From Bacilli bacterium (GTDB lineage Bacteria > Bacillota_I > Bacilli_A > RF39 > UBA660): 64,000 bases of DNA. The notes beneath the pieces are model-generated. The model saw only the letters and a list, made by a program, of their open reading frames with translations, was not told the origin of the DNA and ran no database searches. The stretch is from the NCBI GenBank assembly GCA_017941235.1, contig JAGAWU010000020.1, positions 62,001-126,000 on the forward strand, given 5' to 3'. Numbering within the stretch: position 1 is the stretch's first letter; every line of letters starts with the position of its first letter. This document shows, piece after piece, positions 1-64,000 of this stretch. Made by a program: the position numbers and the translations under genes.

Positions 1-108
1 GTAGGTGAATTTGATTTAATAACTAATAAATTCTGGTATAACACATATAAACTTGCATTTGGAACATATCATAAATTTAAAAATATAACAAAAAAGATAA
101 AGCACTAA
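1..108 (+). CDS. C-terminal end of an unidentified protein (partial)
   Basis: An open frame runs from the first base to a TAA at 106-108, giving 35 residues rich in Lys, Tyr and Phe. It ends at a hairpin shared with the convergent GDPD gene, which suggests a real gene end. Too little is present to name a family. It could be a chance open frame. Confidence 0.45.
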   Translation, partial: VGEFDLITNKFWYNTYKLAFGTYHKFKNITKKIKH

Positions 109-121
109 GCTTTATCCTTTT
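91..121. terminator. Bidirectional hairpin terminator
   Basis: The arms GATAAAGC (96-103) and GCTTTATC (109-116) are perfectly complementary around a 5-nt loop. They are flanked by an A-run on the left and a T-run on the right, so the hairpin can end transcription from both converging genes. It overlaps the stop codons of both. Confidence 0.75.
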
Positions 122-1176
122 TTATACGTATTTTTTAATAAAAACAAAGTTCCAACTAAAATTAAAAAGCTACCAATTACTTTAATATACAAAGGCAAAT
201 TAATACCCGTAGATGGAACACTTATTATTGTTGTTTCACTAGTACTACTCACATCAGAATTATTTTCTTCTGTACCCGTATTACTAATTTTAGTGTCTTC
301 TTCTACAAGAACACTTAATTTAAATGCATCCATATTAATAGTATTATTAGGTAAATTAGATGCTTGAACGTAAAGTGGATTACTTTCTGAAGCTCCTGGA
401 ACTCTAACTAAATTTTTACTAGTTTTTAAGCTATTATAAATATTATTAAGCTCATCTGAACTTTGACCGTTTACATTAAAGCCTAAATAATATGTATCAT
501 TATAATCCTTTACATATTCAAGTAATTGAGAATTAAAACTTAACCAAACAACACTTTCTTCCATCTGATATTGTTCAACTAATCTAATAATAGATTCAAT
601 TTGTTCTCTAGAACCTTCTTTCAATTCTAACTGATACATCATACCATTCTGTTTAGCCCAAGATAAAGCTTCTTCTAAAGTAGTAATTTTATTACCAAAA
701 TACTCAGTTAAAACACTACCAGTTCTTGTAACAATGAAGTCATATTGATAAAGTTCAGCAAGTGTTAAATTCTTAATATATAAAGTTTCAGAAATAGTAC
801 TACCATCTGAATTTCTTGCAATCCTATTTATAGTAGCATCATGACTTAATACTGCAACATTATCTTTAGTAAAGAATATATCTGTCTCCATACCAAAGAA
901 ACCATTCTGCTTAGTTAATTTAAACGACTCTAAAGAATTTTCAGGAGCAGTGTCCCATCCACGATGAGAAGTTCTTAAATCAGAATAACGCAGAGTCTCT
1001 TTTCCACTTTCATAATATGCCCAATCGAGCTTATTTGGATTAGTAAGATTTTTTACTAAATACCAACCATTTGTCGTTTCTTTACCAGTATAAGAATAAT
1101 TTTTAGCATGTACAACCTTAGTTGGTAACAAAACCAATATAAACAAAAATGTAAATAAAATCTTTTTTATATTCAT
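112..1176 (-). CDS. Secreted glycerophosphodiester phosphodiesterase with sortase-like C-terminal anchor
   Basis: The 354-residue protein has an N-terminal signal peptide (about residues 1-24) and a GDPD domain. The family motifs are visible: His71-Arg-Gly, Glu79-Asn, Glu97-Thr-Asp99 and His112-Asp113, the metal and catalytic residues of the TIM-barrel phosphodiesterase. GDPDs hydrolyse glycerophosphodiesters to glycerol-3-phosphate and an alcohol, so outside the cell it may act on lipid or teichoic-acid fragments. The C-terminus carries VPSTG (residues 320-324), a hydrophobic segment and a Lys-rich tail, the layout of a sortase cell-wall sorting signal with Val in place of Leu. No sortase lies in the window. 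Alternatively the tail is a plain membrane anchor. Confidence 0.88.
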   Translation of the reverse strand: MNIKKILFTFLFILVLLPTKVVHAKNYSYTGKETTNGWYLVKNLTNPNKLDWAYYESGKETLRYSDLRTSHRGWDTAPENSLESFKLTKQNGFFGMETDIFFTKDNVAVLSHDATINRIARNSDGSTISETLYIKNLTLAELYQYDFIVTRTGSVLTEYFGNKITTLEEALSWAKQNGMMYQLELKEGSREQIESIIRLVEQYQMEESVVWLSFNSQLLEYVKDYNDTYYLGFNVNGQSSDELNNIYNSLKTSKNLVRVPGASESNPLYVQASNLPNNTINMDAFKLSVLVEEDTKISNTGTEENNSDVSSTSETTIISVPSTGINLPLYIKVIGSFLILVGTLFLLKNTYKKG

Positions 1177-1247
1177 AAAACCGCATCCTATCTAATATAA
1201 AATTTAACATATTAGACAATTACATTCAATTGATTTACATTATAAAA

Positions 1248-1280
1248 AAAAAACGCTTTACACTTTTTTAGGCGTTTTTT
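1248..1280 (-). terminator. Rho-independent terminator of the flippase gene
   Basis: Arms AAAAAACGC (1248-1256) and GCGTTTTTT (1272-1280) pair. In the minus direction the second arm runs into a long U-tract, just after the flippase stop. Confidence 0.7.
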
Positions 1281-1299
1281 ACATTTCATTTACAAACAA

Positions 1300-2967
1300 T
1301 TAATGTTTTTTGTTAAAATAACTTTTTAATTGTAAACTGATTTTACTTAGGAAATTCCTACCAAAAACAGCATTTAGTGTTCCTGTTTTATATATAATAG
1401 CAAAATAAGTAATTCCACCTATTAAAACATAACATAAAATAATAAATATATTTACTACTCTTATATTTGAATATTGTGGAAAAACAAATCTTAATAACAC
1501 AATTGAAACAATCATAAATAAAGTAGAGAAAATTACATTTACCAAATTTTTTAAAGTTACTTCAAAGTTAATCTTAAACTTCTTATTAAGAGCAAATAAA
1601 CAATATATAAGTGATGAAAAATAACCAATAATAGTTGCGGTTATATTACCATAATAAGGAGGAAGTCCCATATTATAAAAACTATTCATTAAAGTAACAT
1701 TTAAAAAGCATTTTAATAAAACTCCAATAACTAAACTTATAAAGACAGTTTTATAATCCTTTAACACTTGAAGAATCGTAACTAATATTGTAAACGTTGA
1801 AACAAAGAAAGATGTAAAAATATAATAAGCAAATACTGAAGGCCCTATTTTACTACCTCCATAAAATAAGAACCAAATAGGTTTAGAAAGTAAACTTAAT
1901 CCAACTACCATTGGAATTATAGATACAAATAAAATTTGAAAAGTTTTATTTATTTTTCTATTTATATCCTCTTTGTCTTTTTTTATAACACTTTCCGTTA
2001 GATTAGGAATTAAACTAACCATAATTCCTGTAGAAACGGCACTTATTATCATACTAAATTTAGCTCCCCAAGTAGAAATAATACTCATTATCGCTTCAGC
2101 ACTACTTAAAGTATAATTATTCATACCTGCTATTGTCTTAACTACTGTAGACATATCAATAAAATCATACAACACTTTGAATACATCTATCATAATAAAA
2201 GGTAGTGCATAAATAAATATCTTTCTAATTATTTTTTTATTACTTATTTTAGGCTCCCTAGTATTTGAAATTCTTCTAGATAATTGAAGCTTTTTTTTAT
2301 GAGTAATGTTAACTAAATAAAATAACGAAATAAAAGCACCTAAAGTAGCTCCAAATACAGCAATACCAATTGTAGTAGAAAGCTTAAAGTGAAAAACTTT
2401 CACAGATAATAAACTACCAAATATAATTACTAATACTCTCACAATTTGTTCAACTACATTAGAAGAAGAACTAGGAGTAATATACTTATGCCCTTCTAGA
2501 TAACCTCTATACACACTAAGCAAAGGAACAACAAGTATAGCTGTATCAATAACTCTAATAACAAAAGTAACATCTTCTATAGTATTACCACCAGTTAAAT
2601 TACCAAGAATAAGTTTAGCAATTAATGGAGCAAAAATAAATAGTATTATAAAAAAGATTAAACCAATCAAAAATGAAAGAAAACGCGCAATTTTAAAAGC
2701 TCTAAGTTTAGTTTTATAATATCCCAAAGTTTGATACTCACTAATAATTTTACTTACAGCAAGAGGAATACCAGCAGTTGCTAAAGCTAAAAAAAGTGAA
2801 TAAATCGTATAAGCATAACCATATAATGCTCCACCTCTAGTCTTAACAATAGAATAAAATGGAATAACATAAATAATACCTAGTATTTTACTAATAACTA
2901 TACCAAAAGTTGAAATAAATGCACCTTGAACAAAACCACTTTTAGAAAGTTTTTTTCTTTTAAACAT
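1300..2967 (-). CDS. Polysaccharide/lipid flippase of the MurJ-SpoVB-YtgP (MOP) superfamily
   Basis: A 555-residue integral membrane protein with about 14 hydrophobic segments and the N-terminal motif 'KSGFVQGAF...KILGIIYVIPFY' typical of SpoVB/YtgP-type MOP flippases. These move lipid-linked sugars such as lipid II across the cytoplasmic membrane. The frame is open to 3063, but I choose the ATG at 2967: it is preceded by a GGAAGTGA ribosome site, the conserved N-terminus starts there, and the upstream reading overlaps the small Cse60-like gene. It probably forms an operon with that gene. MurJ and SpoVB paralogues cannot be told apart here. Confidence 0.85.
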   Translation of the reverse strand: MFKRKKLSKSGFVQGAFISTFGIVISKILGIIYVIPFYSIVKTRGGALYGYAYTIYSLFLALATAGIPLAVSKIISEYQTLGYYKTKLRAFKIARFLSFLIGLIFFIILFIFAPLIAKLILGNLTGGNTIEDVTFVIRVIDTAILVVPLLSVYRGYLEGHKYITPSSSSNVVEQIVRVLVIIFGSLLSVKVFHFKLSTTIGIAVFGATLGAFISLFYLVNITHKKKLQLSRRISNTREPKISNKKIIRKIFIYALPFIMIDVFKVLYDFIDMSTVVKTIAGMNNYTLSSAEAIMSIISTWGAKFSMIISAVSTGIMVSLIPNLTESVIKKDKEDINRKINKTFQILFVSIIPMVVGLSLLSKPIWFLFYGGSKIGPSVFAYYIFTSFFVSTFTILVTILQVLKDYKTVFISLVIGVLLKCFLNVTLMNSFYNMGLPPYYGNITATIIGYFSSLIYCLFALNKKFKINFEVTLKNLVNVIFSTLFMIVSIVLLRFVFPQYSNIRVVNIFIILCYVLIGGITYFAIIYKTGTLNAVFGRNFLSKISLQLKSYFNKKH

Positions 2968-3032
2968 AATAATATCACTTCCAAAACTACCATCTAAATA
3001 AATAATATCATAAAAGATAAAGTTGGTAAATA

Positions 3033-3203
3033 TCAGTAATATATAACCATAGCTGAAAAGCAATATATTTGTTCTTCTCCAGAAACAGACGTAGATATTT
3101 GATACTTAATATCAACAACATCCCCTTCTAACTCACTCAAAAAAGAATTAATTTCTTCCTCTAAATCTTTTTCATCTTCTAAATCAAAAAGTTTAACTTT
3201 CAT
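3033..3203 (-). CDS. Cse60-like (DUF2758) small protein
   Basis: A 56-residue acidic protein starting MKVKLFDLEDEKDLEEEIN and ending in EQIYCFSAMVIYY, followed by TGA. This pattern matches my memory of the Cse60/YteV family, sporulation-expressed proteins of unknown function in Bacillus. It lies 65 bases upstream of the flippase start, same strand, probably one transcript. It was found by reading the gap between leuS and the flippase. Family assignment is by recall; the coding assignment is firm because of the coherent composition and clean start and stop. Confidence 0.72.
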   Translation of the reverse strand: MKVKLFDLEDEKDLEEEINSFLSELEGDVVDIKYQISTSVSGEEQIYCFSAMVIYY

Positions 3204-3249
3204 ATTATCACCATAACAATATTATAAAAAGTTATAAACAAAAATTGTT

Positions 3250-3284
3250 GAAAAAAGGAGTAGAAAAAGTTTTCTACTCCTTTG
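3250..3284 (-). terminator. Strong terminator after leuS
   Basis: A perfect 14-base inverted repeat (AAAGGAGTAGAAAA, 3254-3267, with TTTTCTACTCCTTT, 3270-3283) ends in a U-run in the minus direction, just after the leuS stop. Confidence 0.85.
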
Positions 3285-3288
3285 TAAA

Positions 3289-5700
3289 TTATTTAACAAC
3301 TATATTAACTATTCTACCTTTAATTACAATAAACTTAACTATTTGTTTACCATCAATATGTTTTTTAACATTATCAACTTCTAAAGCTTTATCTTTAATA
3401 GAATCTTCATCTTCATCCTTGTTAATAATAATAGTACCACGTACTTTACCATTTACTTGTACACCAATTTCAATTTCGTCTTCTACAATTTTACTCTCAT
3501 CATAAACTGGCCATACACTATTACATATAGGCTTTTCTCCAATTTGTTCATTCATTTCCTCAGTAATATGAGGTGCAAAAGGATTAAGCAATGTTAATAA
3601 TAATTTATAATCTGCTTTTGTAATTATATCCTGTTTTTCATATTCATTAACCATAATCATAAGTGCTGAAATAGCAGTATTAAATTTAAGAGTTAAAATA
3701 TCATTTTCCACTTTCTTAATAGTCTTATTAGCAAGTACCTCATTTGTATATTTATCAGAATCACTAATTCTATCTTTCAATTTAATAATTCTATCAATAA
3801 ATCGCTTGCATCCTCTAAGCGAATCTACACTCCAAGCAGCATCTTGTTGATAATCACCAATAAACATTTCATAAACCCTTAAAGTATCTGCTCCATATTC
3901 ATTAACTATATCATCAGGATTAATTACATTACCTTTAGATTTAGACATTTTAAGTCCATCAGGTCCTAAAATCATACCATGACTTACACGAGTATCAATC
4001 ATTTCACGATTTGGAACAAGTCCATAATCATTAAGCATTTGTACCCAGAATCTTGCATAAAGAAGGTGTCTAGCAGTATGCTCCATACCACCATTATACC
4101 AATTAACCTTATTCCAATACTTCATAGCATCCATTGAAGCAAATTCTTTTTCATTATGTGGATCCATAAATCTTAAGAAATACCATGAAGAACCAGCCCA
4201 TTGAGGCATTGTATCAGTTTCTCTTTTTGCATCAGAACCACATTTTGGACATTTGCAATTTACCCAATCAGTAATTTTAGCAAGTGGACTTTCCCCATTA
4301 TCTGTTGGTTCATATTCAGCAACATTAGGAAGAACTAAAGGAAGTTCTTCTTCAGGCATTGGAACCCATCCGCAATTTGGACAATCAATCATAGGAATAG
4401 GTTCTCCCCAGAATCTCTGTCTAGAGAAAATCCAGTCTCTCATCTTATAATTATTAACTTTTCTTCCAATACCCTTTTCTTCAAGCATTTTAGTAATAGC
4501 TTCTTTTGCTTCTTCCACAGTTAATCCAGTAAATTCTTTACTATTAATAAGTTTAGCACCTTTACCTAAATAACTACCCTTTTCATAAGCACAAGCATCA
4601 ATATCACAACCTTCTCCATCAATAACTTGTATCATAGGAATATTATGTTCTTTTGCATATTCATAATCTCTTTGATCGTGACTAGGAACAGCCATAACAG
4701 CACCAGTTCCATAACTACCAAGTACAAAATCACCTAGATAAACTGGAACTTCCTCACCAGTAACAGGATTAATTGCTTTAATACCCTTAACCTCAACACC
4801 TGATTTTCCTTTATTAAGTTCAGTTCTATCCATATTAGATTTAGACATAGTCTCTTCAATATATTTTTCAACTTCTTCCTTATTTTCTACTCTAGGCATT
4901 AATTCTTTAATAAGTTTGCCATCAGGTGCTATTACAAAGAAAGTAATACCATAAATAGTTTCAATACAAGTAGTAAATATAGAGAATTTTCCACCACCAA
5001 CTATATCAACATCAACTTCTACACCAGTAGATTTACCAATCCAATTAATTTGACCAAGCTTTACTTTATCAGCAAAATTAGTATCATCAAGTCCTTTAAG
5101 TAAATCTTCAGCATAATTGCTCATTCTAAGCATCCATTGACTCTTTTCCTTTTGTACTACCTTAGTTCCACATCTTTCACATTCTCCACCTTGAGAATCT
5201 TCGTTTGATAAAACTGTTTTACAATTAGGGCACCAATTCACTGGCATTTTTTCTTTATAAGCCATACCATGTTTATAAAATTGTAAGAATTGCCATTGTG
5301 TCCACTTATAATACTCAGGATCAGTAGTAGAAAATTCACGAGACCAATCAAAAGAAAATCCCATTTTTTTCATTTGTCCCTTAAATGTCTTAATATTCTC
5401 AGTTACTGCTTCCCTAGGATGAATATGATTTTTAATAGCATACTGTTCAGCAGGAGCACCAAATGCATCAAATCCCATTGGAAATAATACATTCTCCCCC
5501 TTCATTCTTCTCATTCTAGCCATAGCATCATGTGCAGTATAACTTCTAACATGACCTACATGCAAACCTGCACCACTAGGATAAGGAAACTCTACTAAAA
5601 TATAATAAGGGTTCTTATCAGAGCCATTTACAGCCTTAAATGTTTCATTCTCATCCCAATAATCTTGCCATTTCTTTTCAATATTAGTAAATTCACTCAT
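3289..5700 (-). CDS. leuS: Leucyl-tRNA synthetase
   Basis: The 803-residue class I synthetase charges tRNA-Leu. Visible signatures are FPYPSGAGLHVGH (HIGH box, His47-His50), the KMSKS loop near residue 585, a CP1 editing domain with the T-rich and GTGAVMAVPSHDQRD motifs, and zinc-type Cys pairs (CPNCKT...CERCG; CPNCGW; CKCPKCG). Length is normal for bacterial LeuRS. It overlaps the stop of the upstream membrane-protein gene by 4 bases, and the pair sits behind a T-box leader, so expression should rise when uncharged tRNA-Leu accumulates. 'GFDAFGAPAEQYAI' replaces the usual GWDAFGLPAEQ, a mild variation. Confidence 0.97.
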   Translation of the reverse strand: MSEFTNIEKKWQDYWDENETFKAVNGSDKNPYYILVEFPYPSGAGLHVGHVRSYTAHDAMARMRRMKGENVLFPMGFDAFGAPAEQYAIKNHIHPREAVTENIKTFKGQMKKMGFSFDWSREFSTTDPEYYKWTQWQFLQFYKHGMAYKEKMPVNWCPNCKTVLSNEDSQGGECERCGTKVVQKEKSQWMLRMSNYAEDLLKGLDDTNFADKVKLGQINWIGKSTGVEVDVDIVGGGKFSIFTTCIETIYGITFFVIAPDGKLIKELMPRVENKEEVEKYIEETMSKSNMDRTELNKGKSGVEVKGIKAINPVTGEEVPVYLGDFVLGSYGTGAVMAVPSHDQRDYEYAKEHNIPMIQVIDGEGCDIDACAYEKGSYLGKGAKLINSKEFTGLTVEEAKEAITKMLEEKGIGRKVNNYKMRDWIFSRQRFWGEPIPMIDCPNCGWVPMPEEELPLVLPNVAEYEPTDNGESPLAKITDWVNCKCPKCGSDAKRETDTMPQWAGSSWYFLRFMDPHNEKEFASMDAMKYWNKVNWYNGGMEHTARHLLYARFWVQMLNDYGLVPNREMIDTRVSHGMILGPDGLKMSKSKGNVINPDDIVNEYGADTLRVYEMFIGDYQQDAAWSVDSLRGCKRFIDRIIKLKDRISDSDKYTNEVLANKTIKKVENDILTLKFNTAISALMIMVNEYEKQDIITKADYKLLLTLLNPFAPHITEEMNEQIGEKPICNSVWPVYDESKIVEDEIEIGVQVNGKVRGTIIINKDEDEDSIKDKALEVDNVKKHIDGKQIVKFIVIKGRIVNIVVK

Positions 5701-6071
5701 TTTCTTTTCCTTCTTTCTTTTTCAATCTTTTTTATACAATATTTAGAAAATAATAAATAACTCAAAAATACAACTGGAATTATTATAATAACAGCAATAA
5801 TAATCCTAACTAACCCAATGTTCGAAATACAACTAATAGTAATAATAATAGAAACATCCAAGCTAGAAATAAAAGATATACTTCTAATAAGGCTTCTATA
5901 ATCCAGCTTTGATATATCAACTTTAAAGTAATCTCTTAAAAGTATAACTTCAATTGGATCCTTCTTTTGTTTTTTCTTCTTCTTTGGCATATTAATAAAT
6001 TTGTAAACAAATAAAACAATTATAAAAGTTACAATAAATAATATAGCTTCATAAATAACTCTATCTTTCAT
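5697..6071 (-). CDS. Small membrane protein of unknown function in the leuS operon
   Basis: A 124-residue protein starting at the ATG at 6071, which follows GGAGG (6077-6081) at good spacing; the frame extends to 6098 but without a better site. It has an N-terminal membrane helix (about residues 8-26), a very basic loop (KKKKKQKKDP), a soluble stretch, two further hydrophobic helices and a Lys/Arg tail. I do not recognise a family. It is the first gene after the T-box and overlaps leuS by 4 bases, so it is translationally coupled to it and regulated with it. Confidence 0.75.
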   Translation of the reverse strand: MKDRVIYEAILFIVTFIIVLFVYKFINMPKKKKKQKKDPIEVILLRDYFKVDISKLDYRSLIRSISFISSLDVSIIITISCISNIGLVRIIIAVIIIIPVVFLSYLLFSKYCIKKIEKERRKRK

Positions 6072-6081
6072 ATTACCTCCT

Positions 6082-6296
6082 AAAAAAAGAATACTCATCC
6101 ATATAAGGACGAGTATTCCCGCGTTACCACCTTAATTCATAGTAAAAAACTATGCAACTTAATAGATTTAACGATCTTACCCGATATATTCTTTTCAGTA
6201 ATCAAGTTCATAAAGTTCACTTATTTGTTCTCACCATACACAAACTCTCTTTAAAGTTATCTTTACTACTACTATTACAAATATTTCAAAACATTT
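6082..6296 (-). promoter_or_regulatory. T-box riboswitch (leucine)
   Basis: Read on the minus strand, the leader has the T-box core AAGGTGGTAACGCGGG (6118-6133), which pairs with the acceptor end of uncharged tRNA. It is followed by a terminator hairpin (arms 6089-6100 and 6107-6118) and a seven-U tract (6082-6088). Upstream are the Stem I elements AGAGAG and GGTGAGAAC. Two GAA-CTT triplets (CTT at 6213-6215 and 6204-6206) are candidate specifier codons for Leu. It ends just before the RBS of the membrane-protein gene that precedes leuS. Confidence 0.93.
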
Positions 6297-6302
6297 AACG
6301 CT

Positions 6303-6331
6303 ATTATACTAAACTTCAGATATATATTCAA
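6303..6331 (-). promoter_or_regulatory. Promoter of the leuS operon
   Basis: On the minus strand TTGAAT (6326-6331) and TATAAT (6303-6308) are separated by 17 bases, a good vegetative sigma-A-type promoter overlapping the last codons of the GH31 gene. It places the transcript start near 6296, at the T-box leader. Confidence 0.75.
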
Positions 6332-8729
6332 GTAGTTTTAAGAATAAATTTATATGATCTTTAGTAAGTCCTTTTTTCTTTAACTTTCTAATAGCGATTC
6401 TTTTCTTTTGAATTGTCTGATCACCAAATATTATTGCTGCTATATCCTCTTTAAGATAAGTATTTATTTGTAGATCCATTAAAATACTATCAACATCATC
6501 ATTAATAACACGAACTGCATCAATTTCAATATCTTTACCACGACAATTTACAGTTAACTGACCTACAGTAGGAATACCACGAAGCATTACAATAAAGTCA
6601 TTTCCTTCAGTATAATTTTGACTTTGAACTTCTTGATCATTAAACATTACTTTAACACTATCAGCATGTTTAGTATTTCTGAATACTAATTTATAATCAC
6701 GTCTATCAGGTGCTATTCCACTTTTACCTTCTATAGCTCTTATAATTACTGTATAGTTACTTCTCAAATAGTTATAATCAATAGAAGTTTTTAAGAAATA
6801 TCCTTCTTTATATAATGATGTAATACCATCATCTTCATATAAAGTATACATATTACTTACTCCAGGAAAAATATGTATTTCCATTTCAGTAGCAAGTCCT
6901 ATATTATTTCTATCACTCTTATTTGAGAGTGGAATAATAGCTCCAGCAGGAGCAAATACTGGATAATCTTCTTCACGAATAAATGAAATATATTTTTTTC
7001 CACCAGGAAACTTTTTACCAGTAAAGAAATCATACCAAATACCATCTGGCATATAAAATCTATGAATAGTACGATTCATTATTGAATCCTTTTTAGTAAG
7101 TATTGGGCATACTAAAAGTTGTGATCCAAAATAATACTGATTTTTATATAATTCATCATCATAACACCAAGGATAATTATAATAAAATGGTTGAACAATA
7201 GGTATACCGAGTCTGGAATAATTATAAGCTTCAGTATACAAATATGGAATAAATCTATGTCTAAGTCTTAAGAACTCAGCCACTATATTTGTAGTTTTAG
7301 CCTCCCAAACCCAAGGCTCTTTTTTATAATAATGTCCACCTTCTGCATGAAATCTCAATATTGGAGAAAAACAACCAAATTGAACTTCTCTTATGTAAAG
7401 CTCACTTTCTTCAATACCACCATGTGTACCACCTACATCTAAACTAAGCCAAGAAACACCTGTATTAGAAGCATTAATATAGGAGAATACTTGTTTAGCT
7501 AAATCCTCCCAAGTGATTTCAGTCGATCCACCATATATTACAGGATATCTCTGAGGAGCAACAATAGATCCTCTTGATAAAACAAGTCCTCTCTTATTAG
7601 CAGCTCTATCTGAATCATGATACATATAATGCGTCATAGACCACATTTTAGTTATACTCTTATTATCTTTATAATCATTCCAAAAGAAATCAACACCAAT
7701 TGCTTCAAGTGGATGAAGATACATTTTAAAATAAACATCTAAAAGTTTAGGATTAAGTGGATCAAACTTAATAATACTTTTACCATCACCACCTACATAT
7801 TCGCATACTTTAGAATAAATAGGATCAATTGGCGAAAAACCTTCTTCTGGATTAACCACAAGTCCAACTCTAATATTTTTATCATGTAATTCTTTTATAA
7901 TTGCTTGAGGATTTGGAAAAAGTTTTTGATTAAAAGTAAAACCAGTTTGTAATTTTTTATTCTCAAACTCTCTATTATGCCATTCATGATCTAAAACTAC
8001 TACAGAAAGTGGAATTCTCTTCTTTTCAAAATTATATATAACATCTTTAATACCATCTTCATCATAAGGAAGATTACGACTCCACCAATTTCCTAAAGCA
8101 TACCTAGGCAAAAGTTCAGGGAAACCAGTAATTTTAAAGTAATCTACTAATGCTTCTTTAAAATCTTTATCATACATAAATACATAAACATCAATAGAAC
8201 CAGGTTCACGATCTACTAAAGTACCATCTTTTTCTAATAATTTATTATCACTATCATCAAAAGAAGCAAAACCTTCAATAGAATATAAACCTCTTTCATT
8301 TGTAGCATTTAAAGGAACATCATATGCACAAATATTCCCTTTCATATTTCTTACTTCAGGATGTTTATAATACCAATCTCTTTGTCTATCCTTATCAATT
8401 TTACTAACAAGTGTTATTTTTAAATTTTTGGATGGATTAACACTAGAACCTAAAAAAGGTTGATCTTTCATATAATTAAGTTCAAAATACTTAGTACTAA
8501 TTTGAACCATAGTAGGATCTTGCCTAATAGTAAAAACAGGTGTACCAAGATTTCTGTTTTGAACAAGTTGACTAGGTTTATCAGCAAAAATACCACTAGG
8601 ACTATATTCAAGTCTAATGACTCTTTCAGTAATTATAGAAAATCTATAATTTTTTCCTGTAACACAGTTCTTAGAATCAGATTTACTTCTTCTATAATCA
8701 GGTAAAAATTGATCACCTAATGGATACAT
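6309..8729 (-). CDS. Glycoside hydrolase family 31 (alpha-glucosidase/alpha-xylosidase type)
   Basis: An 806-residue protein with an N-terminal galactose-mutarotase-like beta domain, a GH31 TIM barrel and C-terminal beta domains. The predicted nucleophile is the Asp in DFFWNDYKD (about residue 350); the acid/base region is WLSLDVGG (about residue 428), followed by the conserved RFHAEGGH segment. There is no signal peptide, so it probably works on imported or internal alpha-glucosides. A GGAGG site precedes the ATG. The last ~60 residues form a charged helical tail not typical of GH31 cores. Substrate cannot be fixed from sequence. Confidence 0.9.
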   Translation of the reverse strand: MYPLGDQFLPDYRRSKSDSKNCVTGKNYRFSIITERVIRLEYSPSGIFADKPSQLVQNRNLGTPVFTIRQDPTMVQISTKYFELNYMKDQPFLGSSVNPSKNLKITLVSKIDKDRQRDWYYKHPEVRNMKGNICAYDVPLNATNERGLYSIEGFASFDDSDNKLLEKDGTLVDREPGSIDVYVFMYDKDFKEALVDYFKITGFPELLPRYALGNWWSRNLPYDEDGIKDVIYNFEKKRIPLSVVVLDHEWHNREFENKKLQTGFTFNQKLFPNPQAIIKELHDKNIRVGLVVNPEEGFSPIDPIYSKVCEYVGGDGKSIIKFDPLNPKLLDVYFKMYLHPLEAIGVDFFWNDYKDNKSITKMWSMTHYMYHDSDRAANKRGLVLSRGSIVAPQRYPVIYGGSTEITWEDLAKQVFSYINASNTGVSWLSLDVGGTHGGIEESELYIREVQFGCFSPILRFHAEGGHYYKKEPWVWEAKTTNIVAEFLRLRHRFIPYLYTEAYNYSRLGIPIVQPFYYNYPWCYDDELYKNQYYFGSQLLVCPILTKKDSIMNRTIHRFYMPDGIWYDFFTGKKFPGGKKYISFIREEDYPVFAPAGAIIPLSNKSDRNNIGLATEMEIHIFPGVSNMYTLYEDDGITSLYKEGYFLKTSIDYNYLRSNYTVIIRAIEGKSGIAPDRRDYKLVFRNTKHADSVKVMFNDQEVQSQNYTEGNDFIVMLRGIPTVGQLTVNCRGKDIEIDAVRVINDDVDSILMDLQINTYLKEDIAAIIFGDQTIQKKRIAIRKLKKKGLTKDHINLFLKLLEYISEV

Positions 8730-8774
8730 ACAAACACCCTCCTATTCTAAAGTAGATTATAACATAAAAATCAA

Positions 8775-9911
8775 TTATTTATCTACATAAATTGCATAAT
8801 ATTCTTCTAAACTTAATTCCTCTTCATCCATAACTTTAGATACATCTTTTCCAACATATCTAAAATGCCATGCTTCAGTTTTAATCCCAGTTATATTTTC
8901 TTTTTTCTTCAAATATCTATAGCAAAAACCATATTTATAACTATTTTTTATCATCCAATCATATTCTTTTGATTCCTTAAAAATTTTACTATTTCCACTT
9001 GCAAAATCAAATGCAAGTCCAGTTTGATGTTCTGAAAATCCAGGATTAACAACATATTTTTTTACATAATCCTCACCATAAAGTTTAAAATATTTGTCAT
9101 ATACTTCCTGTTGATCATCATAACTTCTATACCCCGAATTGATTAAAAGATTAAGTCCTTCTTTTTTAGCAGCTTGCATCATTTCCATTGCAGCATCAAC
9201 CGCTTCTTTTCTTCCTTTAGTACTATCATCTTTATCCACTGTGTATTCACTTTTAACAGTAACTAAATTCTTAGGAATATAATTCTTACCTAAAGAATGA
9301 TGTTTATTAGCAAGAACAGTTAAACTATGATCATTAGATACATCATATGGATCTTTATAATCTTCTTTATCTAAATCAAGATTAACCATAATGATAGTAG
9401 TTTCTTCATCATCACCTTCAGAATCCATATATTTTACATATCTATCATAATATTTTAACTTAGCAAAATCATAACTAAAAAATTCTTCTAAATATTTTAT
9501 TTTATCCTTTTTTGCAAACTCTGTAACATCACTATTTGAACCATGTGCAAGTATTATAGAAATATCACGTGTAGTATAACCTTTTTCAAGCAAAGTATTA
9601 ATATTGTCTATTAGATTAGCGTGATTAAAAAACTTTACTTGCTTATACTTATCCAAATTTTTTTCTTTGTAAGAACTACTCTCAAATGCCCTATTTAATG
9701 TTTTATTACCAGGATTACTAACCGCATATTCGATTTTAAACTCTTTCATAATTCTAATAGCAGCCTTTTCACTATATCCTGCACTAGTTATCTTATGTTT
9801 TATATATAAAAAACAAAATAACAAAGCAAAAAATATTACTAGTAAAGTAATAAACACTTTTAAAATTATTCTAGGCCCCTTTTTCATTTTCAAAACTCTT
9901 TTTTGAGCCAT
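8775..9911 (-). CDS. D-alanyl-D-alanine carboxypeptidase, VanY/M15B family, membrane-anchored
   Basis: 378 residues with an N-terminal membrane helix (about 14-35) and a C-terminal LAS-type metallopeptidase domain. Zinc and catalytic motifs are intact: SGYRS (about 260), EHQTGLAFD (about 296) and EAWHFRYVG (about 348). Such enzymes trim the terminal D-Ala from peptidoglycan stem peptides. The middle ~170 residues between helix and catalytic domain are lineage-specific. The ATG follows a GGAGGTAGTTT ribosome site. It lies 10 bases downstream of the DUF3592-like gene, same strand. Nothing suggests vancomycin resistance; no vanA-type ligase is nearby. Confidence 0.9.
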   Translation of the reverse strand: MAQKRVLKMKKGPRIILKVFITLLVIFFALLFCFLYIKHKITSAGYSEKAAIRIMKEFKIEYAVSNPGNKTLNRAFESSSYKEKNLDKYKQVKFFNHANLIDNINTLLEKGYTTRDISIILAHGSNSDVTEFAKKDKIKYLEEFFSYDFAKLKYYDRYVKYMDSEGDDEETTIIMVNLDLDKEDYKDPYDVSNDHSLTVLANKHHSLGKNYIPKNLVTVKSEYTVDKDDSTKGRKEAVDAAMEMMQAAKKEGLNLLINSGYRSYDDQQEVYDKYFKLYGEDYVKKYVVNPGFSEHQTGLAFDFASGNSKIFKESKEYDWMIKNSYKYGFCYRYLKKKENITGIKTEAWHFRYVGKDVSKVMDEEELSLEEYYAIYVDK

Positions 9912-9921
9912 AAACTACCTC

Positions 9922-10719
9922 CTATAGAAAGATAAAATCAGTTATTTTAAAATCATTTACTTGAATAGCAATTACATCATTAAATCTTTCAGTAAGTATA
10001 GATTTATTATACTTATATAAATTAAATTTAACTTTTCTACCCACAGGAAAATATTCGATTTTATCAGTAAAATATGAATAGTACTCTGTATTTTCAGGTG
10101 GCAAAGCTGTACCATCAGGATTAATAGTTTTCATATAAATTTTTCTTCCACCAACACAAGTAGCGCTATCATACACAACAGTTAGAACTATTTTTTCTTC
10201 TTTATTACTAGTTAATGAAATTAACACTCCGAAAGTAACTAAAAAAACAATTATACCTAAAGAAAATACTCCAATGTATATTAGTGTTTCATTTCGATTA
10301 TATAACTCTTTTGGATTATCAGGATTATACCTTATTTGAATTACTAAATCAGGTTTACCTTCAAATCTTGTAGGATTATTATAATCATATTTTTTACCAT
10401 CAACAACATATCTATAAGTACCTAAATAGTAAGGTACACCAGCCTGATATTTTTTTTCAGTTCTTAATAAATCAGCCCCTATTATAACAAAGTTATTATA
10501 CTTATCTTTAGATTGTAAAAAATTATATACTCCAAAGGCAACAATTCCTATAGAAAGTAAAAATAATAAAACAAATGGTGTTTTTTTCACTTTTCTATGA
10601 ACTCTTAATACTTTATCTTCATCAACTATATTTGAATTAGTGGTACTTACATTATTAACAGTTTGAACATTATTATTTACATTAATTTGATTATTAACTC
10701 CTACTGTATTTTGATTCAT
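9922..10719 (-). CDS. DUF3592-like membrane protein
   Basis: 265 residues. The N-terminus (1-40) is Asn/Val/Thr-rich and probably disordered. Two membrane helices (about 49-67 and 150-172) bracket an extracytoplasmic domain containing YRYVVDGKKYDY and IRYNPDNPKELY, the pattern of DUF3592 proteins, whose function is not established. The C-terminal ~90 residues are cytoplasmic or exposed beta-rich sequence. Likely co-transcribed with vanY downstream. Confidence 0.65.
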   Translation of the reverse strand: MNQNTVGVNNQINVNNNVQTVNNVSTTNSNIVDEDKVLRVHRKVKKTPFVLLFLLSIGIVAFGVYNFLQSKDKYNNFVIIGADLLRTEKKYQAGVPYYLGTYRYVVDGKKYDYNNPTRFEGKPDLVIQIRYNPDNPKELYNRNETLIYIGVFSLGIIVFLVTFGVLISLTSNKEEKIVLTVVYDSATCVGGRKIYMKTINPDGTALPPENTEYYSYFTDKIEYFPVGRKVKFNLYKYNKSILTERFNDVIAIQVNDFKITDFIFL

Positions 10720-10782
10720 AATAGCCCTCCTATTCTTATATATATTATAACAAATATTTTAATACTTATATATATTTTTAAC

Positions 10783-10809
10783 AAAAAAAAAATAACATAA
10801 AGTTATTTT
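10783..10809 (-). terminator. Terminator after the SpoIID/PG-binding gene
   Basis: AAAATAAC (10789-10796) pairs with GTTATTTT (10802-10809) around a 5-nt loop and is followed by a U-run on the minus strand. Confidence 0.65.
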
Positions 10810-12149
10810 CTTTTAGATAATTCAACTATTTTTCTCCAAGTAAATGGTCCAACAAGGCCTGTAACACCTAGATCATAATCTGTTTGTATTTTTTTTATAG
10901 AATTTTCAGTTAATTCATCAAACTCACCATTTACCTTAACGCCTGGAATTGATTTATCATACTTACATATCAAGAGCAAAAATTCTTGAAGTCGCTTAAC
11001 ATCATCACCACGCATTCCATAACTTAAAAAATAATCAGGGTAGAGTTCATTTACATATGACGCATACTCCTTAGGGAAAGACATTAATAGTTTATTATAA
11101 ACTTCTTGTAAAACTTTCCAATCAGTATAAGTAATTATACCAGTTACTGGAAGTCCATATTTTTTTTGAAAAGCCATAACCATAGTTTTAGTATTATCAT
11201 TAAAAACTGAGTTAGTTCTAAGATGTGGTATATCAGGATCAACAAAAGAAATTGCATCTAAATAATAATGAACATATTCCATTTCAATTCCAGTATCACC
11301 ATATTTTAATTCATCACGATATAAAAATGTTGCTTCTTGTGGACTAAGTCCCTCAGAATATAAATCAGATAATTTTTTTACACTAGTATAAACATATTTA
11401 ATTTTATACCAAGTAGCTTTATCTACATTACCCGTAATAGGTAAGGAAAATATTTCTTGGAATTTTTTTACAGCTTCTTCTGTCTGCTTATCATATATTC
11501 CCAAAGAACTTTCTATTTTAGGAATAGCCGGATAATTAATCCTTATTCTATTTAAATCTCTTTGTATAGCACTAACAGGATTTCCAACACTACCTAATCT
11601 ATTAACATATCCAGGATAACCTGAAATATTATCCCCAACAGGTGCATCTTTAACTATATTAATATCATTTCCATAATAATATCTAAGTATTTGAAGTGCA
11701 TTTTTTCCTTGATTGGCAAGACTAACCGTACCCCACTGTAACAACCCCTGGCAAGTAGTTTTTCGGCCATCGCAATATCTAGTAAAATATGGTTGTATTT
11801 GATTACCCTTAACTACATAATCATTAAATATATCTTGAACAATACTTTCTATATTTTCATATATTTGTTTATCTAATGTATAAGTTTGATCATATAAAGG
11901 AGAACTAGTTATATCAAAGTTATATCCTTTACTTGGATACCATTCATTATATATTCTATTTAAAGCAAAAGATATAATTGCATATATATTACTCTCCAAA
12001 GAAACTTTAGGCCATGTTGGATAAAGTTCACTCGAAGCAACATTAGAAATATAATCAGTAAAAGGTACTACTATATCACGTGCAGCTTCATCTGGTTTAC
12101 CCAAATGTACAGTAATCTGATTAGGAACTACAGGATATCTAATTGCCAT
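10803..12149 (-). CDS. SpoIID-like domain protein with three peptidoglycan-binding modules
   Basis: 448 residues without a clear signal peptide. Residues 1-180 resemble SpoIID/LytB: YISNVASSELYPTWP followed by IYAIISFALNRIY matches the catalytic-Glu segment and ...CQGLLQWGTVSLANQGKNALQILRYYYG matches the C-terminal signature. SpoIID is a lytic transglycosylase of the sporulation engulfment machine. Residues ~200-445 hold three PG_binding_1 repeats (FQEIFSLPITG, FQKKYGLPVTG, IQTDYDLGVTG). It overlaps the 138-residue gene by 11 bases and belongs to the operon whose first gene (LysM) is split by element A, so its transcription may be cut off. No typical amidase domain is seen. Confidence 0.75.
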   Translation of the reverse strand: MAIRYPVVPNQITVHLGKPDEAARDIVVPFTDYISNVASSELYPTWPKVSLESNIYAIISFALNRIYNEWYPSKGYNFDITSSPLYDQTYTLDKQIYENIESIVQDIFNDYVVKGNQIQPYFTRYCDGRKTTCQGLLQWGTVSLANQGKNALQILRYYYGNDINIVKDAPVGDNISGYPGYVNRLGSVGNPVSAIQRDLNRIRINYPAIPKIESSLGIYDKQTEEAVKKFQEIFSLPITGNVDKATWYKIKYVYTSVKKLSDLYSEGLSPQEATFLYRDELKYGDTGIEMEYVHYYLDAISFVDPDIPHLRTNSVFNDNTKTMVMAFQKKYGLPVTGIITYTDWKVLQEVYNKLLMSFPKEYASYVNELYPDYFLSYGMRGDDVKRLQEFLLLICKYDKSIPGVKVNGEFDELTENSIKKIQTDYDLGVTGLVGPFTWRKIVELSKRK

Positions 12150-12555
12150 TTCTTTCCTCCATATTAACTAAAGGGGTAATATTAATATATTGAATAACAC
12201 TTATAGAACAGCACAAAGATATACTATAAATTTTATTAAAATTATCTGGACTATATTTAGCCTCAAGTTTATATGTAGAAAACTTCGGAACCTCTAAATC
12301 ACTCGAAACCTTAATTGGAGTTGGAAGTTTAATATTATTAATCATCCCACTATCATCAGTTTTACCTTCATAAAATATTATAGTATTTTCACCAATTTCT
12401 TTGCTAACAATTATATCCACACCACTTACTGGTAGAGCAGAACTAGCAGATGTCGTTCTAACTTTTAAAGTACCAGTACTAGGATTATCTCTTAAAAATT
12501 GATTATACTCAGCATTATTTTTTAATTTATCAACATCATTTACGTTTATAATCAA
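12139..12555 (-). CDS. Unknown protein with a carboxypeptidase-regulatory-like beta fold
   Basis: 138 residues starting at TTG, because GGAGGTGAAAC lies at ideal spacing just upstream and no ATG is available. The stretch TGTLKVRTTSASSALPVSGVDIIVSK...TDDSGMINNIKLP resembles a carboxypeptidase-regulatory/CNA-B-like beta sandwich. It sits between the LysM gene and the SpoIID/PG-binding gene and overlaps the latter by 11 bases, so it presumably acts with them in cell-wall or spore-coat structure. Specific function unknown. Confidence 0.7.
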   Translation of the reverse strand: MIINVNDVDKLKNNAEYNQFLRDNPSTGTLKVRTTSASSALPVSGVDIIVSKEIGENTIIFYEGKTDDSGMINNIKLPTPIKVSSDLEVPKFSTYKLEAKYSPDNFNKIYSISLCCSISVIQYINITPLVNMEERNGN

Positions 12556-12566
12556 AGTTTCACCTC

Positions 12567-13210
12567 CTATATTTTTAATACTTGACCTATACTTAAATTA
12601 TTAGTTGTTAAATTATTTTTATTTTTAATATTTTGAACAGAAGTATCAAATTGATTAGCTATTTTCCACAGACTATCTCCCTTCTTCACAGTGTAAGTTA
12701 TCACATCTTGTGAAATAAATTCTTCACCATAACATTCTTCAACCGCAACAGCACCAGTAGTCCTAATCTTTAAATTTTGCCCTATACTTAATGCACTACT
12801 ATTTAAATTATTATCTTTTAAAATATCATTTACAGTAGTATTATACTTTTTTGCTATAGACCAAAGCGAATCACCTTTTTGAACTCTATAATTGATATAA
12901 GAAGGAAGCCTAGTAACAGATTCATCTGTTTCAGGAACAAGTAATTTTTGACCTATACTTAAATTAATAGTTGAAAGCTTATTAAGTTTTATAATTTCAT
13001 CAACTGTAGTCTCATAACGTCGAGCTATATTATACAAACTATCACCACTTTTAACTGTATATGTAAAAACAGAAGGAGGATTAGTACCAGAAAAAGTAGG
13101 TATTTTTAATACTTGGCCAACATCTATAACATTACTTGTCAAATTATTAGCATTTTTCAAATCAACTACACTTACACCAAATTGATTACTAATTCCATAA
13201 AGAGTATCTC
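12567..13210 (-). pseudogene. LysM protein, 3' part (split by element A)
   Basis: This frame encodes a LysM peptidoglycan-binding protein whose first module starts at GDTLYGISNQFGVSVVDL, directly at the element A boundary. Three more modules follow (YTVKSGDSLYNIARRY, YRVQKGDSLWSIAKKY, YTVKKGDSLWKIANQF). It has no proper start or RBS of its own; the first available start is a TTG inside module 1 (13160). The missing N-terminus, MNQAYTVKRG, lies 7.6 kb away at 20819-20847 on the same strand. Joined across the core the gene encodes about 223 residues. Downstream genes at 12139 and 10803 appear to be in its operon. Confidence 0.88.
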
Positions 13211-13227
13211 CTGATACAATTTTTATG
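13204..13227. repeat. Left attachment site of element A
   Basis: On the plus strand GTATC-TCCT-GATACAATTTTTATG. The element-side arm GATACAATTTTTATG (13213-13227) is an inverted, near-identical copy (14/15) of CATAAAAATCGTATC at 20803-20817. CCT next to it is the shared core. The recombinase stop codon (13223-13225) lies inside the arm. Confidence 0.82.
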
Positions 13228-14788
13228 TAACATTTTTAAATGTAAATATAATATCTACCCGTTTATCTTGATAGATATAGATTTTTTCAACTAAATTAAT
13301 TATTAATTCTCTAGTTGGATTATCTAGTGATAAAAACTCATTAATATATTTTTCTATTTGTTTGTTATCTATCTTGTTTTCTTCTATTTGTTCATTTTTA
13401 AGATTATCAATATTATTTTTATTATTACCTATTTCAGTTTTAATATTTTCACTTACTCTTAAGTATTGTTCTTCATCAATTATTCCTTTTAGTCTATCCA
13501 TATATGTTTTATCTAGACTTTCTGTTAATTTACTATTTGCTATTTCTAAACTTTCAATTTGTTTTTTTATATTTAATGTATTATCTTCAAACTTTATATT
13601 ATTAATAGATTCTTTTATCTTGTTTTTATCTAAATACTTTCTACATACTTCTCTTATATTATCTAAAATAACCTTTTCTAATATTTCATAGTTATTTGTA
13701 TGAGTTGTACAGACATGATATTTTGAATATGTTCGATAATAATCACAAGTTGTATAACTTCTTCCAGTTTTGTTTTGGTATCTTATTGTAATACGATGTT
13801 TACAATCTCCACAATATAAAAGTCCATCTAATAAATAAAATCTTTTCTTTTCTGGTCTTTTAACATTTTTAGGTAATAGAGTTTGTACATAGTTAAATAT
13901 ATCTTTATTAATAATTGCTTCATGAGTATTCTTTACTATAATATAATCATCAGGATTATTTTTAACTGTCTTTTTAAGTTTATAGTTAATCTTTTTAGTT
14001 TTACCTTGTACTGCATCTCCTGTATAGATTCTATTAGTTAAAATTGCTTTTACAGTAGTATCTACCCATACTCCATATTCTTGTGATATACAATTTGTAT
14101 TTGTACACTTTGTATTCCATACATAATTATAATAAGATGCTGGTGTTTTAATTTTTCTATTGGTTAGATATTGTGCTATATAGTGGTATGTATTACCTTT
14201 AAGTGCTAAATCAAATACTAATTTAACTACTTCTGCTTGTTCCTCATTTATTACCAAATGATTCTTATTCGTTGGATCTTTTTGATAACCAAATGGACAT
14301 CTTCCAGATACATATAAACCATCTTTCATTCTAGAATGTAGACTACTTTTAATCTTTTTAGAAATATCTTTAGCATACATATCATTCATTATGGCTTTAA
14401 AAGGTGCTATATCATTATTTGTATTATCTATAAAAGTGTCTATACCATCATTAATTGAAATATATCTAATATTATTATTTGGAAAAAACTTTTCTATTAA
14501 TTCTCCTGTACCTATATAATCTCTACCTAATCTAGACATATCTTTGGTAATAATCATATTAATTTTTCCTAATTCAATATCTTTCATCATTCTTTTAAAT
14601 GATGGCCTATCAAAATTAGTTCCAGAAAATCCATCATCAACATATTCATCAACGATTATATAATTGTTTTCTTTTACATATTGGTTAAGTAAACTTCTTT
14701 GACTTACAATGCTATCTGATTCTACGTTACCATCATCTCTTGATAATCTTATATAAAGTCCTACTTTAAAACTACTATTCCCTACCAT
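13223..14788 (-). CDS. Large serine recombinase of element A
   Basis: 521 residues. The resolvase catalytic domain (1-150) has the nucleophile Ser in YIRLSRDD and the SRLGRD and DMYAKDISKK motifs; then come a recombinase domain (GRCPFGYQKD...), a zinc ribbon (CGDCKHRI...C) and a long coiled coil, as in TnpX/TndX-type integrases. It catalyses integration and excision through double-strand breaks at att sites. The ATG follows AAGGGAG and overlaps the small upstream ORF by 14 bases. The stop lies inside the left att arm, the usual position of such an integrase at the end of its element. Confidence 0.95.
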   Translation of the reverse strand: MVGNSSFKVGLYIRLSRDDGNVESDSIVSQRSLLNQYVKENNYIIVDEYVDDGFSGTNFDRPSFKRMMKDIELGKINMIITKDMSRLGRDYIGTGELIEKFFPNNNIRYISINDGIDTFIDNTNNDIAPFKAIMNDMYAKDISKKIKSSLHSRMKDGLYVSGRCPFGYQKDPTNKNHLVINEEQAEVVKLVFDLALKGNTYHYIAQYLTNRKIKTPASYYNYVWNTKCTNTNCISQEYGVWVDTTVKAILTNRIYTGDAVQGKTKKINYKLKKTVKNNPDDYIIVKNTHEAIINKDIFNYVQTLLPKNVKRPEKKRFYLLDGLLYCGDCKHRITIRYQNKTGRSYTTCDYYRTYSKYHVCTTHTNNYEILEKVILDNIREVCRKYLDKNKIKESINNIKFEDNTLNIKKQIESLEIANSKLTESLDKTYMDRLKGIIDEEQYLRVSENIKTEIGNNKNNIDNLKNEQIEENKIDNKQIEKYINEFLSLDNPTRELIINLVEKIYIYQDKRVDIIFTFKNVT

Positions 14789-14966
14789 TAATTACTGCTC
14801 CCTTCCATTTGGAATAATGAGTAGACTCTAATGGTAGCTCTCTATCTAAATAATTGCAAGCCATGTTCAACTTCTTCTGTAATTCTATTTTTAATACTTC
14901 AGTTATTATTTCATTTAAAGACTTAGAAGTATCTTTAAATTTCAAATTAACTTTGTATTTAACCAT
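14775..14966 (-). CDS. Small protein preceding recombinase A
   Basis: 63 residues from the ATG at 14966, which follows GGAGG at 11-base spacing; a TTG at 14984 overlaps that RBS and is unlikely. The sequence (MVKYKVNLKFKDTSKSLNEIITEVLKIELQKKL...) is basic and helical at its centre. It overlaps the recombinase start by 14 bases. A similar small ORF (YNVKYKLKDNDNKTNEELKEL) sits before the recombinase of element B, so it may be a partner such as a directionality or coupling protein; this is inference. Confidence 0.65.
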   Translation of the reverse strand: MVKYKVNLKFKDTSKSLNEIITEVLKIELQKKLNMACNYLDRELPLESTHYSKWKGAVINGRE

Positions 14967-15065
14967 AGATTTTGATACCTCCAATTAATTCTATGGTTTT
15001 TATTTTTGTAATATTACTTGGTATGATTATTAAATAAATCTTTATATTATAAGGATTTAAAGTAT

Positions 15066-15116
15066 TAAAAAAATCATCCTATTACCTAATTTTTTGTTAG
15101 ATTTTATAGGATGATT
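15066..15116 (-). terminator. Terminator after the MMPL gene
   Basis: AATCATCCTAT (15072-15082) pairs with ATAGGATGATT (15106-15116), with a smaller inner pairing and a U-run in the minus direction. It separates the exporter from the recombinase module. Confidence 0.75.
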
Positions 15117-15152
15117 AATTTTTATTTATTTTTTATGATTTTGTTTTGTATT

Positions 15153-18100
15153 TTATTTATAATATTCTTTCCTACATATAAATTTATCCATTGACGCTAA
15201 TACACCAGGTAATACAAATAAAATTAATATTACTGCAGCAAATGTACCTTGAGAAATTGTTTCACATATCTTTGCAGCAATTGCTGATGCAAATCCAGCT
15301 ACAACTAATGTAACAATTATAAGTATTGAAGATGAACTAATTATTGTATGAATAGACCTATTATATGCATTGATAACAGATTCTTTTACTCCCATTGTTA
15401 ACCTTGACTCTCGATAATATGAAGTATAAACAATTGCATAATCTATTGTTGCTCCCATAAGTATTGCTTGAACTATTAACAAAGATATAAAATATACTGA
15501 TCCACCTGTTATAGAAATAGCACTCATAGTTATATAAACTGCAGTTTGAATAATTAAAACTAAAACAAATGGAATTATTAAATCTTTAAATGTTATGGCA
15601 ACTACAATAAATATAAATATCATAGTTAATATCGTAATTTTATTTAACTCACTATTAAATGTTTTACTCATTTCAACTGCCATCGGAGAATGTCCTACTA
15701 CATATATATCATCTTTATTACCAACATCATCTTGTAACTTATTAATAAACTTATATGTATCTTCATCTTCAAATGCATATTTTGTGTTTAATACTGCTCT
15801 TGAATATTTATCAGATACTATTAATTTTTTTGATTTATCTACTGTCTTTTTAGAATTTGTTATTGTAGTCCTTTTTTCAGAGCTTATAAAATCATCAAAT
15901 CTTGAATCTGTTAAAATATCAGAGTTTAAGTAATTAACAAATTCTTCAATAGTCATCTTCCATGATTCATCATACTCATTATTACTTCCATAATACATGT
16001 ATACTAGTTCCACTAATGATTTATCCAAATCATCACTCAAAATGTTTAATAAAGCAAAAGCTTCTGCAGATGTATATTTTGTTTCATTTAACGAATTATT
16101 CATGATCTTATTTATTGTAGTTAATTTTTCTCTTTTTTTAGTATCAAAATTTTCTGAATAATCTTTATTATTCATTACATCTTTAACAATGAAATCAACA
16201 TAATTCTTAAGAGAAATTTTTTCATTAGATTTAATGTATTTTGAATTATATAAACTAAATAATAAACTCATAGTATCATTATTTATATTTAATAGTGAAC
16301 TTAAATTAGAAGATGAATATTTTGTTTGGTCTAAAGTTCCTTTCATTACTTCTCTAACAAGTGATAATTCATTAATTGAGGAATTAGTTAATTTACCTTT
16401 TAACAATTCATTATCTTTATTTTCTAATATTAAGTTTGCAAATTCTAATGGGGTCATTGTTGTTGGACTATTATTATAATCATAAACTCCAAATATCTTA
16501 TTCACTTCTTGCTTATCCGTTCCTGTTATATTACTTATTTCCAAATAATTATAAGTAGTATTTGTATTATTAACTATCGCATATGCTAAATTTAGCATAT
16601 TGCTGGCGGTAGATAATTTATCAGATAAAAATGGATTTGATTTATTTTCATATAGAAAGTTAATTAAATCTTTAATTGATATATTTTTTAAATTACCATT
16701 TTGATAATCATATACACCGTAAACAACACTCACAATAGTTTTATTTTGAGATAAAGCATTTGAAATTTCATCAACACTATATGTTGTAGTAATATTACTC
16801 ATTATATATTGTGCAGTGCCTAATTGTGATATTTGATTACTATTTAGCTCAGAAGTTATTTCAGGAGTTTGTAATAATGTATTTACAAATTGTAATGGTG
16901 TCATACTATAACTGCCAGACAAATCTCCTGTTATTGCATAATTTAATTTTGCGCCAGTTTCTGCATCTATTCCAAACATTGAATATAAATTGATATTAGG
17001 AAGTACTGTATTATAATATGAATTTAGCGATATAATTGTTTGTAAAGATTTTATAGTATCTTCACTAAAATACGATTTGTAAATATCTTGATTAGACATA
17101 TTTAACGCAACATTAGCAAATCCATTTAATGTTAATTTAGAATTTGTATTATATCCTGTATAGTAAATATATAAAAGTGACATTGTATTATCATCTAAAC
17201 TTAATCCTAAATTATTAAGTGATGTTCTCATGGATGACATTCCTAATTCATTAGTAATTATTTGTTCACTACTTAATGTAGATAACATATTTAATGATTT
17301 GATAGTACTTTCATCAAACATATCTTTATAAGCATCTTGACTAGACATAGTTAGTGCAACATTAGCAAATTGTTTTAATGTCATTTTGGTGTTGCTTTCT
17401 ATTGTTGTTCTATAGAATAAGAATAATTGTTCTATTAAATTCTTATCTATTCCAAAAATACTAGATAGTTCACTTGAATTCATTTTTTTATTTATTTTGT
17501 TTGTATCTGTAAAATTTTGTAACTGTTTTAATTTTGAAATTGTTGTTAAATCTAAACTTGATGAATATTTTGGATCATTTGCTACATCATTAAGCATAAA
17601 ATTTACAAAATCTTTAATTGTCATCTTAGTATCAGCATTTTTACTATTGTAGTAAATTAAAATATTATCTGCATCAGCTTTATTCATTCCTAAAATATCT
17701 GCTATTTCTGTTGTTGTTCTATTTTCATTAATTAGAGATGATGATGTAAAGTTTTCTAATAAATCTAAATTATCTCTAGTATCCTTATTTAATGAATCAC
17801 TAAAATTATCATTAGTATAAATATCTGATTTAATAAATGAAATAAATTCATTTAATGTCATTTTATTATTTGTATCTTTATTGTAATAATTGTAATAAAT
17901 AAGTTTAATTAAATATTCTTCTATTTCTGTATCTTGACCTAAATCTTCAAATTTCTTGTTTAATTCATCATAGGCAAGTTTCTCATTAATTGTATTAGAA
18001 TAACATAATACTTGATCTATTTTTTCATCTTTTTCTAGTTTTTTACAATAAGATGAAATTAATTTTTCATATTTATTGTTATAAACAATTGCTACTTGGT

Positions 18101-19220
18101 TTGTTGCAGGAAATACTGCACCAACTTTGTCTTGCTGTGATCCTGTAAAAAGAATTCCAATATTTCCTTTAAGTAAGTATGCAGCAATAAATAGAAGAAC
18201 TATTAAAGCAGATTGAATATATCTAGTTTTATATATAAAATTACCTAATTTAGTTAAATTAAACTTTGGTGATTTTTTCTTAGTCTTTTCAATCAAGTTA
18301 TCAAATATTAAAAGTAATGCTGGTAAGCAGAAGAAGATACTTACTAAACTAAGTAATACGCCTTTTGCTAATACAAAACCTAAATCTCTACCAATCGTAA
18401 AACTCATAAATACAAGTGCAAGTAAGCCTACAATTGTTGTTACTGAACTACTGGAAATAGCTTTAAATGAATGATATAATGCCTCTTTCATTGCATCTAT
18501 TTTGTTAGAATGAGTCTTTTTTTCTTGCTTATATCTATTAGATAGCATAATAGAATAATCCATAGAAAGAGCAAGCTGTAAAATTGCAACAATAGAATCT
18601 GTTATCGAAGATACACTATCAAACATAATATTAGTACCTTTATTAATAAACACTGCTATTCCTATTGAAATTAAATATAACCATGGTTCAACATAAGAAT
18701 CACTAAGCATTATCAGTATAACCATTGCACAAGCTATTGCAACAACTACTATCCATAACTGTAAAATAGGTTTATTTTCATCATATATAGAACCACTCAT
18801 ACCAGCTGTATTAAAATTATCTTTAACATAATTATAAACATTAGAAGCTGTTTCTGAATGATCATAATCATCTACATTTAATACATATAAAGTATATTTG
18901 TCTTTATTGTATTCATCCGTATTTTCATAAAGAACTGAGCTTACACCATCAATGCTTTCTAATTTTTTTAAAGTATCTTTTTTTTCAGTATCTGATAAGT
19001 CTTTAAACATAACATTAAGTACAGAAGAATCCTGTTCTGAAAATTCCTCCTCCATAATATCCTTACCTATTTTGGTTTCAGATGTTTTAGGCAAATACTT
19101 CATAATATCTTCATTTATATTGACTTTTGTCCCCAAATACAAACTAAAAATAGCTAATATAACAAATAGTGTTAGAAAAACATATCTTCCTTTCACTATA
19201 AAATTTGTAATTTTCCTCAT
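15153..19220 (-). CDS. MMPL/RND-family exporter with a large tandem-repeat extracellular domain
   Basis: 1355 residues. One membrane helix (about 12-30) precedes a first extracellular loop; helices from ~150 to ~310 include LALSMDYSIMLSNRY, the MMPL signature, and a last cluster lies beyond ~1150 (MGATIDYAIVYTSYY...). The two halves follow the MMPL pattern of proton-driven lipid or drug exporters. The second loop (about 450-1090) holds eight full and one partial copies of a 70-85-residue repeat starting with [MLI][TS]-x-x-x-[FLY] and ending in a Leu/Tyr-rich helix. It is divergent from the TetR gene, which probably represses it. GGAGG precedes the ATG. Cargo substrate unknown. Confidence 0.9.
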   Translation of the reverse strand: MRKITNFIVKGRYVFLTLFVILAIFSLYLGTKVNINEDIMKYLPKTSETKIGKDIMEEEFSEQDSSVLNVMFKDLSDTEKKDTLKKLESIDGVSSVLYENTDEYNKDKYTLYVLNVDDYDHSETASNVYNYVKDNFNTAGMSGSIYDENKPILQLWIVVVAIACAMVILIMLSDSYVEPWLYLISIGIAVFINKGTNIMFDSVSSITDSIVAILQLALSMDYSIMLSNRYKQEKKTHSNKIDAMKEALYHSFKAISSSSVTTIVGLLALVFMSFTIGRDLGFVLAKGVLLSLVSIFFCLPALLLIFDNLIEKTKKKSPKFNLTKLGNFIYKTRYIQSALIVLLFIAAYLLKGNIGILFTGSQQDKVGAVFPATNQVAIVYNNKYEKLISSYCKKLEKDEKIDQVLCYSNTINEKLAYDELNKKFEDLGQDTEIEEYLIKLIYYNYYNKDTNNKMTLNEFISFIKSDIYTNDNFSDSLNKDTRDNLDLLENFTSSSLINENRTTTEIADILGMNKADADNILIYYNSKNADTKMTIKDFVNFMLNDVANDPKYSSSLDLTTISKLKQLQNFTDTNKINKKMNSSELSSIFGIDKNLIEQLFLFYRTTIESNTKMTLKQFANVALTMSSQDAYKDMFDESTIKSLNMLSTLSSEQIITNELGMSSMRTSLNNLGLSLDDNTMSLLYIYYTGYNTNSKLTLNGFANVALNMSNQDIYKSYFSEDTIKSLQTIISLNSYYNTVLPNINLYSMFGIDAETGAKLNYAITGDLSGSYSMTPLQFVNTLLQTPEITSELNSNQISQLGTAQYIMSNITTTYSVDEISNALSQNKTIVSVVYGVYDYQNGNLKNISIKDLINFLYENKSNPFLSDKLSTASNMLNLAYAIVNNTNTTYNYLEISNITGTDKQEVNKIFGVYDYNNSPTTMTPLEFANLILENKDNELLKGKLTNSSINELSLVREVMKGTLDQTKYSSSNLSSLLNINNDTMSLLFSLYNSKYIKSNEKISLKNYVDFIVKDVMNNKDYSENFDTKKREKLTTINKIMNNSLNETKYTSAEAFALLNILSDDLDKSLVELVYMYYGSNNEYDESWKMTIEEFVNYLNSDILTDSRFDDFISSEKRTTITNSKKTVDKSKKLIVSDKYSRAVLNTKYAFEDEDTYKFINKLQDDVGNKDDIYVVGHSPMAVEMSKTFNSELNKITILTMIFIFIVVAITFKDLIIPFVLVLIIQTAVYITMSAISITGGSVYFISLLIVQAILMGATIDYAIVYTSYYRESRLTMGVKESVINAYNRSIHTIISSSSILIIVTLVVAGFASAIAAKICETISQGTFAAVILILFVLPGVLASMDKFICRKEYYK

Positions 19221-19327
19221 GTTTACGCCTCCATTTGTATAGTTTATTGCTAATTTTAAAATAAGTACACATCACTATGTTATTTTTTGTTGGATAACAA
19301 ACAGAAGTTAATGATATATATATATAG

Positions 19328-19350
19328 TTATCAAACTTTTTGTTTGATAA
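19328..19350. promoter_or_regulatory. Probable TetR operator palindrome
   Basis: TTATCAAAC (19328-19336) and GTTTGATAA (19342-19350) form a perfect 9-base inverted repeat with a 5-base T spacer. It sits immediately before the -35 of the TetR gene and in the shared region with MMPL, the place expected for a TetR-family autoregulatory operator. A partial related sequence (GGATAACAAAC) lies at about 19293-19303. Confidence 0.65.
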
Positions 19351-19379
19351 TTGCTTTCTTAAAAAGAATGATATATAAT
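19351..19379 (+). promoter_or_regulatory. Promoter of the tetR gene
   Basis: TTGCTT (19351-19356) and TATAAT (19374-19379) with a 17-base spacer, directly abutting the palindrome and followed by AGGTGAT before the ATG at 19397. Confidence 0.6.
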
Positions 19380-19396
19380 TAAATTCAGGTGATTTT

Positions 19397-19957
19397 ATGA
19401 AAAACAAAATTGATTTAAGAATTATCAAAACAAATAAAGCTTTATTTGAAGCATTAATTACATTGATGGAACAAAAAGACTTTGAAAAAATTAAAATATC
19501 CGATATATGTGATCAAGCTTTAATTAATCGTTCAACATTTTATGCACACTACGAAGACAAATATGACCTCTTATTAGCAATGATAAATGATTTAAAAAAT
19601 AATTTAGAAAACGAACTGAAGAAAAACAAAGAAGAAAATATATCAAAAAACTATTTTATGGAATTACTAAAAATATTAATTAATCATGTTGATGAAAAAA
19701 GAGAAACTTATAATTCTATACTTAAAAATGACAAAAATGGAATTGTAATGGATTTTTTAATTGATGTTAGTTATAGAGATTTAACTAGTAGATTAAAAAA
19801 TGATAATATAATATTTGTTATTCCGATAGATGTTATTACAAAATTTTATATAGGAGGTATTGTAAACATAGGCATCGATTGGATTAAAAATAAAGATAGA
19901 TATTCAAAAGAAGAATTATTATTATATTTTGATAAATTAATTCCTGACAAAGTTTAA
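19397..19957 (+). CDS. TetR/AcrR-family transcriptional regulator
   Basis: 186 residues with an N-terminal helix-turn-helix (about 8-55: ALITLMEQKDFEKIKISDICDQALINRSTFYAHYEDKYDLL), the classic TetR pattern, and a helical ligand-binding C-terminal domain. The C-terminal part looks like TetR_C-type regulators of small membrane-active compounds. It is the only clear plus-strand gene of element A, divergent from the MMPL exporter across a 176-base region with a 23-bp palindrome. Likely it represses the exporter and itself and is released by an exporter substrate. Confidence 0.9.
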   Translation: MKNKIDLRIIKTNKALFEALITLMEQKDFEKIKISDICDQALINRSTFYAHYEDKYDLLLAMINDLKNNLENELKKNKEENISKNYFMELLKILINHVDEKRETYNSILKNDKNGIVMDFLIDVSYRDLTSRLKNDNIIFVIPIDVITKFYIGGIVNIGIDWIKNKDRYSKEELLLYFDKLIPDKV

Positions 19958-19991
19958 ATAATTATAATTACTTTTCTAAACAATTTATATA

Positions 19992-20027
19992 AAAATAGGG
20001 TTAATTAATTTTCACCCTATTTTTTTG
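19992..20027. terminator. Bidirectional terminator between tetR and the PF06541 gene
   Basis: AAAATAGGGT (19992-20001) pairs with ACCCTATTTT (20014-20023) and is flanked by A- and T-runs, serving both convergent genes. Confidence 0.75.
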
Positions 20028-20703
20028 TTTTTTCTTTATATAAATTCAAATAATTTTTTAAAGGCTTGGTTTGATTAAAAGGATTCAAAAAAGAATATTT
20101 TTCTCTTGCACTCTTCTGAAATTCTTTAATATCAATTTTCAATTGTTCATATTTAATAATAATATTATTTTCTTTAGCATATTTTTTAATTTTTGAATAT
20201 AGTTTGCATGAATAAAATGCATCTATAATTATTACTCCAGTAAAAATTCCAAGAATATATGAAAAAGCTATGTTTTCACTAAACCAATCTAACGCATTAA
20301 TTATATTTTCTGCAATTATATAATAATACAAAGCTCCTACAATAGTCCATATTGCACTAAATAATGGGCAAATAATTCCTTTATAATTTAACCATCTATC
20401 TCTATAGTCCCATAATCTTACTTTATTTTTTAAACTAATTAATCCACCTATTAGTTCTATAAGAGTCATAACAAAACCCATCAACAAAATAATTATAATA
20501 GGATTAATTGATTGACTTTGAAAAATAAAATATATAATTGTTAAAAAAACCAATCCAAATCCATATATTGGTAAATAAGGACCAATTAAAAAACCTGGAT
20601 TAACCCATTTTTTATGAACAATTCTTCTAAAAAATAATTCTATTGTCCATCCAAAAGTACTTCCTAAATAAAAAATAAATACAATTTGTAAAAATACAGT
20701 CAT
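20017..20703 (-). CDS. Putative ABC-transporter type IV membrane protein (PF06541-like)
   Basis: 228 residues with five or six hydrophobic helices and the motifs FGWTIELFFRR, KWVNPGFLIGPYLPIYGFG and WDYRDRWLNYKGIICPLFSAIW, characteristic of the family annotated as putative ABC transporter permease/type IV. No ATPase partner is nearby and the biochemical role of the family is not established. The C-terminus is a basic cytoplasmic tail. It is the outermost gene at the right end of element A, 100 bases from the att arm. Confidence 0.8.
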   Translation of the reverse strand: MTVFLQIVFIFYLGSTFGWTIELFFRRIVHKKWVNPGFLIGPYLPIYGFGLVFLTIIYFIFQSQSINPIIIILLMGFVMTLIELIGGLISLKNKVRLWDYRDRWLNYKGIICPLFSAIWTIVGALYYYIIAENIINALDWFSENIAFSYILGIFTGVIIIDAFYSCKLYSKIKKYAKENNIIIKYEQLKIDIKEFQKSAREKYSFLNPFNQTKPLKNYLNLYKEKTKK

Positions 20704-20802
20704 TTATTATTCACATCTTTTCTTATATATTTCTATTATACTACATAAAGAAAATAAAGAAAATAAAATTATATACACATTATAATATTACTCATTATTC
20801 CC

Positions 20803-20821
20803 CATAAAAATCGTATCACCT
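20803..20821. repeat. Right attachment site of element A
   Basis: Plus-strand CATAAAAATCGTATC (20803-20817), inverted copy of the left arm, followed by the ACCT core and then host LysM sequence. The reconstructed element joint is a near-palindrome of two 15-base arms around a 4-base centre (AGGW in minus reading). Confidence 0.82.
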
Positions 20822-20847
20822 CTTTTCACAGTATAAGCTTGATTCAT
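20819..20847 (-). pseudogene. LysM protein, 5' part (split by element A)
   Basis: From the ATG at 20847, behind a GAGGTGAG ribosome site, the frame reads MNQAYTVKRG and then crosses into the element, giving a 19-residue product ending at 20788. MNQAYTVKRGD is the start of a LysM module whose rest is at 13208 and below. This is the native start of the split LysM gene. Confidence 0.85.
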
Positions 20848-20889
20848 AAACTCACCTCAATAAAATATATGAAATACAATATAAAATAT

Positions 20890-20922
20890 CAAAAAAATCA
20901 TCCATAAAAAGGATGATTAACT
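20890..20922 (-). terminator. Terminator after the MFS gene
   Basis: AATCATCC (20896-20903) pairs with GGATGATT (20911-20918), followed by a U-run on the minus strand. Confidence 0.7.
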
Positions 20923-22071
20923 ATATAAATTACTTTTTTCTTCACTATTTACTTGTTTCTTATTAAATAAGTAATAAATAACCAATTCTATACTCATAAT
21001 TATTAAAACAATAATAATCATAATTCTAATATCACTCAAAAACAACAATGGAAAGCAGATAACAGATCTAATCAATGATTCAATCAATTGATACATCAAA
21101 TTATAATGTGTCAAGTCCATATCATTCCTATTTTCAAAATATATCTTATTAACTGATTGGGTTTGCATTTTGTTAACTATTCCCTCAATAAAATAGATTA
21201 CTAATATTGATGAATTATAGAAAAAAAGTTTAGTAAAAGCTATTAATATAAATAAAATAGAACTTATTACAAAATAATTTCTCTTCTTCAATAATTTTCC
21301 ATATACTAATATAAATAAAATAATTGCAATATTACTTACGGCATTTAGTGAGCTAGCCATTATAAAAGTATCTTTAATATAAATTGCAACATATATAGGG
21401 AAAAGAAAAGTAAATATATTAGTAATTTCAAACAATGAGAAAGCTAAATAATTTCTCTTATCATATTTTTTAATATTTTTAATTAATTCTATTTTTCTAT
21501 TTTCATTTTTAGTTTTAATCATAATTAAAGGTATTACACTTATAACTAATAATATTGATGATATTACCGTTAAAGCAAATACATTAAAACTATCTAATAA
21601 ATATCCCCCTAAATACCCAGATACAATTGAAGCAAATTCTGAAATTACAAATATAATACTAAACGATTCTGAAGAATTCTTCTGAGGAATTATATTAGTA
21701 ATATAGTACCTTCTAGCTATCCAATAACCTCTTCTATAAATTGAATATAAAAATGAAATAAGAATAATATATAGATAGCTATTAACTAAATTATTAAGCA
21801 CAAGTTGTAAAATTAAAAACGAGAAAATACCAATATACATAACAATTGTATATTTGAATCTTTCACCTAATTTAACAAAAAAGTATGATATAAACAATGC
21901 AAAAAAATTTTCCAAAAAATAAAATAATACTATATACTTAATAGAAAAACCATTTTTAAACAAATATAAAGAAATAAATATTTCAATCAAAGATCTAGCA
22001 AACTTAGAAACAAATGAAAATATATTAAATTTTATTCTATTATTTGTACTCTCTAACACTATAATCACCAT
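20917..22071 (-). CDS. Major facilitator superfamily transporter
   Basis: 384 residues with about 11-12 hydrophobic helices. Recognisable MFS features are the short basic loop between helices 2 and 3 (KLGERFKYT), the RRGYWIARRYYITNIIPQKNSSES segment after helix 4, and a basic central loop (KTKNENRKIELIKNIKKYDKRN). Drug-exporter-like, substrate unknown. It lies between the two split genes and therefore belongs to the native locus, outside both elements. The initiation codon may be a little downstream of the first ATG, as the hydrophobic part begins after residue 10. Confidence 0.8.
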   Translation of the reverse strand: MVIIVLESTNNRIKFNIFSFVSKFARSLIEIFISLYLFKNGFSIKYIVLFYFLENFFALFISYFFVKLGERFKYTIVMYIGIFSFLILQLVLNNLVNSYLYIILISFLYSIYRRGYWIARRYYITNIIPQKNSSESFSIIFVISEFASIVSGYLGGYLLDSFNVFALTVISSILLVISVIPLIMIKTKNENRKIELIKNIKKYDKRNYLAFSLFEITNIFTFLFPIYVAIYIKDTFIMASSLNAVSNIAIILFILVYGKLLKKRNYFVISSILFILIAFTKLFFYNSSILVIYFIEGIVNKMQTQSVNKIYFENRNDMDLTHYNLMYQLIESLIRSVICFPLLFLSDIRIMIIIVLIIMSIELVIYYLFNKKQVNSEEKSNLYS

Positions 22072-22087
22072 AATAATTTTACCACAT

Positions 22088-22113
22088 AAAAAAAAGAAAC
22101 TAAAACGTTTCTT
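22088..22113 (-). terminator. Terminator after the amidase gene
   Basis: AAGAAAC (22094-22100) and GTTTCTT (22107-22113) pair, with an adjacent U-tract in the minus direction. Confidence 0.7.
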
Positions 22114-23488
22114 AAGGAATAATTAATTCTTGACCTATACTTAACAGATTCGAAGTTAACCCGTTTTTATTCTTAAGTTCATCCACTGTAACATTAAATT
22201 TTCTCGCAATACTCCATAGTGAATCACCATTCTGAACTATATATACATCATTAGAAGTACCAGCGGTTGTAGGTATTTTTAGTATATCTCCTATTTTTAA
22301 GTTAAATGAAGTTAACCCATTGAAATCAACAATATCATCCACAGATAAATTATATTCTTTAGCTATTTTCCACAAACTGTCACCTTTTTGAACAGTATAC
22401 TCTTCATATTGATCAAAATTATTACCATCATCTACTCTATTAGGTATTTTTAATACTTGACCAACTAATATTATATTTGAAGTTAACCCATTTAAACTCT
22501 TAATATCATCTATATTTGTATTAAAAAGAGTAGCTATTCTAGATAATGAATCACCAGGTTGAACTATATATTCCTGATAACCATCAACTTCTGGTACCAT
22601 ATCATCACCATTTTCTTCTAATATAGGTATAACTAACTGTTGGCCAACCTGTAAAACATCACCAATTAAATTATTCAAGGACTTAATCTCTTTAACAGTA
22701 GTATTATAAAGGCTAGCAATTTTAGATAAAGAATCACCCCTTTGAACAGTATAAGTAATAGTATTAGATGGAATAATGTCATCCTGAAGTGGTACTAAAT
22801 ATAACTTTTGCCCCACAGATAAACCATCACCAGTTAAATTATTAATAGATTTTAAATCAGCTACCGATATATTATAACGTCTTGCAATGGAGTATAAAGT
22901 ATCACCTTTTTGAACAGTATAAACTTGATCATTAACGACTGGAGTACTAGAAGGTGGAGAATAAGGTACATTTGAATAATCAGCTATTGCTTTTACAACA
23001 CCTTCTACATAACTATTTAAATTTTTCCTAAGTTTATTAGCATCATTAGCATTATCTATAAATCCATATTCAACAAGAAGAGATTGAAGTGGATTAGTAT
23101 CACGAATAATATAGTAATAATCTTGACTTGGATTTTCAGGTAATCTTCTTTGATAGATTTTTCTAATCTTTTGACCAGCAGCTCCTATATTATCAATAGC
23201 CATTTGTGCAAGTGTTGGACTATTTCTAAGTGCATAAACTATTTCCGCTCCTTCGCCACCACCCGCATTTATATGATTTGAAATTAATATTACATCACTA
23301 TTTCTACCAAAAGAATTAAGCGCTGTACCAATTCTTTCTTCTCTAGTTAAAGTTCTATCAGTATCCCTAGTAATTACAGTCGGAATACCAAGATCAGTAA
23401 GTCTTTGATACATATACTTAGCTGCTTGTAATGTTAAATCTTTTTCAACTAAACCACTACCACTAGCTCCACCATCGACTCCACCATG
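22112..23488 (-). pseudogene. N-acetylmuramoyl-L-alanine amidase with LysM repeats, 3' part (split by element B)
   Basis: The frame begins at the element B core as HGGVDGGASGSGLVEKDLTLQAAKYMYQRL and continues through an Amidase_3 domain (zinc ligands Glu in LVEKDL and His in SNHINAGGGEG; catalytic-region Glu in SLLVEYGFIDN) and five C-terminal LysM modules. The first ATG is only at 23413, so any product would lack the first zinc-ligand His and be inactive. The missing MNDRRTIGVIVDAG is at 33135-33176. Joined, the gene encodes about 472 residues. The enzyme would cleave the peptide from MurNAc; no signal peptide is seen, as in spore-type amidases. Confidence 0.9.
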
Positions 23489-23511
23489 TGCAGGAATAGG
23501 AAAAATCCAAA
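23484..23511. repeat. Left attachment site of element B
   Basis: Core CCATG (23484-23488, plus strand) followed by spacer and arm GAAAAATCCAAA (23500-23511), an exact inverted copy of TTTGGATTTTTC at 33110-33121. Confidence 0.82.
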
Positions 23512-23526
23512 TTTATTATTTCTTAC

Positions 23527-25125
23527 TTAAAAATCAAAGTTCCATTCTATTTCAATATCTCTTGTGTTTGTTTCTTTATCAAGTTCTCCTATATAAACCT
23601 TATCAATAAATTCATCAAGTATTACTTTGTTTAATTCTTTGATATGCTTATACTTTTTTAAAATGTCATCTGCTTGTTTCTTTTCTTCTTTAAATACTTC
23701 TAAATCACTAATCTCACTATCAATAGTTTCAATTCGTTTAGTCATATTTTCAATCTCTCTTAAATAATCTGCTGACATCATACTAAACATATCTTCAGTA
23801 ATAACACCTTTGACTTTATCTTCATAAAGATTTCTATAATAACTTTTGTTATCATCAATCTTTTTCATAAGGTTGTTTTTTTCTTTGTTTAGAATATTAA
23901 TTATTTCTTTGTTATCAGTATTTTGTTGATTACTTGTTTCGTAGAGTTCTTTTAAATTATTCTTATCACAGTAATTGTCTAATAAATCGTTAATAGCATT
24001 TAATAATATTTCTTCTAGTTTATCCATTCTAATTGCTTTGTTGTTAGTACATATATGAAATTTTTTATTTCCCTTACATTGCATATATGCTCTTTTTCCT
24101 GACTTTTCGCCTTTAACATTGTAAACATTTCTCATAAATGCCTTACCACAACAAGAGCAATATACTTTTCTTGTGAAATAATTTATTTGTCCTGTTTTTG
24201 TAACTTTGTAATGTGTTCCTAATATTGATTGCACTTTATTCCAAGTTTCCATATCTATAATTGCCTCATGTGCATTTTCTATTCTACACCAATCTTTTTC
24301 AGGTACTTTCATAGGTTTATGATTTTTATAACTTACATAAGTTGATTTACCCTGTACCAAATTACCAATATAAACTTCGTTTCTTAACATTTGTGCTATC
24401 GTATCAGGATTCCATCTAACAGTTTTTAAATCACAATTAGAACATACAAACTTGCTACCTTTTTGTTTCTTATAAACTGACCTAGGTGGAATATTATTAT
24501 TGTTTAGATACTCACATATTCTATGATAACCATATCCATCTGCATACATTTCAAATATCTTCTTAACTATTTCAGCAGCAACAGGATCAATAACTAATTT
24601 ATGCCCATCTTCACTTCTATCATATCCATAAGAAGCAAAGCTACCCATAAATAAACCATCTTCTCTTTTATTCTTTAAAGACTTTCTAATATTTTGCGAT
24701 AAATCATCTAAATACCACTCATTAATTAATCCATTTATTTGTCTTGATTTTTTATTTGCCTCAATACTTGTATCAGCATTATCTACTATACTTACAAATC
24801 TAACTCCCCATTCAATGAATTTATTATGCAAGTATTCTTCAATAACACTCATATCTCTTGAAAATCTTGATTGAGATTTACAAAGGACTAAATTAATCTT
24901 TCCACTTTCACAATCTCTTATTAGTCTTTCAAAATCAGGTCTATAAGTTCCTGCTCCTGAAAAGTCATCATCAGAATATATATCTACAACATTCCAACCA
25001 TTTTGATTAGCATATTTTAAACACATACTTCTTTGATTTATTATACTATCACTATCATCAGTTTTATTTAACTTATCTCTATCTTCATCAGATAATCTAC
25101 AATATACACCTACCTTTTCTATCAT
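23527..25125 (-). CDS. Large serine recombinase of element B
   Basis: 532 residues from the ATG at 25125, which has GGAGG at 7-base spacing (an ATG two codons earlier abuts the RBS). The resolvase domain has YCRLSDED (nucleophile Ser) and SQSRFSRD; a recombinase domain, a zinc ribbon (CSCCGKAF...CKGNKKFHIC) and a coiled coil follow. TndX/TnpX-like. It shares the general architecture but little local identity with recombinase A, consistent with a different core (CCATG against CCT). It ends 39 bases before the core. Confidence 0.95.
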   Translation of the reverse strand: MIEKVGVYCRLSDEDRDKLNKTDDSDSIINQRSMCLKYANQNGWNVVDIYSDDDFSGAGTYRPDFERLIRDCESGKINLVLCKSQSRFSRDMSVIEEYLHNKFIEWGVRFVSIVDNADTSIEANKKSRQINGLINEWYLDDLSQNIRKSLKNKREDGLFMGSFASYGYDRSEDGHKLVIDPVAAEIVKKIFEMYADGYGYHRICEYLNNNNIPPRSVYKKQKGSKFVCSNCDLKTVRWNPDTIAQMLRNEVYIGNLVQGKSTYVSYKNHKPMKVPEKDWCRIENAHEAIIDMETWNKVQSILGTHYKVTKTGQINYFTRKVYCSCCGKAFMRNVYNVKGEKSGKRAYMQCKGNKKFHICTNNKAIRMDKLEEILLNAINDLLDNYCDKNNLKELYETSNQQNTDNKEIINILNKEKNNLMKKIDDNKSYYRNLYEDKVKGVITEDMFSMMSADYLREIENMTKRIETIDSEISDLEVFKEEKKQADDILKKYKHIKELNKVILDEFIDKVYIGELDKETNTRDIEIEWNFDF

Positions 25126-25195
25126 AGCCATTCCTCCAATACTTTGGAATGACTACAAATACATATTAGAAATACAAGTATATTATATAACATAT

Positions 25196-25339
25196 TTAAG
25201 AATTATTTAACCTTAATTCTTGACTTTCTAATTTTAATATAATATTTAGTAATTTCTTATTAAATAACTCCTTTAATTCTTCATTAGTTTTATTGTCATT
25301 ATCTTTAAGCTTATATTTTACATTATATACTACCTCCAT
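25196..25339 (-). CDS. Small protein preceding recombinase B
   Basis: 47 residues (MEVVYNVKYKLKDNDNKTNEELKELF...), read in the gap upstream of the recombinase. A GGGGGAG site stands 7 bases before the ATG. The length, position and YxVKYKLKD motif resemble the small ORF before recombinase A (YKVNLKFKD). Function unknown. Confidence 0.6.
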   Translation of the reverse strand: MEVVYNVKYKLKDNDNKTNEELKELFNKKLLNIILKLESQELRLNNS

Positions 25340-25409
25340 TTTCTATCTCCCCCAATCTTTTTAATTATAAATTAATTCCTCCTGCCATAAAGCATCAACT
25401 CCTTTCATT

Positions 25410-25904
25410 TTATAATTCATTTATTTTGTTTATGGCTTCATCAATTTCTTTTTGCATTTCTTCTTGTTCTTCTTTTGTTGCTGGTGTACTTACACAAAGT
25501 TCTGGATGTTTCATCCATTCAGGTACAATTCCTTCTCGTTTAAACTTATTAAATTTATTATTATATTCTTTTTTATATTTATTATTTATATTATATCCGC
25601 AATCTATTGCACTATCATTACTACAATCTGTTGCAACATCATCTGCATTTTTTGTCGGTATCTTTTCTTTATTAAGATATATTCTTCGTTTTCCATCTAT
25701 CTTTTTTATAAAGATATAATTTAATTCTTTTAATTTAGATAATGAATAACTAATAGTTCTATCTGAAGTATTAATATAATCTGCTAAATATTTATTATTT
25801 GCATAGCAATAATCATTTTTCAAGGCAAGTGATATAATAAGACTTAAAAGATCATTTTCAGTTCTTGTTAAGTTCTTATCATTAAATAATATTCTAGGAG
25901 TCAT
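25410..25904 (-). CDS. Winged-helix replication-type protein
   Basis: 164 residues. Residues 1-75 form a winged helix (LTRTENDLLSLIISLALKNDYCYANNKYLADYINTSDRTISYSLSKLKELNYI) like the N-terminal HTH domain of phage/plasmid replication initiators (PF13730-type). The rest is a low-complexity linker and a short acidic C-terminal helix containing VPEWMKHPEL, as in replisome-organiser tails. In an integrative element it may start replication of the excised circle or act as a regulator. Confidence 0.65.
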   Translation of the reverse strand: MTPRILFNDKNLTRTENDLLSLIISLALKNDYCYANNKYLADYINTSDRTISYSLSKLKELNYIFIKKIDGKRRIYLNKEKIPTKNADDVATDCSNDSAIDCGYNINNKYKKEYNNKFNKFKREGIVPEWMKHPELCVSTPATKEEQEEMQKEIDEAINKINEL

Positions 25905-26120
25905 GATAAATTCACAATCTAATCTAATAATATTTAATCTCCCTTAAAATAATAAATAAGGACTTTTCTACTTCCAAAAAAGACAATAATATCCCTAAGA
26001 TGATGTTTTATATCTATCCCTAAAGATATTATTTTATTTATTCTATATATCTTATAGAAAAGGTACTAACATAAATCTCCGAGCATTTACTGTACCTGAT
26101 TTACTAGCGATTATTCTATT
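25905..26120. other. Non-coding AT-rich gap between the two wHTH genes
   Basis: No ORF or canonical RNA is evident. AATATC at about 25990 and GATATT at about 26027 can pair, and CCCTAA occurs twice between them, so a structured leader or replication origin next to the putative initiator is possible but not demonstrated. Confidence 0.35.
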
Positions 26121-26387
26121 CTAGCAAATTGTGTATTCGTATAATCCTGTATCATATTCTCTAAACTTAATATATTTGTATTCTTCAAGTTGTTGTAAGT
26201 TTTTTCTAAATGCGATATTTTTTATACTTTTAACTTCTTTTTGTACTCTACCAATATTGATATTTGAAATAGTTTTATCAAATCCCTCTGAATATAGATA
26301 AGCATATATTTCTTTTGCTTCAGGTTTAATATTTCTATCTTTCCATATCTCATGGTTTGTAATATCTAGTTGTTGTTTTCTTTTCAT
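26121..26387 (-). CDS. Small winged-helix DNA-binding protein
   Basis: 88 residues (MKRKQQLDITNHEIWKDRNIKPEAKEIYAYLYSEGFDKTISNINIGRVQKEVKSIKNIAFRK...). It looks like the N-terminal wHTH of replication regulators without further domains. It starts behind AAGGAGG and is driven by the minus-strand promoter in the operator region shared with the divergent Xre gene, so it is probably the first gene of the replication/integration module. Confidence 0.62.
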   Translation of the reverse strand: MKRKQQLDITNHEIWKDRNIKPEAKEIYAYLYSEGFDKTISNINIGRVQKEVKSIKNIAFRKNLQQLEEYKYIKFREYDTGLYEYTIC

Positions 26388-26407
26388 TTATTTCCTCCTT
26401 TCTTTTT

Positions 26408-26543
26408 AATTAGTTAACATTTAAAATTAAAATGTTAATTTAAGCTAACATCTATAATATACAACATCATATATGAACTTGTCAACACTTTTATTAACAT
26501 TTTTTAATATTTTGTTGACTTATGTTAACATTTATAGTATTAT
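26408..26543. promoter_or_regulatory. Divergent promoter-operator region of element B
   Basis: The gap between the wHTH and Xre genes holds at least four TTAACATTT/AATGTTAA motifs, including the inverted pair TTAACATTTAA...TTAAAATGTTAA (26413-26438) and a copy overlapping the Xre promoter (26525-26534). The plus-strand promoter is TTGACT (26515-26520), 17 bases, TATTAT (26538-26543); the minus-strand promoter is TTGACA (26480-26485), 18 bases, TATATT (26456-26461). This is a phage-like genetic-switch layout, probably bound by the adjacent Xre protein. Confidence 0.65.
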
Positions 26544-26563
26544 TATGTTGGGTGGTGAAGTTT

Positions 26564-27079
26564 ATGCCTAAAAAGAATATTGGCGAAGAAATCGCAAAAG
26601 CAAGAGAAAATAAAGGCTTATCACAAAGACAATTAGCAAATGCAGTTGGTATTAGTAATGCTGCATTATCTAAAATTGAATCAGGAGAAACTGAAATACC
26701 TAATCCTAAAATACTTAAAAAAATAAGTAAACATATTGATCTAAATTATAATGATATGATGAGTATGGTAGGTTTAGGAACTCAAATAACTACACTTAAT
26801 CCTTTTATTAGAAATTATTATGAACATTTAAAAGGAGATAAGTTAGAAGATGCTTGGGTTATGGCTAAATCAAGTATAGATAACAACAAATTGATGATTA
26901 AAAATTTAACTGATAATATTAGTAATGAAAATCTATCAGAAGAAGAAAAAGAAACAATTATTGAAACTATACAAGATTTGGAATATCAAAATACAACTAA
27001 TGAACTTATAATTGAAATTTTAGATGAAAATAGATTAAAGGAGGCGAAGAAGAATGCAAAAAATAAAAATGTACTTTAA
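26564..27079 (+). CDS. Xre-family repressor of element B
   Basis: 171 residues from the ATG at 26564 (MPKKNIGEEIAKARE), preferred over the upstream in-frame start because the HTH begins there and the promoter -10 lies at 26538-26543. The HTH_3 domain (7-62: ARENKGLSQRQLANAVGISNAALSKIESGE) is followed by an acidic helical C-terminus. The position between divergent promoters with repeated operators suggests the element's main repressor. It overlaps the next gene by 26 bases. Confidence 0.88.
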   Translation: MPKKNIGEEIAKARENKGLSQRQLANAVGISNAALSKIESGETEIPNPKILKKISKHIDLNYNDMMSMVGLGTQITTLNPFIRNYYEHLKGDKLEDAWVMAKSSIDNNKLMIKNLTDNISNENLSEEEKETIIETIQDLEYQNTTNELIIEILDENRLKEAKKNAKNKNVL

Positions 27080-27491
27080 TAAAGTTCAAATAATTGGCGA
27101 GATATTATCAACTATAATCGTTATCTTAATTCCAATTATTAATGATAATAAATTTGTTAGTTTTGGATGGTTTTTTATAGGATTAACTGCTTTCGGTGAT
27201 GCAATGTTTACAAAAAAGTGGGGTATAATTGGTCGAACTTGGAATAAGAAACAAGATAGCAATTATAAAACACAATTATCAAGAGAATATAGTGATAAAT
27301 CATTTATTGCAGTTGGAATATTAGGAATTATATTATGTCCTATTGCATTATTTGAAACTATATTTTCTCAAAATTACATAGCAATGGTAATTGCTTATGT
27401 AATATCAACTATTATATTAATTGTTCTATTCATTCTTACTGATAAAGAAAATAAAAAAGTAGAACAATTAATACCAAAGATAAGAAAATAA
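27054..27491 (+). CDS. Four-helix membrane protein coupled to the Xre gene
   Basis: 145 residues with four hydrophobic helices (about 10-28, 33-48, 83-102, 108-128). AGGAGGCGAAGAAG precedes the ATG inside the end of the Xre gene, so translation is coupled. I do not recognise a family. It may sense a signal for the repressor or protect against related elements; both ideas are inference. Confidence 0.72.
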   Translation: MQKIKMYFNKVQIIGEILSTIIVILIPIINDNKFVSFGWFFIGLTAFGDAMFTKKWGIIGRTWNKKQDSNYKTQLSREYSDKSFIAVGILGIILCPIALFETIFSQNYIAMVIAYVISTIILIVLFILTDKENKKVEQLIPKIRK

Positions 27492-27521
27492 CCTTTTCGT
27501 TAAGATTAGGTTATTTTTTTA
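27487..27521 (+). terminator. Terminator after the Xre-membrane pair
   Basis: AATAACC (27487-27493) pairs with GGTTATT (27509-27515), followed by a T-run; it overlaps the stop codon. Confidence 0.68.
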
Positions 27522-27877
27522 TCATTAAAAAAACGTGGCACGTTTTGTCAGCTATGCTGATGAAAGTGGCGATAGTTTTTTTCTTTTTTATGAAAACGAT
27601 AGTTGAAATAAAAAAGGCAACGTCCACTTACATTAGTTTGTGGTTGTTGCTCAAAAGGGGTTTCAAAAGGGATCTCCCTTTGCACACTATTCCTAGTTGG
27701 CTTGTCCAACTTGGTAGTGTGTTACTATCTTGTCTAAAAGATAGTCTATTGCGAAAATCCATTAGTTACGAAGTTTCTTTTGGATTTTCGCCGTCTTACT
27801 ATTTTAAAATTAGATCATAATATCTTAATATTACGATACATTGACTTTTCACTTTTTAATAAACATTACGAAAAGAA
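27492..27877. other. Structured non-coding mobilisation region (oriT and hairpins)
   Basis: This 386-base gap holds no convincing gene; an open frame at 27545-27820 has a biased, non-protein-like composition. It contains a series of inverted repeats: AAAACGTG/CACGTTTT (about 27530-27546), AAAGGGAGATCCC-type palindrome (27666-27681), the nested oriT hairpin, ACTATCTT/AAAGATAGT (27724-27746) and GCGAAAATCC/GGATTTTCGC (27751-27792). Such clustering is typical of transfer or replication origins. Confidence 0.6.
27682..27724 (+). other. Origin of transfer (oriT), pMV158/MobM type
   Basis: CACACTA (27683-27689) pairs with TAGTGTG (27715-27721), enclosing an inner hairpin AGTTGG (27695-27700)/CCAACT (27706-27711). 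The sequence TAGTGTG-TTA at 27715-27724 equals the nick site of pMV158 as cut by the MobV relaxase MobM, as I recall it, which would place the nick after 27721. The element encodes a MobV relaxase about 4 kb away, so site and enzyme fit each other. Confidence 0.78.
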
Positions 27878-28603
27878 TCACATAAATAATTCATAAAAAT
27901 AATATTTATTTAATTCTTCATCGAAAATAATATAAAGTTCATCTCTCTCATCATCTCTGTTATTTATTTTCTTCCATTGATATTTGTGTTCAAAATTAAT
28001 TTGTTTATCTTTTGGTATATTTAATTTTTCATTTAACTCTTGTATTTTTTCTTCAAGTTCATCATTTTTATTAATATTAAAATCAATCATAAAATTTGAG
28101 CCATCATATATTGAATATCTTTCACCATCTCCACCAAATGCTGGTTCTGTTTCAGTGTGATAATATTCTTTAAAATCATTAGGTATTATGATATTCCAAT
28201 TATATTTAAATGTTTTTGATACAGACCAATAATTTTTCATAAAAATATACATTCCAAATAAACCTGATACTAATAAAAATCCTATTACACATAAAACCAT
28301 AATTACTACTTTCAAATTTTTCTTTTTTACATTTTCACTTTTAACAATATTCATAATATTTTCTTCAGATTTTTGAATCATATTTTCTTTAGATAAATGT
28401 TCACCTGCAAAAAATTCATTTAATGAAATTTCTAAAATATCACATATTTCTTTATACAAAGATACATCAGGTAATCCATTGCCAGTTTCCCATTTACTCA
28501 CAGCTTTATATGTAAGTCCCAATTTATCTGCTAGTTCCTGTTGCGTCATATTTTTATCTTTACGACATTTTGCGATAAACTTACCAATCTTCTCTTGATT
28601 CAT
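27878..28603 (-). CDS. Xre-family regulator with a membrane anchor
   Basis: 241 residues. An HTH_3 domain (5-60: KIGKFIAKCRKDKNMTQQELADKLGLTYKAVSKWETG) is followed by a linker, one membrane helix (about 98-120) and an extracytoplasmic C-terminal domain of about 120 residues with no recognised fold. AAGGAGAAA stands before the ATG. The layout suggests a membrane-bound one-component regulator that senses something outside the cell or in the envelope. It heads no operon directly, but small membrane and secreted unknowns lie upstream on the same strand. Confidence 0.82.
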   Translation of the reverse strand: MNQEKIGKFIAKCRKDKNMTQQELADKLGLTYKAVSKWETGNGLPDVSLYKEICDILEISLNEFFAGEHLSKENMIQKSEENIMNIVKSENVKKKNLKVVIMVLCVIGFLLVSGLFGMYIFMKNYWSVSKTFKYNWNIIIPNDFKEYYHTETEPAFGGDGERYSIYDGSNFMIDFNINKNDELEEKIQELNEKLNIPKDKQINFEHKYQWKKINNRDDERDELYIIFDEELNKYYFYELFM

Positions 28604-28684
28604 AGTCTTTCTCCTTTCAGTAATAATTATAATTATTAAAAATTTTATTTTATACCCACAGATAGTAGAGTTTTAAATACATTA

Positions 28685-28837
28685 TTATTTTACCATAAAA
28701 ATAGGAATAATTTTCATTACTCCTACAGAAAAAACTATTACAATTATAGCAATAATTATAGAAAATGTTGTTATCGCATACATTTTACTTTTGGATTTCA
28801 ACATTTCTTCATTAATATCATCTTCATTAAATTTCAT
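28685..28837 (-). CDS. Small single-helix membrane protein
   Basis: 50 residues: a charged N-terminus (MKFNEDDINEEMLKSKSKMYA) and a hydrophobic segment (ITTFSIIIAIIVIVFSVGV), ending in VK-TAA. The ribosome site is weak (GGATGAA). It lies between the Xre-TM gene and two other membrane/secreted unknowns, same strand. Function unknown. Confidence 0.5.
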   Translation of the reverse strand: MKFNEDDINEEMLKSKSKMYAITTFSIIIAIIVIVFSVGVMKIIPIFMVK

Positions 28838-28879
28838 ATATTCATCCAGCTTTCAAACAAGATTTTTTGATACTACTAT

Positions 28880-29257
28880 TTATCGTATTCTTAAACCTAA
28901 TTTTCCATTTTTTTTCATATAATTTGGAAGCTCGTAATTAGAATTATCCAAAGAAAATTTATATTTTTTATTATTACAATAAATAGTATAATCTTCCCCA
29001 TCTGGAAATTTAAAAACCACTTCTAATCTTTTGACATTTGTAATACAATCATCCATATTTAAATTATTAGATATTCCGAACATATTATTTTCTTGTTGTT
29101 TTAGTAAATTAATTATTTCAGTTCTATTTTTATCATTTATTTTTAAATATGTATAATCTTGAATTTTTCCCATAAATAACAAGGAAATAAAAACTATAAA
29201 TAACAATAATATAAATGCTAATATTATTATAATTGTATAAATAATCTTTTTCATCAT
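28880..29257 (-). CDS. Small lipoprotein-like or membrane-anchored unknown
   Basis: 125 residues from the ATG at 29257 (AAGGTG upstream), an N-terminal hydrophobic helix (about 4-28) and an extracytoplasmic ~95-residue domain. No Cys lipobox, no recognised family. The start overlaps the end of the next upstream gene by a few bases if earlier starts are used, indicating coupling. Confidence 0.6.
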   Translation of the reverse strand: MMKKIIYTIIIILAFILLLFIVFISLLFMGKIQDYTYLKINDKNRTEIINLLKQQENNMFGISNNLNMDDCITNVKRLEVVFKFPDGEDYTIYCNNKKYKFSLDNSNYELPNYMKKNGKLGLRIR

Positions 29258-29264
29258 AAACACC

Positions 29265-29840
29265 TTAATAATACACACACTTTTTATCTTTAAGCGAACA
29301 TTTTACTCTAGGCTCATCTTTAATCGTATTATCTACTTTAAATGGAGATGATAAGTACACATATTCATTATCCACATTGTCTATACCCATATGTAATTGA
29401 CTAATATTAGGTGTGTTTTTAAAATTGAAATTCATTGTTTCTTTTTCAATGTTTAAATTATTTATTAAATATTTATCTATAATTCCACCTTTACCAATGC
29501 AATGTATATAAAGTTCATTATCTTTTATATATAAATTAGTTCCATCATCATCAGTATCACATTTTTTTATACTTTCCAAATTATAATAATCATTTTTATC
29601 CTTTAATAATAAATTAAGGTGACTCCAAGAACTTGAATTATCATAATATCTTGATATTACATAATTTTGGTTATCATATTCAAAACTTTTTATATTTTTC
29701 TCGTTTTCAATAAATGTGTATTTTTCTAAATTAGATAATGAATTCTTATAATCTATATGTTTAACAAACTTATATGTTGCAAAAATAAATAATGGAATTA
29801 AAATTATTACTATCAAAACTAAAACAATCTTTTTTTTCAT
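29265..29840 (-). CDS. Membrane-anchored extracytoplasmic protein of unknown function
   Basis: 191 residues from the ATG at 29840 (KKKIVLVLIVIILIPLFIFATY helix). The rest is a soluble domain with repeated short beta-like motifs (YDNQNYVISRYYD, LNLLLKDKNDYY, LYIKDNELYIHCIGKGG, NEYVYLSSPFKV), suggesting a small beta-propeller or beta-sheet. Two C-terminal Cys (CSLKDKKC) may bridge. It forms a pair with the 125-residue protein downstream. No family recognised. Confidence 0.62.
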   Translation of the reverse strand: MKKKIVLVLIVIILIPLFIFATYKFVKHIDYKNSLSNLEKYTFIENEKNIKSFEYDNQNYVISRYYDNSSSWSHLNLLLKDKNDYYNLESIKKCDTDDDGTNLYIKDNELYIHCIGKGGIIDKYLINNLNIEKETMNFNFKNTPNISQLHMGIDNVDNEYVYLSSPFKVDNTIKDEPRVKCSLKDKKCVYY

Positions 29841-30009
29841 AACATATCTCACTTTCAAATTACTATTTATCTGTTTCTTTCATTTATAATTATATCATAA
29901 AACCTAGTTATTTTTTCCATTAACTTAACAATCGCAATATTACTATATTATGATTAGCATAAAGTATAACAAATTTGGAAAGTTTAGGGGTACTGCTAAT
30001 TTTACTACT

Positions 30010-30543
30010 TTATTTACTGCTTAATTCCTTATTCTTTTTGTATTCTTCATCACATTTTTGCCAAATAAGACATCTTGATATAGCAATATATCTTAATGCA
30101 ATCCACATAAACGCATCATAATATTGTTTTTCTTTCAATTCAGTAGAGAAACAATATTTTTTTATGATAGAAATATCAACAGGTATTTCTAATTTGTTTT
30201 CCATTACCTTAAATAATAGTTGATTTGCTATGTAATCTCCTTCTTCAATAACTGCATCAAATTCTTCTTTTTTACTTGCATAATAATCAGTTATCTCATC
30301 TACATCTCTTGAAATACTTTTAAATTGCTCCATAGTAATTGATTTTAACTTTTCTAATTGCTTATTAATAATTGAACTAACAACTTTATCTTTATCATCA
30401 TTAGATAGTCTATCAATTATTTCTATTAAATCATTTAGATCTAAATCTAATACTTCTTGAACTTTTGTTAAATCTCTTTCCATAGTTCTTGATATTGAAG
30501 AAGATAATTCTTCAACATTTACTGCATTAATATTTTTTTTCAT
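30010..30543 (-). CDS. Helical protein of unknown function
   Basis: 177 residues, soluble, strongly charged and helical throughout (MERDLTKVQEVLDLDLNDLIEIIDRLSNDDKDKVVSSI...). No family recognised. It is divergent from the double-HTH gene across about 125 bases, which may share a regulator. Confidence 0.6.
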   Translation of the reverse strand: MKKNINAVNVEELSSSISRTMERDLTKVQEVLDLDLNDLIEIIDRLSNDDKDKVVSSIINKQLEKLKSITMEQFKSISRDVDEITDYYASKKEEFDAVIEEGDYIANQLLFKVMENKLEIPVDISIIKKYCFSTELKEKQYYDAFMWIALRYIAISRCLIWQKCDEEYKKNKELSSK

Positions 30544-30667
30544 AAATTATAGCTCCTTTTCTTAAAACCTAAACTTACCAATTAACATTATATCACTTTT
30601 TCAACGAATAATCTTCGGTTTTGTAGTTAAAACTATTTTTAATGGGACAATTATATCGGTGATTGTA

Positions 30668-31117
30668 ATGTTTGAAAATAATTTAAGATGGTGTCGTGAA
30701 GAATTGGAAATGACACAAGCAGAATTGGGGTATATATTTGGTGTTAGCGATTCAGCAGTTAGAGCTTGGGAGACTGCACACGATTCAATACCATTTAGTA
30801 AACTAATTAAATTTTGTAATATGTATGATTTTTCATTAGATTTTGTATGTGGACTAACAAGAAAGAATATAAAATATGGTAAGTTTGAAACTGATAAAGA
30901 AAAGATAGGTAAAAAGTTAAAACAATTAAGAACTAGTTTAAAATTATCACAACAAGCATTATCTGATGAGTGTAAAATATCTCAAACAACATATAGTGGT
31001 TATGAAACAGGTCATTATTTAATTAATACTGCTAATTTATATTACATTTGTAAAACCTATAATGTTTCTATGGATTGGATTGTTGGAAGAACTAAAAATA
31101 TTAAAATAGGTAAATAA
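30668..31117 (+). CDS. Protein with two Xre-type helix-turn-helix domains
   Basis: 149 residues from the ATG at 30668, which has GGTGAT upstream (a GTG at 30659 overlaps that site). Two tandem HTH_3 domains are visible: residues ~5-60 (LRWCREELEMTQAELGYIFGVSDSAVRAWETAHDSIP) and ~80-140 (LKQLRTSLKLSQQALSDECKISQTTYSGYETGHYL). A single-chain pseudo-dimer regulator is likely. Probable target is its own divergent region. Confidence 0.85.
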   Translation: MFENNLRWCREELEMTQAELGYIFGVSDSAVRAWETAHDSIPFSKLIKFCNMYDFSLDFVCGLTRKNIKYGKFETDKEKIGKKLKQLRTSLKLSQQALSDECKISQTTYSGYETGHYLINTANLYYICKTYNVSMDWIVGRTKNIKIGK

Positions 31118-31118
31118 A

Positions 31119-31158
31119 AAAAGCGAGAGTATGCTAATTAAAACATATTCTCGCTTTT
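31119..31158. terminator. Bidirectional terminator
   Basis: AAAAGCGAGAGTATG (31119-31133) pairs with CATATTCTCGCTTTT (31144-31158), with one G-U pair, between the convergent double-HTH gene and the 130-residue gene. Confidence 0.78.
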
Positions 31159-31549
31159 ATAATATATTTAATGAATAACAATAATCATATACATTTAGTT
31201 CTTTATTAATTTTAGTATTGATTTCTTCATTTTGAAAGTTGTATTGAAAAATATTAAATAACATTTCTACTGAAAATTTTTGCTTTTCTAATAATGATAA
31301 TTCCATATACTTTGCTGATATAAATAATAAGTTTTTATATTTAGCAAAATTAGTTATCACTTTTTTAGATTTAGGATCTAGTTCTACTAACACTTTTTTT
31401 AATACTTTAATAAAATTTTCATCATAACTACTTGAAAAATATTGTTCTTCAAGTATGTGTATTGCTAATCTAATCTTATCAATACCTTTTAAATCATCTA
31501 CCATAAGTGTTAAATTAATAACTTTTTCTGTATTACTATCTAATAGCAT
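31157..31549 (-). CDS. Helical protein of unknown function next to the relaxase
   Basis: 130 residues, all-helical by appearance (LTLMVDDLKGIDKIRLAIHILEEQYFSSSYDENFIKVLKKVLVELD...). GGTGGAAGATTT precedes the ATG. It follows the relaxase gene across a 166-base gap containing a strong inverted repeat. Possibly a mobilisation accessory protein by position; no family recognised. Confidence 0.6.
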   Translation of the reverse strand: MLLDSNTEKVINLTLMVDDLKGIDKIRLAIHILEEQYFSSSYDENFIKVLKKVLVELDPKSKKVITNFAKYKNLLFISAKYMELSLLEKQKFSVEMLFNIFQYNFQNEEINTKINKELNVYDYCYSLNIL

Positions 31550-31572
31550 AAATCTTCCACCTTTCTAATTTG

Positions 31573-31662
31573 CCGTTTAAGGCACTTTATTTTTAAGAAC
31601 AGATAAGAGATTAAACTTTACCTTAAAACCTCAGTAATGGCGATTAAATTAGGTTTAATCTC
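31573..31662. repeat. Inverted repeat between relaxase and the 130-residue gene
   Basis: GAGATTAAAC (31607-31616) and GTTTAATCTC (31653-31662) form perfect 10-base arms with partial extension (CAGA/CTG outward). A second small hairpin GCC-GTTTAA-GGC is at 31573-31584. There is no U-run, so it is not a plain terminator; it may be a leader structure or a protein-binding site. Confidence 0.5.
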
Positions 31663-31715
31663 GTTTTCTGTTTAAATATTTATCACTCTAACAATTAAAA
31701 AAATCAAGAGTATTT

Positions 31716-33011
31716 TTATCTACTTAAATCAAAATCATCTGATTTATCATAGTCTTTCTCATATTCATCAGCACTCTTAACTCTTGTTTTTAAATAATCA
31801 GGTGCATCTACATAATCAAATAATTCATCTTGTTTAGTTGTACCTCTTGATATTTTAACTACATCTCCCATATCAAAATCTTCATTATCATAGTAATCTT
31901 TTATTTCAATAGAAGTTTCTTCTTTTGCATATTCATTTCCAAATTGTAATATCTTTCTAAAGAACTTTTTAATTGCCTCTAATATTGCATCAATATAATT
32001 TCTTAATTTGTTATTTTCAGCTGATAAGTTTTGATTTCTAGTAGTTAATGATTTAACTTCTCTTTTAAGGTTATTATTTTCTTTTTCTAATGTTTGATGA
32101 CTTTTAGTAAAAGTATCAACTTCATTAAATAATTGTTCTATTTTAGGTTGAAACTCTATTGCTTTTTTAGTTTCTTTTATAACATTATTCATTGAATCAA
32201 ATGTTTCTCTTTTAACTTTTACATATTCTTTATCAAAAATAGTATTTTTATTAGATTTCATTTTTTCATCTAAATCACTTATTGCTTTATCTAAACCTTT
32301 ATTGATAGTATCAACTTTATTTTCATAATATCTAGTTGTTTTCTTTAATTCTTTTGTTTTTAAATGTTCTGCATTACTACCTTTAATACCTCTTTCTAAA
32401 TCAAAACCTTTTTCAGTTAGTCTTTCGTGATATTTATCTTGTAATTCTGATAAGTGTATTTTATCTTTAATATATTGTTTTTTTGATATAGTCCATCTTT
32501 CAGTATTAGTTCTTTTATCTAATTTCTTAACAAGTGGAACTACTACACAATGGATATGTGGTGATTTTTCGTCCATATGAATTGTTGCATGAAGTATTTG
32601 TTCTTTCTTATATCCTAAATCATTATAAACAAACTCCATACAAGTATCAGCCCATCTTAAAATATCTTCTTTACTCATATCTTCAAAAAACTTTGGTGAA
32701 GCAGTAAATAATAATTCATCTGCTACACAATTTCTTGAATGATTAACCATTTGTGTATAAGTTCTTTGTCTTTCTTTTCTTTCAGTTTTCATCTTTTCAT
32801 TGTGTTGTTTTTCATATTCCTTTGTCATTTCGTGAAATCTTTTTACATATTTATAATTTAATGGAACTAATTGAATATTTTTATAACTATCTTCTACTCT
32901 TATATCTGGATTAGAGTTATAGGCTTTCTTTTCTCTTTGATTATGAGATCCAATTTGTGCTAAATCGTTTGTAGTCATAATAGGTTCACTTCTAAATATT
33001 GCATAATTCAT
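31716..33011 (-). CDS. MobV-family relaxase (Pre/Mob)
   Basis: 431 residues. The N-terminus (MNYAIFRSEPIMTTNDLAQIGSHNQREK) and the histidine motif HMDEKSPHIHCVVVPL (about residues 144-159) are those of Pre/Mob MobV relaxases, which nick oriT and lead the strand into a recipient cell. The middle and C-terminal parts are a long coiled coil (about 240-340) and an acidic tail. It starts behind a GGAGATTGAT site and is the outermost gene at the right end of element B. Its likely target is the TAGTGTGTTA site at 27715-27724. Confidence 0.93.
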   Translation of the reverse strand: MNYAIFRSEPIMTTNDLAQIGSHNQREKKAYNSNPDIRVEDSYKNIQLVPLNYKYVKRFHEMTKEYEKQHNEKMKTERKERQRTYTQMVNHSRNCVADELLFTASPKFFEDMSKEDILRWADTCMEFVYNDLGYKKEQILHATIHMDEKSPHIHCVVVPLVKKLDKRTNTERWTISKKQYIKDKIHLSELQDKYHERLTEKGFDLERGIKGSNAEHLKTKELKKTTRYYENKVDTINKGLDKAISDLDEKMKSNKNTIFDKEYVKVKRETFDSMNNVIKETKKAIEFQPKIEQLFNEVDTFTKSHQTLEKENNNLKREVKSLTTRNQNLSAENNKLRNYIDAILEAIKKFFRKILQFGNEYAKEETSIEIKDYYDNEDFDMGDVVKISRGTTKQDELFDYVDAPDYLKTRVKSADEYEKDYDKSDDFDLSR

Positions 33012-33109
33012 TATATCAATCTCCTTTCTTTTTTACACAACAAAAAAAGATACTATTCAAAGTACCTTTAATCCTTGTATTTACTTGCATTTGTAGTCAT
33101 TCATTATAT

Positions 33110-33134
33110 TTTGGATTTTTCAGTATCGCCCATG
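33110..33134. repeat. Right attachment site of element B
   Basis: Arm TTTGGATTTTTC (33110-33121) and core CCATG (33130-33134, plus strand), after which host amidase sequence begins. In the rebuilt circular joint the two 12-base arms flank 24 bases whose centre falls on the CA of CATGG. Confidence 0.82.
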
Positions 33135-33176
33135 ACCAGCATCAACAATAACACCTATTGTCCTTCTATCATTCAT
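33133..33176 (-). pseudogene. N-acetylmuramoyl-L-alanine amidase, 5' part (split by element B)
   Basis: ATG at 33176 with AGAGGTGAAAAT upstream; reads MNDRRTIGVIVDAGHG, the classic N-terminus of Amidase_3 enzymes with the first zinc-ligand His, then runs into the element and stops at a TGA (33120-33122) after RY. The rest of the gene is at 22112-23488. Confidence 0.88.
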
Positions 33177-33242
33177 ATTTTCACCTCTAATATAAAATAT
33201 GAATAAGTACAAATTTGGTCACAAAATAATAATATTATGAAC

Positions 33243-33269
33243 AAAAAAAGATACTAATGTATCTATTTT
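33243..33269 (-). terminator. Terminator after the PrsW-like gene
   Basis: AGATAC (33249-33254) pairs with GTATCT (33259-33264), then a U-run on the minus strand; it overlaps the stop codon. Confidence 0.62.
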
Positions 33270-34108
33270 TTTAACTTAAATCCACATGATGGGCAGAAAT
33301 TAAATCCCTTAACACTTTTTCCACAAATAGGGCAAAAATTAACTTCACTTTGTTCTCCTATTATATTGCTTGTATTATACATAACATTCCCTTGGCTATC
33401 ACCTACTATATTACCTTCTCTTACATTAGTAGTAATATTCTGCTGAATTTTAGACATTTTATTAACTGTTATAAAACAATAAATAACAAGACTGATATGG
33501 AAAACAAGAAATACTAACAAATAAAATGATCCAGCAGTCAAACAAGCATCAAATATTGTATGAGCAATAGTTGGTACCAATAAACTTAAAATCATATTTT
33601 TCTTTGAAAGAGAACTATTTCCGTTTAAAGAATTAACTTTAGCTTTTGATAAATAATAACCCATAAGTACACCGTCACACATATGACCAGGAACAGAAAG
33701 AAAAGCTCTAAGTACAGCAACATTAAACCCATGATTAAATACATAACAAATATTTTCAAGGCATGCAAACCCAAGTGATGCAAAAACAGCATAAACTATA
33801 ACATCATATATCTCATCAAAATTATTACTATTATAGCCAAATATTCTAACGACTAGCCATTTAAAAAACTCCTCTATTATAGCAATACCCAAAAATGTAC
33901 AAATAAATATATATATTAAAGAATCACCCTCTTGAGCCTCTAATACACTACCTACTAAAAGTTCTAATATAATTACAGGTATACATATAAGTATTCCAAA
34001 AATAAATATTTTAGCAAGCATCCCCTTTGGTTCTTTATTAATATCTTTCTTGTAAATATAAAAACATAAAAATATTACAGGTAAAATTGCCGCAATAAAT
34101 AAAAACAT
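33263..34108 (-). CDS. PrsW-family intramembrane protease with C-terminal zinc ribbon
   Basis: 281 residues with about eight membrane helices. PrsW/CAAX-like catalytic motifs are visible: EEFFKW (about 80-85), ENICYVFNHG and HTIFDACLTAG. PrsW proteases cut membrane proteins such as anti-sigma factors. The C-terminus adds a double-CxxC zinc ribbon (CPICGKSVKGFNFCPSCG), absent from the classical enzyme and probably for protein contacts. It lies directly upstream of the split amidase gene, same strand. Confidence 0.83.
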   Translation of the reverse strand: MFLFIAAILPVIFLCFYIYKKDINKEPKGMLAKIFIFGILICIPVIILELLVGSVLEAQEGDSLIYIFICTFLGIAIIEEFFKWLVVRIFGYNSNNFDEIYDVIVYAVFASLGFACLENICYVFNHGFNVAVLRAFLSVPGHMCDGVLMGYYLSKAKVNSLNGNSSLSKKNMILSLLVPTIAHTIFDACLTAGSFYLLVFLVFHISLVIYCFITVNKMSKIQQNITTNVREGNIVGDSQGNVMYNTSNIIGEQSEVNFCPICGKSVKGFNFCPSCGFKLKK

Positions 34109-34243
34109 AAATACAACTCCTCACAACATAACTACATTTTACCATAAATAAAAAAATATTTAACTATAAATTAAGAAAAATGGTAATTATTAATTTAAAT
34201 TAAAATAAATGTAATAAAAACACATACATAAGAATATAAAGTA

Positions 34244-34271
34244 CAAAAAAAATCCTTATTTAAGGATTTTT
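34244..34271 (-). terminator. Terminator after the DUF368 gene
   Basis: AAAAATCCTTA pairs with TAAGGATTTTT (34261-34271) and a U-run follows on the minus strand. Confidence 0.75.
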
Positions 34272-35166
34272 ATTTCTTTTCCATAACTTTTTTTAATGAT
34301 TGAAGACCAAATATAACAAGTATTCCTATTATAAATCCTACAATACTAAATGTTGAAAAACTCATAGCTTTCATTGGTTTATCTAATGTAGTAGGGCCAA
34401 GTACTATTGCATATAGTGATCCAATCATCATACCAATAATTGCATAAATTGTTTGACTTCTATGCTTTTTTAAACACTTCTTTATTAATCCAACAAAGAA
34501 TACTATTCCAAATATTATTCCAAAACCAAATATAACTAATGCTGGTAAATAAGAAAAATTAAATTTAAGCACTGCTTTAATAGCAGTCATTACAGGTATA
34601 TAAAGTCCAAATATTAATAAAAGAGTTGAACCAGATATTCCAGGAAGAATCATTGCTGATATTGCAATCATTCCCACAAAAAATATATATATTGCAAGTG
34701 GTAATGTTAAATGTGACAAATTACCAGTCTTAACTAATCCACTAGATGAATTAAGAAGTGCTACTGCTATAACTAAAGCACATCCTAATATAGAAAATAC
34801 TATATTATAATACTTTCCTTTCAATACTTTTTTTTCTTCTGCTATAACTAAAGGTATAGCAAATATAATAAATCCCATAAATAAGGAACTCATAAAATAT
34901 ATTTTCTTATTAAACAAATTAACTAATATAGTAGCAGAAAGCAAAAAACCAACTACCCAACCTATACCAATCTTTATAAGAAAACTTAATGCTTTTTTCT
35001 TTTCTTCTAAATTACCTTTAAATAATCTATCTAATGAATTAATAAAATCATCATAGAAAGATAACAAAAATGCAATAGTACCACCCGAAACACCAGGTAC
35101 ACTATCTGCCAAAGCCATACAAAAACCTTGAATAAATCTCATAATATAATCTTTAATCTTTTTCAT
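34270..35166 (-). CDS. DUF368-family undecaprenyl-phosphate transporter (PopT-like)
   Basis: 298 residues with 8-9 hydrophobic helices and the two inverted-repeat signatures DSVPGVSGGTIAFLL (N-terminal) and ILPGISGSTLLLIFG (C-terminal). DUF368 proteins recycle the lipid carrier undecaprenyl phosphate across the membrane for wall synthesis. It is a single-gene unit with its own terminator. The assignment to the family is firm; substrate is by family knowledge. Confidence 0.9.
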   Translation of the reverse strand: MKKIKDYIMRFIQGFCMALADSVPGVSGGTIAFLLSFYDDFINSLDRLFKGNLEEKKKALSFLIKIGIGWVVGFLLSATILVNLFNKKIYFMSSLFMGFIIFAIPLVIAEEKKVLKGKYYNIVFSILGCALVIAVALLNSSSGLVKTGNLSHLTLPLAIYIFFVGMIAISAMILPGISGSTLLLIFGLYIPVMTAIKAVLKFNFSYLPALVIFGFGIIFGIVFFVGLIKKCLKKHRSQTIYAIIGMMIGSLYAIVLGPTTLDKPMKAMSFSTFSIVGFIIGILVIFGLQSLKKVMEKK

Positions 35167-35240
35167 AACAACAATTATTACAACTATCCTTTCTAAAATC
35201 TAACAATATAATTTTAACATACTATTAATTAATTTTCCAT

Positions 35241-35270
35241 AAAAAACAAAAAACTGCTAAAAGCAGTTTT
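35241..35270 (-). terminator. Terminator after htrA
   Basis: AAAACTGCT (35250-35258) pairs with AGCAGTTTT (35262-35270) with a U-rich tail on the minus strand. Confidence 0.72.
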
Positions 35271-36390
35271 ATAATATACCATCAGAAGTAGATAAAGTCA
35301 CACTAGTCTTATTCTCTTTTCCATTTCTATAATAAGTAACTTCAATACTTTGTCCTGGTTTATATTTATATAATTCATATCTTAAGTAAGCAGTATTTTT
35401 AACTTTTTCTCCATTAATTGCAATAATAATATCTCCACTCTTAAGTTCAGACTTACTAGCTCCACTTTTTTCTAAAACCTTAGCAACTACTACACCAGTA
35501 TTAACTCCCGTTGGTACAGAAATACGATTTCTATATAAAGTACTAGTATCAGTTACATTTATCATACTAATTCCTATTACTGGCCAATCTATTTTTTCAC
35601 CTTTTTCTAAAGAATCAACATGACTTAATGCATATTCTATAGGTATAGCAAATCCCATTCCTTCTATTTCTTCTTGAACAAGTTTCATAGAATTAACACC
35701 AATTACTTCTCCATTAACATTTAAAAGTGGACCACCACTATTTCCAGGATTAATGGCTGCATCAGTTTGTAATACCTTCATAACATAATCATCTGTTGAG
35801 GAGTTACCAATACTTACAGAAACCATTCTATCTTTTCCAGACAAAATACCACTAGTTACTGTACCTCTATAATCATATCCCATAGGAGAACCAATAGTAA
35901 ACACAGTATCACCAACATTAGAATTGTTAGAATCAGATATAATAGCAACTGCTTTTACATAAGACTTTTTAATTCTTATAACAGCTAAGTCTAAGTATTC
36001 ATCTCCCCCTAATATTTCACCATCTATTTCTGTATCATCACTCAATACTAATTTAACACTATCAACGCCATCAACAACATGTTGATTAGTCATAACATAC
36101 CCATATTTATCATCTTGTTTATAAACAAAACCTGTTCCAGTAGATGATTCAACATTAGATTTATAACCCCTAATCATTACTACAGAATCTCTACTCTTTT
36201 CTACAGAGTTGCTAATACTAGTCTTCTCTAAAACAGTAGTTCCATTCTTAGTTATTGTTTTAGTAAGTGATAAAGTATCAGCAAGCTTAGTATATTTTAA
36301 AAGAGCAAAAGCAAGTAAAACTCCAATAACAACTCCACCTGCAACTAATAAACTATTCTTAAGTGCAGAATTATCCTTTTCTTTATTCAT
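35269..36390 (-). CDS. htrA: HtrA-like membrane-anchored serine protease
   Basis: 373 residues from the ATG at 36390, which has GGAGTAGAGAT upstream. An N-terminal membrane helix (about 13-31), a trypsin-like domain with the triad His in TNQHVVDG (about 102), Asp in YLDLAVIRI (about 133) and Ser in NPGNSGGPL (about 216), and one C-terminal PDZ domain (about 270-365). HtrA proteases remove misfolded envelope proteins. The start overlaps the end of the Abi gene by 8 bases, so the two are translationally coupled, an unusual pairing. Confidence 0.93.
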   Translation of the reverse strand: MNKEKDNSALKNSLLVAGGVVIGVLLAFALLKYTKLADTLSLTKTITKNGTTVLEKTSISNSVEKSRDSVVMIRGYKSNVESSTGTGFVYKQDDKYGYVMTNQHVVDGVDSVKLVLSDDTEIDGEILGGDEYLDLAVIRIKKSYVKAVAIISDSNNSNVGDTVFTIGSPMGYDYRGTVTSGILSGKDRMVSVSIGNSSTDDYVMKVLQTDAAINPGNSGGPLLNVNGEVIGVNSMKLVQEEIEGMGFAIPIEYALSHVDSLEKGEKIDWPVIGISMINVTDTSTLYRNRISVPTGVNTGVVVAKVLEKSGASKSELKSGDIIIAINGEKVKNTAYLRYELYKYKPGQSIEVTYYRNGKENKTSVTLSTSDGIL

Positions 36391-37333
36391 TATCTCTACT
36401 CCTTTCAATTTCTGAAATTTGTTTCCAATTAGGAGGAAACCCCATTCTATCTAAGACTACTTCTATAGATATTGTTTTAAGATTATAATCAAGCGTACTA
36501 ATAGCATTTTCAATTTCAAACATCATACTTTTGAATTCCTCTTTTTGAAGTAACTCCTTCATTATTATAACAAGAGCAAATATATCATTTTTACCATATT
36601 TATAAACATTATCTACTTTTTCTATATTAAGTAATTTATGAAAAATTGTATCATCTATTTCTTTCTTAGTTTTATTCTCATAAAGAATATCTTCATGTGC
36701 ACATAAATTACGATAATTAGAAAGTATAGGTAAATAAACAAGCAAATTCTGATAATCTATTCCATATATTCCTGCTATTTCTTTTTGATCTTCTACTTTA
36801 AGTACAGAATACATTTCACTAACAATACCAAAAGATAAAACTTTAACCAGTATCCATAAAGGAATATATCCATAATTACTAACATAATGAAGTGTAGCTG
36901 TATTTTCACGACTATTACTACGTATTTGTTTCTTCATCTTTTTTATTAAATCATTGACTTGTCTTTTCTTCTCAGGATTACTATCAAAGTTTTTCTCTTT
37001 TAAATAATCCTTTTCTTTATATCCATATCTTTTAGATAATTGATACGAGGAAATTGATTTCAAATTATTTTCAATAATAAGTAAGTTTTTAAATAGTATA
37101 TTTCGCAAAGTTCTATCAAACAAAAACAAACTATATACTTCTTCAAATCTAGTACCTTCTTTATATACTTTATCTACACTTGATTTCATAAATAAATGTC
37201 TATAACCAGATACAAAAAAATAATTTTCACGAAGTAAAACATTTTTAGCATAGTCAACATTATTAATAACTAAACCCTTATATTTTAATATTTCTATTTG
37301 TTCATCTAAACTTTTAAACTGTTTATGTATCAT
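36383..37333 (-). CDS. Abi-family (AbiD/AbiF-like) HEPN protein
   Basis: 316 residues. The N-terminus (KQFKSLDEQIEILKYKGLVINN...YFFVSGYRHLFM) and the segment FDRTLRNILFKNLLIIENNLKS match the Abi_2 family. A HEPN RNase-type motif R-x4-H is present as NYRNLCAHE (about 206-214). Such proteins cause abortive infection by cutting RNA, some with an associated small RNA. The ATG has no close RBS; an AAGGAGG lies about 40 bases upstream, which may mark a leader. It is upstream of and coupled to htrA. Confidence 0.85.
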   Translation of the reverse strand: MIHKQFKSLDEQIEILKYKGLVINNVDYAKNVLLRENYFFVSGYRHLFMKSSVDKVYKEGTRFEEVYSLFLFDRTLRNILFKNLLIIENNLKSISSYQLSKRYGYKEKDYLKEKNFDSNPEKKRQVNDLIKKMKKQIRSNSRENTATLHYVSNYGYIPLWILVKVLSFGIVSEMYSVLKVEDQKEIAGIYGIDYQNLLVYLPILSNYRNLCAHEDILYENKTKKEIDDTIFHKLLNIEKVDNVYKYGKNDIFALVIIMKELLQKEEFKSMMFEIENAISTLDYNLKTISIEVVLDRMGFPPNWKQISEIERSRDNE

Positions 37334-37534
37334 ACGTATCCAATAAGCAATATAAATTACTTACTATCCTCCTTTTTATCTTTTCTATTGTTAAGCAACA
37401 CATCACAAAACAATCCTCATATCTATAACAATTATAGCACACTTTTAATCATAGAAATATGAAAAATTATGTGAAATTAAACAAAAAAATGTTTATTTGT
37501 ATATTTAATTATATTATGTGCAAAATATTTTTAG
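37334..37534. other. Divergent intergenic region upstream of abi and the SpoIID-like gene
   Basis: About 200 bases between divergent genes. On the minus strand a TATAAT stands at about 37430-37436 and a possible stem ATTGTT/AACAAT follows at about 37390-37415, so a short leader RNA before abi is possible. No known RNA family recognised. Confidence 0.35.
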
Positions 37535-37543
37535 GTGATTACT

Positions 37544-38596
37544 ATGTTTTACAAATATGATTTTAGAAATGTTGGAAATAAAAGAGTTCTATACTTATAT
37601 CTTTCGTCATCATCAGAAGAAGCAAATGAATTTAAAAATACAGAAAATGAAAGTATAGAATCAAAAATAAAAAGATTTATAAATAAAAATGATATTAACT
37701 ATGAAGAAGGACCAGTTTATATAATTTCTAATGGGATTATAATTAAAAGTATAGATATAAAGAAAAAAAATATAAATATTGAAAATACAGAAAGAAATAA
37801 TATTTATAAAGATGATGAATTTATAGTAAATATTAAACATAATGAAAATAAAACCACTAAAACAACTTTAAGAAACTATCTTATTGGAGCACTCATTACT
37901 AATGTATATTATGATTATGATTTGGAATTATTAAAAGCTATTGCTGTTTTATATAGAACATATATATATAAGAAAGTAACCGAAAAAGAAAGTATAAGTA
38001 CGGAAGATGAGTTTATTAAATATAGAAGCCATTTCTTCTATAAGCTATCACTATATGATAAATATAATAAAATAATTAAAAAAATAGTGAAAGCTATTGA
38101 TGATACAAATTCAGTTTTTATAACTTATAATAGCACCTACATAAATCCATATATACATAGTAATAATAACGGATCAACAGACACAAAAGCAGGTATTGAT
38201 TATCTAGAAAAAATACCAAGCTTATGGGATTTATTATCTCCAAAATATATATCTATAACTAAATTTAGTGTAAAAGAAATTAAAAAGTTATTAAATATAA
38301 GCGATAATAATTTAAATATAGAAATTCTCAGTTTAACAGATGGAAATTGCATAAATAAAATTAAAATAGGCAACTTAATTTTAACAGGTGATGAATTAAT
38401 AAAAAAGTTAAAACTCCCATCAAAAGATATGACAATACTATCTACAGAAAACGAAGTAACTTTTATTAATAGAGGATATGGTCATAATTTAGGTCTTTCA
38501 CTCGAAGGCAGTAAATCATTAGCAAAATATGGATGTAATTATTTACAAATATTGAACTACTATTTTCCTAAATGCAAAATAAAAAAATACATATAA
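37544..38596 (+). CDS. SpoIID-like protein lacking the catalytic glutamate
   Basis: 350 residues from the ATG at 37544 (AGGTGAT upstream). The C-terminus has the SpoIID/LytB signature NRGYGHNLGLSLEGSKSLAKYGCNYLQILNYYFP, and TLRNYLIGALITNV...ELLKAIAVLYRTYIYKK matches the N-terminal catalytic region. In SpoIID this region carries the Glu of the A-S-E-M-P stretch; here that position reads I-T-N-V, so transglycosylase activity is doubtful. No signal peptide. It is one of few plus-strand genes here, convergent with the type VII locus. Confidence 0.75.
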   Translation: MFYKYDFRNVGNKRVLYLYLSSSSEEANEFKNTENESIESKIKRFINKNDINYEEGPVYIISNGIIIKSIDIKKKNINIENTERNNIYKDDEFIVNIKHNENKTTKTTLRNYLIGALITNVYYDYDLELLKAIAVLYRTYIYKKVTEKESISTEDEFIKYRSHFFYKLSLYDKYNKIIKKIVKAIDDTNSVFITYNSTYINPYIHSNNNGSTDTKAGIDYLEKIPSLWDLLSPKYISITKFSVKEIKKLLNISDNNLNIEILSLTDGNCINKIKIGNLILTGDELIKKLKLPSKDMTILSTENEVTFINRGYGHNLGLSLEGSKSLAKYGCNYLQILNYYFPKCKIKKYI

Positions 38597-38598
38597 AA

Positions 38599-38622
38599 AG
38601 ATACTTTGTTAAAAGTATCTTA
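38599..38622. terminator. Bidirectional terminator between the SpoIID-like gene and the type VII locus
   Basis: AAGATACTTT (38599-38608) pairs with AAAGTATCTT (38612-38621). Confidence 0.72.
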
Positions 38623-38862
38623 ATTATTTTTACTCTTCAATTCTTGAATAATCTTATCTGCATCCTTATTTAGAATGACTTTAGCAGATAAATTACTTAT
38701 ATACTTATCTAAATCATTACAAAAGTTCAAAACCTTTTTAGCCTTCAAAGATATATTATCATCACCATTATATTTACTAGCAAACTCTCTAACACCATTA
38801 GATGATACTGATAAAATTTTTAATAATTCTTCAACTTGTTCATAAGTAATTTTACCAATCAT
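38620..38862 (-). CDS. Small helical protein at the end of the type VII secretion locus
   Basis: 80 residues, helical hairpin-like (MIGKITYEQVEELLKILSVSSNGVREFASKYNGDDNIS...), in the size range of WXG100 proteins but with no Trp and hence no WxG turn. It overlaps the 67-residue gene by 4 bases and is the last gene of the essC transcript. By position it could be a secreted partner or chaperone of the system; family not recognised. Confidence 0.62.
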   Translation of the reverse strand: MIGKITYEQVEELLKILSVSSNGVREFASKYNGDDNISLKAKKVLNFCNDLDKYISNLSAKVILNKDADKIIQELKSKNN

Positions 38863-39062
38863 TTAGAATCACCAACTTCACTAGAAGAATTATCACTTGC
38901 ATTTGAAGTAAATAATTGAGAAAATGCAATAAGTTCATTTTTATATTCATTGAGACTATTTATCAAAGAAGAATTATCTTGATCTTCTAAATAAGTATCT
39001 AATTGATTAAGACAAGTAAAAATCTGATTAATATTTTTCTTATAATACTCTATATCATCCAT
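38859..39062 (-). CDS. Small helical protein of the type VII secretion locus
   Basis: 67 residues: helical residues 1-52 and a Ser/Asp-rich tail. It has no Trp. GGAGG lies just before the ATG. It sits 9 bases after the ubiquitin-like gene and overlaps the 80-residue gene by 4. The pairing of two coupled small helical proteins resembles the partner proteins encoded beside T7SSb effectors, but no sequence signature confirms it. Confidence 0.6.
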   Translation of the reverse strand: MDDIEYYKKNINQIFTCLNQLDTYLEDQDNSSLINSLNEYKNELIAFSQLFTSNASDNSSSEVGDSK

Positions 39063-39071
39063 AAGAACCTC

Positions 39072-39329
39072 CTAAAAAAGAATTACCCTAGAACCATTCT
39101 TCAATTCACTATCTTTGACTAATAATTGAACATCTAATACTTTACCAGTATCTCTACTGTAAAAATTAGTATCCTCTCTAATTTTATAATTAGAATTTTG
39201 TTCAACAATAGATTTTTCAAATAATTGTTTTATAGTACCAATTCTTTTATTAATAGGTACAAACACATCATATTCTTCTTCAAATAGAGGTAAATATATT
39301 TGTATTAAAATCTTATTAGAATTCATCAT
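39072..39329 (-). CDS. YukD/EsaB-like ubiquitin-fold protein
   Basis: 85 residues (KILIQIYLPLFEEEYDVFVPINKRIGTIKQLFEKSIVEQN...YSRDTGKVLDVQLLVKDSELKNGSRVILF). The alternation of strands, the central helix and the ending 'L-K-N-G-S-R-V-I-L-F' match YukD/EsaB, the ubiquitin-like component of type VIIb secretion. It overlaps the end of essC by 14 bases. The position beside essC supports the assignment. Confidence 0.8.
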   Translation of the reverse strand: MMNSNKILIQIYLPLFEEEYDVFVPINKRIGTIKQLFEKSIVEQNSNYKIREDTNFYSRDTGKVLDVQLLVKDSELKNGSRVILF

Positions 39330-42300
39330 CTATACCTCCAATATACTTAATAATATATGGTTTACCCTTTATAACAATAACAGCAAAGGCATTTCCTAAT
39401 TCTCCCCTTAGTTCTCGAGGATTTAATGCAAGTTTTAATGCATATTGATCAAGAACACCAGACCCAAGCCAAACACCATTTGAATTGTCAATTGCAGTCT
39501 TAAACCAATTTTCATATAATTGTTGTTTAATTTTATCAGCATTATCTATAATAACTAAATGATAAATTCCAGTATCTTTAATCATTGAAAGTGCAGATGT
39601 AAACTCCTTTTGCTTATCCAAACTCATTTTAGAAAGAATATTAGTAATTCCCGAAAGAAAAATTGTACATTTTCTCTCACTGGATAAAACTGATTTATCA
39701 TAATTAGAATCTCTATATTTTACATATACATTAGACATACTCTCTAAGAGAGGATTAATATTCTCTTCAAAGTTTTTATTAATTAAAAATGCCTTATCTA
39801 TACTTTCCTCTTCAAACATTTCTATACCATCAATAACAACAACATCACTAGCATGCTTATAAATATCATAAACTTGATTTATAAATGATTTATATTCAGT
39901 AACATCATTACCACTAATTATAGTAGAATAATTCTTTTCACAATTAAGTGTAGCAATATCTAAACTTTCTTTAAATATACCAAAAGGAATACTATCTAAC
40001 CTTCCAAGATAAGTTGATAAATCATTGATTGAAACTATATTAGGTAGAATAGGAACCTTTTTAGCACTATTTTGAGGGAAAGCAGTAGCAAGTTTTTGAG
40101 ATAACACTCTAATAAACTCAGTTAATTTCTCTTCCTTATAAGGATAAGCAGTTTGGAATTCAAATATACCGTCCCTATCAATTAATCCCCTACCAAATAT
40201 TTTAGAAGGATACTTTTTATCAACATTTCCTAAAACAGAAGAATAATCACTAACATCATTAAACTGTAAAACAACATTCTGCTTGAAATTCTGTTTCATT
40301 TTATATCTCATTGAATTAACACTATTAGAAGTCACAATAAATACTATACCATATTTATTTCCTTCTCTTGTTAACACATTGAACTCTTCTTCTTTATTTT
40401 CATAACTCTCATAATAAGAATCATAGTTATTAATTATAACTACTATTAAAGGTAAAGTCTTTCCACTATGTTTACAATAAAAATCATAATCACCATTATA
40501 GTCAACAAATAGTCTTTTTCTCTCAGCAAGCTCATTATTTAATAGTTTAAATAAATTATTAACTTTTTCATCCTCAGAAGAGAAAATAACATCACCAACA
40601 TGTGGTGCGGCTGAAAATGCTCTCAATGTCTCAGCACCAAAATCCATTATATAAAAATTAACTTCTTCAGGTGTATGTTCAGTAATAGTAGAATATACAA
40701 TAGTAGAAAGCATTAATTCTTTACCACTTCCAGTTGAACCATAAACAATAGCATTTCCATCTGAACTTAAAGGAAGTGTCAATAACTCCTGTCTCTGATT
40801 ATTAGGATCATCATATTCTCCAATTATAGGATTTATAACAAACCTCTGAGAATTATATCCATATTTTTGCTTTAATTTATTAACATAAATAAATTCAGAA
40901 ATTTTATCAAGCCATAACCTATTAGCATAAGTATGAGTTTGATTACATATAGAAATAATATAATTAATTATATTTGTTATTTCTTCACCTTCAGGTTTAA
41001 CAGATAAATCTGCTTTTACAGTTTCTATACTTTTAACAATATTTCCAACATTATTAAGAATATCAATTTTTTCATCAACTTTCTTCTTGCGTTTATCAGT
41101 AGGATAATACTTAGCACCTGTCCATGCAGATTGACCTAAAGCAAATAGCTCATTATATCCAACTTGAAGATAAAATCTTCCAGTTTCCTTAATTGCAGCT
41201 GCATCTGGACACTTTATCATATCAACACTATCAGATTTATCTTGAACTTTTAAACAAACTCTAAATTTCGAATTTGACCAAATTTGATCATCTACAACAC
41301 CAGATGGTTTTTGAGTAGCAAGAATCAAATGAACACCTAAACTACGACCAATTCTAGCAGTAGAAATTAGTTGAGACATAAATTCAGGTTGTTGACTTTT
41401 TAATTCTGCAAACTCATCTGAAATGATAAATAAATGAGAAACTGGTTCTTTGACTTTACCCTCTCTATAAAGTCTTTGATACTTATATATATCTATAGTA
41501 CTTTCATTTAAAGAATCTCTAGCCTCATTAAAGACTTTTTGTCTTCGTCTTAATTCACTTTGAATCGATGCAAGAGCTCTATTCATTTCAACAGTATCTA
41601 AGTTTGTAATGCTACCTGCTAAATGAGGAAGCCTCATACCAGTCTCCTTATTTTGAAATGCACCAGCAAGTCCTCCACCTTTATAATCTATTAGTATAAA
41701 ACTTACTTCATTAGGACTATAATTAACAGCCATAGATAAAATATAAGTAATTATAAATTCAGATTTACCTGAACCTGTCATACCAGCAATTAAACCATGA
41801 GGTCCATAAAATTTTTCATGTAAATCAAGTTTAAATAATTCACGATTTTTATCAAGACCTATAGGTGCTTGCAAAGATTGTGTTGGATCATTATTCTTCC
41901 ACCTATTAATTAAATTTAATTGTTCTACACGACCAACATCATACATTTCAAGAAAACTAACCATACTAGGTAGATTACTAGTACCACGAGAAACCTCAAT
42001 TGGTATATTGAATAATTTTTTACAGCACTCATACATATCAATATTAGGATCAAAATCTGCTACAAACTCTTTTTGTTTATTTGAAACAAGCTCATTTTCA
42101 AACAACCCCGAAAGTTTATCACCAATACTAATAAAGCTATGACATTCATTAGGTAAATTAGTAATTCTATTATTAATAATAACAAGACTATATCCTACAT
42201 TTATATCTTGTTCACAAACATCTTTAATAATTTCAAGTTCACGAACTGATTTAAAATCATCTGTAATAATAAGATAATAAGGTTTATAACTTAAATAATT

Positions 42301-43929
42301 ACTAGTATTAGATTCCCTAGTTCCCTCTTTATATCTTCTAGCCTGGAATTCTTGCTCCAAGTTCAAAGATAACTCTTTTGCTTCATCAGAAGTACTAGCA
42401 AAGTATCTACGTGTCTTAGCATTATTCCAAACATGAGGCAAAACTTTTAAGAATTCCCATCTAGATTCATTCTTATCATTTGTAAATAAAACTATTTTTA
42501 AATCTTCATAACTATGAAAAGCTATAGTTTGTAATAATAAGCCGTCAATAAAACTATTTTTATTTTGCCCATCACCGATTATAGCTGTAATATTATGTTT
42601 TAAAAATGAAAATACAATTGGAACATTTTCAAGTTGTTTTGATTCTTGTCCTAAAGAAAAAACAAGTTCCTGAAGTTGATCATCTTCAACACTAAATCTT
42701 TTTTCAGGATAGTTTACTGTACCACCAAAATCAGCATTACCCATACCTACTCTTAAGCTTAAAAAATCATCTTGATCAATTTCTCTTTCCCAAAGATTTC
42801 TTTTTCTTCCTAAAATAATTTTAGAACATTCCTCTAAAGTTATATTATTTTCAAGAAGAGCCTGTTTTTGCTTTTCCATTTCACTATTAATCAAAGATTT
42901 TTTTTCTTCAATATATTGAGTATACTTTTCGACTCTAAGTTTTTCTTTTTTCTTTTGTTGTTTTTTCTGATAATTTCGACTTAAAGTAGGCCAAAGTACC
43001 ATACTTAAAAGCATTGCAAGACAAGTAATAAGTGTAGGAAGCGATGATTTTAAATCTGAACTTCCTTTCATTATTCCATAAACAGAATTATAACCAGTCA
43101 TTAAAGAAGTCATACCCATACAAAGCATAGGACCTATAACATACATTATTGGAGTATTATCAGGTTCTATCTTTGAAGGAGGTGCATCAATATTAATTTG
43201 TACTGGTTCAACCCCAGCTTTAAATCTAGGTGATCTAAAAAAATAATCTTCTTGCTTAAAAAAGTCAACATTCTCTTCTAACACATTATCATCATTTATA
43301 ACAGGCTGTATTTGAAGTTGTACAGGCATAAAACTTTGATTATTAATTCTTACTAAATCACCTATTTTATTTACAATTATCATATCACCTAGAATAATTA
43401 TTCTAAGCCCCATAATAAATATAATATCACCATGATTAAGCTTCTTCTCTTTTACTAATTCACTATTAACATATGTACCATATTTACTATCCATATCCTT
43501 AATAGACCACATATTATTAGAAAAAGTAAGCACAGTTTGAGTTTTAGATACAAGTGGATAATTATAAGTTATATGACATTGAGGGCTATTACCAATTAAT
43601 ATTTGAAAATTATCAGGGACTTTTAATATTTCTACATTCTCATCATAATCAGGAGAACAATATAATAACATATAATCATTTTCAGAACTTATTCTTAAAA
43701 AGTATAATGAATATTCTTTTAATATAATTGAATCTAACTCACTATTATTAACAATTATCTTTGCTTCAAAATTACTATATAACCTCCAATAACCATTATC
43801 TTCTTCTATGTTAATTAGATTTCTAGAATTACCAGAATTATCTAAATCAGTAATCCAATAATTACCTGAAACTATTGTAGGCAAATGAAAATTATATATT
43901 TTTGTTCTCTTTATTAACCTTACAATCAT
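39316..43929 (-). CDS. essC: EssC-like type VII secretion ATPase
   Basis: 1537 residues. An N-terminal FHA-type domain pair (second at about 105-185: LIGNSPQCHITY...DSKYGTYVNSELV) is followed by two membrane helices (about 262-285 and 296-315) and FtsK/SpoIIIE-type ATPase modules. Module 1 has Walker A GMTGSGKS (about 714) and Walker B-like LFIISDEFAEL; module 2 has GSTGSGKE (about 1062); module 3 (beyond ~1320) has no intact Walker A. This is the EssC motor of T7SSb, which drives export of WXG100/LXG proteins. EssA, EssB and EsaA are not in the window. Confidence 0.93.
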   Translation of the reverse strand: MIVRLIKRTKIYNFHLPTIVSGNYWITDLDNSGNSRNLINIEEDNGYWRLYSNFEAKIIVNNSELDSIILKEYSLYFLRISSENDYMLLYCSPDYDENVEILKVPDNFQILIGNSPQCHITYNYPLVSKTQTVLTFSNNMWSIKDMDSKYGTYVNSELVKEKKLNHGDIIFIMGLRIIILGDMIIVNKIGDLVRINNQSFMPVQLQIQPVINDDNVLEENVDFFKQEDYFFRSPRFKAGVEPVQINIDAPPSKIEPDNTPIMYVIGPMLCMGMTSLMTGYNSVYGIMKGSSDLKSSLPTLITCLAMLLSMVLWPTLSRNYQKKQQKKKEKLRVEKYTQYIEEKKSLINSEMEKQKQALLENNITLEECSKIILGRKRNLWEREIDQDDFLSLRVGMGNADFGGTVNYPEKRFSVEDDQLQELVFSLGQESKQLENVPIVFSFLKHNITAIIGDGQNKNSFIDGLLLQTIAFHSYEDLKIVLFTNDKNESRWEFLKVLPHVWNNAKTRRYFASTSDEAKELSLNLEQEFQARRYKEGTRESNTSNYLSYKPYYLIITDDFKSVRELEIIKDVCEQDINVGYSLVIINNRITNLPNECHSFISIGDKLSGLFENELVSNKQKEFVADFDPNIDMYECCKKLFNIPIEVSRGTSNLPSMVSFLEMYDVGRVEQLNLINRWKNNDPTQSLQAPIGLDKNRELFKLDLHEKFYGPHGLIAGMTGSGKSEFIITYILSMAVNYSPNEVSFILIDYKGGGLAGAFQNKETGMRLPHLAGSITNLDTVEMNRALASIQSELRRRQKVFNEARDSLNESTIDIYKYQRLYREGKVKEPVSHLFIISDEFAELKSQQPEFMSQLISTARIGRSLGVHLILATQKPSGVVDDQIWSNSKFRVCLKVQDKSDSVDMIKCPDAAAIKETGRFYLQVGYNELFALGQSAWTGAKYYPTDKRKKKVDEKIDILNNVGNIVKSIETVKADLSVKPEGEEITNIINYIISICNQTHTYANRLWLDKISEFIYVNKLKQKYGYNSQRFVINPIIGEYDDPNNQRQELLTLPLSSDGNAIVYGSTGSGKELMLSTIVYSTITEHTPEEVNFYIMDFGAETLRAFSAAPHVGDVIFSSEDEKVNNLFKLLNNELAERKRLFVDYNGDYDFYCKHSGKTLPLIVVIINNYDSYYESYENKEEEFNVLTREGNKYGIVFIVTSNSVNSMRYKMKQNFKQNVVLQFNDVSDYSSVLGNVDKKYPSKIFGRGLIDRDGIFEFQTAYPYKEEKLTEFIRVLSQKLATAFPQNSAKKVPILPNIVSINDLSTYLGRLDSIPFGIFKESLDIATLNCEKNYSTIISGNDVTEYKSFINQVYDIYKHASDVVVIDGIEMFEEESIDKAFLINKNFEENINPLLESMSNVYVKYRDSNYDKSVLSSERKCTIFLSGITNILSKMSLDKQKEFTSALSMIKDTGIYHLVIIDNADKIKQQLYENWFKTAIDNSNGVWLGSGVLDQYALKLALNPRELRGELGNAFAVIVIKGKPYIIKYIGGIDDEF

Positions 43930-44011
43930 AATTTAGCCCCTATTCTCTATTTTATTTAATTATAACTTTTTTAATAATTTTTATCAAGATAGATTGGCAA
44001 TTTTTATCTAA

Positions 44012-45223
44012 TTATCGTTTATTTTTAAATTTTTTTATAACACTAAAAAACATTTTTAAAAGGACCAACAAGAAAACAAAAGAAAATATAAAAACATAGT
44101 AATATTTTTTAATAATTTTTAATAAATCAATCTTAATTTTTTTCTCTAATTTTATTTGTTGAGTAAAAATAAGTTTATCCTCATAATAATACTTCATACT
44201 ACCTATTTTAGTACCAACTTTATTATAAAAACTAAGTTTCTTTAATCCAGAATACTTAATTTTAAAACTTTCTTTATTATAATCAACAGGCAAAAATTTA
44301 GTAATCTCTTTAGATGAATGAATATTATAACTACGAATTTTACTAAATTCAACAGGAATAGTCTTAATTAATTCACCTTTTTTTACCAAAATTTGATTAT
44401 TATAATTATTATTAATAAAATCAATAATTTTAACTGTATCATTTATATTAAAATAGCTTAAACCCTTATGTTGAGCATATAATACAATTATAATTAAATC
44501 ATGATTATGAATATTACTTAGAGATGACAGACAATATCCAGCATTTCCTGTATACCCCGTTTTACTTCCTAGTATTCTTGAAATGTCCACACTAGAGTTA
44601 GAATATTTAAATAAAGTAGATTTCACAACTAATCCATTTGTTAAAGTATATTCACGAGTTGTATATATTTCTCTAAATAATGGATTCTTTAAAGCATAAT
44701 CCAAAAGTTTTCTACAATCATCAGCAGTAGAATAATGATTATTGTCATCAAGACCAGTAACATTAACAAAGTTTGTATTATTAAGACCAATTTTCTGAGC
44801 TAGTTTATTCATTTTTTTTACAAAACTAGAAATATCGCCAGAACTTAAAATAGCAATTGAATTAGTCGCATCTGCACCACTTGGAAGCATGGAGGCATAA
44901 AGCAAATCTCTATAAGTAACTATATCGCCATTTTTTAACCCAGCAACACTAGCATCACTACTTACTATATTTAGTATTTTAGAAGTGATTTTTACCTTTT
45001 CATCTAAATCGCTAATACTCTCAATTGCAGTAATAGTAGTTGCAATTTTAGTAAGTGAAGCTATTGAAACCCTATTATTAGAGTTTTTTTCATATAGTAT
45101 CTTATTATCTGTAAGATCATAAACTTCAACATATTTTGAATTAACATCAGGATAATCTAAGGCCTTAACATCAAAAGAAAAAAATGAAATTAAAAACAAA
45201 AAGATTATTAAAAATTTTTTCAT
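44012..45223 (-). CDS. D-alanyl-D-alanine carboxypeptidase (penicillin-binding protein, DacA/PBP5 type)
   Basis: 403 residues from the ATG at 45223 (GGAGATG upstream). A signal peptide (about 1-22), then a peptidase S11 domain with SxxK in SIASLTKI (about 54-61), the SGx motif in LPSGADATNS (about 118) and KTG in SKTGYTGNAG (about 220), and a C-terminal membrane helix (about 378-398) with a basic tail. It removes terminal D-Ala from peptidoglycan. The first 7 codons of the longer open frame are unlikely to be used. Confidence 0.92.
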   Translation of the reverse strand: MKKFLIIFLFLISFFSFDVKALDYPDVNSKYVEVYDLTDNKILYEKNSNNRVSIASLTKIATTITAIESISDLDEKVKITSKILNIVSSDASVAGLKNGDIVTYRDLLYASMLPSGADATNSIAILSSGDISSFVKKMNKLAQKIGLNNTNFVNVTGLDDNNHYSTADDCRKLLDYALKNPLFREIYTTREYTLTNGLVVKSTLFKYSNSSVDISRILGSKTGYTGNAGYCLSSLSNIHNHDLIIIVLYAQHKGLSYFNINDTVKIIDFINNNYNNQILVKKGELIKTIPVEFSKIRSYNIHSSKEITKFLPVDYNKESFKIKYSGLKKLSFYNKVGTKIGSMKYYYEDKLIFTQQIKLEKKIKIDLLKIIKKYYYVFIFSFVFLLVLLKMFFSVIKKFKNKR

Positions 45224-45273
45224 ATACATCTCCATTATAATCATATTTTATTATTTAATATTAAAATTAGCAA

Positions 45274-45317
45274 CAAAAAAGATAAATCCCTAATCCAATA
45301 TAATATGAATTAGGGAT
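45274..45317 (-). terminator. Terminator after the HD-domain gene
   Basis: ATCCCTAAT (45286-45294) pairs with ATTAGGGAT (45309-45317); a U-run follows on the minus strand. Confidence 0.72.
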
Positions 45318-45321
45318 AAAA

Positions 45322-45975
45322 TTATTTAAGTTTTTTTGTAAAATTTTCTCCAATTGAATTATCTTTAACATAATGTGAAACAGACATAAAATTTTGATCA
45401 TAGGGATATCTTCTTTGACCAAATTCTAACCACATATCTGACCAAGATTGCCCATTTTCAAGTAATCTCCTAACAAATTCATTATTTGCTGTCGCATTAC
45501 CTTCTTGATGTTCTAGATCCACACACCCTTCTTGATCATATAGTTTGCATTGAATATCACATTCCAATTTATCACATTGATATGCAAATATTGATTCAGG
45601 TGTTTTATGTGAATCAAATTCTAAAAATAATTCTTCTATTTGCTCACCATCAATCAAAGAAGATAGAATAGTATGAACAGCCTCGTGCTCTATTTTTTCT
45701 TTTTCTTCTTTACTGATTTGAAATTGTGTTAAATCACCAATTATAGTTTCACCTAATTCATGAATAGCAAGCATATATATTACTTTCATTATATCAATAT
45801 CATACTGATATTCAGATTTCATAGCTATAGCTAACATCTGAACTCCAAATATATGCTCAGCAATACTTTCAACTCTTTCTCTTTGTACTTTCCAATCAAT
45901 CCAACCGGTTCTTATAACATTCTTTAATTTGTTACATAAAACATAATAATTAACTACATTTTGTTCTTTAGACAT
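45322..45975 (-). CDS. HD-domain hydrolase (YfbR-like)
   Basis: 217 residues from the ATG at 45975 (GGGAG upstream). The pattern RTGWIDWKV...RVESIAEHIFGVQMLAIAM...YMLAIHELGETIIGDLTQ matches the HD_3/YfbR group of metal-dependent phosphohydrolases (5'-deoxynucleotidase in E. coli). The usual HD pair is His-Glu here, as in some members. Actual substrate unknown. It is a monocistronic unit. Confidence 0.82.
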   Translation of the reverse strand: MSKEQNVVNYYVLCNKLKNVIRTGWIDWKVQRERVESIAEHIFGVQMLAIAMKSEYQYDIDIMKVIYMLAIHELGETIIGDLTQFQISKEEKEKIEHEAVHTILSSLIDGEQIEELFLEFDSHKTPESIFAYQCDKLECDIQCKLYDQEGCVDLEHQEGNATANNEFVRRLLENGQSWSDMWLEFGQRRYPYDQNFMSVSHYVKDNSIGENFTKKLK

Positions 45976-46107
45976 ATAAATCTCCCTCATAAGCCACTAT
46001 TATACATTATTTTTAGAAAAATACAATATACTAAACGAATTGGAAATACCATTTATTTTATAAGAATTACTCTTATGAACAATTTAACAAAATAGTTTAT
46101 ATAACTT

Positions 46108-46908
46108 TTATTTTAAATTTTCTAAATTATCTTTTATTACAGCTATTACTTCAGAATGAACTAGAGAATTACTTATTACAGCACCATTAATACTACAATC
46201 ATATCGTTGTTCATTACCAAATAAATCAGTTACTTTACCACCAGCTTCTTCTACAATAACTTTTGCTGCTGCTATATCACAGTTCTTATGCTTTGTTCCC
46301 GGAAATATAGCTAAATTAAAATCACCATTTGCAACACACATACATGCCCTAATTACACTACCAACTCCAACAAAGTATGTTTTTTTACCTAGTTCTTTAA
46401 TTGTGTCATATAAATTATATTCAGCTTCTGGCCACATATCCATATTAGATACACTTTTCATATCATCAAGTTCTATATTATTAACAAATATTTTTTTATC
46501 GTTTCGATATGCTCCACACCCTTTTACAGCAGAGTATAAATTATCTGTAAATGGATCATATACAACTCCTATAGTTGAAACACCATTTATTACTAATGCT
46601 AAAGAAAAAACCGCAACAGGAATATGTCTTGCATACATAGCTGTGCCATCAACTGGATCACATACCCAAACAAAATCACTTTTTCCAAACTGCTCTTCCT
46701 CGCCATCAACTGAATGTGTTGGAAATTTTTCTTTTACTTTATCTATAAGTAATCTATTAATTTCAGTATCTGCTTTTGTAACTATTGTTTGATCATATTT
46801 ATAACTAGCACCATTATCTTCTAAAAAATACTTTTTCATTATTTTTCCTGCTTCATATGCCATTTCTTTTGCAAACATTAAGTATTCTTTATTCTCATTA
46901 TTATACAT
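46108..46908 (-). CDS. Inositol-monophosphatase-family phosphatase
   Basis: 266 residues from the ATG at 46908 (GAGGTGAGAATT upstream). Motifs of the family: GEEEQFG (metal-binding Glu), WVCDPVDGTAMYARH (DPxDGT) and CDIAAAKVIVEEAGGKVTDLFG. The enzymes hydrolyse inositol-1-phosphate, related sugar phosphates or adenosine 3',5'-bisphosphate (CysQ-like), so the substrate stays open. Single gene between the HD hydrolase and the ribosomal region. Confidence 0.88.
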   Translation of the reverse strand: MYNNENKEYLMFAKEMAYEAGKIMKKYFLEDNGASYKYDQTIVTKADTEINRLLIDKVKEKFPTHSVDGEEEQFGKSDFVWVCDPVDGTAMYARHIPVAVFSLALVINGVSTIGVVYDPFTDNLYSAVKGCGAYRNDKKIFVNNIELDDMKSVSNMDMWPEAEYNLYDTIKELGKKTYFVGVGSVIRACMCVANGDFNLAIFPGTKHKNCDIAAAKVIVEEAGGKVTDLFGNEQRYDCSINGAVISNSLVHSEVIAVIKDNLENLK

Positions 46909-47022
46909 AATTCTCACCTCAAAAATTGATTATATCATAGACTTCGTAAAACGTTGGACATAAAGTTAAGGTTAGTATACCCGCTAATATCTAAAAAGTA
47001 TATATTTTATATATTTAAACAT

Positions 47023-47050
47023 CAAAAAAAAGCCCGTAAATACGGACTTT
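47023..47050 (-). terminator. Terminator after rpsI
   Basis: AAGCCCGTA (47030-47038) pairs with TACGGACTT (47041-47049), one G-U, with a long U-run on the minus strand. Confidence 0.78.
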
Positions 47051-47062
47051 CCAATAAACTTT

Positions 47063-47485
47063 TTATCTCTTTGAGAATTGTGGAGCACGACGTGCTTTCT
47101 TTAATCCTGGTTTCTTACGTTCTTTCTTACGAGAATCACGAGTAATAAATCCAGCTTTCTTTAAAATTTTTCTATAACTATTTTCTGAATCAGCAGGTGT
47201 AGTTGAATCATACTCAAGAAGTGCTCTTGTAATTCCTAAACGAATAGCTCCAGTTTGTCCAGAGAATCCACCACCAGTTACTTTAGCATCAACATCAAAT
47301 AATTCTTTTGTGTTAGTTGCTTCAAGTGGTTGCATTAAATCCATAACAAGTACTTCATATGGTAAATATTCATGTACATCTTGTCCATTAACAGTTACTT
47401 TTCCTTTACCTGGAGTTAATGTTACACGAGCTACAGATGTTTTTCTTCTTCCTGTTCCAGTATAAACTTTCTTTTCGTTTGCCAT
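47063..47485 (-). CDS. rpsI: 30S ribosomal protein S9
   Basis: 140 residues: [29 protein letters not shown] and the basic C-terminus [11 protein letters not shown] that reaches the decoding site are all present. It overlaps the rplM stop by one base (TAATG), so translation is coupled. Confidence 0.98.
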
Positions 47486-47916
47486 TATTTAACCTCCATA
47501 ACTTCTGGTTTTTGAGCTGCATGTGGATGTTCACTACCAGTATAAACAAATAATTTTCTATACATTTGTCTTCCTAATCTGTTATGTGGAAGCATTCCTT
47601 TAACTGCTCTTTCTACCATTTCAATTGGATATCTTTCTTGCATTTCTCTAGCTGTTCTTTCTCTTAATCCTCCTGGATATCCAGAATGATTATAATACAT
47701 TTTCTTATCTAACTTATTTCCAGTTAGAACTGCTTTTTCAGCATTAATGATGATTATAAAATCACCGCAATCAATATTTGGTGTATAAGTTGGCTTATGT
47801 TTACCTCTTAGAATATGAGCAGCTTTAGTAGCTACACGTCCAAGTGGTTTACCTTCAGCATCAATTACATACCATTTGCGTTCAATTGTCTCTTTCTTTT
47901 GAACATAACTATTCAT
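47485..47916 (-). CDS. rplM: 50S ribosomal protein L13
   Basis: 143 residues with the L13 signatures [38 protein letters not shown] and [24 protein letters not shown] precedes the ATG. It has its own promoter and leader, separate from truA upstream. It is an early assembly protein of the large subunit and forms a two-gene operon with rpsI. Confidence 0.98.
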
Positions 47917-47994
47917 AATTTTTTTCTCCTTTATCCATTACTTAAATTAAGTTTTCCCAGGACTTAATTTATGTGGGGATATTTCAATGTACCG
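47917..47994 (-). promoter_or_regulatory. Leader of rplM-rpsI, possible L13 leader RNA
   Basis: The transcript from the promoter at 48001-48029 has a ~78-base leader with a stem AAATTAAGT/ACTTAATTT (47944-47952 and 47962-47970) and a CCCCACAT stretch upstream of it. Firmicutes rplM genes commonly carry an autoregulatory L13 leader here; I cannot confirm the fold match. Confidence 0.5.
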
Positions 47995-48000
47995 ATTAAA

Positions 48001-48029
48001 ATTATACTAAAAAAGCCTTATAAAATCAA
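48001..48029 (-). promoter_or_regulatory. Promoter of rplM-rpsI
   Basis: Minus-strand TTGATT (48024-48029) and perfect TATAAT (48001-48006) with a 17-base spacer. Confidence 0.8.
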
Positions 48030-48097
48030 GACTTTTTTTATATTTTACAAAAATATTTAATGTTTTTACTAAATAACTTTAATTTTTATAAAAATAA

Positions 48098-48868
48098 CTA
48101 CTCTTTAATGATAAAATCATCCAAATTTGAATAAACAACATTAACTAAATATAATCCTTCTGATGGAGCTGTAACTCCATTTTTCTTTCTTGATTTACTT
48201 TCTAAAATTTCTTTAACTGTAGATGGTTCAATTTTTTCCTGACCTACTTTAAATAATAGCCCAACCATATTACGAACTTGATATCTAAGAAAACCATCTC
48301 CAATAAATTTAAAAACATATTTTTCTGGATTAGAAATATCCTTTTCTATATAAGCATCTTCAATCGTTCTGACACAGTTTTCTTTATTTTCATTTTCTGT
48401 AACAAAAGCTCTAAAATCATGTTTTCCAACAAAATATTTAATAGCTTCATTCATCTTATCTATGTTTAATTTATAATTATACTGATAAGCATAATTTCTT
48501 TCAATTGGATTATATTCACCAGTATTTAAAACATAATGATATTCCTTTTTTACAACATTAAATCTAGCATGGAAATCATCCCTCACTCTCCATGCATTTA
48601 TGACATGAATATCATCAGGCAAATTACTATTCATTGCCCTTTTTAATTTATATGGTGTAATCATAACATCAATATCCAAATGAGCATATTGTGAAAGCGC
48701 ATGAACTCCTTTATCAGTTCTACCCGTAGAAACAACATTTGTTTTAATATCATTATTTATTTTAGTAGCAGCCATTTCTAATTTTTCTTGAATAGTATGA
48801 AGCCCAGGTTGAACTTGATAACCACAATAATTAGAACCATCATAAGAAAATTTAATTAAATAACGCAT
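48098..48868 (-). CDS. truA: tRNA pseudouridine(38-40) synthase
   Basis: 256 residues from the ATG at 48868 behind GGAGG; a longer frame exists but has no such site. TruA motifs: FSYDGSNYCGYQVQPGLHTIQEKLE, STGRTDKGVHALSQYAHLD (catalytic Asp in GRTDKGV), HDFRAF and YQVRNMVGLLFKVG. It modifies tRNA anticodon-stem uridines. It is next to ecfT and rplM, its usual place in Firmicutes. Confidence 0.96.
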   Translation of the reverse strand: MRYLIKFSYDGSNYCGYQVQPGLHTIQEKLEMAATKINNDIKTNVVSTGRTDKGVHALSQYAHLDIDVMITPYKLKRAMNSNLPDDIHVINAWRVRDDFHARFNVVKKEYHYVLNTGEYNPIERNYAYQYNYKLNIDKMNEAIKYFVGKHDFRAFVTENENKENCVRTIEDAYIEKDISNPEKYVFKFIGDGFLRYQVRNMVGLLFKVGQEKIEPSTVKEILESKSRKKNGVTAPSEGLYLVNVVYSNLDDFIIKE

Positions 48869-48876
48869 AAAGCCTC

Positions 48877-49455
48877 CTATAAAAGTGTTGAAAAACAAAA
48901 CATAAATACACAGAAACTTAGTGTAACAAAATCATAATTACTAATATAAGAATCAAACTTAACACTCTTATTAAAGAATAATCGTTTCTCAAACTCAGTT
49001 AATATATTTCTAAAATCACGAAGAGTAATAGAAAAAATTTTTTTTAAATCAGTTAAAATACTTTTACTAACATAATAATAATAATATTTATTATAGTTAC
49101 TCATGAACAAATTAGGAAATAATAATATAAATAATATGCTTTTTTTATAAAATGTATTTTTAAAAAAACTTGAAAATATAATTAATAAATCTTTTTTGCT
49201 CAAATAACGAGTTATCCACAAAAAAACGTCAAAAAATAGTAAAATTTTACAAAAAACAACGAGTTTTCCACAGAAATTGTTGAAAACTACGAATAAAAGT
49301 GTTAAAATTTGCATTTTTTTATGTTTTTTAGAAAAATCTGTGAATAAAATTATTAAACTTATTAAAATCATTAATAGATTACTATGAATAAAAATACAAG
49401 ACAAAACCGAAATCCCTATTGAAAATATCAAAACATACTTATTTCTTTTATACAT
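48877..49455 (-). CDS. ecfT: Shortened EcfT-like energy-coupling transmembrane protein
   Basis: 192 residues with about 5 hydrophobic helices. Position between ecfA2 and truA, with an 8-base overlap with ecfA2, identifies it as EcfT, the membrane scaffold of ECF vitamin transporters. It is clearly shorter than usual EcfT (about 265 residues), and the Ala-Arg-Gly coupling motifs that contact the ATPases are not evident. Divergent or degenerate; assignment rests mostly on context. Confidence 0.6.
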   Translation of the reverse strand: MYKRNKYVLIFSIGISVLSCIFIHSNLLMILISLIILFTDFSKKHKKMQILTLLFVVFNNFCGKLVVFCKILLFFDVFLWITRYLSKKDLLIIFSSFFKNTFYKKSILFILLFPNLFMSNYNKYYYYYVSKSILTDLKKIFSITLRDFRNILTEFEKRLFFNKSVKFDSYISNYDFVTLSFCVFMFCFSTLL

Positions 49456-50242
49456 GCTTATAAATATCTTTGATTAAATCACGAATATCTCTATGATAAT
49501 CAATTTTAACTTTTTTCTTATTCTTTGCTAAATAAGTAAATAAAACAATATCAGGAATTTCAAAATTATTTTCTTTAAGTATCTCTACTTTTTCATAAAC
49601 TTCTTTAGTATCACCTTCTAAAAAAACTGTATTATCTTTCAATAAAATAACCTTCTTAGTATATTTATATAACATCTCAGAATCATTAGTTGCAATAACT
49701 ATATTAATATTATATTTATCATTTAATTGATCAATAAGTCTAGCAAACTTCTTTTCATTTTTATTATCTAAATAAAGAAAAGGTTCATCAAAAAGTATAA
49801 TTTTAGGATTATTTAAAAGTGCAGTTGCTAAACTCAATCTCATTTTTTCACTAGAAGAAAGTGAAATAATATTTCTTGTTAATACTTTTTCACTTAAGGA
49901 TGCTATTCTTAATGAATCCTCTATTTTCTTTTTTGGATCATGTATATTCAATTTATAATATTGAACATAGAAAAGCATATATTCCATTACAGTATTAAAA
50001 GCGAGCATATTACTAAAATTACAATCCACAAGACTAACTTGCTTAATTATATTCAATTTGTTCTTAGATGTATATTTTTCACCATTATATTTAATAGTAC
50101 CTTTGCCACTCAAAAGACCATTAATAAGTCTTAAAACAGTAGATTTTCCTCTACCTGTAATTCCAGTAATAATACCATCTTCAATTTTAAAAGAAAGTTC
50201 ATTAAGTTCATTATATGAAAGTTTATTAATAATTATTTCCAT
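49448..50242 (-). CDS. ecfA2: ECF transporter ATPase EcfA2-like
   Basis: 264 residues, ABC ATPase. Walker A GITGRGKST and Walker B IILFDEPFLYLD are intact, but the signature reads LSSSEKMRLS rather than LSGGQ and the switch His of the H-loop is Asn (VIATNDSE). Together with EcfA1 it would energise vitamin uptake by S-components. It overlaps ecfA1 by 10 bases and ecfT by 8. The overall placement is that of the classic rplQ-ecfA1-ecfA2-ecfT-truA string. Confidence 0.82.
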   Translation of the reverse strand: MEIIINKLSYNELNELSFKIEDGIITGITGRGKSTVLRLINGLLSGKGTIKYNGEKYTSKNKLNIIKQVSLVDCNFSNMLAFNTVMEYMLFYVQYYKLNIHDPKKKIEDSLRIASLSEKVLTRNIISLSSSEKMRLSLATALLNNPKIILFDEPFLYLDNKNEKKFARLIDQLNDKYNINIVIATNDSEMLYKYTKKVILLKDNTVFLEGDTKEVYEKVEILKENNFEIPDIVLFTYLAKNKKKVKIDYHRDIRDLIKDIYKHV

Positions 50243-51039
50243 AATGTATCAACCATCCCTTCCATATTAAGACAAATATCATTTAATAATTCATAATCCA
50301 TAAGTTTAACAGATAAATCAATCATAAAAGGAATACTTAAACCTAGCTTATTTATGATATTATCATCCTTTAATATTGCAACAGGTGTACCAGAAAGGAC
50401 AATTTTCCCTGCATCAAGCAAATAAAGATAATCAGTATCTAAAGTTTCATCTAATTTAGATGTAGACATAACAATAGTAATTCCAAATTCTGAATTAAAA
50501 AAATGAAGTATTTCTAAAAATTTCTTTCGCTCAGTTTTATTCATCATATTACTAGCATCATCTAAAAACAAAATTTTAGGATTATGAACTAGTGCTAAAG
50601 CAAGTAAAACAAATGCCTTTTCACCTCTACTAAGATTATTTGGATTAATCTTCTGATATTTAGTAAGATCAAGTAATTTTACTATAAAATTATACTGATC
50701 ATTTCTTTCTTCCTCTGACATTTTTAAATTATTTAAAACAAACATTATTTCATCTTTAACATTATCAAAAAGAAAATTAAACTTATCATTAATTAACACG
50801 ATTCCAATTTCAGAAAAAAGTTTTGTTTTATTAATAGCAAAAATATCTTTATTATCAAAATAAACCATATCATGAGTGGAAATTAATCCACTTAATATTT
50901 TAATTAATGTGGTTTTACCACAATTATTAGAACCTGAAATAGATATAAATTGTCCTTTTTCTACATCAAATGTTATATTTTCTAATATTTTTTTATAGGA
51001 TAAACCCTTAACTGATAAAATTAAATTGTTTTTTTTCAT
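50233..51039 (-). CDS. ecfA1: ECF transporter ATPase EcfA1-like
   Basis: 268 residues, ABC ATPase with Walker A GSNNCGKTT and signature LSRGEKAFV. Walker B ends ILFLDDAS, with Asp in the catalytic Glu position, and the H-loop has Ser/Thr instead of His (VMSTSKLD). These losses predict weak or no hydrolysis at its site. Order and overlap with ecfA2 support the name. Confidence 0.82.
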   Translation of the reverse strand: MKKNNLILSVKGLSYKKILENITFDVEKGQFISISGSNNCGKTTLIKILSGLISTHDMVYFDNKDIFAINKTKLFSEIGIVLINDKFNFLFDNVKDEIMFVLNNLKMSEEERNDQYNFIVKLLDLTKYQKINPNNLSRGEKAFVLLALALVHNPKILFLDDASNMMNKTERKKFLEILHFFNSEFGITIVMSTSKLDETLDTDYLYLLDAGKIVLSGTPVAILKDDNIINKLGLSIPFMIDLSVKLMDYELLNDICLNMEGMVDTLWK

Positions 51040-51056
51040 AATAACACCTACTACAA

Positions 51057-51815
51057 TTATTTTCTAAACTTTTTCTTTTGAATTTTATAAGTAGTTTTCA
51101 ATAAAAATTTTTCAGGAACAAATCTATAGAAAAAACTAGTTAATTTAATTTTAACCCCTGGTATTATTATTCTCTTCTTTTTAAACATTTCTTTTATTGC
51201 ATAATCAGCAACTATTTTAGCATTCATAGGTTTAATACTAAATTGGACATTAGCAACATTATTAAAATTAGTATCTACTGGCCCAGGACATAAAAGTGAT
51301 ACTGATACATTACTCTTTTTATTTTTTAGTTCATACCAAATACCATTAGTTAAACTTCTAACATATGCTTTTGTTGCATAATAAGTATCCATCAAAGGAC
51401 CGCCAGGCATAATACCTGAAATAGAAGATACATTTAATATATATCCAGAATCGCGCTCTATCATATCTCTTAAAAATGATTTAGTAAGTATATGAACAGC
51501 TTTAATATTAGTATTAATCATTTCTAATTCTTTCCCAATTGGCACAGTCTCAAAATCACCACAGGCCCCAAAACCTGCATTATTAATTAATATATCAATT
51601 TTTTCTGATCTAGTAACTACATATAATTCTTTAACTTTTTGTTCATTAGATAAATCCGTAACAATAATAGTAGACTTAGTAGGTAAAGTTCTCTGGAGAT
51701 TTTCTAACTTTTCACGATCACGTGCAACTAAAATAAGCTCACATTTTTGTTTGGCAAGTATTTTTGCAATCTCCATACCAATACCACTAGAAGCACCTGT
51801 AATTAAAGCTTTCAT
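51057..51815 (-). CDS. Short-chain dehydrogenase/reductase
   Basis: 252 residues from the ATG at 51815 (GGGGTGAT upstream). SDR features: TGASSGIG cofactor motif (about 7-14), NNAG (about 85-88), catalytic Ser in NVSSISG, YxxxK in YYATKAY. The C-terminus (KKRIIIPGVKIKLTSFFYRFVPEKFL) resembles the DltE/YqjQ-type SDR group with a membrane-associating end. It is inserted between rplQ and ecfA1, where Firmicutes normally have none; a terminator separates it from rplQ and a TATAAT lies just upstream. Confidence 0.9.
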   Translation of the reverse strand: MKALITGASSGIGMEIAKILAKQKCELILVARDREKLENLQRTLPTKSTIIVTDLSNEQKVKELYVVTRSEKIDILINNAGFGACGDFETVPIGKELEMINTNIKAVHILTKSFLRDMIERDSGYILNVSSISGIMPGGPLMDTYYATKAYVRSLTNGIWYELKNKKSNVSVSLLCPGPVDTNFNNVANVQFSIKPMNAKIVADYAIKEMFKKKRIIIPGVKIKLTSFFYRFVPEKFLLKTTYKIQKKKFRK

Positions 51816-51850
51816 ATAATCACCCCACAAATTTATTATAACATAATAGA

Positions 51851-51892
51851 AAAAATAAAAGAAGTAGAAACATATTCTAACTTCTTTTATTT
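51851..51892 (-). terminator. Terminator of the ribosomal alpha operon
   Basis: AAATAAAAGAAGT (51853-51865) pairs with ACTTCTTTTATTT (51880-51892), ending in a U-run on the minus strand, directly after rplQ. Confidence 0.8.
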
Positions 51893-51898
51893 AAACTA

Positions 51899-52267
51899 TT
51901 ATTTTTCAGACTTTTTTGAAGTTTCTTCAACTAATTTTAAAATAACCATTAGTGAATCATCACCACGACGTTCAGTAAGTTTTAAAATTTGAGTATAACC
52001 ACCATTACGTTTAGCATAACGTACAGCTAAATCATCAAAAACTTTACTAACAACTTCTTTATCATTATTTAAGAAAGCAAGTGCCTTTCTTCTAGATACT
52101 AAATCACCTTTTTTACCATAAGTAATCATTTTATCAACGAACTTACGAACTTCTTTAGCACGAGTTTCAGTTGTTGTAATACTTTCATTAGTAATTACTT
52201 GTTTAGTAAGTGTAGAAAGCATACTTCTTCTATGTTTATTATCACGTCCTAATTTTCTATATGCCAT
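51899..52267 (-). CDS. rplQ: 50S ribosomal protein L17
   Basis: 122 residues: [23 protein letters not shown] and [15 protein letters not shown] are typical. Last gene of the operon, 17 bases after rpoA, ending at a strong terminator. Confidence 0.98.
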
Positions 52268-52284
52268 AGTATATCCTCCTTATA

Positions 52285-53235
52285 TTAATCTTCATCACGT
52301 AAAGTAAGACCCATGTCTTTAATTTTATCTAATACCTCTTTTAAAGATTTCTTTCCTAAATTACGTATTTTCATCATATCAGATTCACTCTTATCAACTA
52401 AATCTTGTAATGTGTGAATTCCTGCTCTTTTTAAGCAATTATAAGCACGAACAGAGAAATCTAAATCTTCAATAGATGTTTCTAAAGCTTTAGTTTTTGG
52501 ATCTTCAGTTTTTTCAATCATAATACCACTAACATCAGCAATAGAAGATAAATCTGTTAAAATTTCAAAATGTTCAATTAAAATTCTTGAAGCAAGAGCA
52601 ATTGCTTCCTCAGGTTTCATTGAACCATTAGTCCATACATCTAAAACTAATTTATCATAAGTTTCATTTTGACCAACACGAGCTGGTTCAACTTCATAAG
52701 AAACTCTTTCAATTGGAGAATATGATGAATCAATGGCAATTACTCCAGTTTGTTTAATGTCAAGTAACTTTTTGTTTACTTCACTATCAACATAACCACG
52801 TCCATTAGTAACAGTAAGTTCCATATCTAACTTACCACCTTCACTTAATGTTGCAATTACTTTATCTTTATTAATAATTTCAACATCAGCATCACATTCA
52901 ATATCACCAGCAGTGATTTCTCCTTCTTTTTCTACATTTAAATGAAGTGTTTTAGGACTATTAGAATAGTTCTTAATTACAACACCTTTTAAATTTAATA
53001 TAATTGTAGCAACGTCTTCATAAACACCATCAATTGTTTGAAATTCATGAAGAACACCATCTATTTTAATACTACTAATAGCACTACCTGGTAAAGAAGA
53101 AAGCATAACTCTTCTTAAGGCATTTCCAATAGTATTACCAAAACCTCTTTCTAATGGTTCTAATTCAAATCTTCCATAGAAATTATTCTCTATTGAATCA
53201 GTAATTTTATAAACTGGTTTTTCAAATTGTAACAT
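52285..53235 (-). CDS. rpoA: DNA-directed RNA polymerase subunit alpha
   Basis: 316 residues with the N-terminal assembly domain (FELEPLERGFGNTIGNALRRVMLSSLPG) and the alpha-CTD (DFSVRAYNCLKRAGIHTLQDLV...RNLGKKSLKEV) that contacts UP elements and activators. GGAGG precedes the ATG. Normal length and position between rpsK and rplQ. Confidence 0.99.
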   Translation of the reverse strand: MLQFEKPVYKITDSIENNFYGRFELEPLERGFGNTIGNALRRVMLSSLPGSAISSIKIDGVLHEFQTIDGVYEDVATIILNLKGVVIKNYSNSPKTLHLNVEKEGEITAGDIECDADVEIINKDKVIATLSEGGKLDMELTVTNGRGYVDSEVNKKLLDIKQTGVIAIDSSYSPIERVSYEVEPARVGQNETYDKLVLDVWTNGSMKPEEAIALASRILIEHFEILTDLSSIADVSGIMIEKTEDPKTKALETSIEDLDFSVRAYNCLKRAGIHTLQDLVDKSESDMMKIRNLGKKSLKEVLDKIKDMGLTLRDED

Positions 53236-53267
53236 GTAATTAACCTCCTTTAATTATCTTTTAAACA

Positions 53268-53651
53268 CTATCCACGTGGACGTTTTGGTGGACGACATCC
53301 ATTATGTGGAATAGGTGTTACATCATTAATTGCTGTTACTTCTAATCCAGCAGTTGCAAGTGAACGAATAGCAGTTTCACGTCCTGGTCCTAAACCTTTA
53401 ACGAATACTTCTACTTTACGCATTCCCATATCATAAGCAGCCTTACCAACATTTTCAGCTGAAAGACCAGCAGCATATGGAGTTGATTTTTTACTTCCTT
53501 TAAATCCTAATGCTCCACTTGATGCCCAACTAATAACATTACCATCTTTATCAGTTATAGTAACTATAGTATTGTTGAATGAAGATGAAATATGAGCTAC
53601 ACCTTCAGGCACATTTTTCTTTACTTTTTTCTTTCTAGTTTTATAAGCCAT
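53268..53651 (-). CDS. rpsK: 30S ribosomal protein S11
   Basis: 127 residues: [56 protein letters not shown]. Located 17 bases after rpsM. Confidence 0.99.
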
Positions 53652-53668
53652 GATCTACCCTCCTATCA

Positions 53669-54037
53669 TTATGCTTTCTTCTTATTAGCAACAGTTTTAC
53701 CTCTACCCTTACGAGTACGAGCATTTCTATTAGTTCTTTGACCTCTTACAGGTAAACCTTTTTTATGTCTTGTTCCTTCATAAGAATTAATTTCCATTTT
53801 AGTTTTAATATTCATAGAAACTTCACGACGTAAATCTCCTTCAGTTAAATGACTATTAATTTCATCACGAAGTTTTATTAATTCATCTTGAGTTAAATCC
53901 CCAGCTTTTTTAGTTGGTTCAACTCCAGCTTTAGCACAAATAGTTTTAGCTAAATTTCTTCCAATACCATAAATATATGTTAAAGAAATAACGATATGTT
54001 TATCATTTGGTATATCTACACCTTTAATACGTGCCAT
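53669..54037 (-). CDS. rpsM: 30S ribosomal protein S13
   Basis: 122 residues: [26 protein letters not shown], and the C-terminal [18 protein letters not shown] tail that lies near the P-site. GGAGG before the ATG. Confidence 0.99.
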
Positions 54038-54052
54038 TTAATTCACCTCCAA

Positions 54053-54169
54053 TTAACCTTGTCTTTGTTTATGTTTAGGATTCTTCTTACATACAACCCT
54101 AACAACACCTTTACGTTTAATAATTTTACAATCTGCACAAATTGGTTTTACAGATGGTTTAACTTTCAT
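54053..54169 (-). CDS. rpmJ: 50S ribosomal protein L36
   Basis: 38 residues read between infA and rps[21 protein letters not shown] then [14 protein letters not shown] and TAA. The zinc ligands CxxC...C...H are present (C+ form). AGGAGG precedes the ATG. Confidence 0.98.
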
Positions 54170-54182
54170 AATATTCCTCCTA

Positions 54183-54398
54183 TTACTTACGATATATTAT
54201 ACGCCCACGTGTTAAGTCATATGGAGAAATCTCCATAGTAACTTTATCCCCTGGTAGAATGCGAATATAATTCATTCGTATTTTACCAGAAACGTAAGCT
54301 TCTATTATATGGCCATTTTCAAGTTCTACTTTAAATTTTCCTCCAGGAATAATTTCTAGAACTTTTCCGTCCATTTCAATTGTATCATCTTTTGCCAT
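54183..54398 (-). CDS. infA: Translation initiation factor IF-1
   Basis: 71 residues with the S1-like OB fold: [67 protein letters not shown]. Its start overlaps the end of map by 14 bases. Confidence 0.98.
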
Positions 54399-55149
54399 CT
54401 TTCCACTCTCCCGTCAAAATTTCGTATCCATCTTTGGTTACTGCAACAGTATGTTCATAGTGAGCAGATGGACTGTGATCTTGGCTAATTATAGTCCAAT
54501 CATTATCATCAACATAAATATCTGGACTTCCAAGTGTTAACATTGGTTCTACAGCTATTACCATTCCCTCTTTTAAACGAGGTCCAGTTCCTGCCCTACC
54601 ATAATTTGGAACATCAGGTGCTTCATGTACTTCAGTACCAACACCATGACCACATAATTCTTTTACTACACCAAGTCCATGTTTTTCAGCATATTCTTGT
54701 ATAGCAAAGCCAATATCTCCTACTCTATTTCCTGGTTTAACTTGTTCAAGTCCTATAAATAGTGACTCTTCAGTCCATTTCATTAAATCTTCTTTTTCTT
54801 TTGATATTTCACCAACTTTATAAGTCCAACCAGAATCTCCATGGTAACCTTTATAACAAGCACCAATATCAAGTGTGATAATATCACCATTTTGAAGTTT
54901 TCTCTCACTAGGGAAACCATGAACCACTTCATCATTTAAGCTTATACATAAAGTATAAGGAAACCCTTCACAACCTTTAAAAGAAGGTGTACAATCATGT
55001 TCTAAAATAAACTTTTCTGCAAGTTCATTAAGCTCATTAGTAGTAATACCTTCCTTAATAAAAGGTTTTAAATATTGATGAGTAAGATAAACAACATAAC
55101 CAGCCTGTCTTAAAAGTTCAATTTCTCTAGGACTCTTAATAGTTATCAT
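54385..55149 (-). CDS. map: Methionine aminopeptidase, type I
   Basis: 254 residues with the pita-bread metal site: [21 protein letters not shown] (two metal Asp), [13 protein letters not shown] (His), VAVEPML and HTVAVT (Glu residues). It removes initiator Met. Between adk and infA as usual. Confidence 0.97.
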
Positions 55150-55161
55150 ATCATCACACTC

Positions 55162-55821
55162 CTAATTAGTACTTTCGATAATTTCATTTATTTGTTTTGA
55201 TATTTCATCAATAGTTCTATTACCATCTATGAAATGTAAAACACCTAAATCTTTATAATGGTTAATAATTTTTTCTGTGTTTTTTTCATAAGTTGCAAAT
55301 CTATTCATAAAAGCATCTAAATTATCATCGCTTCTCTGATATAAGTCACCACCACAAATATCACAAATAGATTCATTCTTTGGTTTCATTAAATCATTAT
55401 TAATATTGAATACAGAACCACATTTTTTACAAACTCTTCTACCAGTTATTCTTTTAGCTAAAGTTTCTTTATCTACTTCTATAACAATAATAATACCTAA
55501 ATCATAACCAACTTTTTTTAATATATCATCATAAGCAAGCGCCTGCTCATAATTTCTTGGAAACCCATCAATTATAAAGCCGTTTTTACAATCATCCTTA
55601 GATAATCTATCTAAAACTAATTGATAAGTAATTTCATCTTTAACAAGAAGCCCGTTAGCTAAAGTCTCAGCTACATAGTTTCCAATCTCAGAATTTTCCT
55701 TTGAAATATCTCTTAAAATATCGCCAGTTGAAATATGTGGAATATTATACTTATTTACAATTATTTCAGCTTGCGTTCCCTTACCAGCCGCAGGCGGCGC
55801 TATAAACATTATATTTTTCAT
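55162..55821 (-). CDS. adk: Adenylate kinase, zinc-binding lid type
   Basis: 219 residues from the ATG at 55821, directly after the secY stop (TAAAATG); the frame extends upstream into secY but without function. P-loop APPAAGKGTQA (Ala replaces the usual first and fourth Gly positions of GPPGAGKGT), DGFPRNYEQA, and a zinc lid CKKC...CDIC. It keeps AMP/ADP/ATP in balance. Normal place after secY. Confidence 0.97.
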   Translation of the reverse strand: MKNIMFIAPPAAGKGTQAEIIVNKYNIPHISTGDILRDISKENSEIGNYVAETLANGLLVKDEITYQLVLDRLSKDDCKNGFIIDGFPRNYEQALAYDDILKKVGYDLGIIIVIEVDKETLAKRITGRRVCKKCGSVFNINNDLMKPKNESICDICGGDLYQRSDDNLDAFMNRFATYEKNTEKIINHYKDLGVLHFIDGNRTIDEISKQINEIIESTN

Positions 55822-55822
55822 T

Positions 55823-57091
55823 TTATCTTCTACTATACCCCTTTTTATAATTACGTGCAAGTAAACTACCTTCTAATTGTCTATATGTTTCAAGTGCAAC
55901 ACCAACAACAATTAAAATACCAGTTCCTCCAATTGAAACACTAGTAGGTAAAGATGATACTGCAGAAAATAATATAGGTAATCCAGCAATTACAGTTAAG
56001 AAAGCAGCTCCTAAAACTGTTATTCTAGAAAGTATAGTACCCAAATATTTTTCAGTTTCTTTACCAGGTCTTACTCCAGGTATGTATCCTCCATTTTCCT
56101 GTAAATTTTTAGAAAATTCATCAGGTCGCATCTGTATAAATGTATAAAAATATGAGAATAAAAATATTAATACAGTATATAAGATAAAGCCAGTTGGAGT
56201 AGTATAACTAATATACTTCTGAACAAATAATGAAAAGCTTTCTTTTCTTATTACTACAGCAAGTATACTAGGAATACTCAATAAACTTGATGCAAAAATT
56301 ACTGGCATAACATTTGCTGAATTTATTTTTATTGGAACATAAGATTGACTCTGAGAATAAGAATTTGTAGATTTATTAGCATATTGAATAGGAATTCTTC
56401 TTTCAGATTCTTGAATAAATATAATTCCAACCAATATTGCTATATATATAAGTACAAATATTACAAACTTTAATATTCCAAATACAGTTTGTTGAGCTCC
56501 TCCAAATGTTACCAAACTTTGAAATGCAGTAACAAACATTTCTGGAAGTGTAGCAATAATACCAGCCATAATAATTAAACTAATACCATTACCAATTCCT
56601 TTTTCTGTAATTTGGTCACCTAACCATAAAAGGAAAGCTGTACCAGCAGTTAGTATTACAGAAATATATAAATAATCTAGTGGGTTTCCTGATTTACCAT
56701 AAAAGGCAAATGAGAATGCATAACCTTCAATAAAGGCAAATACAATACCCATATATCTTGTTATCTGATTTAGCTTCTGTCTTCCAGTATGTCCTTGTTT
56801 TGCAAGATCTGCAAAATATGGAAATATATCCATTTCTAAGAGCTGCATTATAATTGATGCAGTAATGTAAGGCATAACCCCTAAAGCAAATATTGAGAAT
56901 CTTTTAAAAGCTCCTCCACCCATAGAATTTAATAGTTCCAAAAAATCTAAATTATTTGAAACTGCATTAGTACCAGGAACTCTAATAGAGCACCCAATAA
57001 TAAATATCGCTAATGCAAAAAATGTAAAATAAATTCTATGTCTTAAATCCTTATTACTAGGAGTAAATAGTTGCTTCATGGTCTTAAACAT
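55823..57091 (-). CDS. secY: Preprotein translocase subunit SecY
   Basis: 422 residues with ten membrane helices; motifs include RIYFTFFALAIFIIGCSIRVPG, the plug-helix region, SIIMQLLEMDIFP and GNGISLIIMAGII. It forms the Sec channel. AGGTGAT precedes the ATG. The C-terminal RRYKKGYSRR-like tail abuts adk. Confidence 0.98.
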   Translation of the reverse strand: MFKTMKQLFTPSNKDLRHRIYFTFFALAIFIIGCSIRVPGTNAVSNNLDFLELLNSMGGGAFKRFSIFALGVMPYITASIIMQLLEMDIFPYFADLAKQGHTGRQKLNQITRYMGIVFAFIEGYAFSFAFYGKSGNPLDYLYISVILTAGTAFLLWLGDQITEKGIGNGISLIIMAGIIATLPEMFVTAFQSLVTFGGAQQTVFGILKFVIFVLIYIAILVGIIFIQESERRIPIQYANKSTNSYSQSQSYVPIKINSANVMPVIFASSLLSIPSILAVVIRKESFSLFVQKYISYTTPTGFILYTVLIFLFSYFYTFIQMRPDEFSKNLQENGGYIPGVRPGKETEKYLGTILSRITVLGAAFLTVIAGLPILFSAVSSLPTSVSIGGTGILIVVGVALETYRQLEGSLLARNYKKGYSRR

Positions 57092-57092
57092 A

Positions 57093-57536
57093 CTAGATCA
57101 CCTCAGCAGTGCTTCCTGATTCATTGATTTTTTCTAAAGCAGATTTTGAAAATTTATGAGCTTTAATAGTTAATTTCTTCTCTAAATTTCCATTACCTAA
57201 AACTTTAATACCAGAAAGTTGTTGTTTTACCATTCCTGTTTCACTTAATAAAGCAGGCGTAACAACAGTTCCATCTTCAAATGCATTTAAATCTTCTAAA
57301 TTAATAACTGCATATTCAGTTTTGAATTTAGCATTTGAGAATCCTCTTTTTGGAATACGACGGTATAAAGGTAATTGACCACCTTCAAATACAGGATTTA
57401 TACTTGCTCCACTACGAGCTTTTTGTCCTTTTTGTCCTTTTCCACTTGTTTTTCCAAGTCCACTACCAGAGCCACGTCCAACGCGTTTTTTACTATGAGT
57501 AGCTCCGATATTTTTTTCTAATTCATGTAACTTCAT
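57093..57536 (-). CDS. rplO: 50S ribosomal protein L15
   Basis: 147 residues: [22 protein letters not shown] and a C-terminal [18 protein letters not shown]-like segment. Its start codon abuts the rpsE stop, leaving no room for rpmD. Confidence 0.98.
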
Positions 57537-58045
57537 TATCCTAATATCTCCTCTACTGTTTTTCCGCGAAGTTTAGCAACTTCTTCTGGTGTCTTAATTG
57601 ATTTAAGACCATTAATAGCAGCTTGTGCCATATTTAATTTTGTTCTTGCTCCTAAAGCTTTAGAAACAACATCACGAACTCCTGCAAGTTCAAGTACAGC
57701 ACGAACTGATCCACCAGCAATGATACCAGTACCAGCTTTAGCAGGTTTTAATAAAACACGTGCAGCTCCACTAGTTCCAATTGCTTCATGAGAAATTGTT
57801 CTTCCATCAATTAAAGGTATTTGAATTAAATTTTTGTTAGCATCTTGAATTGCTTTTTTGATTGCATCTGGTACTTCATTAGCTTTACCTGTACCTAATC
57901 CAACTTTTCCATTTCTGTCACCTACAACAACTGTAGCCGAAAAACGTCTTTGACGTCCACCTTTGTTAACCTTAACAACGCTTTTAACATCAATAACTAA
58001 TTCTTCAAGTAATTTTGCTTTAGGTTCCATGTTTTTCTTTTGCAT
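57536..58045 (-). CDS. rpsE: 30S ribosomal protein S5
   Basis: 169 residues: [43 protein letters not shown] and the C-terminal [21 protein letters not shown]. Overlaps rplO by one base. Confidence 0.98.
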
Positions 58046-58057
58046 AATACCCTCCTA

Positions 58058-58420
58058 TTAGAATTCTAATCCATTTTCACGTGCTGCATCTGCTAATGCT
58101 TCTACACGTCCATGATAAAGGTATCCACCTCTATCAAATACTACTTTTGTAATGTTAGCTTTCTTTGCTTTTTCAGCAATACTTTTACCAACAACTTTAG
58201 CTGCTTCAATATTACTTCCATTAGAAAGTTTTAAATCTTTATCTAATGAGGAAGCAGATACTAAAGTAGTTTTTGTTTCGTCATCAATAATTTGTGCATA
58301 TATAGCTTTATTAGAACGGAATACGCTTAATCTAGGTACAGCACAACTTCCCATAAGTTTAGTACGAATACGTTTATGACGAACTAAACGCATACTATTA
58401 CGAGATTCTTTCTTTATCAT
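58058..58420 (-). CDS. rplR: 50S ribosomal protein L18
   Basis: 120 residues: [50 protein letters not shown]. Binds 5S rRNA. Confidence 0.98.
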
Positions 58421-58439
58421 AACTTATTCTCCCTTCCTA

Positions 58440-58973
58440 CTATTTAGCAGCTTTCTTTCCTTCTTTACGAATGATATGTTCATCCTTGTAACGAATTCCT
58501 TTACCTTTGTAAGGTTCAGGTTTTCTTATTTCTCTAATTTCAGCAGCAAATTTTCCAACTTGTGCTTTATCAATACCCTTAACAACGATTTCTGTATTAC
58601 TTACAGATTCTACAGTTAATCCTTGAGGTACTTTCATCTCAACAAGATGTGATTTACCAGCTTTAACAGTTAAATTAGATCCAGAAACTTTGAAATTGTA
58701 ACCAACACCAATAATTTCAAGACCTTTAGCATAACCATCAGTTACACCTTTAATCATGTTAGTAATTAAAGCATTCATTGTACCATGATTAGCTTTAGCT
58801 GATTCATTAGCTCTTTCAAGAGTAATAGTTCCAGCATCTTGTTTCATCGTGATTTTATTAAGCATTTTTTGCTCTAATGTTCCTTTAGGACCAGTAACTT
58901 TAACAATTCCATTGTCTTCAGTTACAGTAACTCCTGCAGGGACCGTTATTATACGATTTCCAATACGGCTCAT
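58440..58973 (-). CDS. rplF: 50S ribosomal protein L6
   Basis: 177 residues: MSRIGNRIITVPAGVTVTED, GVTDGYAKGLEIIGVGYNFKV, RKPEPYKGKGIRYKDEHIIRKEGKKAAK. AGGAGGAAAAG before the ATG. Confidence 0.98.
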   Translation of the reverse strand: MSRIGNRIITVPAGVTVTEDNGIVKVTGPKGTLEQKMLNKITMKQDAGTITLERANESAKANHGTMNALITNMIKGVTDGYAKGLEIIGVGYNFKVSGSNLTVKAGKSHLVEMKVPQGLTVESVSNTEIVVKGIDKAQVGKFAAEIREIRKPEPYKGKGIRYKDEHIIRKEGKKAAK

Positions 58974-58994
58974 TTTCTTTTCCTCCTATATAAA

Positions 58995-59384
58995 TTACCA
59001 AATATAAGCAAGAACTTCTCCACCTAAATTTTGTTTACGTGCTTCTTTATCTGTCATTATTCCTTTTGATGTAGAAATAATAGCAATTCCTAAACCATTA
59101 AGAACTCTAGGAAGTTCTTCACTTTTAGCATAAACACGAAGTCCAGGTTTAGATATTCTCTTAAGTCCAGTAATAACTCTTTCTTTCTTATCAGCATATT
59201 TTAAATTAACAGTAAGAGTTCTACCTTCAATTTTATAATCATTTATAAATCCTTCTTCTTTTAAAATTCTAGCAATTTCATTTTTTATTTTAGAAGCAGG
59301 GATTTCAACGTCTTCATAACGCATTTGGTTAGCATTACGAATACGAGTTAACATATCTGCAATTGTATCTGATACTACTGCCAT
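58995..59384 (-). CDS. rpsH: 30S ribosomal protein S8
   Basis: 129 residues: [65 protein letters not shown]. Binds 16S rRNA helix 21. Confidence 0.98.
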
Positions 59385-59405
59385 AAATATATCCTCCTTT
59401 CCAAA

Positions 59406-59591
59406 TTACCAGCTTGATTTCTTAACACCTGGTATTTGTCCTTTATAAGCTAATTCTCTAAAACAAATACGGCATATACCAAATTTACTCATAACTGCAT
59501 GTGGTCTTCCACAACGAGAGCAACGAGTATATTCACGTACTTTGTATTTTTGTTTTCTATTAGCTTTTACAACCATACTTTTTTTTGCCAT
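59406..59591 (-). CDS. rpsN: 30S ribosomal protein S14, zinc-binding type Z
   Basis: 61 residues from the ATG at 59591 (GGAGGGTAAA). [21 protein letters not shown] carries the four zinc Cys of the short S14 form, which occurs in many Gram-positives. Confidence 0.97.
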
Positions 59592-59603
59592 TTTACCCTC
59601 CAA

Positions 59604-60143
59604 TTACTTTCTAAAAGGAATTCCTAATTCATTTAATAAGTCAAATGCTTCTTCATTTGTTTTAGCTGTTGTTACAAATACTATATCCATACCACGAACT
59701 TTAACAACGTTATCAAATTCGATTTCTGGGAAAATTAATTGTTCTTTAATACCCATAGTATAATTTCCACGTCCATCAAAAGCTTTTGGACTTAATCCAC
59801 GGAAATCTCTAACTAAAGGTAATGAAATAGAAATTAATTTATCCATGAATGTATACATATTTTCTCCACGAAGAGTAACTTTACATCCGATAGATTGTCC
59901 TTCTCTTACTTTAAATCCAGCTATTGATTTCTTAGCTTTAGTGATAACTGGTTGTTGACCTGAAATTAATTTTAAATCTTCAACTGCTGCTTCTAATAAT
60001 TTAGAATTAGATGTAGCATCACCAACACCCATGTTAATAACGATTTTTTCTAGTTTTGGTACTTCCATTATTGACTTATAATTATGTTTACTTTGTAAAC
60101 TTGGAACAACTTCATTTAAGTATTTTTCTTTTAGGCGGTTCAT
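59604..60143 (-). CDS. rplE: 50S ribosomal protein L5
   Basis: 179 residues: [42 protein letters not shown] and [33 protein letters not shown]-type core. Binds 5S rRNA. Confidence 0.98.
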
Positions 60144-60164
60144 ATATTAATACCCTCCTTCCAA

Positions 60165-60473
60165 TTAATCAAGCTCAGCGTTTGATTTTTTAGTGATTCT
60201 TATTTTTTTACCATTTTTATTAGTTGTATGTCCTATTCTAGTTCTTTTCTTAGTTTTAGGATCTACAATCATAACATTTGAAGCATTGATTGGAGCTTCC
60301 ATTTCAATGATTCCTCCAGTACTGTTAGCAGTTTCACGAGTATGTTTTTTTACAATATTAACTCCCTCAACTACTACTTTATTATCACTTCTTAATGTTT
60401 TAATTATTTTTCCTGTTTTACCTTTATTAGAACCAGCGATAACTACAACTTCATCTCCAACTTTAAAGTTCAT
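60165..60473 (-). CDS. rplX: 50S ribosomal protein L24
   Basis: 102 residues with a KOW motif: FKVGDEVVVIAGSNKGKTGKIIKT and VVEGVNIVKKHTR. Assembly initiator protein of the large subunit. Confidence 0.98.
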   Translation of the reverse strand: MNFKVGDEVVVIAGSNKGKTGKIIKTLRSDNKVVVEGVNIVKKHTRETANSTGGIIEMEAPINASNVMIVDPKTKKRTRIGHTTNKNGKKIRITKKSNAELD

Positions 60474-60485
60474 ATTATCCTCCTC

Positions 60486-60854
60486 TTATAGTACTTCTTT
60501 TGCTAAAGATACTATTTTCATATAATCTTTATCACGAAGTTCTCTTGCTACTGGTCCAAAAACACGAGTTCCAACTGGACTCTTGTCATCACGAATGATA
60601 ACACAAGCATTGTCATCGAATTTAATGTAGCTTCCATCTTCACGACGAACACCTTGTCTACTACGAACGATAACAGCTTTTACAACTTTTCCTTTTGGCA
60701 TATTTGAGTTAGGAATAGCATCTTTAACTGTTCCAACTACAACATCACCAATATTAGCAGTCTTAACTTTACTACCTCCAAGTACACGAATTACTAGTAA
60801 TTCACGAGCTCCGGAGTTGTCTGCGACTTTTAATCTACTTTCTTGTTGTAACAT
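60486..60854 (-). CDS. rplN: 50S ribosomal protein L14
   Basis: 122 residues: [61 protein letters not shown]. Confidence 0.99.
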
Positions 60855-60874
60855 AAAATCCTCCTTCTAAAGCA

Positions 60875-61135
60875 TTAAATAATTACTGCTTCTTTTACTA
60901 TTTCTTTTAAATAGAAATGTTTTGTCTTAGAAATTGGTCTAGTTGATACGATACGTACAACATCTCCAACTTTAGCTTTATTTGTTTCATCATGTACTGC
61001 GTATTTTTTAGACTGTTTAACTCTCTTATGATATAAAGGATGAGTTTTATAAGTTTCAACTAAAACAGTAATAGTTTTATTATTTGTTGAACTTACTACT
61101 TTTCCTACTAATTCTTTCTTAATAGTCTTTTCCAT
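60875..61135 (-). CDS. rpsQ: 30S ribosomal protein S17
   Basis: 86 residues: [42 protein letters not shown]...[20 protein letters not shown]. Standard length. Confidence 0.98.
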
Positions 61136-61137
61136 TA

Positions 61138-61341
61138 TTAACCCTCCTTCTCAACTGTTTCACGTTCTTTTAAAACAGTTTTTAATCTTGCAACAGTGTG
61201 TCTTAATTCACGAATTCTAGAAGGCTTTTCAAGATTACCTGTAGCCTGTTGAAAACGTAAATTAAATAATTCTTCTTTTGATTCTTTTAATTTTGCATTA
61301 ATATCTTCAGTAGATAATTCTCTAATTTCTTTTACCTTCAT
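61138..61341 (-). CDS. rpmC: 50S ribosomal protein L29
   Basis: 67 residues from the ATG at 61341 (GGTGGTG upstream, overlapping the end of rplP): [35 protein letters not shown]. Confidence 0.97.
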
Positions 61342-61342
61342 C

Positions 61343-61765
61343 TTATTCACCACCCTGTTCTTCTTTCTTTACAAATTTTGTAGTGATAGGTAATTTGTGG
61401 CTAGCTAGTCTTAAAGCTTCACGAGCTACTTCTTCAGTTACTCCAGATACTTCAAATAAGATTTTTCCTTCTTTAACAACTGCTACCCATCCTTCAACAT
61501 TACCTTTACCTTTACCTTGACGAGTACCGATAGGTTTTTTAGTTAGTGGCATATGTGGGAATATATTAATATATACCTTACCACCACGTTTCATATAACG
61601 AGTCATAGCAACACGAGCTGCTTCTATTTGGTTAGCTGTAATCCAAGCACCTTCTTTAGCTTGAAGTCCAAAATCTCCAAATGAAAGTTCTCTATTACCA
61701 CGAGATTTTCCTTCGTGAGGTAATCTATGTACACGACGATATTTAGTTCTAGATGGTATCAACAT
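61343..61765 (-). CDS. rplP: 50S ribosomal protein L16
   Basis: 140 residues: [81 protein letters not shown]. Confidence 0.99.
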
Positions 61766-61767
61766 AA

Positions 61768-62433
61768 TTACTTACCTCCCTCAGATTTTTCAGATTTTTT
61801 TGCTTTACCAAGGATTTCTCCTTTATAAATCCAAACCTTTACACCAATCTTACCAAATGTTGTATCAGCTTCAGCTGTAGCATAATCAACATCTGCTCTT
61901 AAAGTATGTAGAGGTATTGTTCCTTCAGTATATCCTTCTTTACGAGCCATATCTGCTCCTCCAAGTCTTCCAGATACTGAAGTTTTAATTCCTTTAGCTC
62001 CTGCTTTCATAGCATTTCTAATAGCTCTTTTTTGAGCCATACGGAATGAAATTCTGTTAGTTATTTGTCTAGCTATATCATCTGCTACTAATTGAGCATT
62101 TAGTTCTGCTTTCTTAATATCTACAATTGAAATTTGAACTTTTTCTCCAGCTAGATCAGACAATGTTTTCTTTAATTTTTCGATTTCTTCTCCACCTTTT
62201 CCAATCATTACACCAGGCTTTGAAGTATGAACTATAACTTCACATCTCTTAGCATTTCTTTCGATTTCAATTTTAGCTATTCCTGCATTTGATAAGTTCT
62301 TTTCAAAATATTTACGGATTAAAACATCTTTTTGTAAATTTTTTGAGAAATCTTTTTTATTAGCATACCATTTAGCTTCCCAATCTTTATTAATGCCAAG
62401 TCTAAGTCCATTAGGATTAACCTTCTGTCCCAT
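61768..62433 (-). CDS. rpsC: 30S ribosomal protein S3
   Basis: 221 residues with the KH domain ([17 protein letters not shown]) and [52 protein letters not shown]. Confidence 0.99.
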
Positions 62434-62449
62434 ACTGTTTCCTCCTTAA

Positions 62450-62782
62450 TTATTTTGTAGCCACTGTAATAACAATGTGACTAGTTCTTCTATCTTTATG
62501 TCCTATATGAGAACGTGAATCAAATAAATGACGTTTCATAACAGGACCAGCATCAACTCTTGCTTCTTTAACATATAAAGCATTCACATCAGCTTTATTG
62601 TTATTAACAGCATTTGCTATAGCAGAATCTAATACTTTTTTGATTAGTCTTGCTGATTTTTTATTAATATTACTTAATATGGCTTGAGCTTCTGAAACTC
62701 GTTTTCCTCTGATTAAGTCAATAGTAATTCTTGTCTTAATAGGAGAAACACGAAGTCCTCTAGCTATTGCTTTTGCTTCCAT
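62450..62782 (-). CDS. rplV: 50S ribosomal protein L22
   Basis: 110 residues from the ATG at 62782, because AGGAGGGAAAAT lies just upstream and inside the longer frame. MEAKAIARGLRVSPIKTRITIDLIRGKRV and the tunnel loop SRSHIGHKDRRTSHIVITV-like region identify L22. Confidence 0.97.
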   Translation of the reverse strand: MEAKAIARGLRVSPIKTRITIDLIRGKRVSEAQAILSNINKKSARLIKKVLDSAIANAVNNNKADVNALYVKEARVDAGPVMKRHLFDSRSHIGHKDRRTSHIVITVATK

Positions 62783-62808
62783 ATTTTCCCTCCTAGTCAT
62801 TATTTAAT

Positions 62809-63072
62809 TTATTTGTCTTGTCCATGTCCACCAAATTTACGTGTTAAAGCAAACTCACCTAATTTATGTCCAACCATATCTTCAGTTACATAAACTGGTA
62901 TGAATTCTTTACCATTGTGAACCGCAAATGTATGTCCTATAAAATCAGGATAAATAGTAGAACGACGTGACCATGTTTTTATGACTTCTTTTTTTCCAGT
63001 TTTATTTAATTCTTGAACCTTGTTTAATAATCTATCAAAAACATAAGGTCCTTTTTTTAAACTTCTTGCCAT
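62809..63072 (-). CDS. rpsS: 30S ribosomal protein S19
   Basis: 87 residues: [66 protein letters not shown]. Confidence 0.99.
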
Positions 63073-63089
63073 GTTTTACTCATCCTTTC

Positions 63090-63920
63090 CTATTTACTAT
63101 TACGACGACGTACTATTAAACTATCAGAATGTTTTTTCTTACGTGTCTTATAACCAAGTGCTGGTTTACCCCAAGGTGTAACAGGTGCTTTACGTCCTAC
63201 TGGAGCACGTCCTTCACCACCACCATGTGGATGGTCATTAGGGTTCATAACAGAACCACGAACTGTTGGACGAATTCCTTTATAACGATTACGTCCAGCT
63301 TTACCAACTTTTACAAGTGAAGCATCTTCATTTCCAACTTCACCAACAGTTGCCATACAAGTTCCAAGAACTTTTCTTTGTTCACCACTTGATAAACGAA
63401 TCATAACATATTTACCTTCACGACCAAGGATTTGTGCAGATGAACCAGCGCTTCTTGCAAGTTCTCCACCTTTTCCAGGACGAAGTTCAATATTATGAAT
63501 CATAGTACCAACTGGTATATTCATTATTGGTAAACTATTACCAACTACTATATCAACATTTTCTCCTGCTTCAACTTTTGCTCCAACCTTTAATGTTTTA
63601 GGTGCAAGAATATATCTCTTTTCACCATCTAAATAATTAATTAAAGCAATATTAGCAGTTCTATTTGGATCGTATTCAATACTTGCTACAACTCCAGGTA
63701 CGTTAAATTTATTTCTTTTGAAATCAATTATACGATATTTTCTTTTTACTCTACCACCTTGATGACGAGTAGTTATCTTACCTTGATTATTGCGTCCACT
63801 GTTTTTCTTTAATATTACAGTTAAACTTTTTTCAGGAGTACTCTTAGTAATTTCTTCATTAACTAATGTACTCATTTTTCTACGACCTGGTGTAGTAGGT
63901 TTATAATTTCTTATTGCCAT
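63090..63920 (-). CDS. rplB: 50S ribosomal protein L2
   Basis: 276 residues: [42 protein letters not shown], and the peptidyl-transferase loop region [20 protein letters not shown]. Confidence 0.99.
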
Positions 63921-63934
63921 AATCTATTCTCCTT

Positions 63935-64000
63935 TTAACCAAGTTCAATAGTTTGACCTTCAGCTAATGTAACAATAGCTTTCTTTGAACGGTTAGTTAA
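63935..64000 (-). CDS. rplW: 50S ribosomal protein L23, C-terminal end (partial)
   Basis: The last 21 codons of a frame entering from beyond the window: LTNRSKKAIVTLAEGQTIEL then G and TAA. This is the usual L23 ending (KAIVKLAEGxxIEF), in the expected place before rplB. Confidence 0.9.
   Translation of the reverse strand, partial: LTNRSKKAIVTLAEGQTIELG

Follow-up and report, generated by a model that had tools for sequence, protein, structure and literature searches.

The hairpin at positions 27683-27721 of the window, the whole 64,000-nucleotide stretch of DNA analyzed here, is very probably the oriT (transfer start) of a 9.65-kb mobilizable element. It is highly likely that the region 27666-27745 serves as the oriT of a canonical integrative mobilizable element (IME), and that it would be nicked by the element's own MobV relaxase and exported with the aid of a helper. 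An earlier note on this DNA had described the site as pMV158-type, a label that holds for the hairpin logic and the nick core (GTGTG/TT lies at the hairpin foot) and fails for the layout: instead of immediately preceding the relaxase gene on the coding strand, the site is 3′ of that gene and antisense to it, with 3995 bp between the relaxase stop and the nick. Because of this layout, the element is classed from its sequence not as a pMV158-type module but as a canonical MobV IME whose oriT arrangement is a variant one.

The element and its insertion site

The element interrupts a gene for an N-acetylmuramoyl-L-alanine amidase at its DAGHGG codons; the start of this gene lies to the right of 33134, and the rest of it to the left of 23484. 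When the two flanks are joined at their common CCATG, MNDRRTIGVIVDAGHGGVDGGASGSG is restored, and the amidase gene is uninterrupted in a related genome, G013, which together give the element a size of about 9.65 kb. The predicted attP junction consists of GCACATGG joined to GCGATACTG. In G194, a genome of the same genus as the host, the same amidase codons are occupied by an orthologous element with identical gene order (integrase 61% identical, MobV 60%, oriT 78%). The gene plan places a large serine recombinase at one end and the MobV relaxase at the other, along with HTH regulators:

about 23484-33134 (no strand): whole integrative mobilizable element, bounded on each side by the common core CCATG (23484-23488 and 33130-33134), from flank joining and relatives
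23527-25131 (minus): large serine recombinase (integrase) with Resolvase, Recombinase and Zn_ribbon_recom domains
25410-25904 (minus): HTH_36 protein, kept beside the integrase (domain match, relatives)
26121-26387 (minus): conserved 88-aa backbone protein (relatives)
26564-27079 (plus): XRE-type regulator, kept beside oriT (domain match, relatives)
27054-27491 (plus): 145-aa hydrophobic protein, adjoining oriT in some relatives (ORF list, relatives)
27878-30543 (minus): cargo slot separating oriT from the relaxase side, with four ORFs, the first encoding an XRE-type protein (ORFs, domains, relatives)
30659-31117 (plus): double-HTH regulator, common to many relatives (domain match, relatives)
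31157-31549 (minus): 130-aa protein, often adjoining the relaxase gene (relatives)
31716-33011 (minus): MobV relaxase with HNxR (His23) and HxDExxPHxH motifs (PF01076, NCBIfam MobV, alignment to MobM structures)

No T4SS genes are seen among the element's ORFs. With its own integrase, relaxase and oriT, and with defined ends, it has the full make-up of a canonical IME, in keeping with the earlier proposal of an integrative element that carries a relaxase. The relaxase named in that proposal is likewise confirmed at 31716-33011 by matches above cutoff to PF01076 (Mob_Pre; 3.5e-30, 105.7 bits, cutoff 25.5) and to the NCBIfam MobV model NF041497 (110 bits, cutoff 100). The protein contains the sequences SHNQR and HMDEKSPHIH, aligned to MobM structures (4lvi and others), and thus displays two hallmarks of the MOBV family, a Mob_Pre domain above the curated cutoff and a catalytic histidine with a metal motif; its relationship to MobM is only distant. 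In genomes of the family (for example G173:C6, G087:C76 and G192:C21), decayed MobV copies interrupted by internal stops are numerous, which suggests that these elements may turn over rapidly.

Similar insertions can be seen elsewhere in the collection. Related integrases adjoin amidase fragments that start with the DAGHGG motif or close to it (L122, L145, L158, L173, L177 and L181), and at L255 an integrase of the same type is likewise found beside an amidase gene split at or near these codons, which suggests that integrases of this type may target the conserved active-site codons of the host amidase gene. The host genome, an incomplete assembly of 57 contigs, contains a second IME (L003, C53:28000-47000) on the contig of the window element, about 53 kb from it. 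This element has a different serine integrase, shares its backbone with the window element at 79% over 1.75 kb and its MobV at 65%, and carries, by reading, glycosyltransferase and GtrA-type membrane genes as cargo. Outside the element, at 39316-43929 of the window, there is a 1537-aa FHA/FtsK-like ORF with small neighbors that, by reading only, resembles EssC of type VII secretion.

The nick motif and its stem-loops

The nick motif TAGTGTGTTA (TAGTGTG/TTA) occurs in the window as a single exact copy, at 27715-27724 on the plus strand. When one mismatch is allowed, the 10-mer is found at chance level (8 copies in the window versus 7.6 expected), and the motif alone was rejected as evidence. 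The sequence is embedded in a hairpin in which CACACTA (27683-27689) pairs with TAGTGTG (27715-27721) at the foot and AGTTGG (27695-27700) pairs with CCAACT (27706-27711) in the inner stem. Folded as single-stranded DNA, 27683-27721 reaches −11.7 kcal/mol (z −4.31), and none of 200 shuffles is as good. A composite rule that combines the nick motif, a 5-nt foot stem, an inner stem and a following 7-bp stem-loop calls one site only in the window, after 27721 on the plus strand, and makes zero calls in two sets of random sequence from a first-order Markov model (1.92 Mb and 1.03 Mb, 2.95 Mb in all). The nick sequence with flanking inverted repeat that the earlier note had read at 27682-27724 is therefore borne out. 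MobM is reported to cut 5′-GTGTG/TT-3′ (PMC5090054; PMC5863519), which places the predicted cut after 27721, as had been anticipated. The region is arranged as follows:

27666-27681 (plus): oriT stem-loop 1 (AAAGGG/CCCTTT), base-paired in almost every relative, with changes that compensate each other
27683-27721 (plus): stem-loop 2, the main hairpin of oriT, in which CACAC/GTGTG forms the foot and AGTTGG/CCAACT the inner stem, from the DNA fold and covariation
27715-27724 (plus): nick motif, with the predicted cut between 27721 and 27722, from the published MobM cut and the TTAC that follows the nick in relatives
27724-27745 (plus): oriT stem-loop 3 (ACTATCTT/AAGATAGT), beginning 2 nt past the nick, with a 7-bp stem in relatives
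27751-27791 (plus): conserved fourth hairpin (GCGAAAATCC/GGATTTTCGC), seen in several relatives

The fourth hairpin has a conserved loop (ATTAGTTAC.AAGTTTCTTTT) and lies 33-36 nt past the nick in several related elements; its sequence is present as a single copy in the host genome within 3 mismatches.

A search of 193 genomes of the host's family recovers the relaxase in 77 and oriT DNA in 48, and across the class (395 genomes) good relaxase matches are confined to this family. The earlier note had made its reading depend on the presence of the hairpin in close relatives, where it was looked for and is indeed found, covarying, in dozens of related elements. The comparison uses 61 of 62 oriT sequences, the sole omission being too short rather than divergent. 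TTAC follows the nick in all 61 distinct sequences, an invariance that is partly built in, as the regular expression used for collection required TTAC. The foot is CACAC/GTGTG in 50 sequences and CCCAC/GTGGG in 7, a compensatory change from A:T to C:G at the second pair from the nick, and at each of three inner-stem pairs 22 sequences have changed on both sides with pairing kept. Stem-loop 3, scored by a per-sequence pairing count, forms a perfect 7-bp stem in 57 of the 61 sequences with nine different arm sequences, compared with 12 perfect stems on average and 20 at most in a tail-swap control; alignment-based folding missed this stem-loop because its arms are too variable. Plasmid and phage DNA searched with the oriT gives no match, and the 36 matches to the hairpin pattern in viral contigs include none that pass the composite rule.

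Arrangement of oriT, relaxase gene and cargo

The roughly 4-kb separation of site and enzyme, pointed out in the earlier note and agreeing with the distance measured here, is the rule within the clade. Eighty relatives with named contigs were surveyed on both strands, up to 10 kb on each side of the relaxase gene, with the nearest site taken. In all 48 with a called oriT, some of which are near-copies such that independent events number fewer than 48, the site follows the 3′ end of the relaxase gene and lies on the other strand, at a distance of 0.9-9.6 kb; most of the 32 relatives with no oriT call have less than 5 kb of contig 3′ of the relaxase. In sister clades, with relaxase identity down to 43%, the hairpin resides 28-52 bp past the relaxase stop, also antisense. 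A maximum-likelihood relaxase tree, with two Priestia plasmid relaxases as outgroup, groups the "far" layout as one clade (support 88/92) nested among "adjacent" ones; the second oriT caller used for the tree labels missed some sites of the layout survey, and those rows are unlabeled. Thus, the kilobase gap apparently arose once, via the opening of a cargo slot between the relaxase gene and an abutting oriT. The 4-kb gap in the window is thus this clade's cargo slot, and a gap of this kind is normal for the clade. A partial literature search found no report of a MobV oriT that is 3′ of and antisense to its relaxase gene.

Compact versions of the module also exist. In G013 (L226:6705-9991), an ORF that resembles a tyrosine integrase by reading directly precedes MobV, and oriT lies 28 bp past the MobV stop, antisense; judged by sequence, this is the same mobilization module with another class of integrase. 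Copies of oriT with no relaxase found nearby are observed at L218:9682-9769 (G082), L220, L221 and L223. The L218 copy, beside the 3′ end of secA, is probably either what is left of a compact IME or an element consisting of oriT alone.

Covariation of a palindrome cannot by itself separate an oriT from another DNA-protein site, and so it could be that the hairpins represent an operator, a segment of an RNA or a transcription terminator separating convergent genes, with an incidental nick motif. The site does reside between convergent genes (27054-27491 on the plus strand and 27878-28603 on the minus strand), and RNAs and terminators typically contain stem-loops stacked in this way. Yet Rfam yields nothing above the gathering score in the region and no match at any score that covers the hairpins, the stems vary while the TTAC after the nick does not, and one side and strand relative to MobV are maintained, with the site abutting MobV in sister clades; a function of this kind is very improbable. 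The site might instead be a decayed or passenger oriT, served by the relaxase of another element. Although the 4 kb between site and relaxase gene, the related relaxase of the second element in the same genome, which could act in trans, and the existence of relaxase-free copies such as L218 would all be compatible with this, the relaxase ORF is intact and retains its catalytic motifs, every stem is intact, kilobase distances are customary in the clade and no other matching hairpin is present in the element, so that this explanation, too, has little probability.

The slot in related elements accommodates a variety of cargo, including an IleRS-like class I tRNA synthetase, a helicase-endonuclease that matches defense models, an ABC transporter and a GH10 glycosidase. 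At L173:6422-9544 it holds the 1040-aa synthetase resembling IleRS, which, as a guess, is possibly an alternative, inhibitor-resistant copy. Across relatives, 123 slot ORFs are on the relaxase's strand versus 24 on the opposite strand (112 versus 14 kb). Conceivably, though this is rather unlikely, the fixed antisense placement of oriT is functional, with the slot acting as a leading region, the first part to enter the recipient and transcribed early, possibly from single-stranded DNA, and with the post-nick hairpins aiding second-strand synthesis or early expression. In that case the transferred strand would be the one that serves as template for the relaxase gene and for most slot ORFs. Simple co-transcription of the cargo with the relaxase gene would produce the strand bias equally well.

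Proposed transfer and comparison with known systems

For 27666-27745 as the element's own oriT, the observed features are the site, the constraint on its pairing, its linkage to the relaxase gene and the boundaries of the element, and a course of transfer can be proposed from them. The serine integrase would excise the element from the amidase gene, and the MobV relaxase would bind the hairpin on supercoiled circular DNA, cut between G27721 and T27722 and, by analogy with MobM (PMC5863519; PMC5090054), stay covalently joined to the 5′ end at T27722. The coupling protein and T4SS of a helper element would then export the plus strand, and the predicted order of entry into the recipient is cargo, relaxase gene, att site, integrase and regulators. 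Three regions of the host genome have coupling-protein matches above cutoff, with VirB4 ATPase-like and other relaxase-like ORFs, identified by eye, among their neighbors; helpers should therefore be available in principle, and helper mobilization is plausible. Its principle is supported by the mobilization by pAMbeta1 of a plasmid with the MobV module of IMESag-rpsI (PMC5090054; PMC5704250).

The analysis provides a recognizable oriT, backed by covariation, for a family of mobilizable elements that is widespread in uncultured gut Bacilli, together with a rule for finding it, namely to scan the 3′ side of the relaxase gene for an antisense site within about 10 kb; methods that expect a MobV oriT immediately before the relaxase gene would overlook this site. 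It also indicates where these elements gain cargo and makes the direction of transfer testable.

By its nick core, the oriT belongs with the MOBV origins. Like that of pMV158 and its relaxase MobM (MOBV1), it combines the GTGTG/TT core with an inner hairpin and a foot stem ending at the nick, and the element's relaxase has the HNxR and HxDExxPHxH motifs. In pMV158, oriT is upstream of mobM on the coding strand (PMC5863519), whereas here it is 3′, antisense and kilobases away, flanked by two further conserved stem-loops, and the relaxase is only distantly similar. IMESag-rpsI (MobSag) is likewise a chromosomal IME, of 9.5 kb, with a MobV relaxase, its own oriT and no T4SS (PMC5090054), but it is located 3′ to rpsI, and its oriT, with the nick GTGcG/TT, lies directly upstream of mobSag (PMC5090054), whereas the window element interrupts an amidase gene and carries a serine integrase. 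The pairing of a MobV relaxase with a serine integrase in an IME recalls Tn4451 and its relatives (PMC5704250), which differ in host group and target; this is a likeness of description rather than of membership. Finally, the Priestia plasmids pBEH8 and pELP1.24a_6, whose relaxases rank with the best matches from the plasmid collection (35-38% identity), have similar CACAC...GTGTG hairpins, but these lie 72-79 bp before mobV; as in pMV158, they are upstream and on the same strand.
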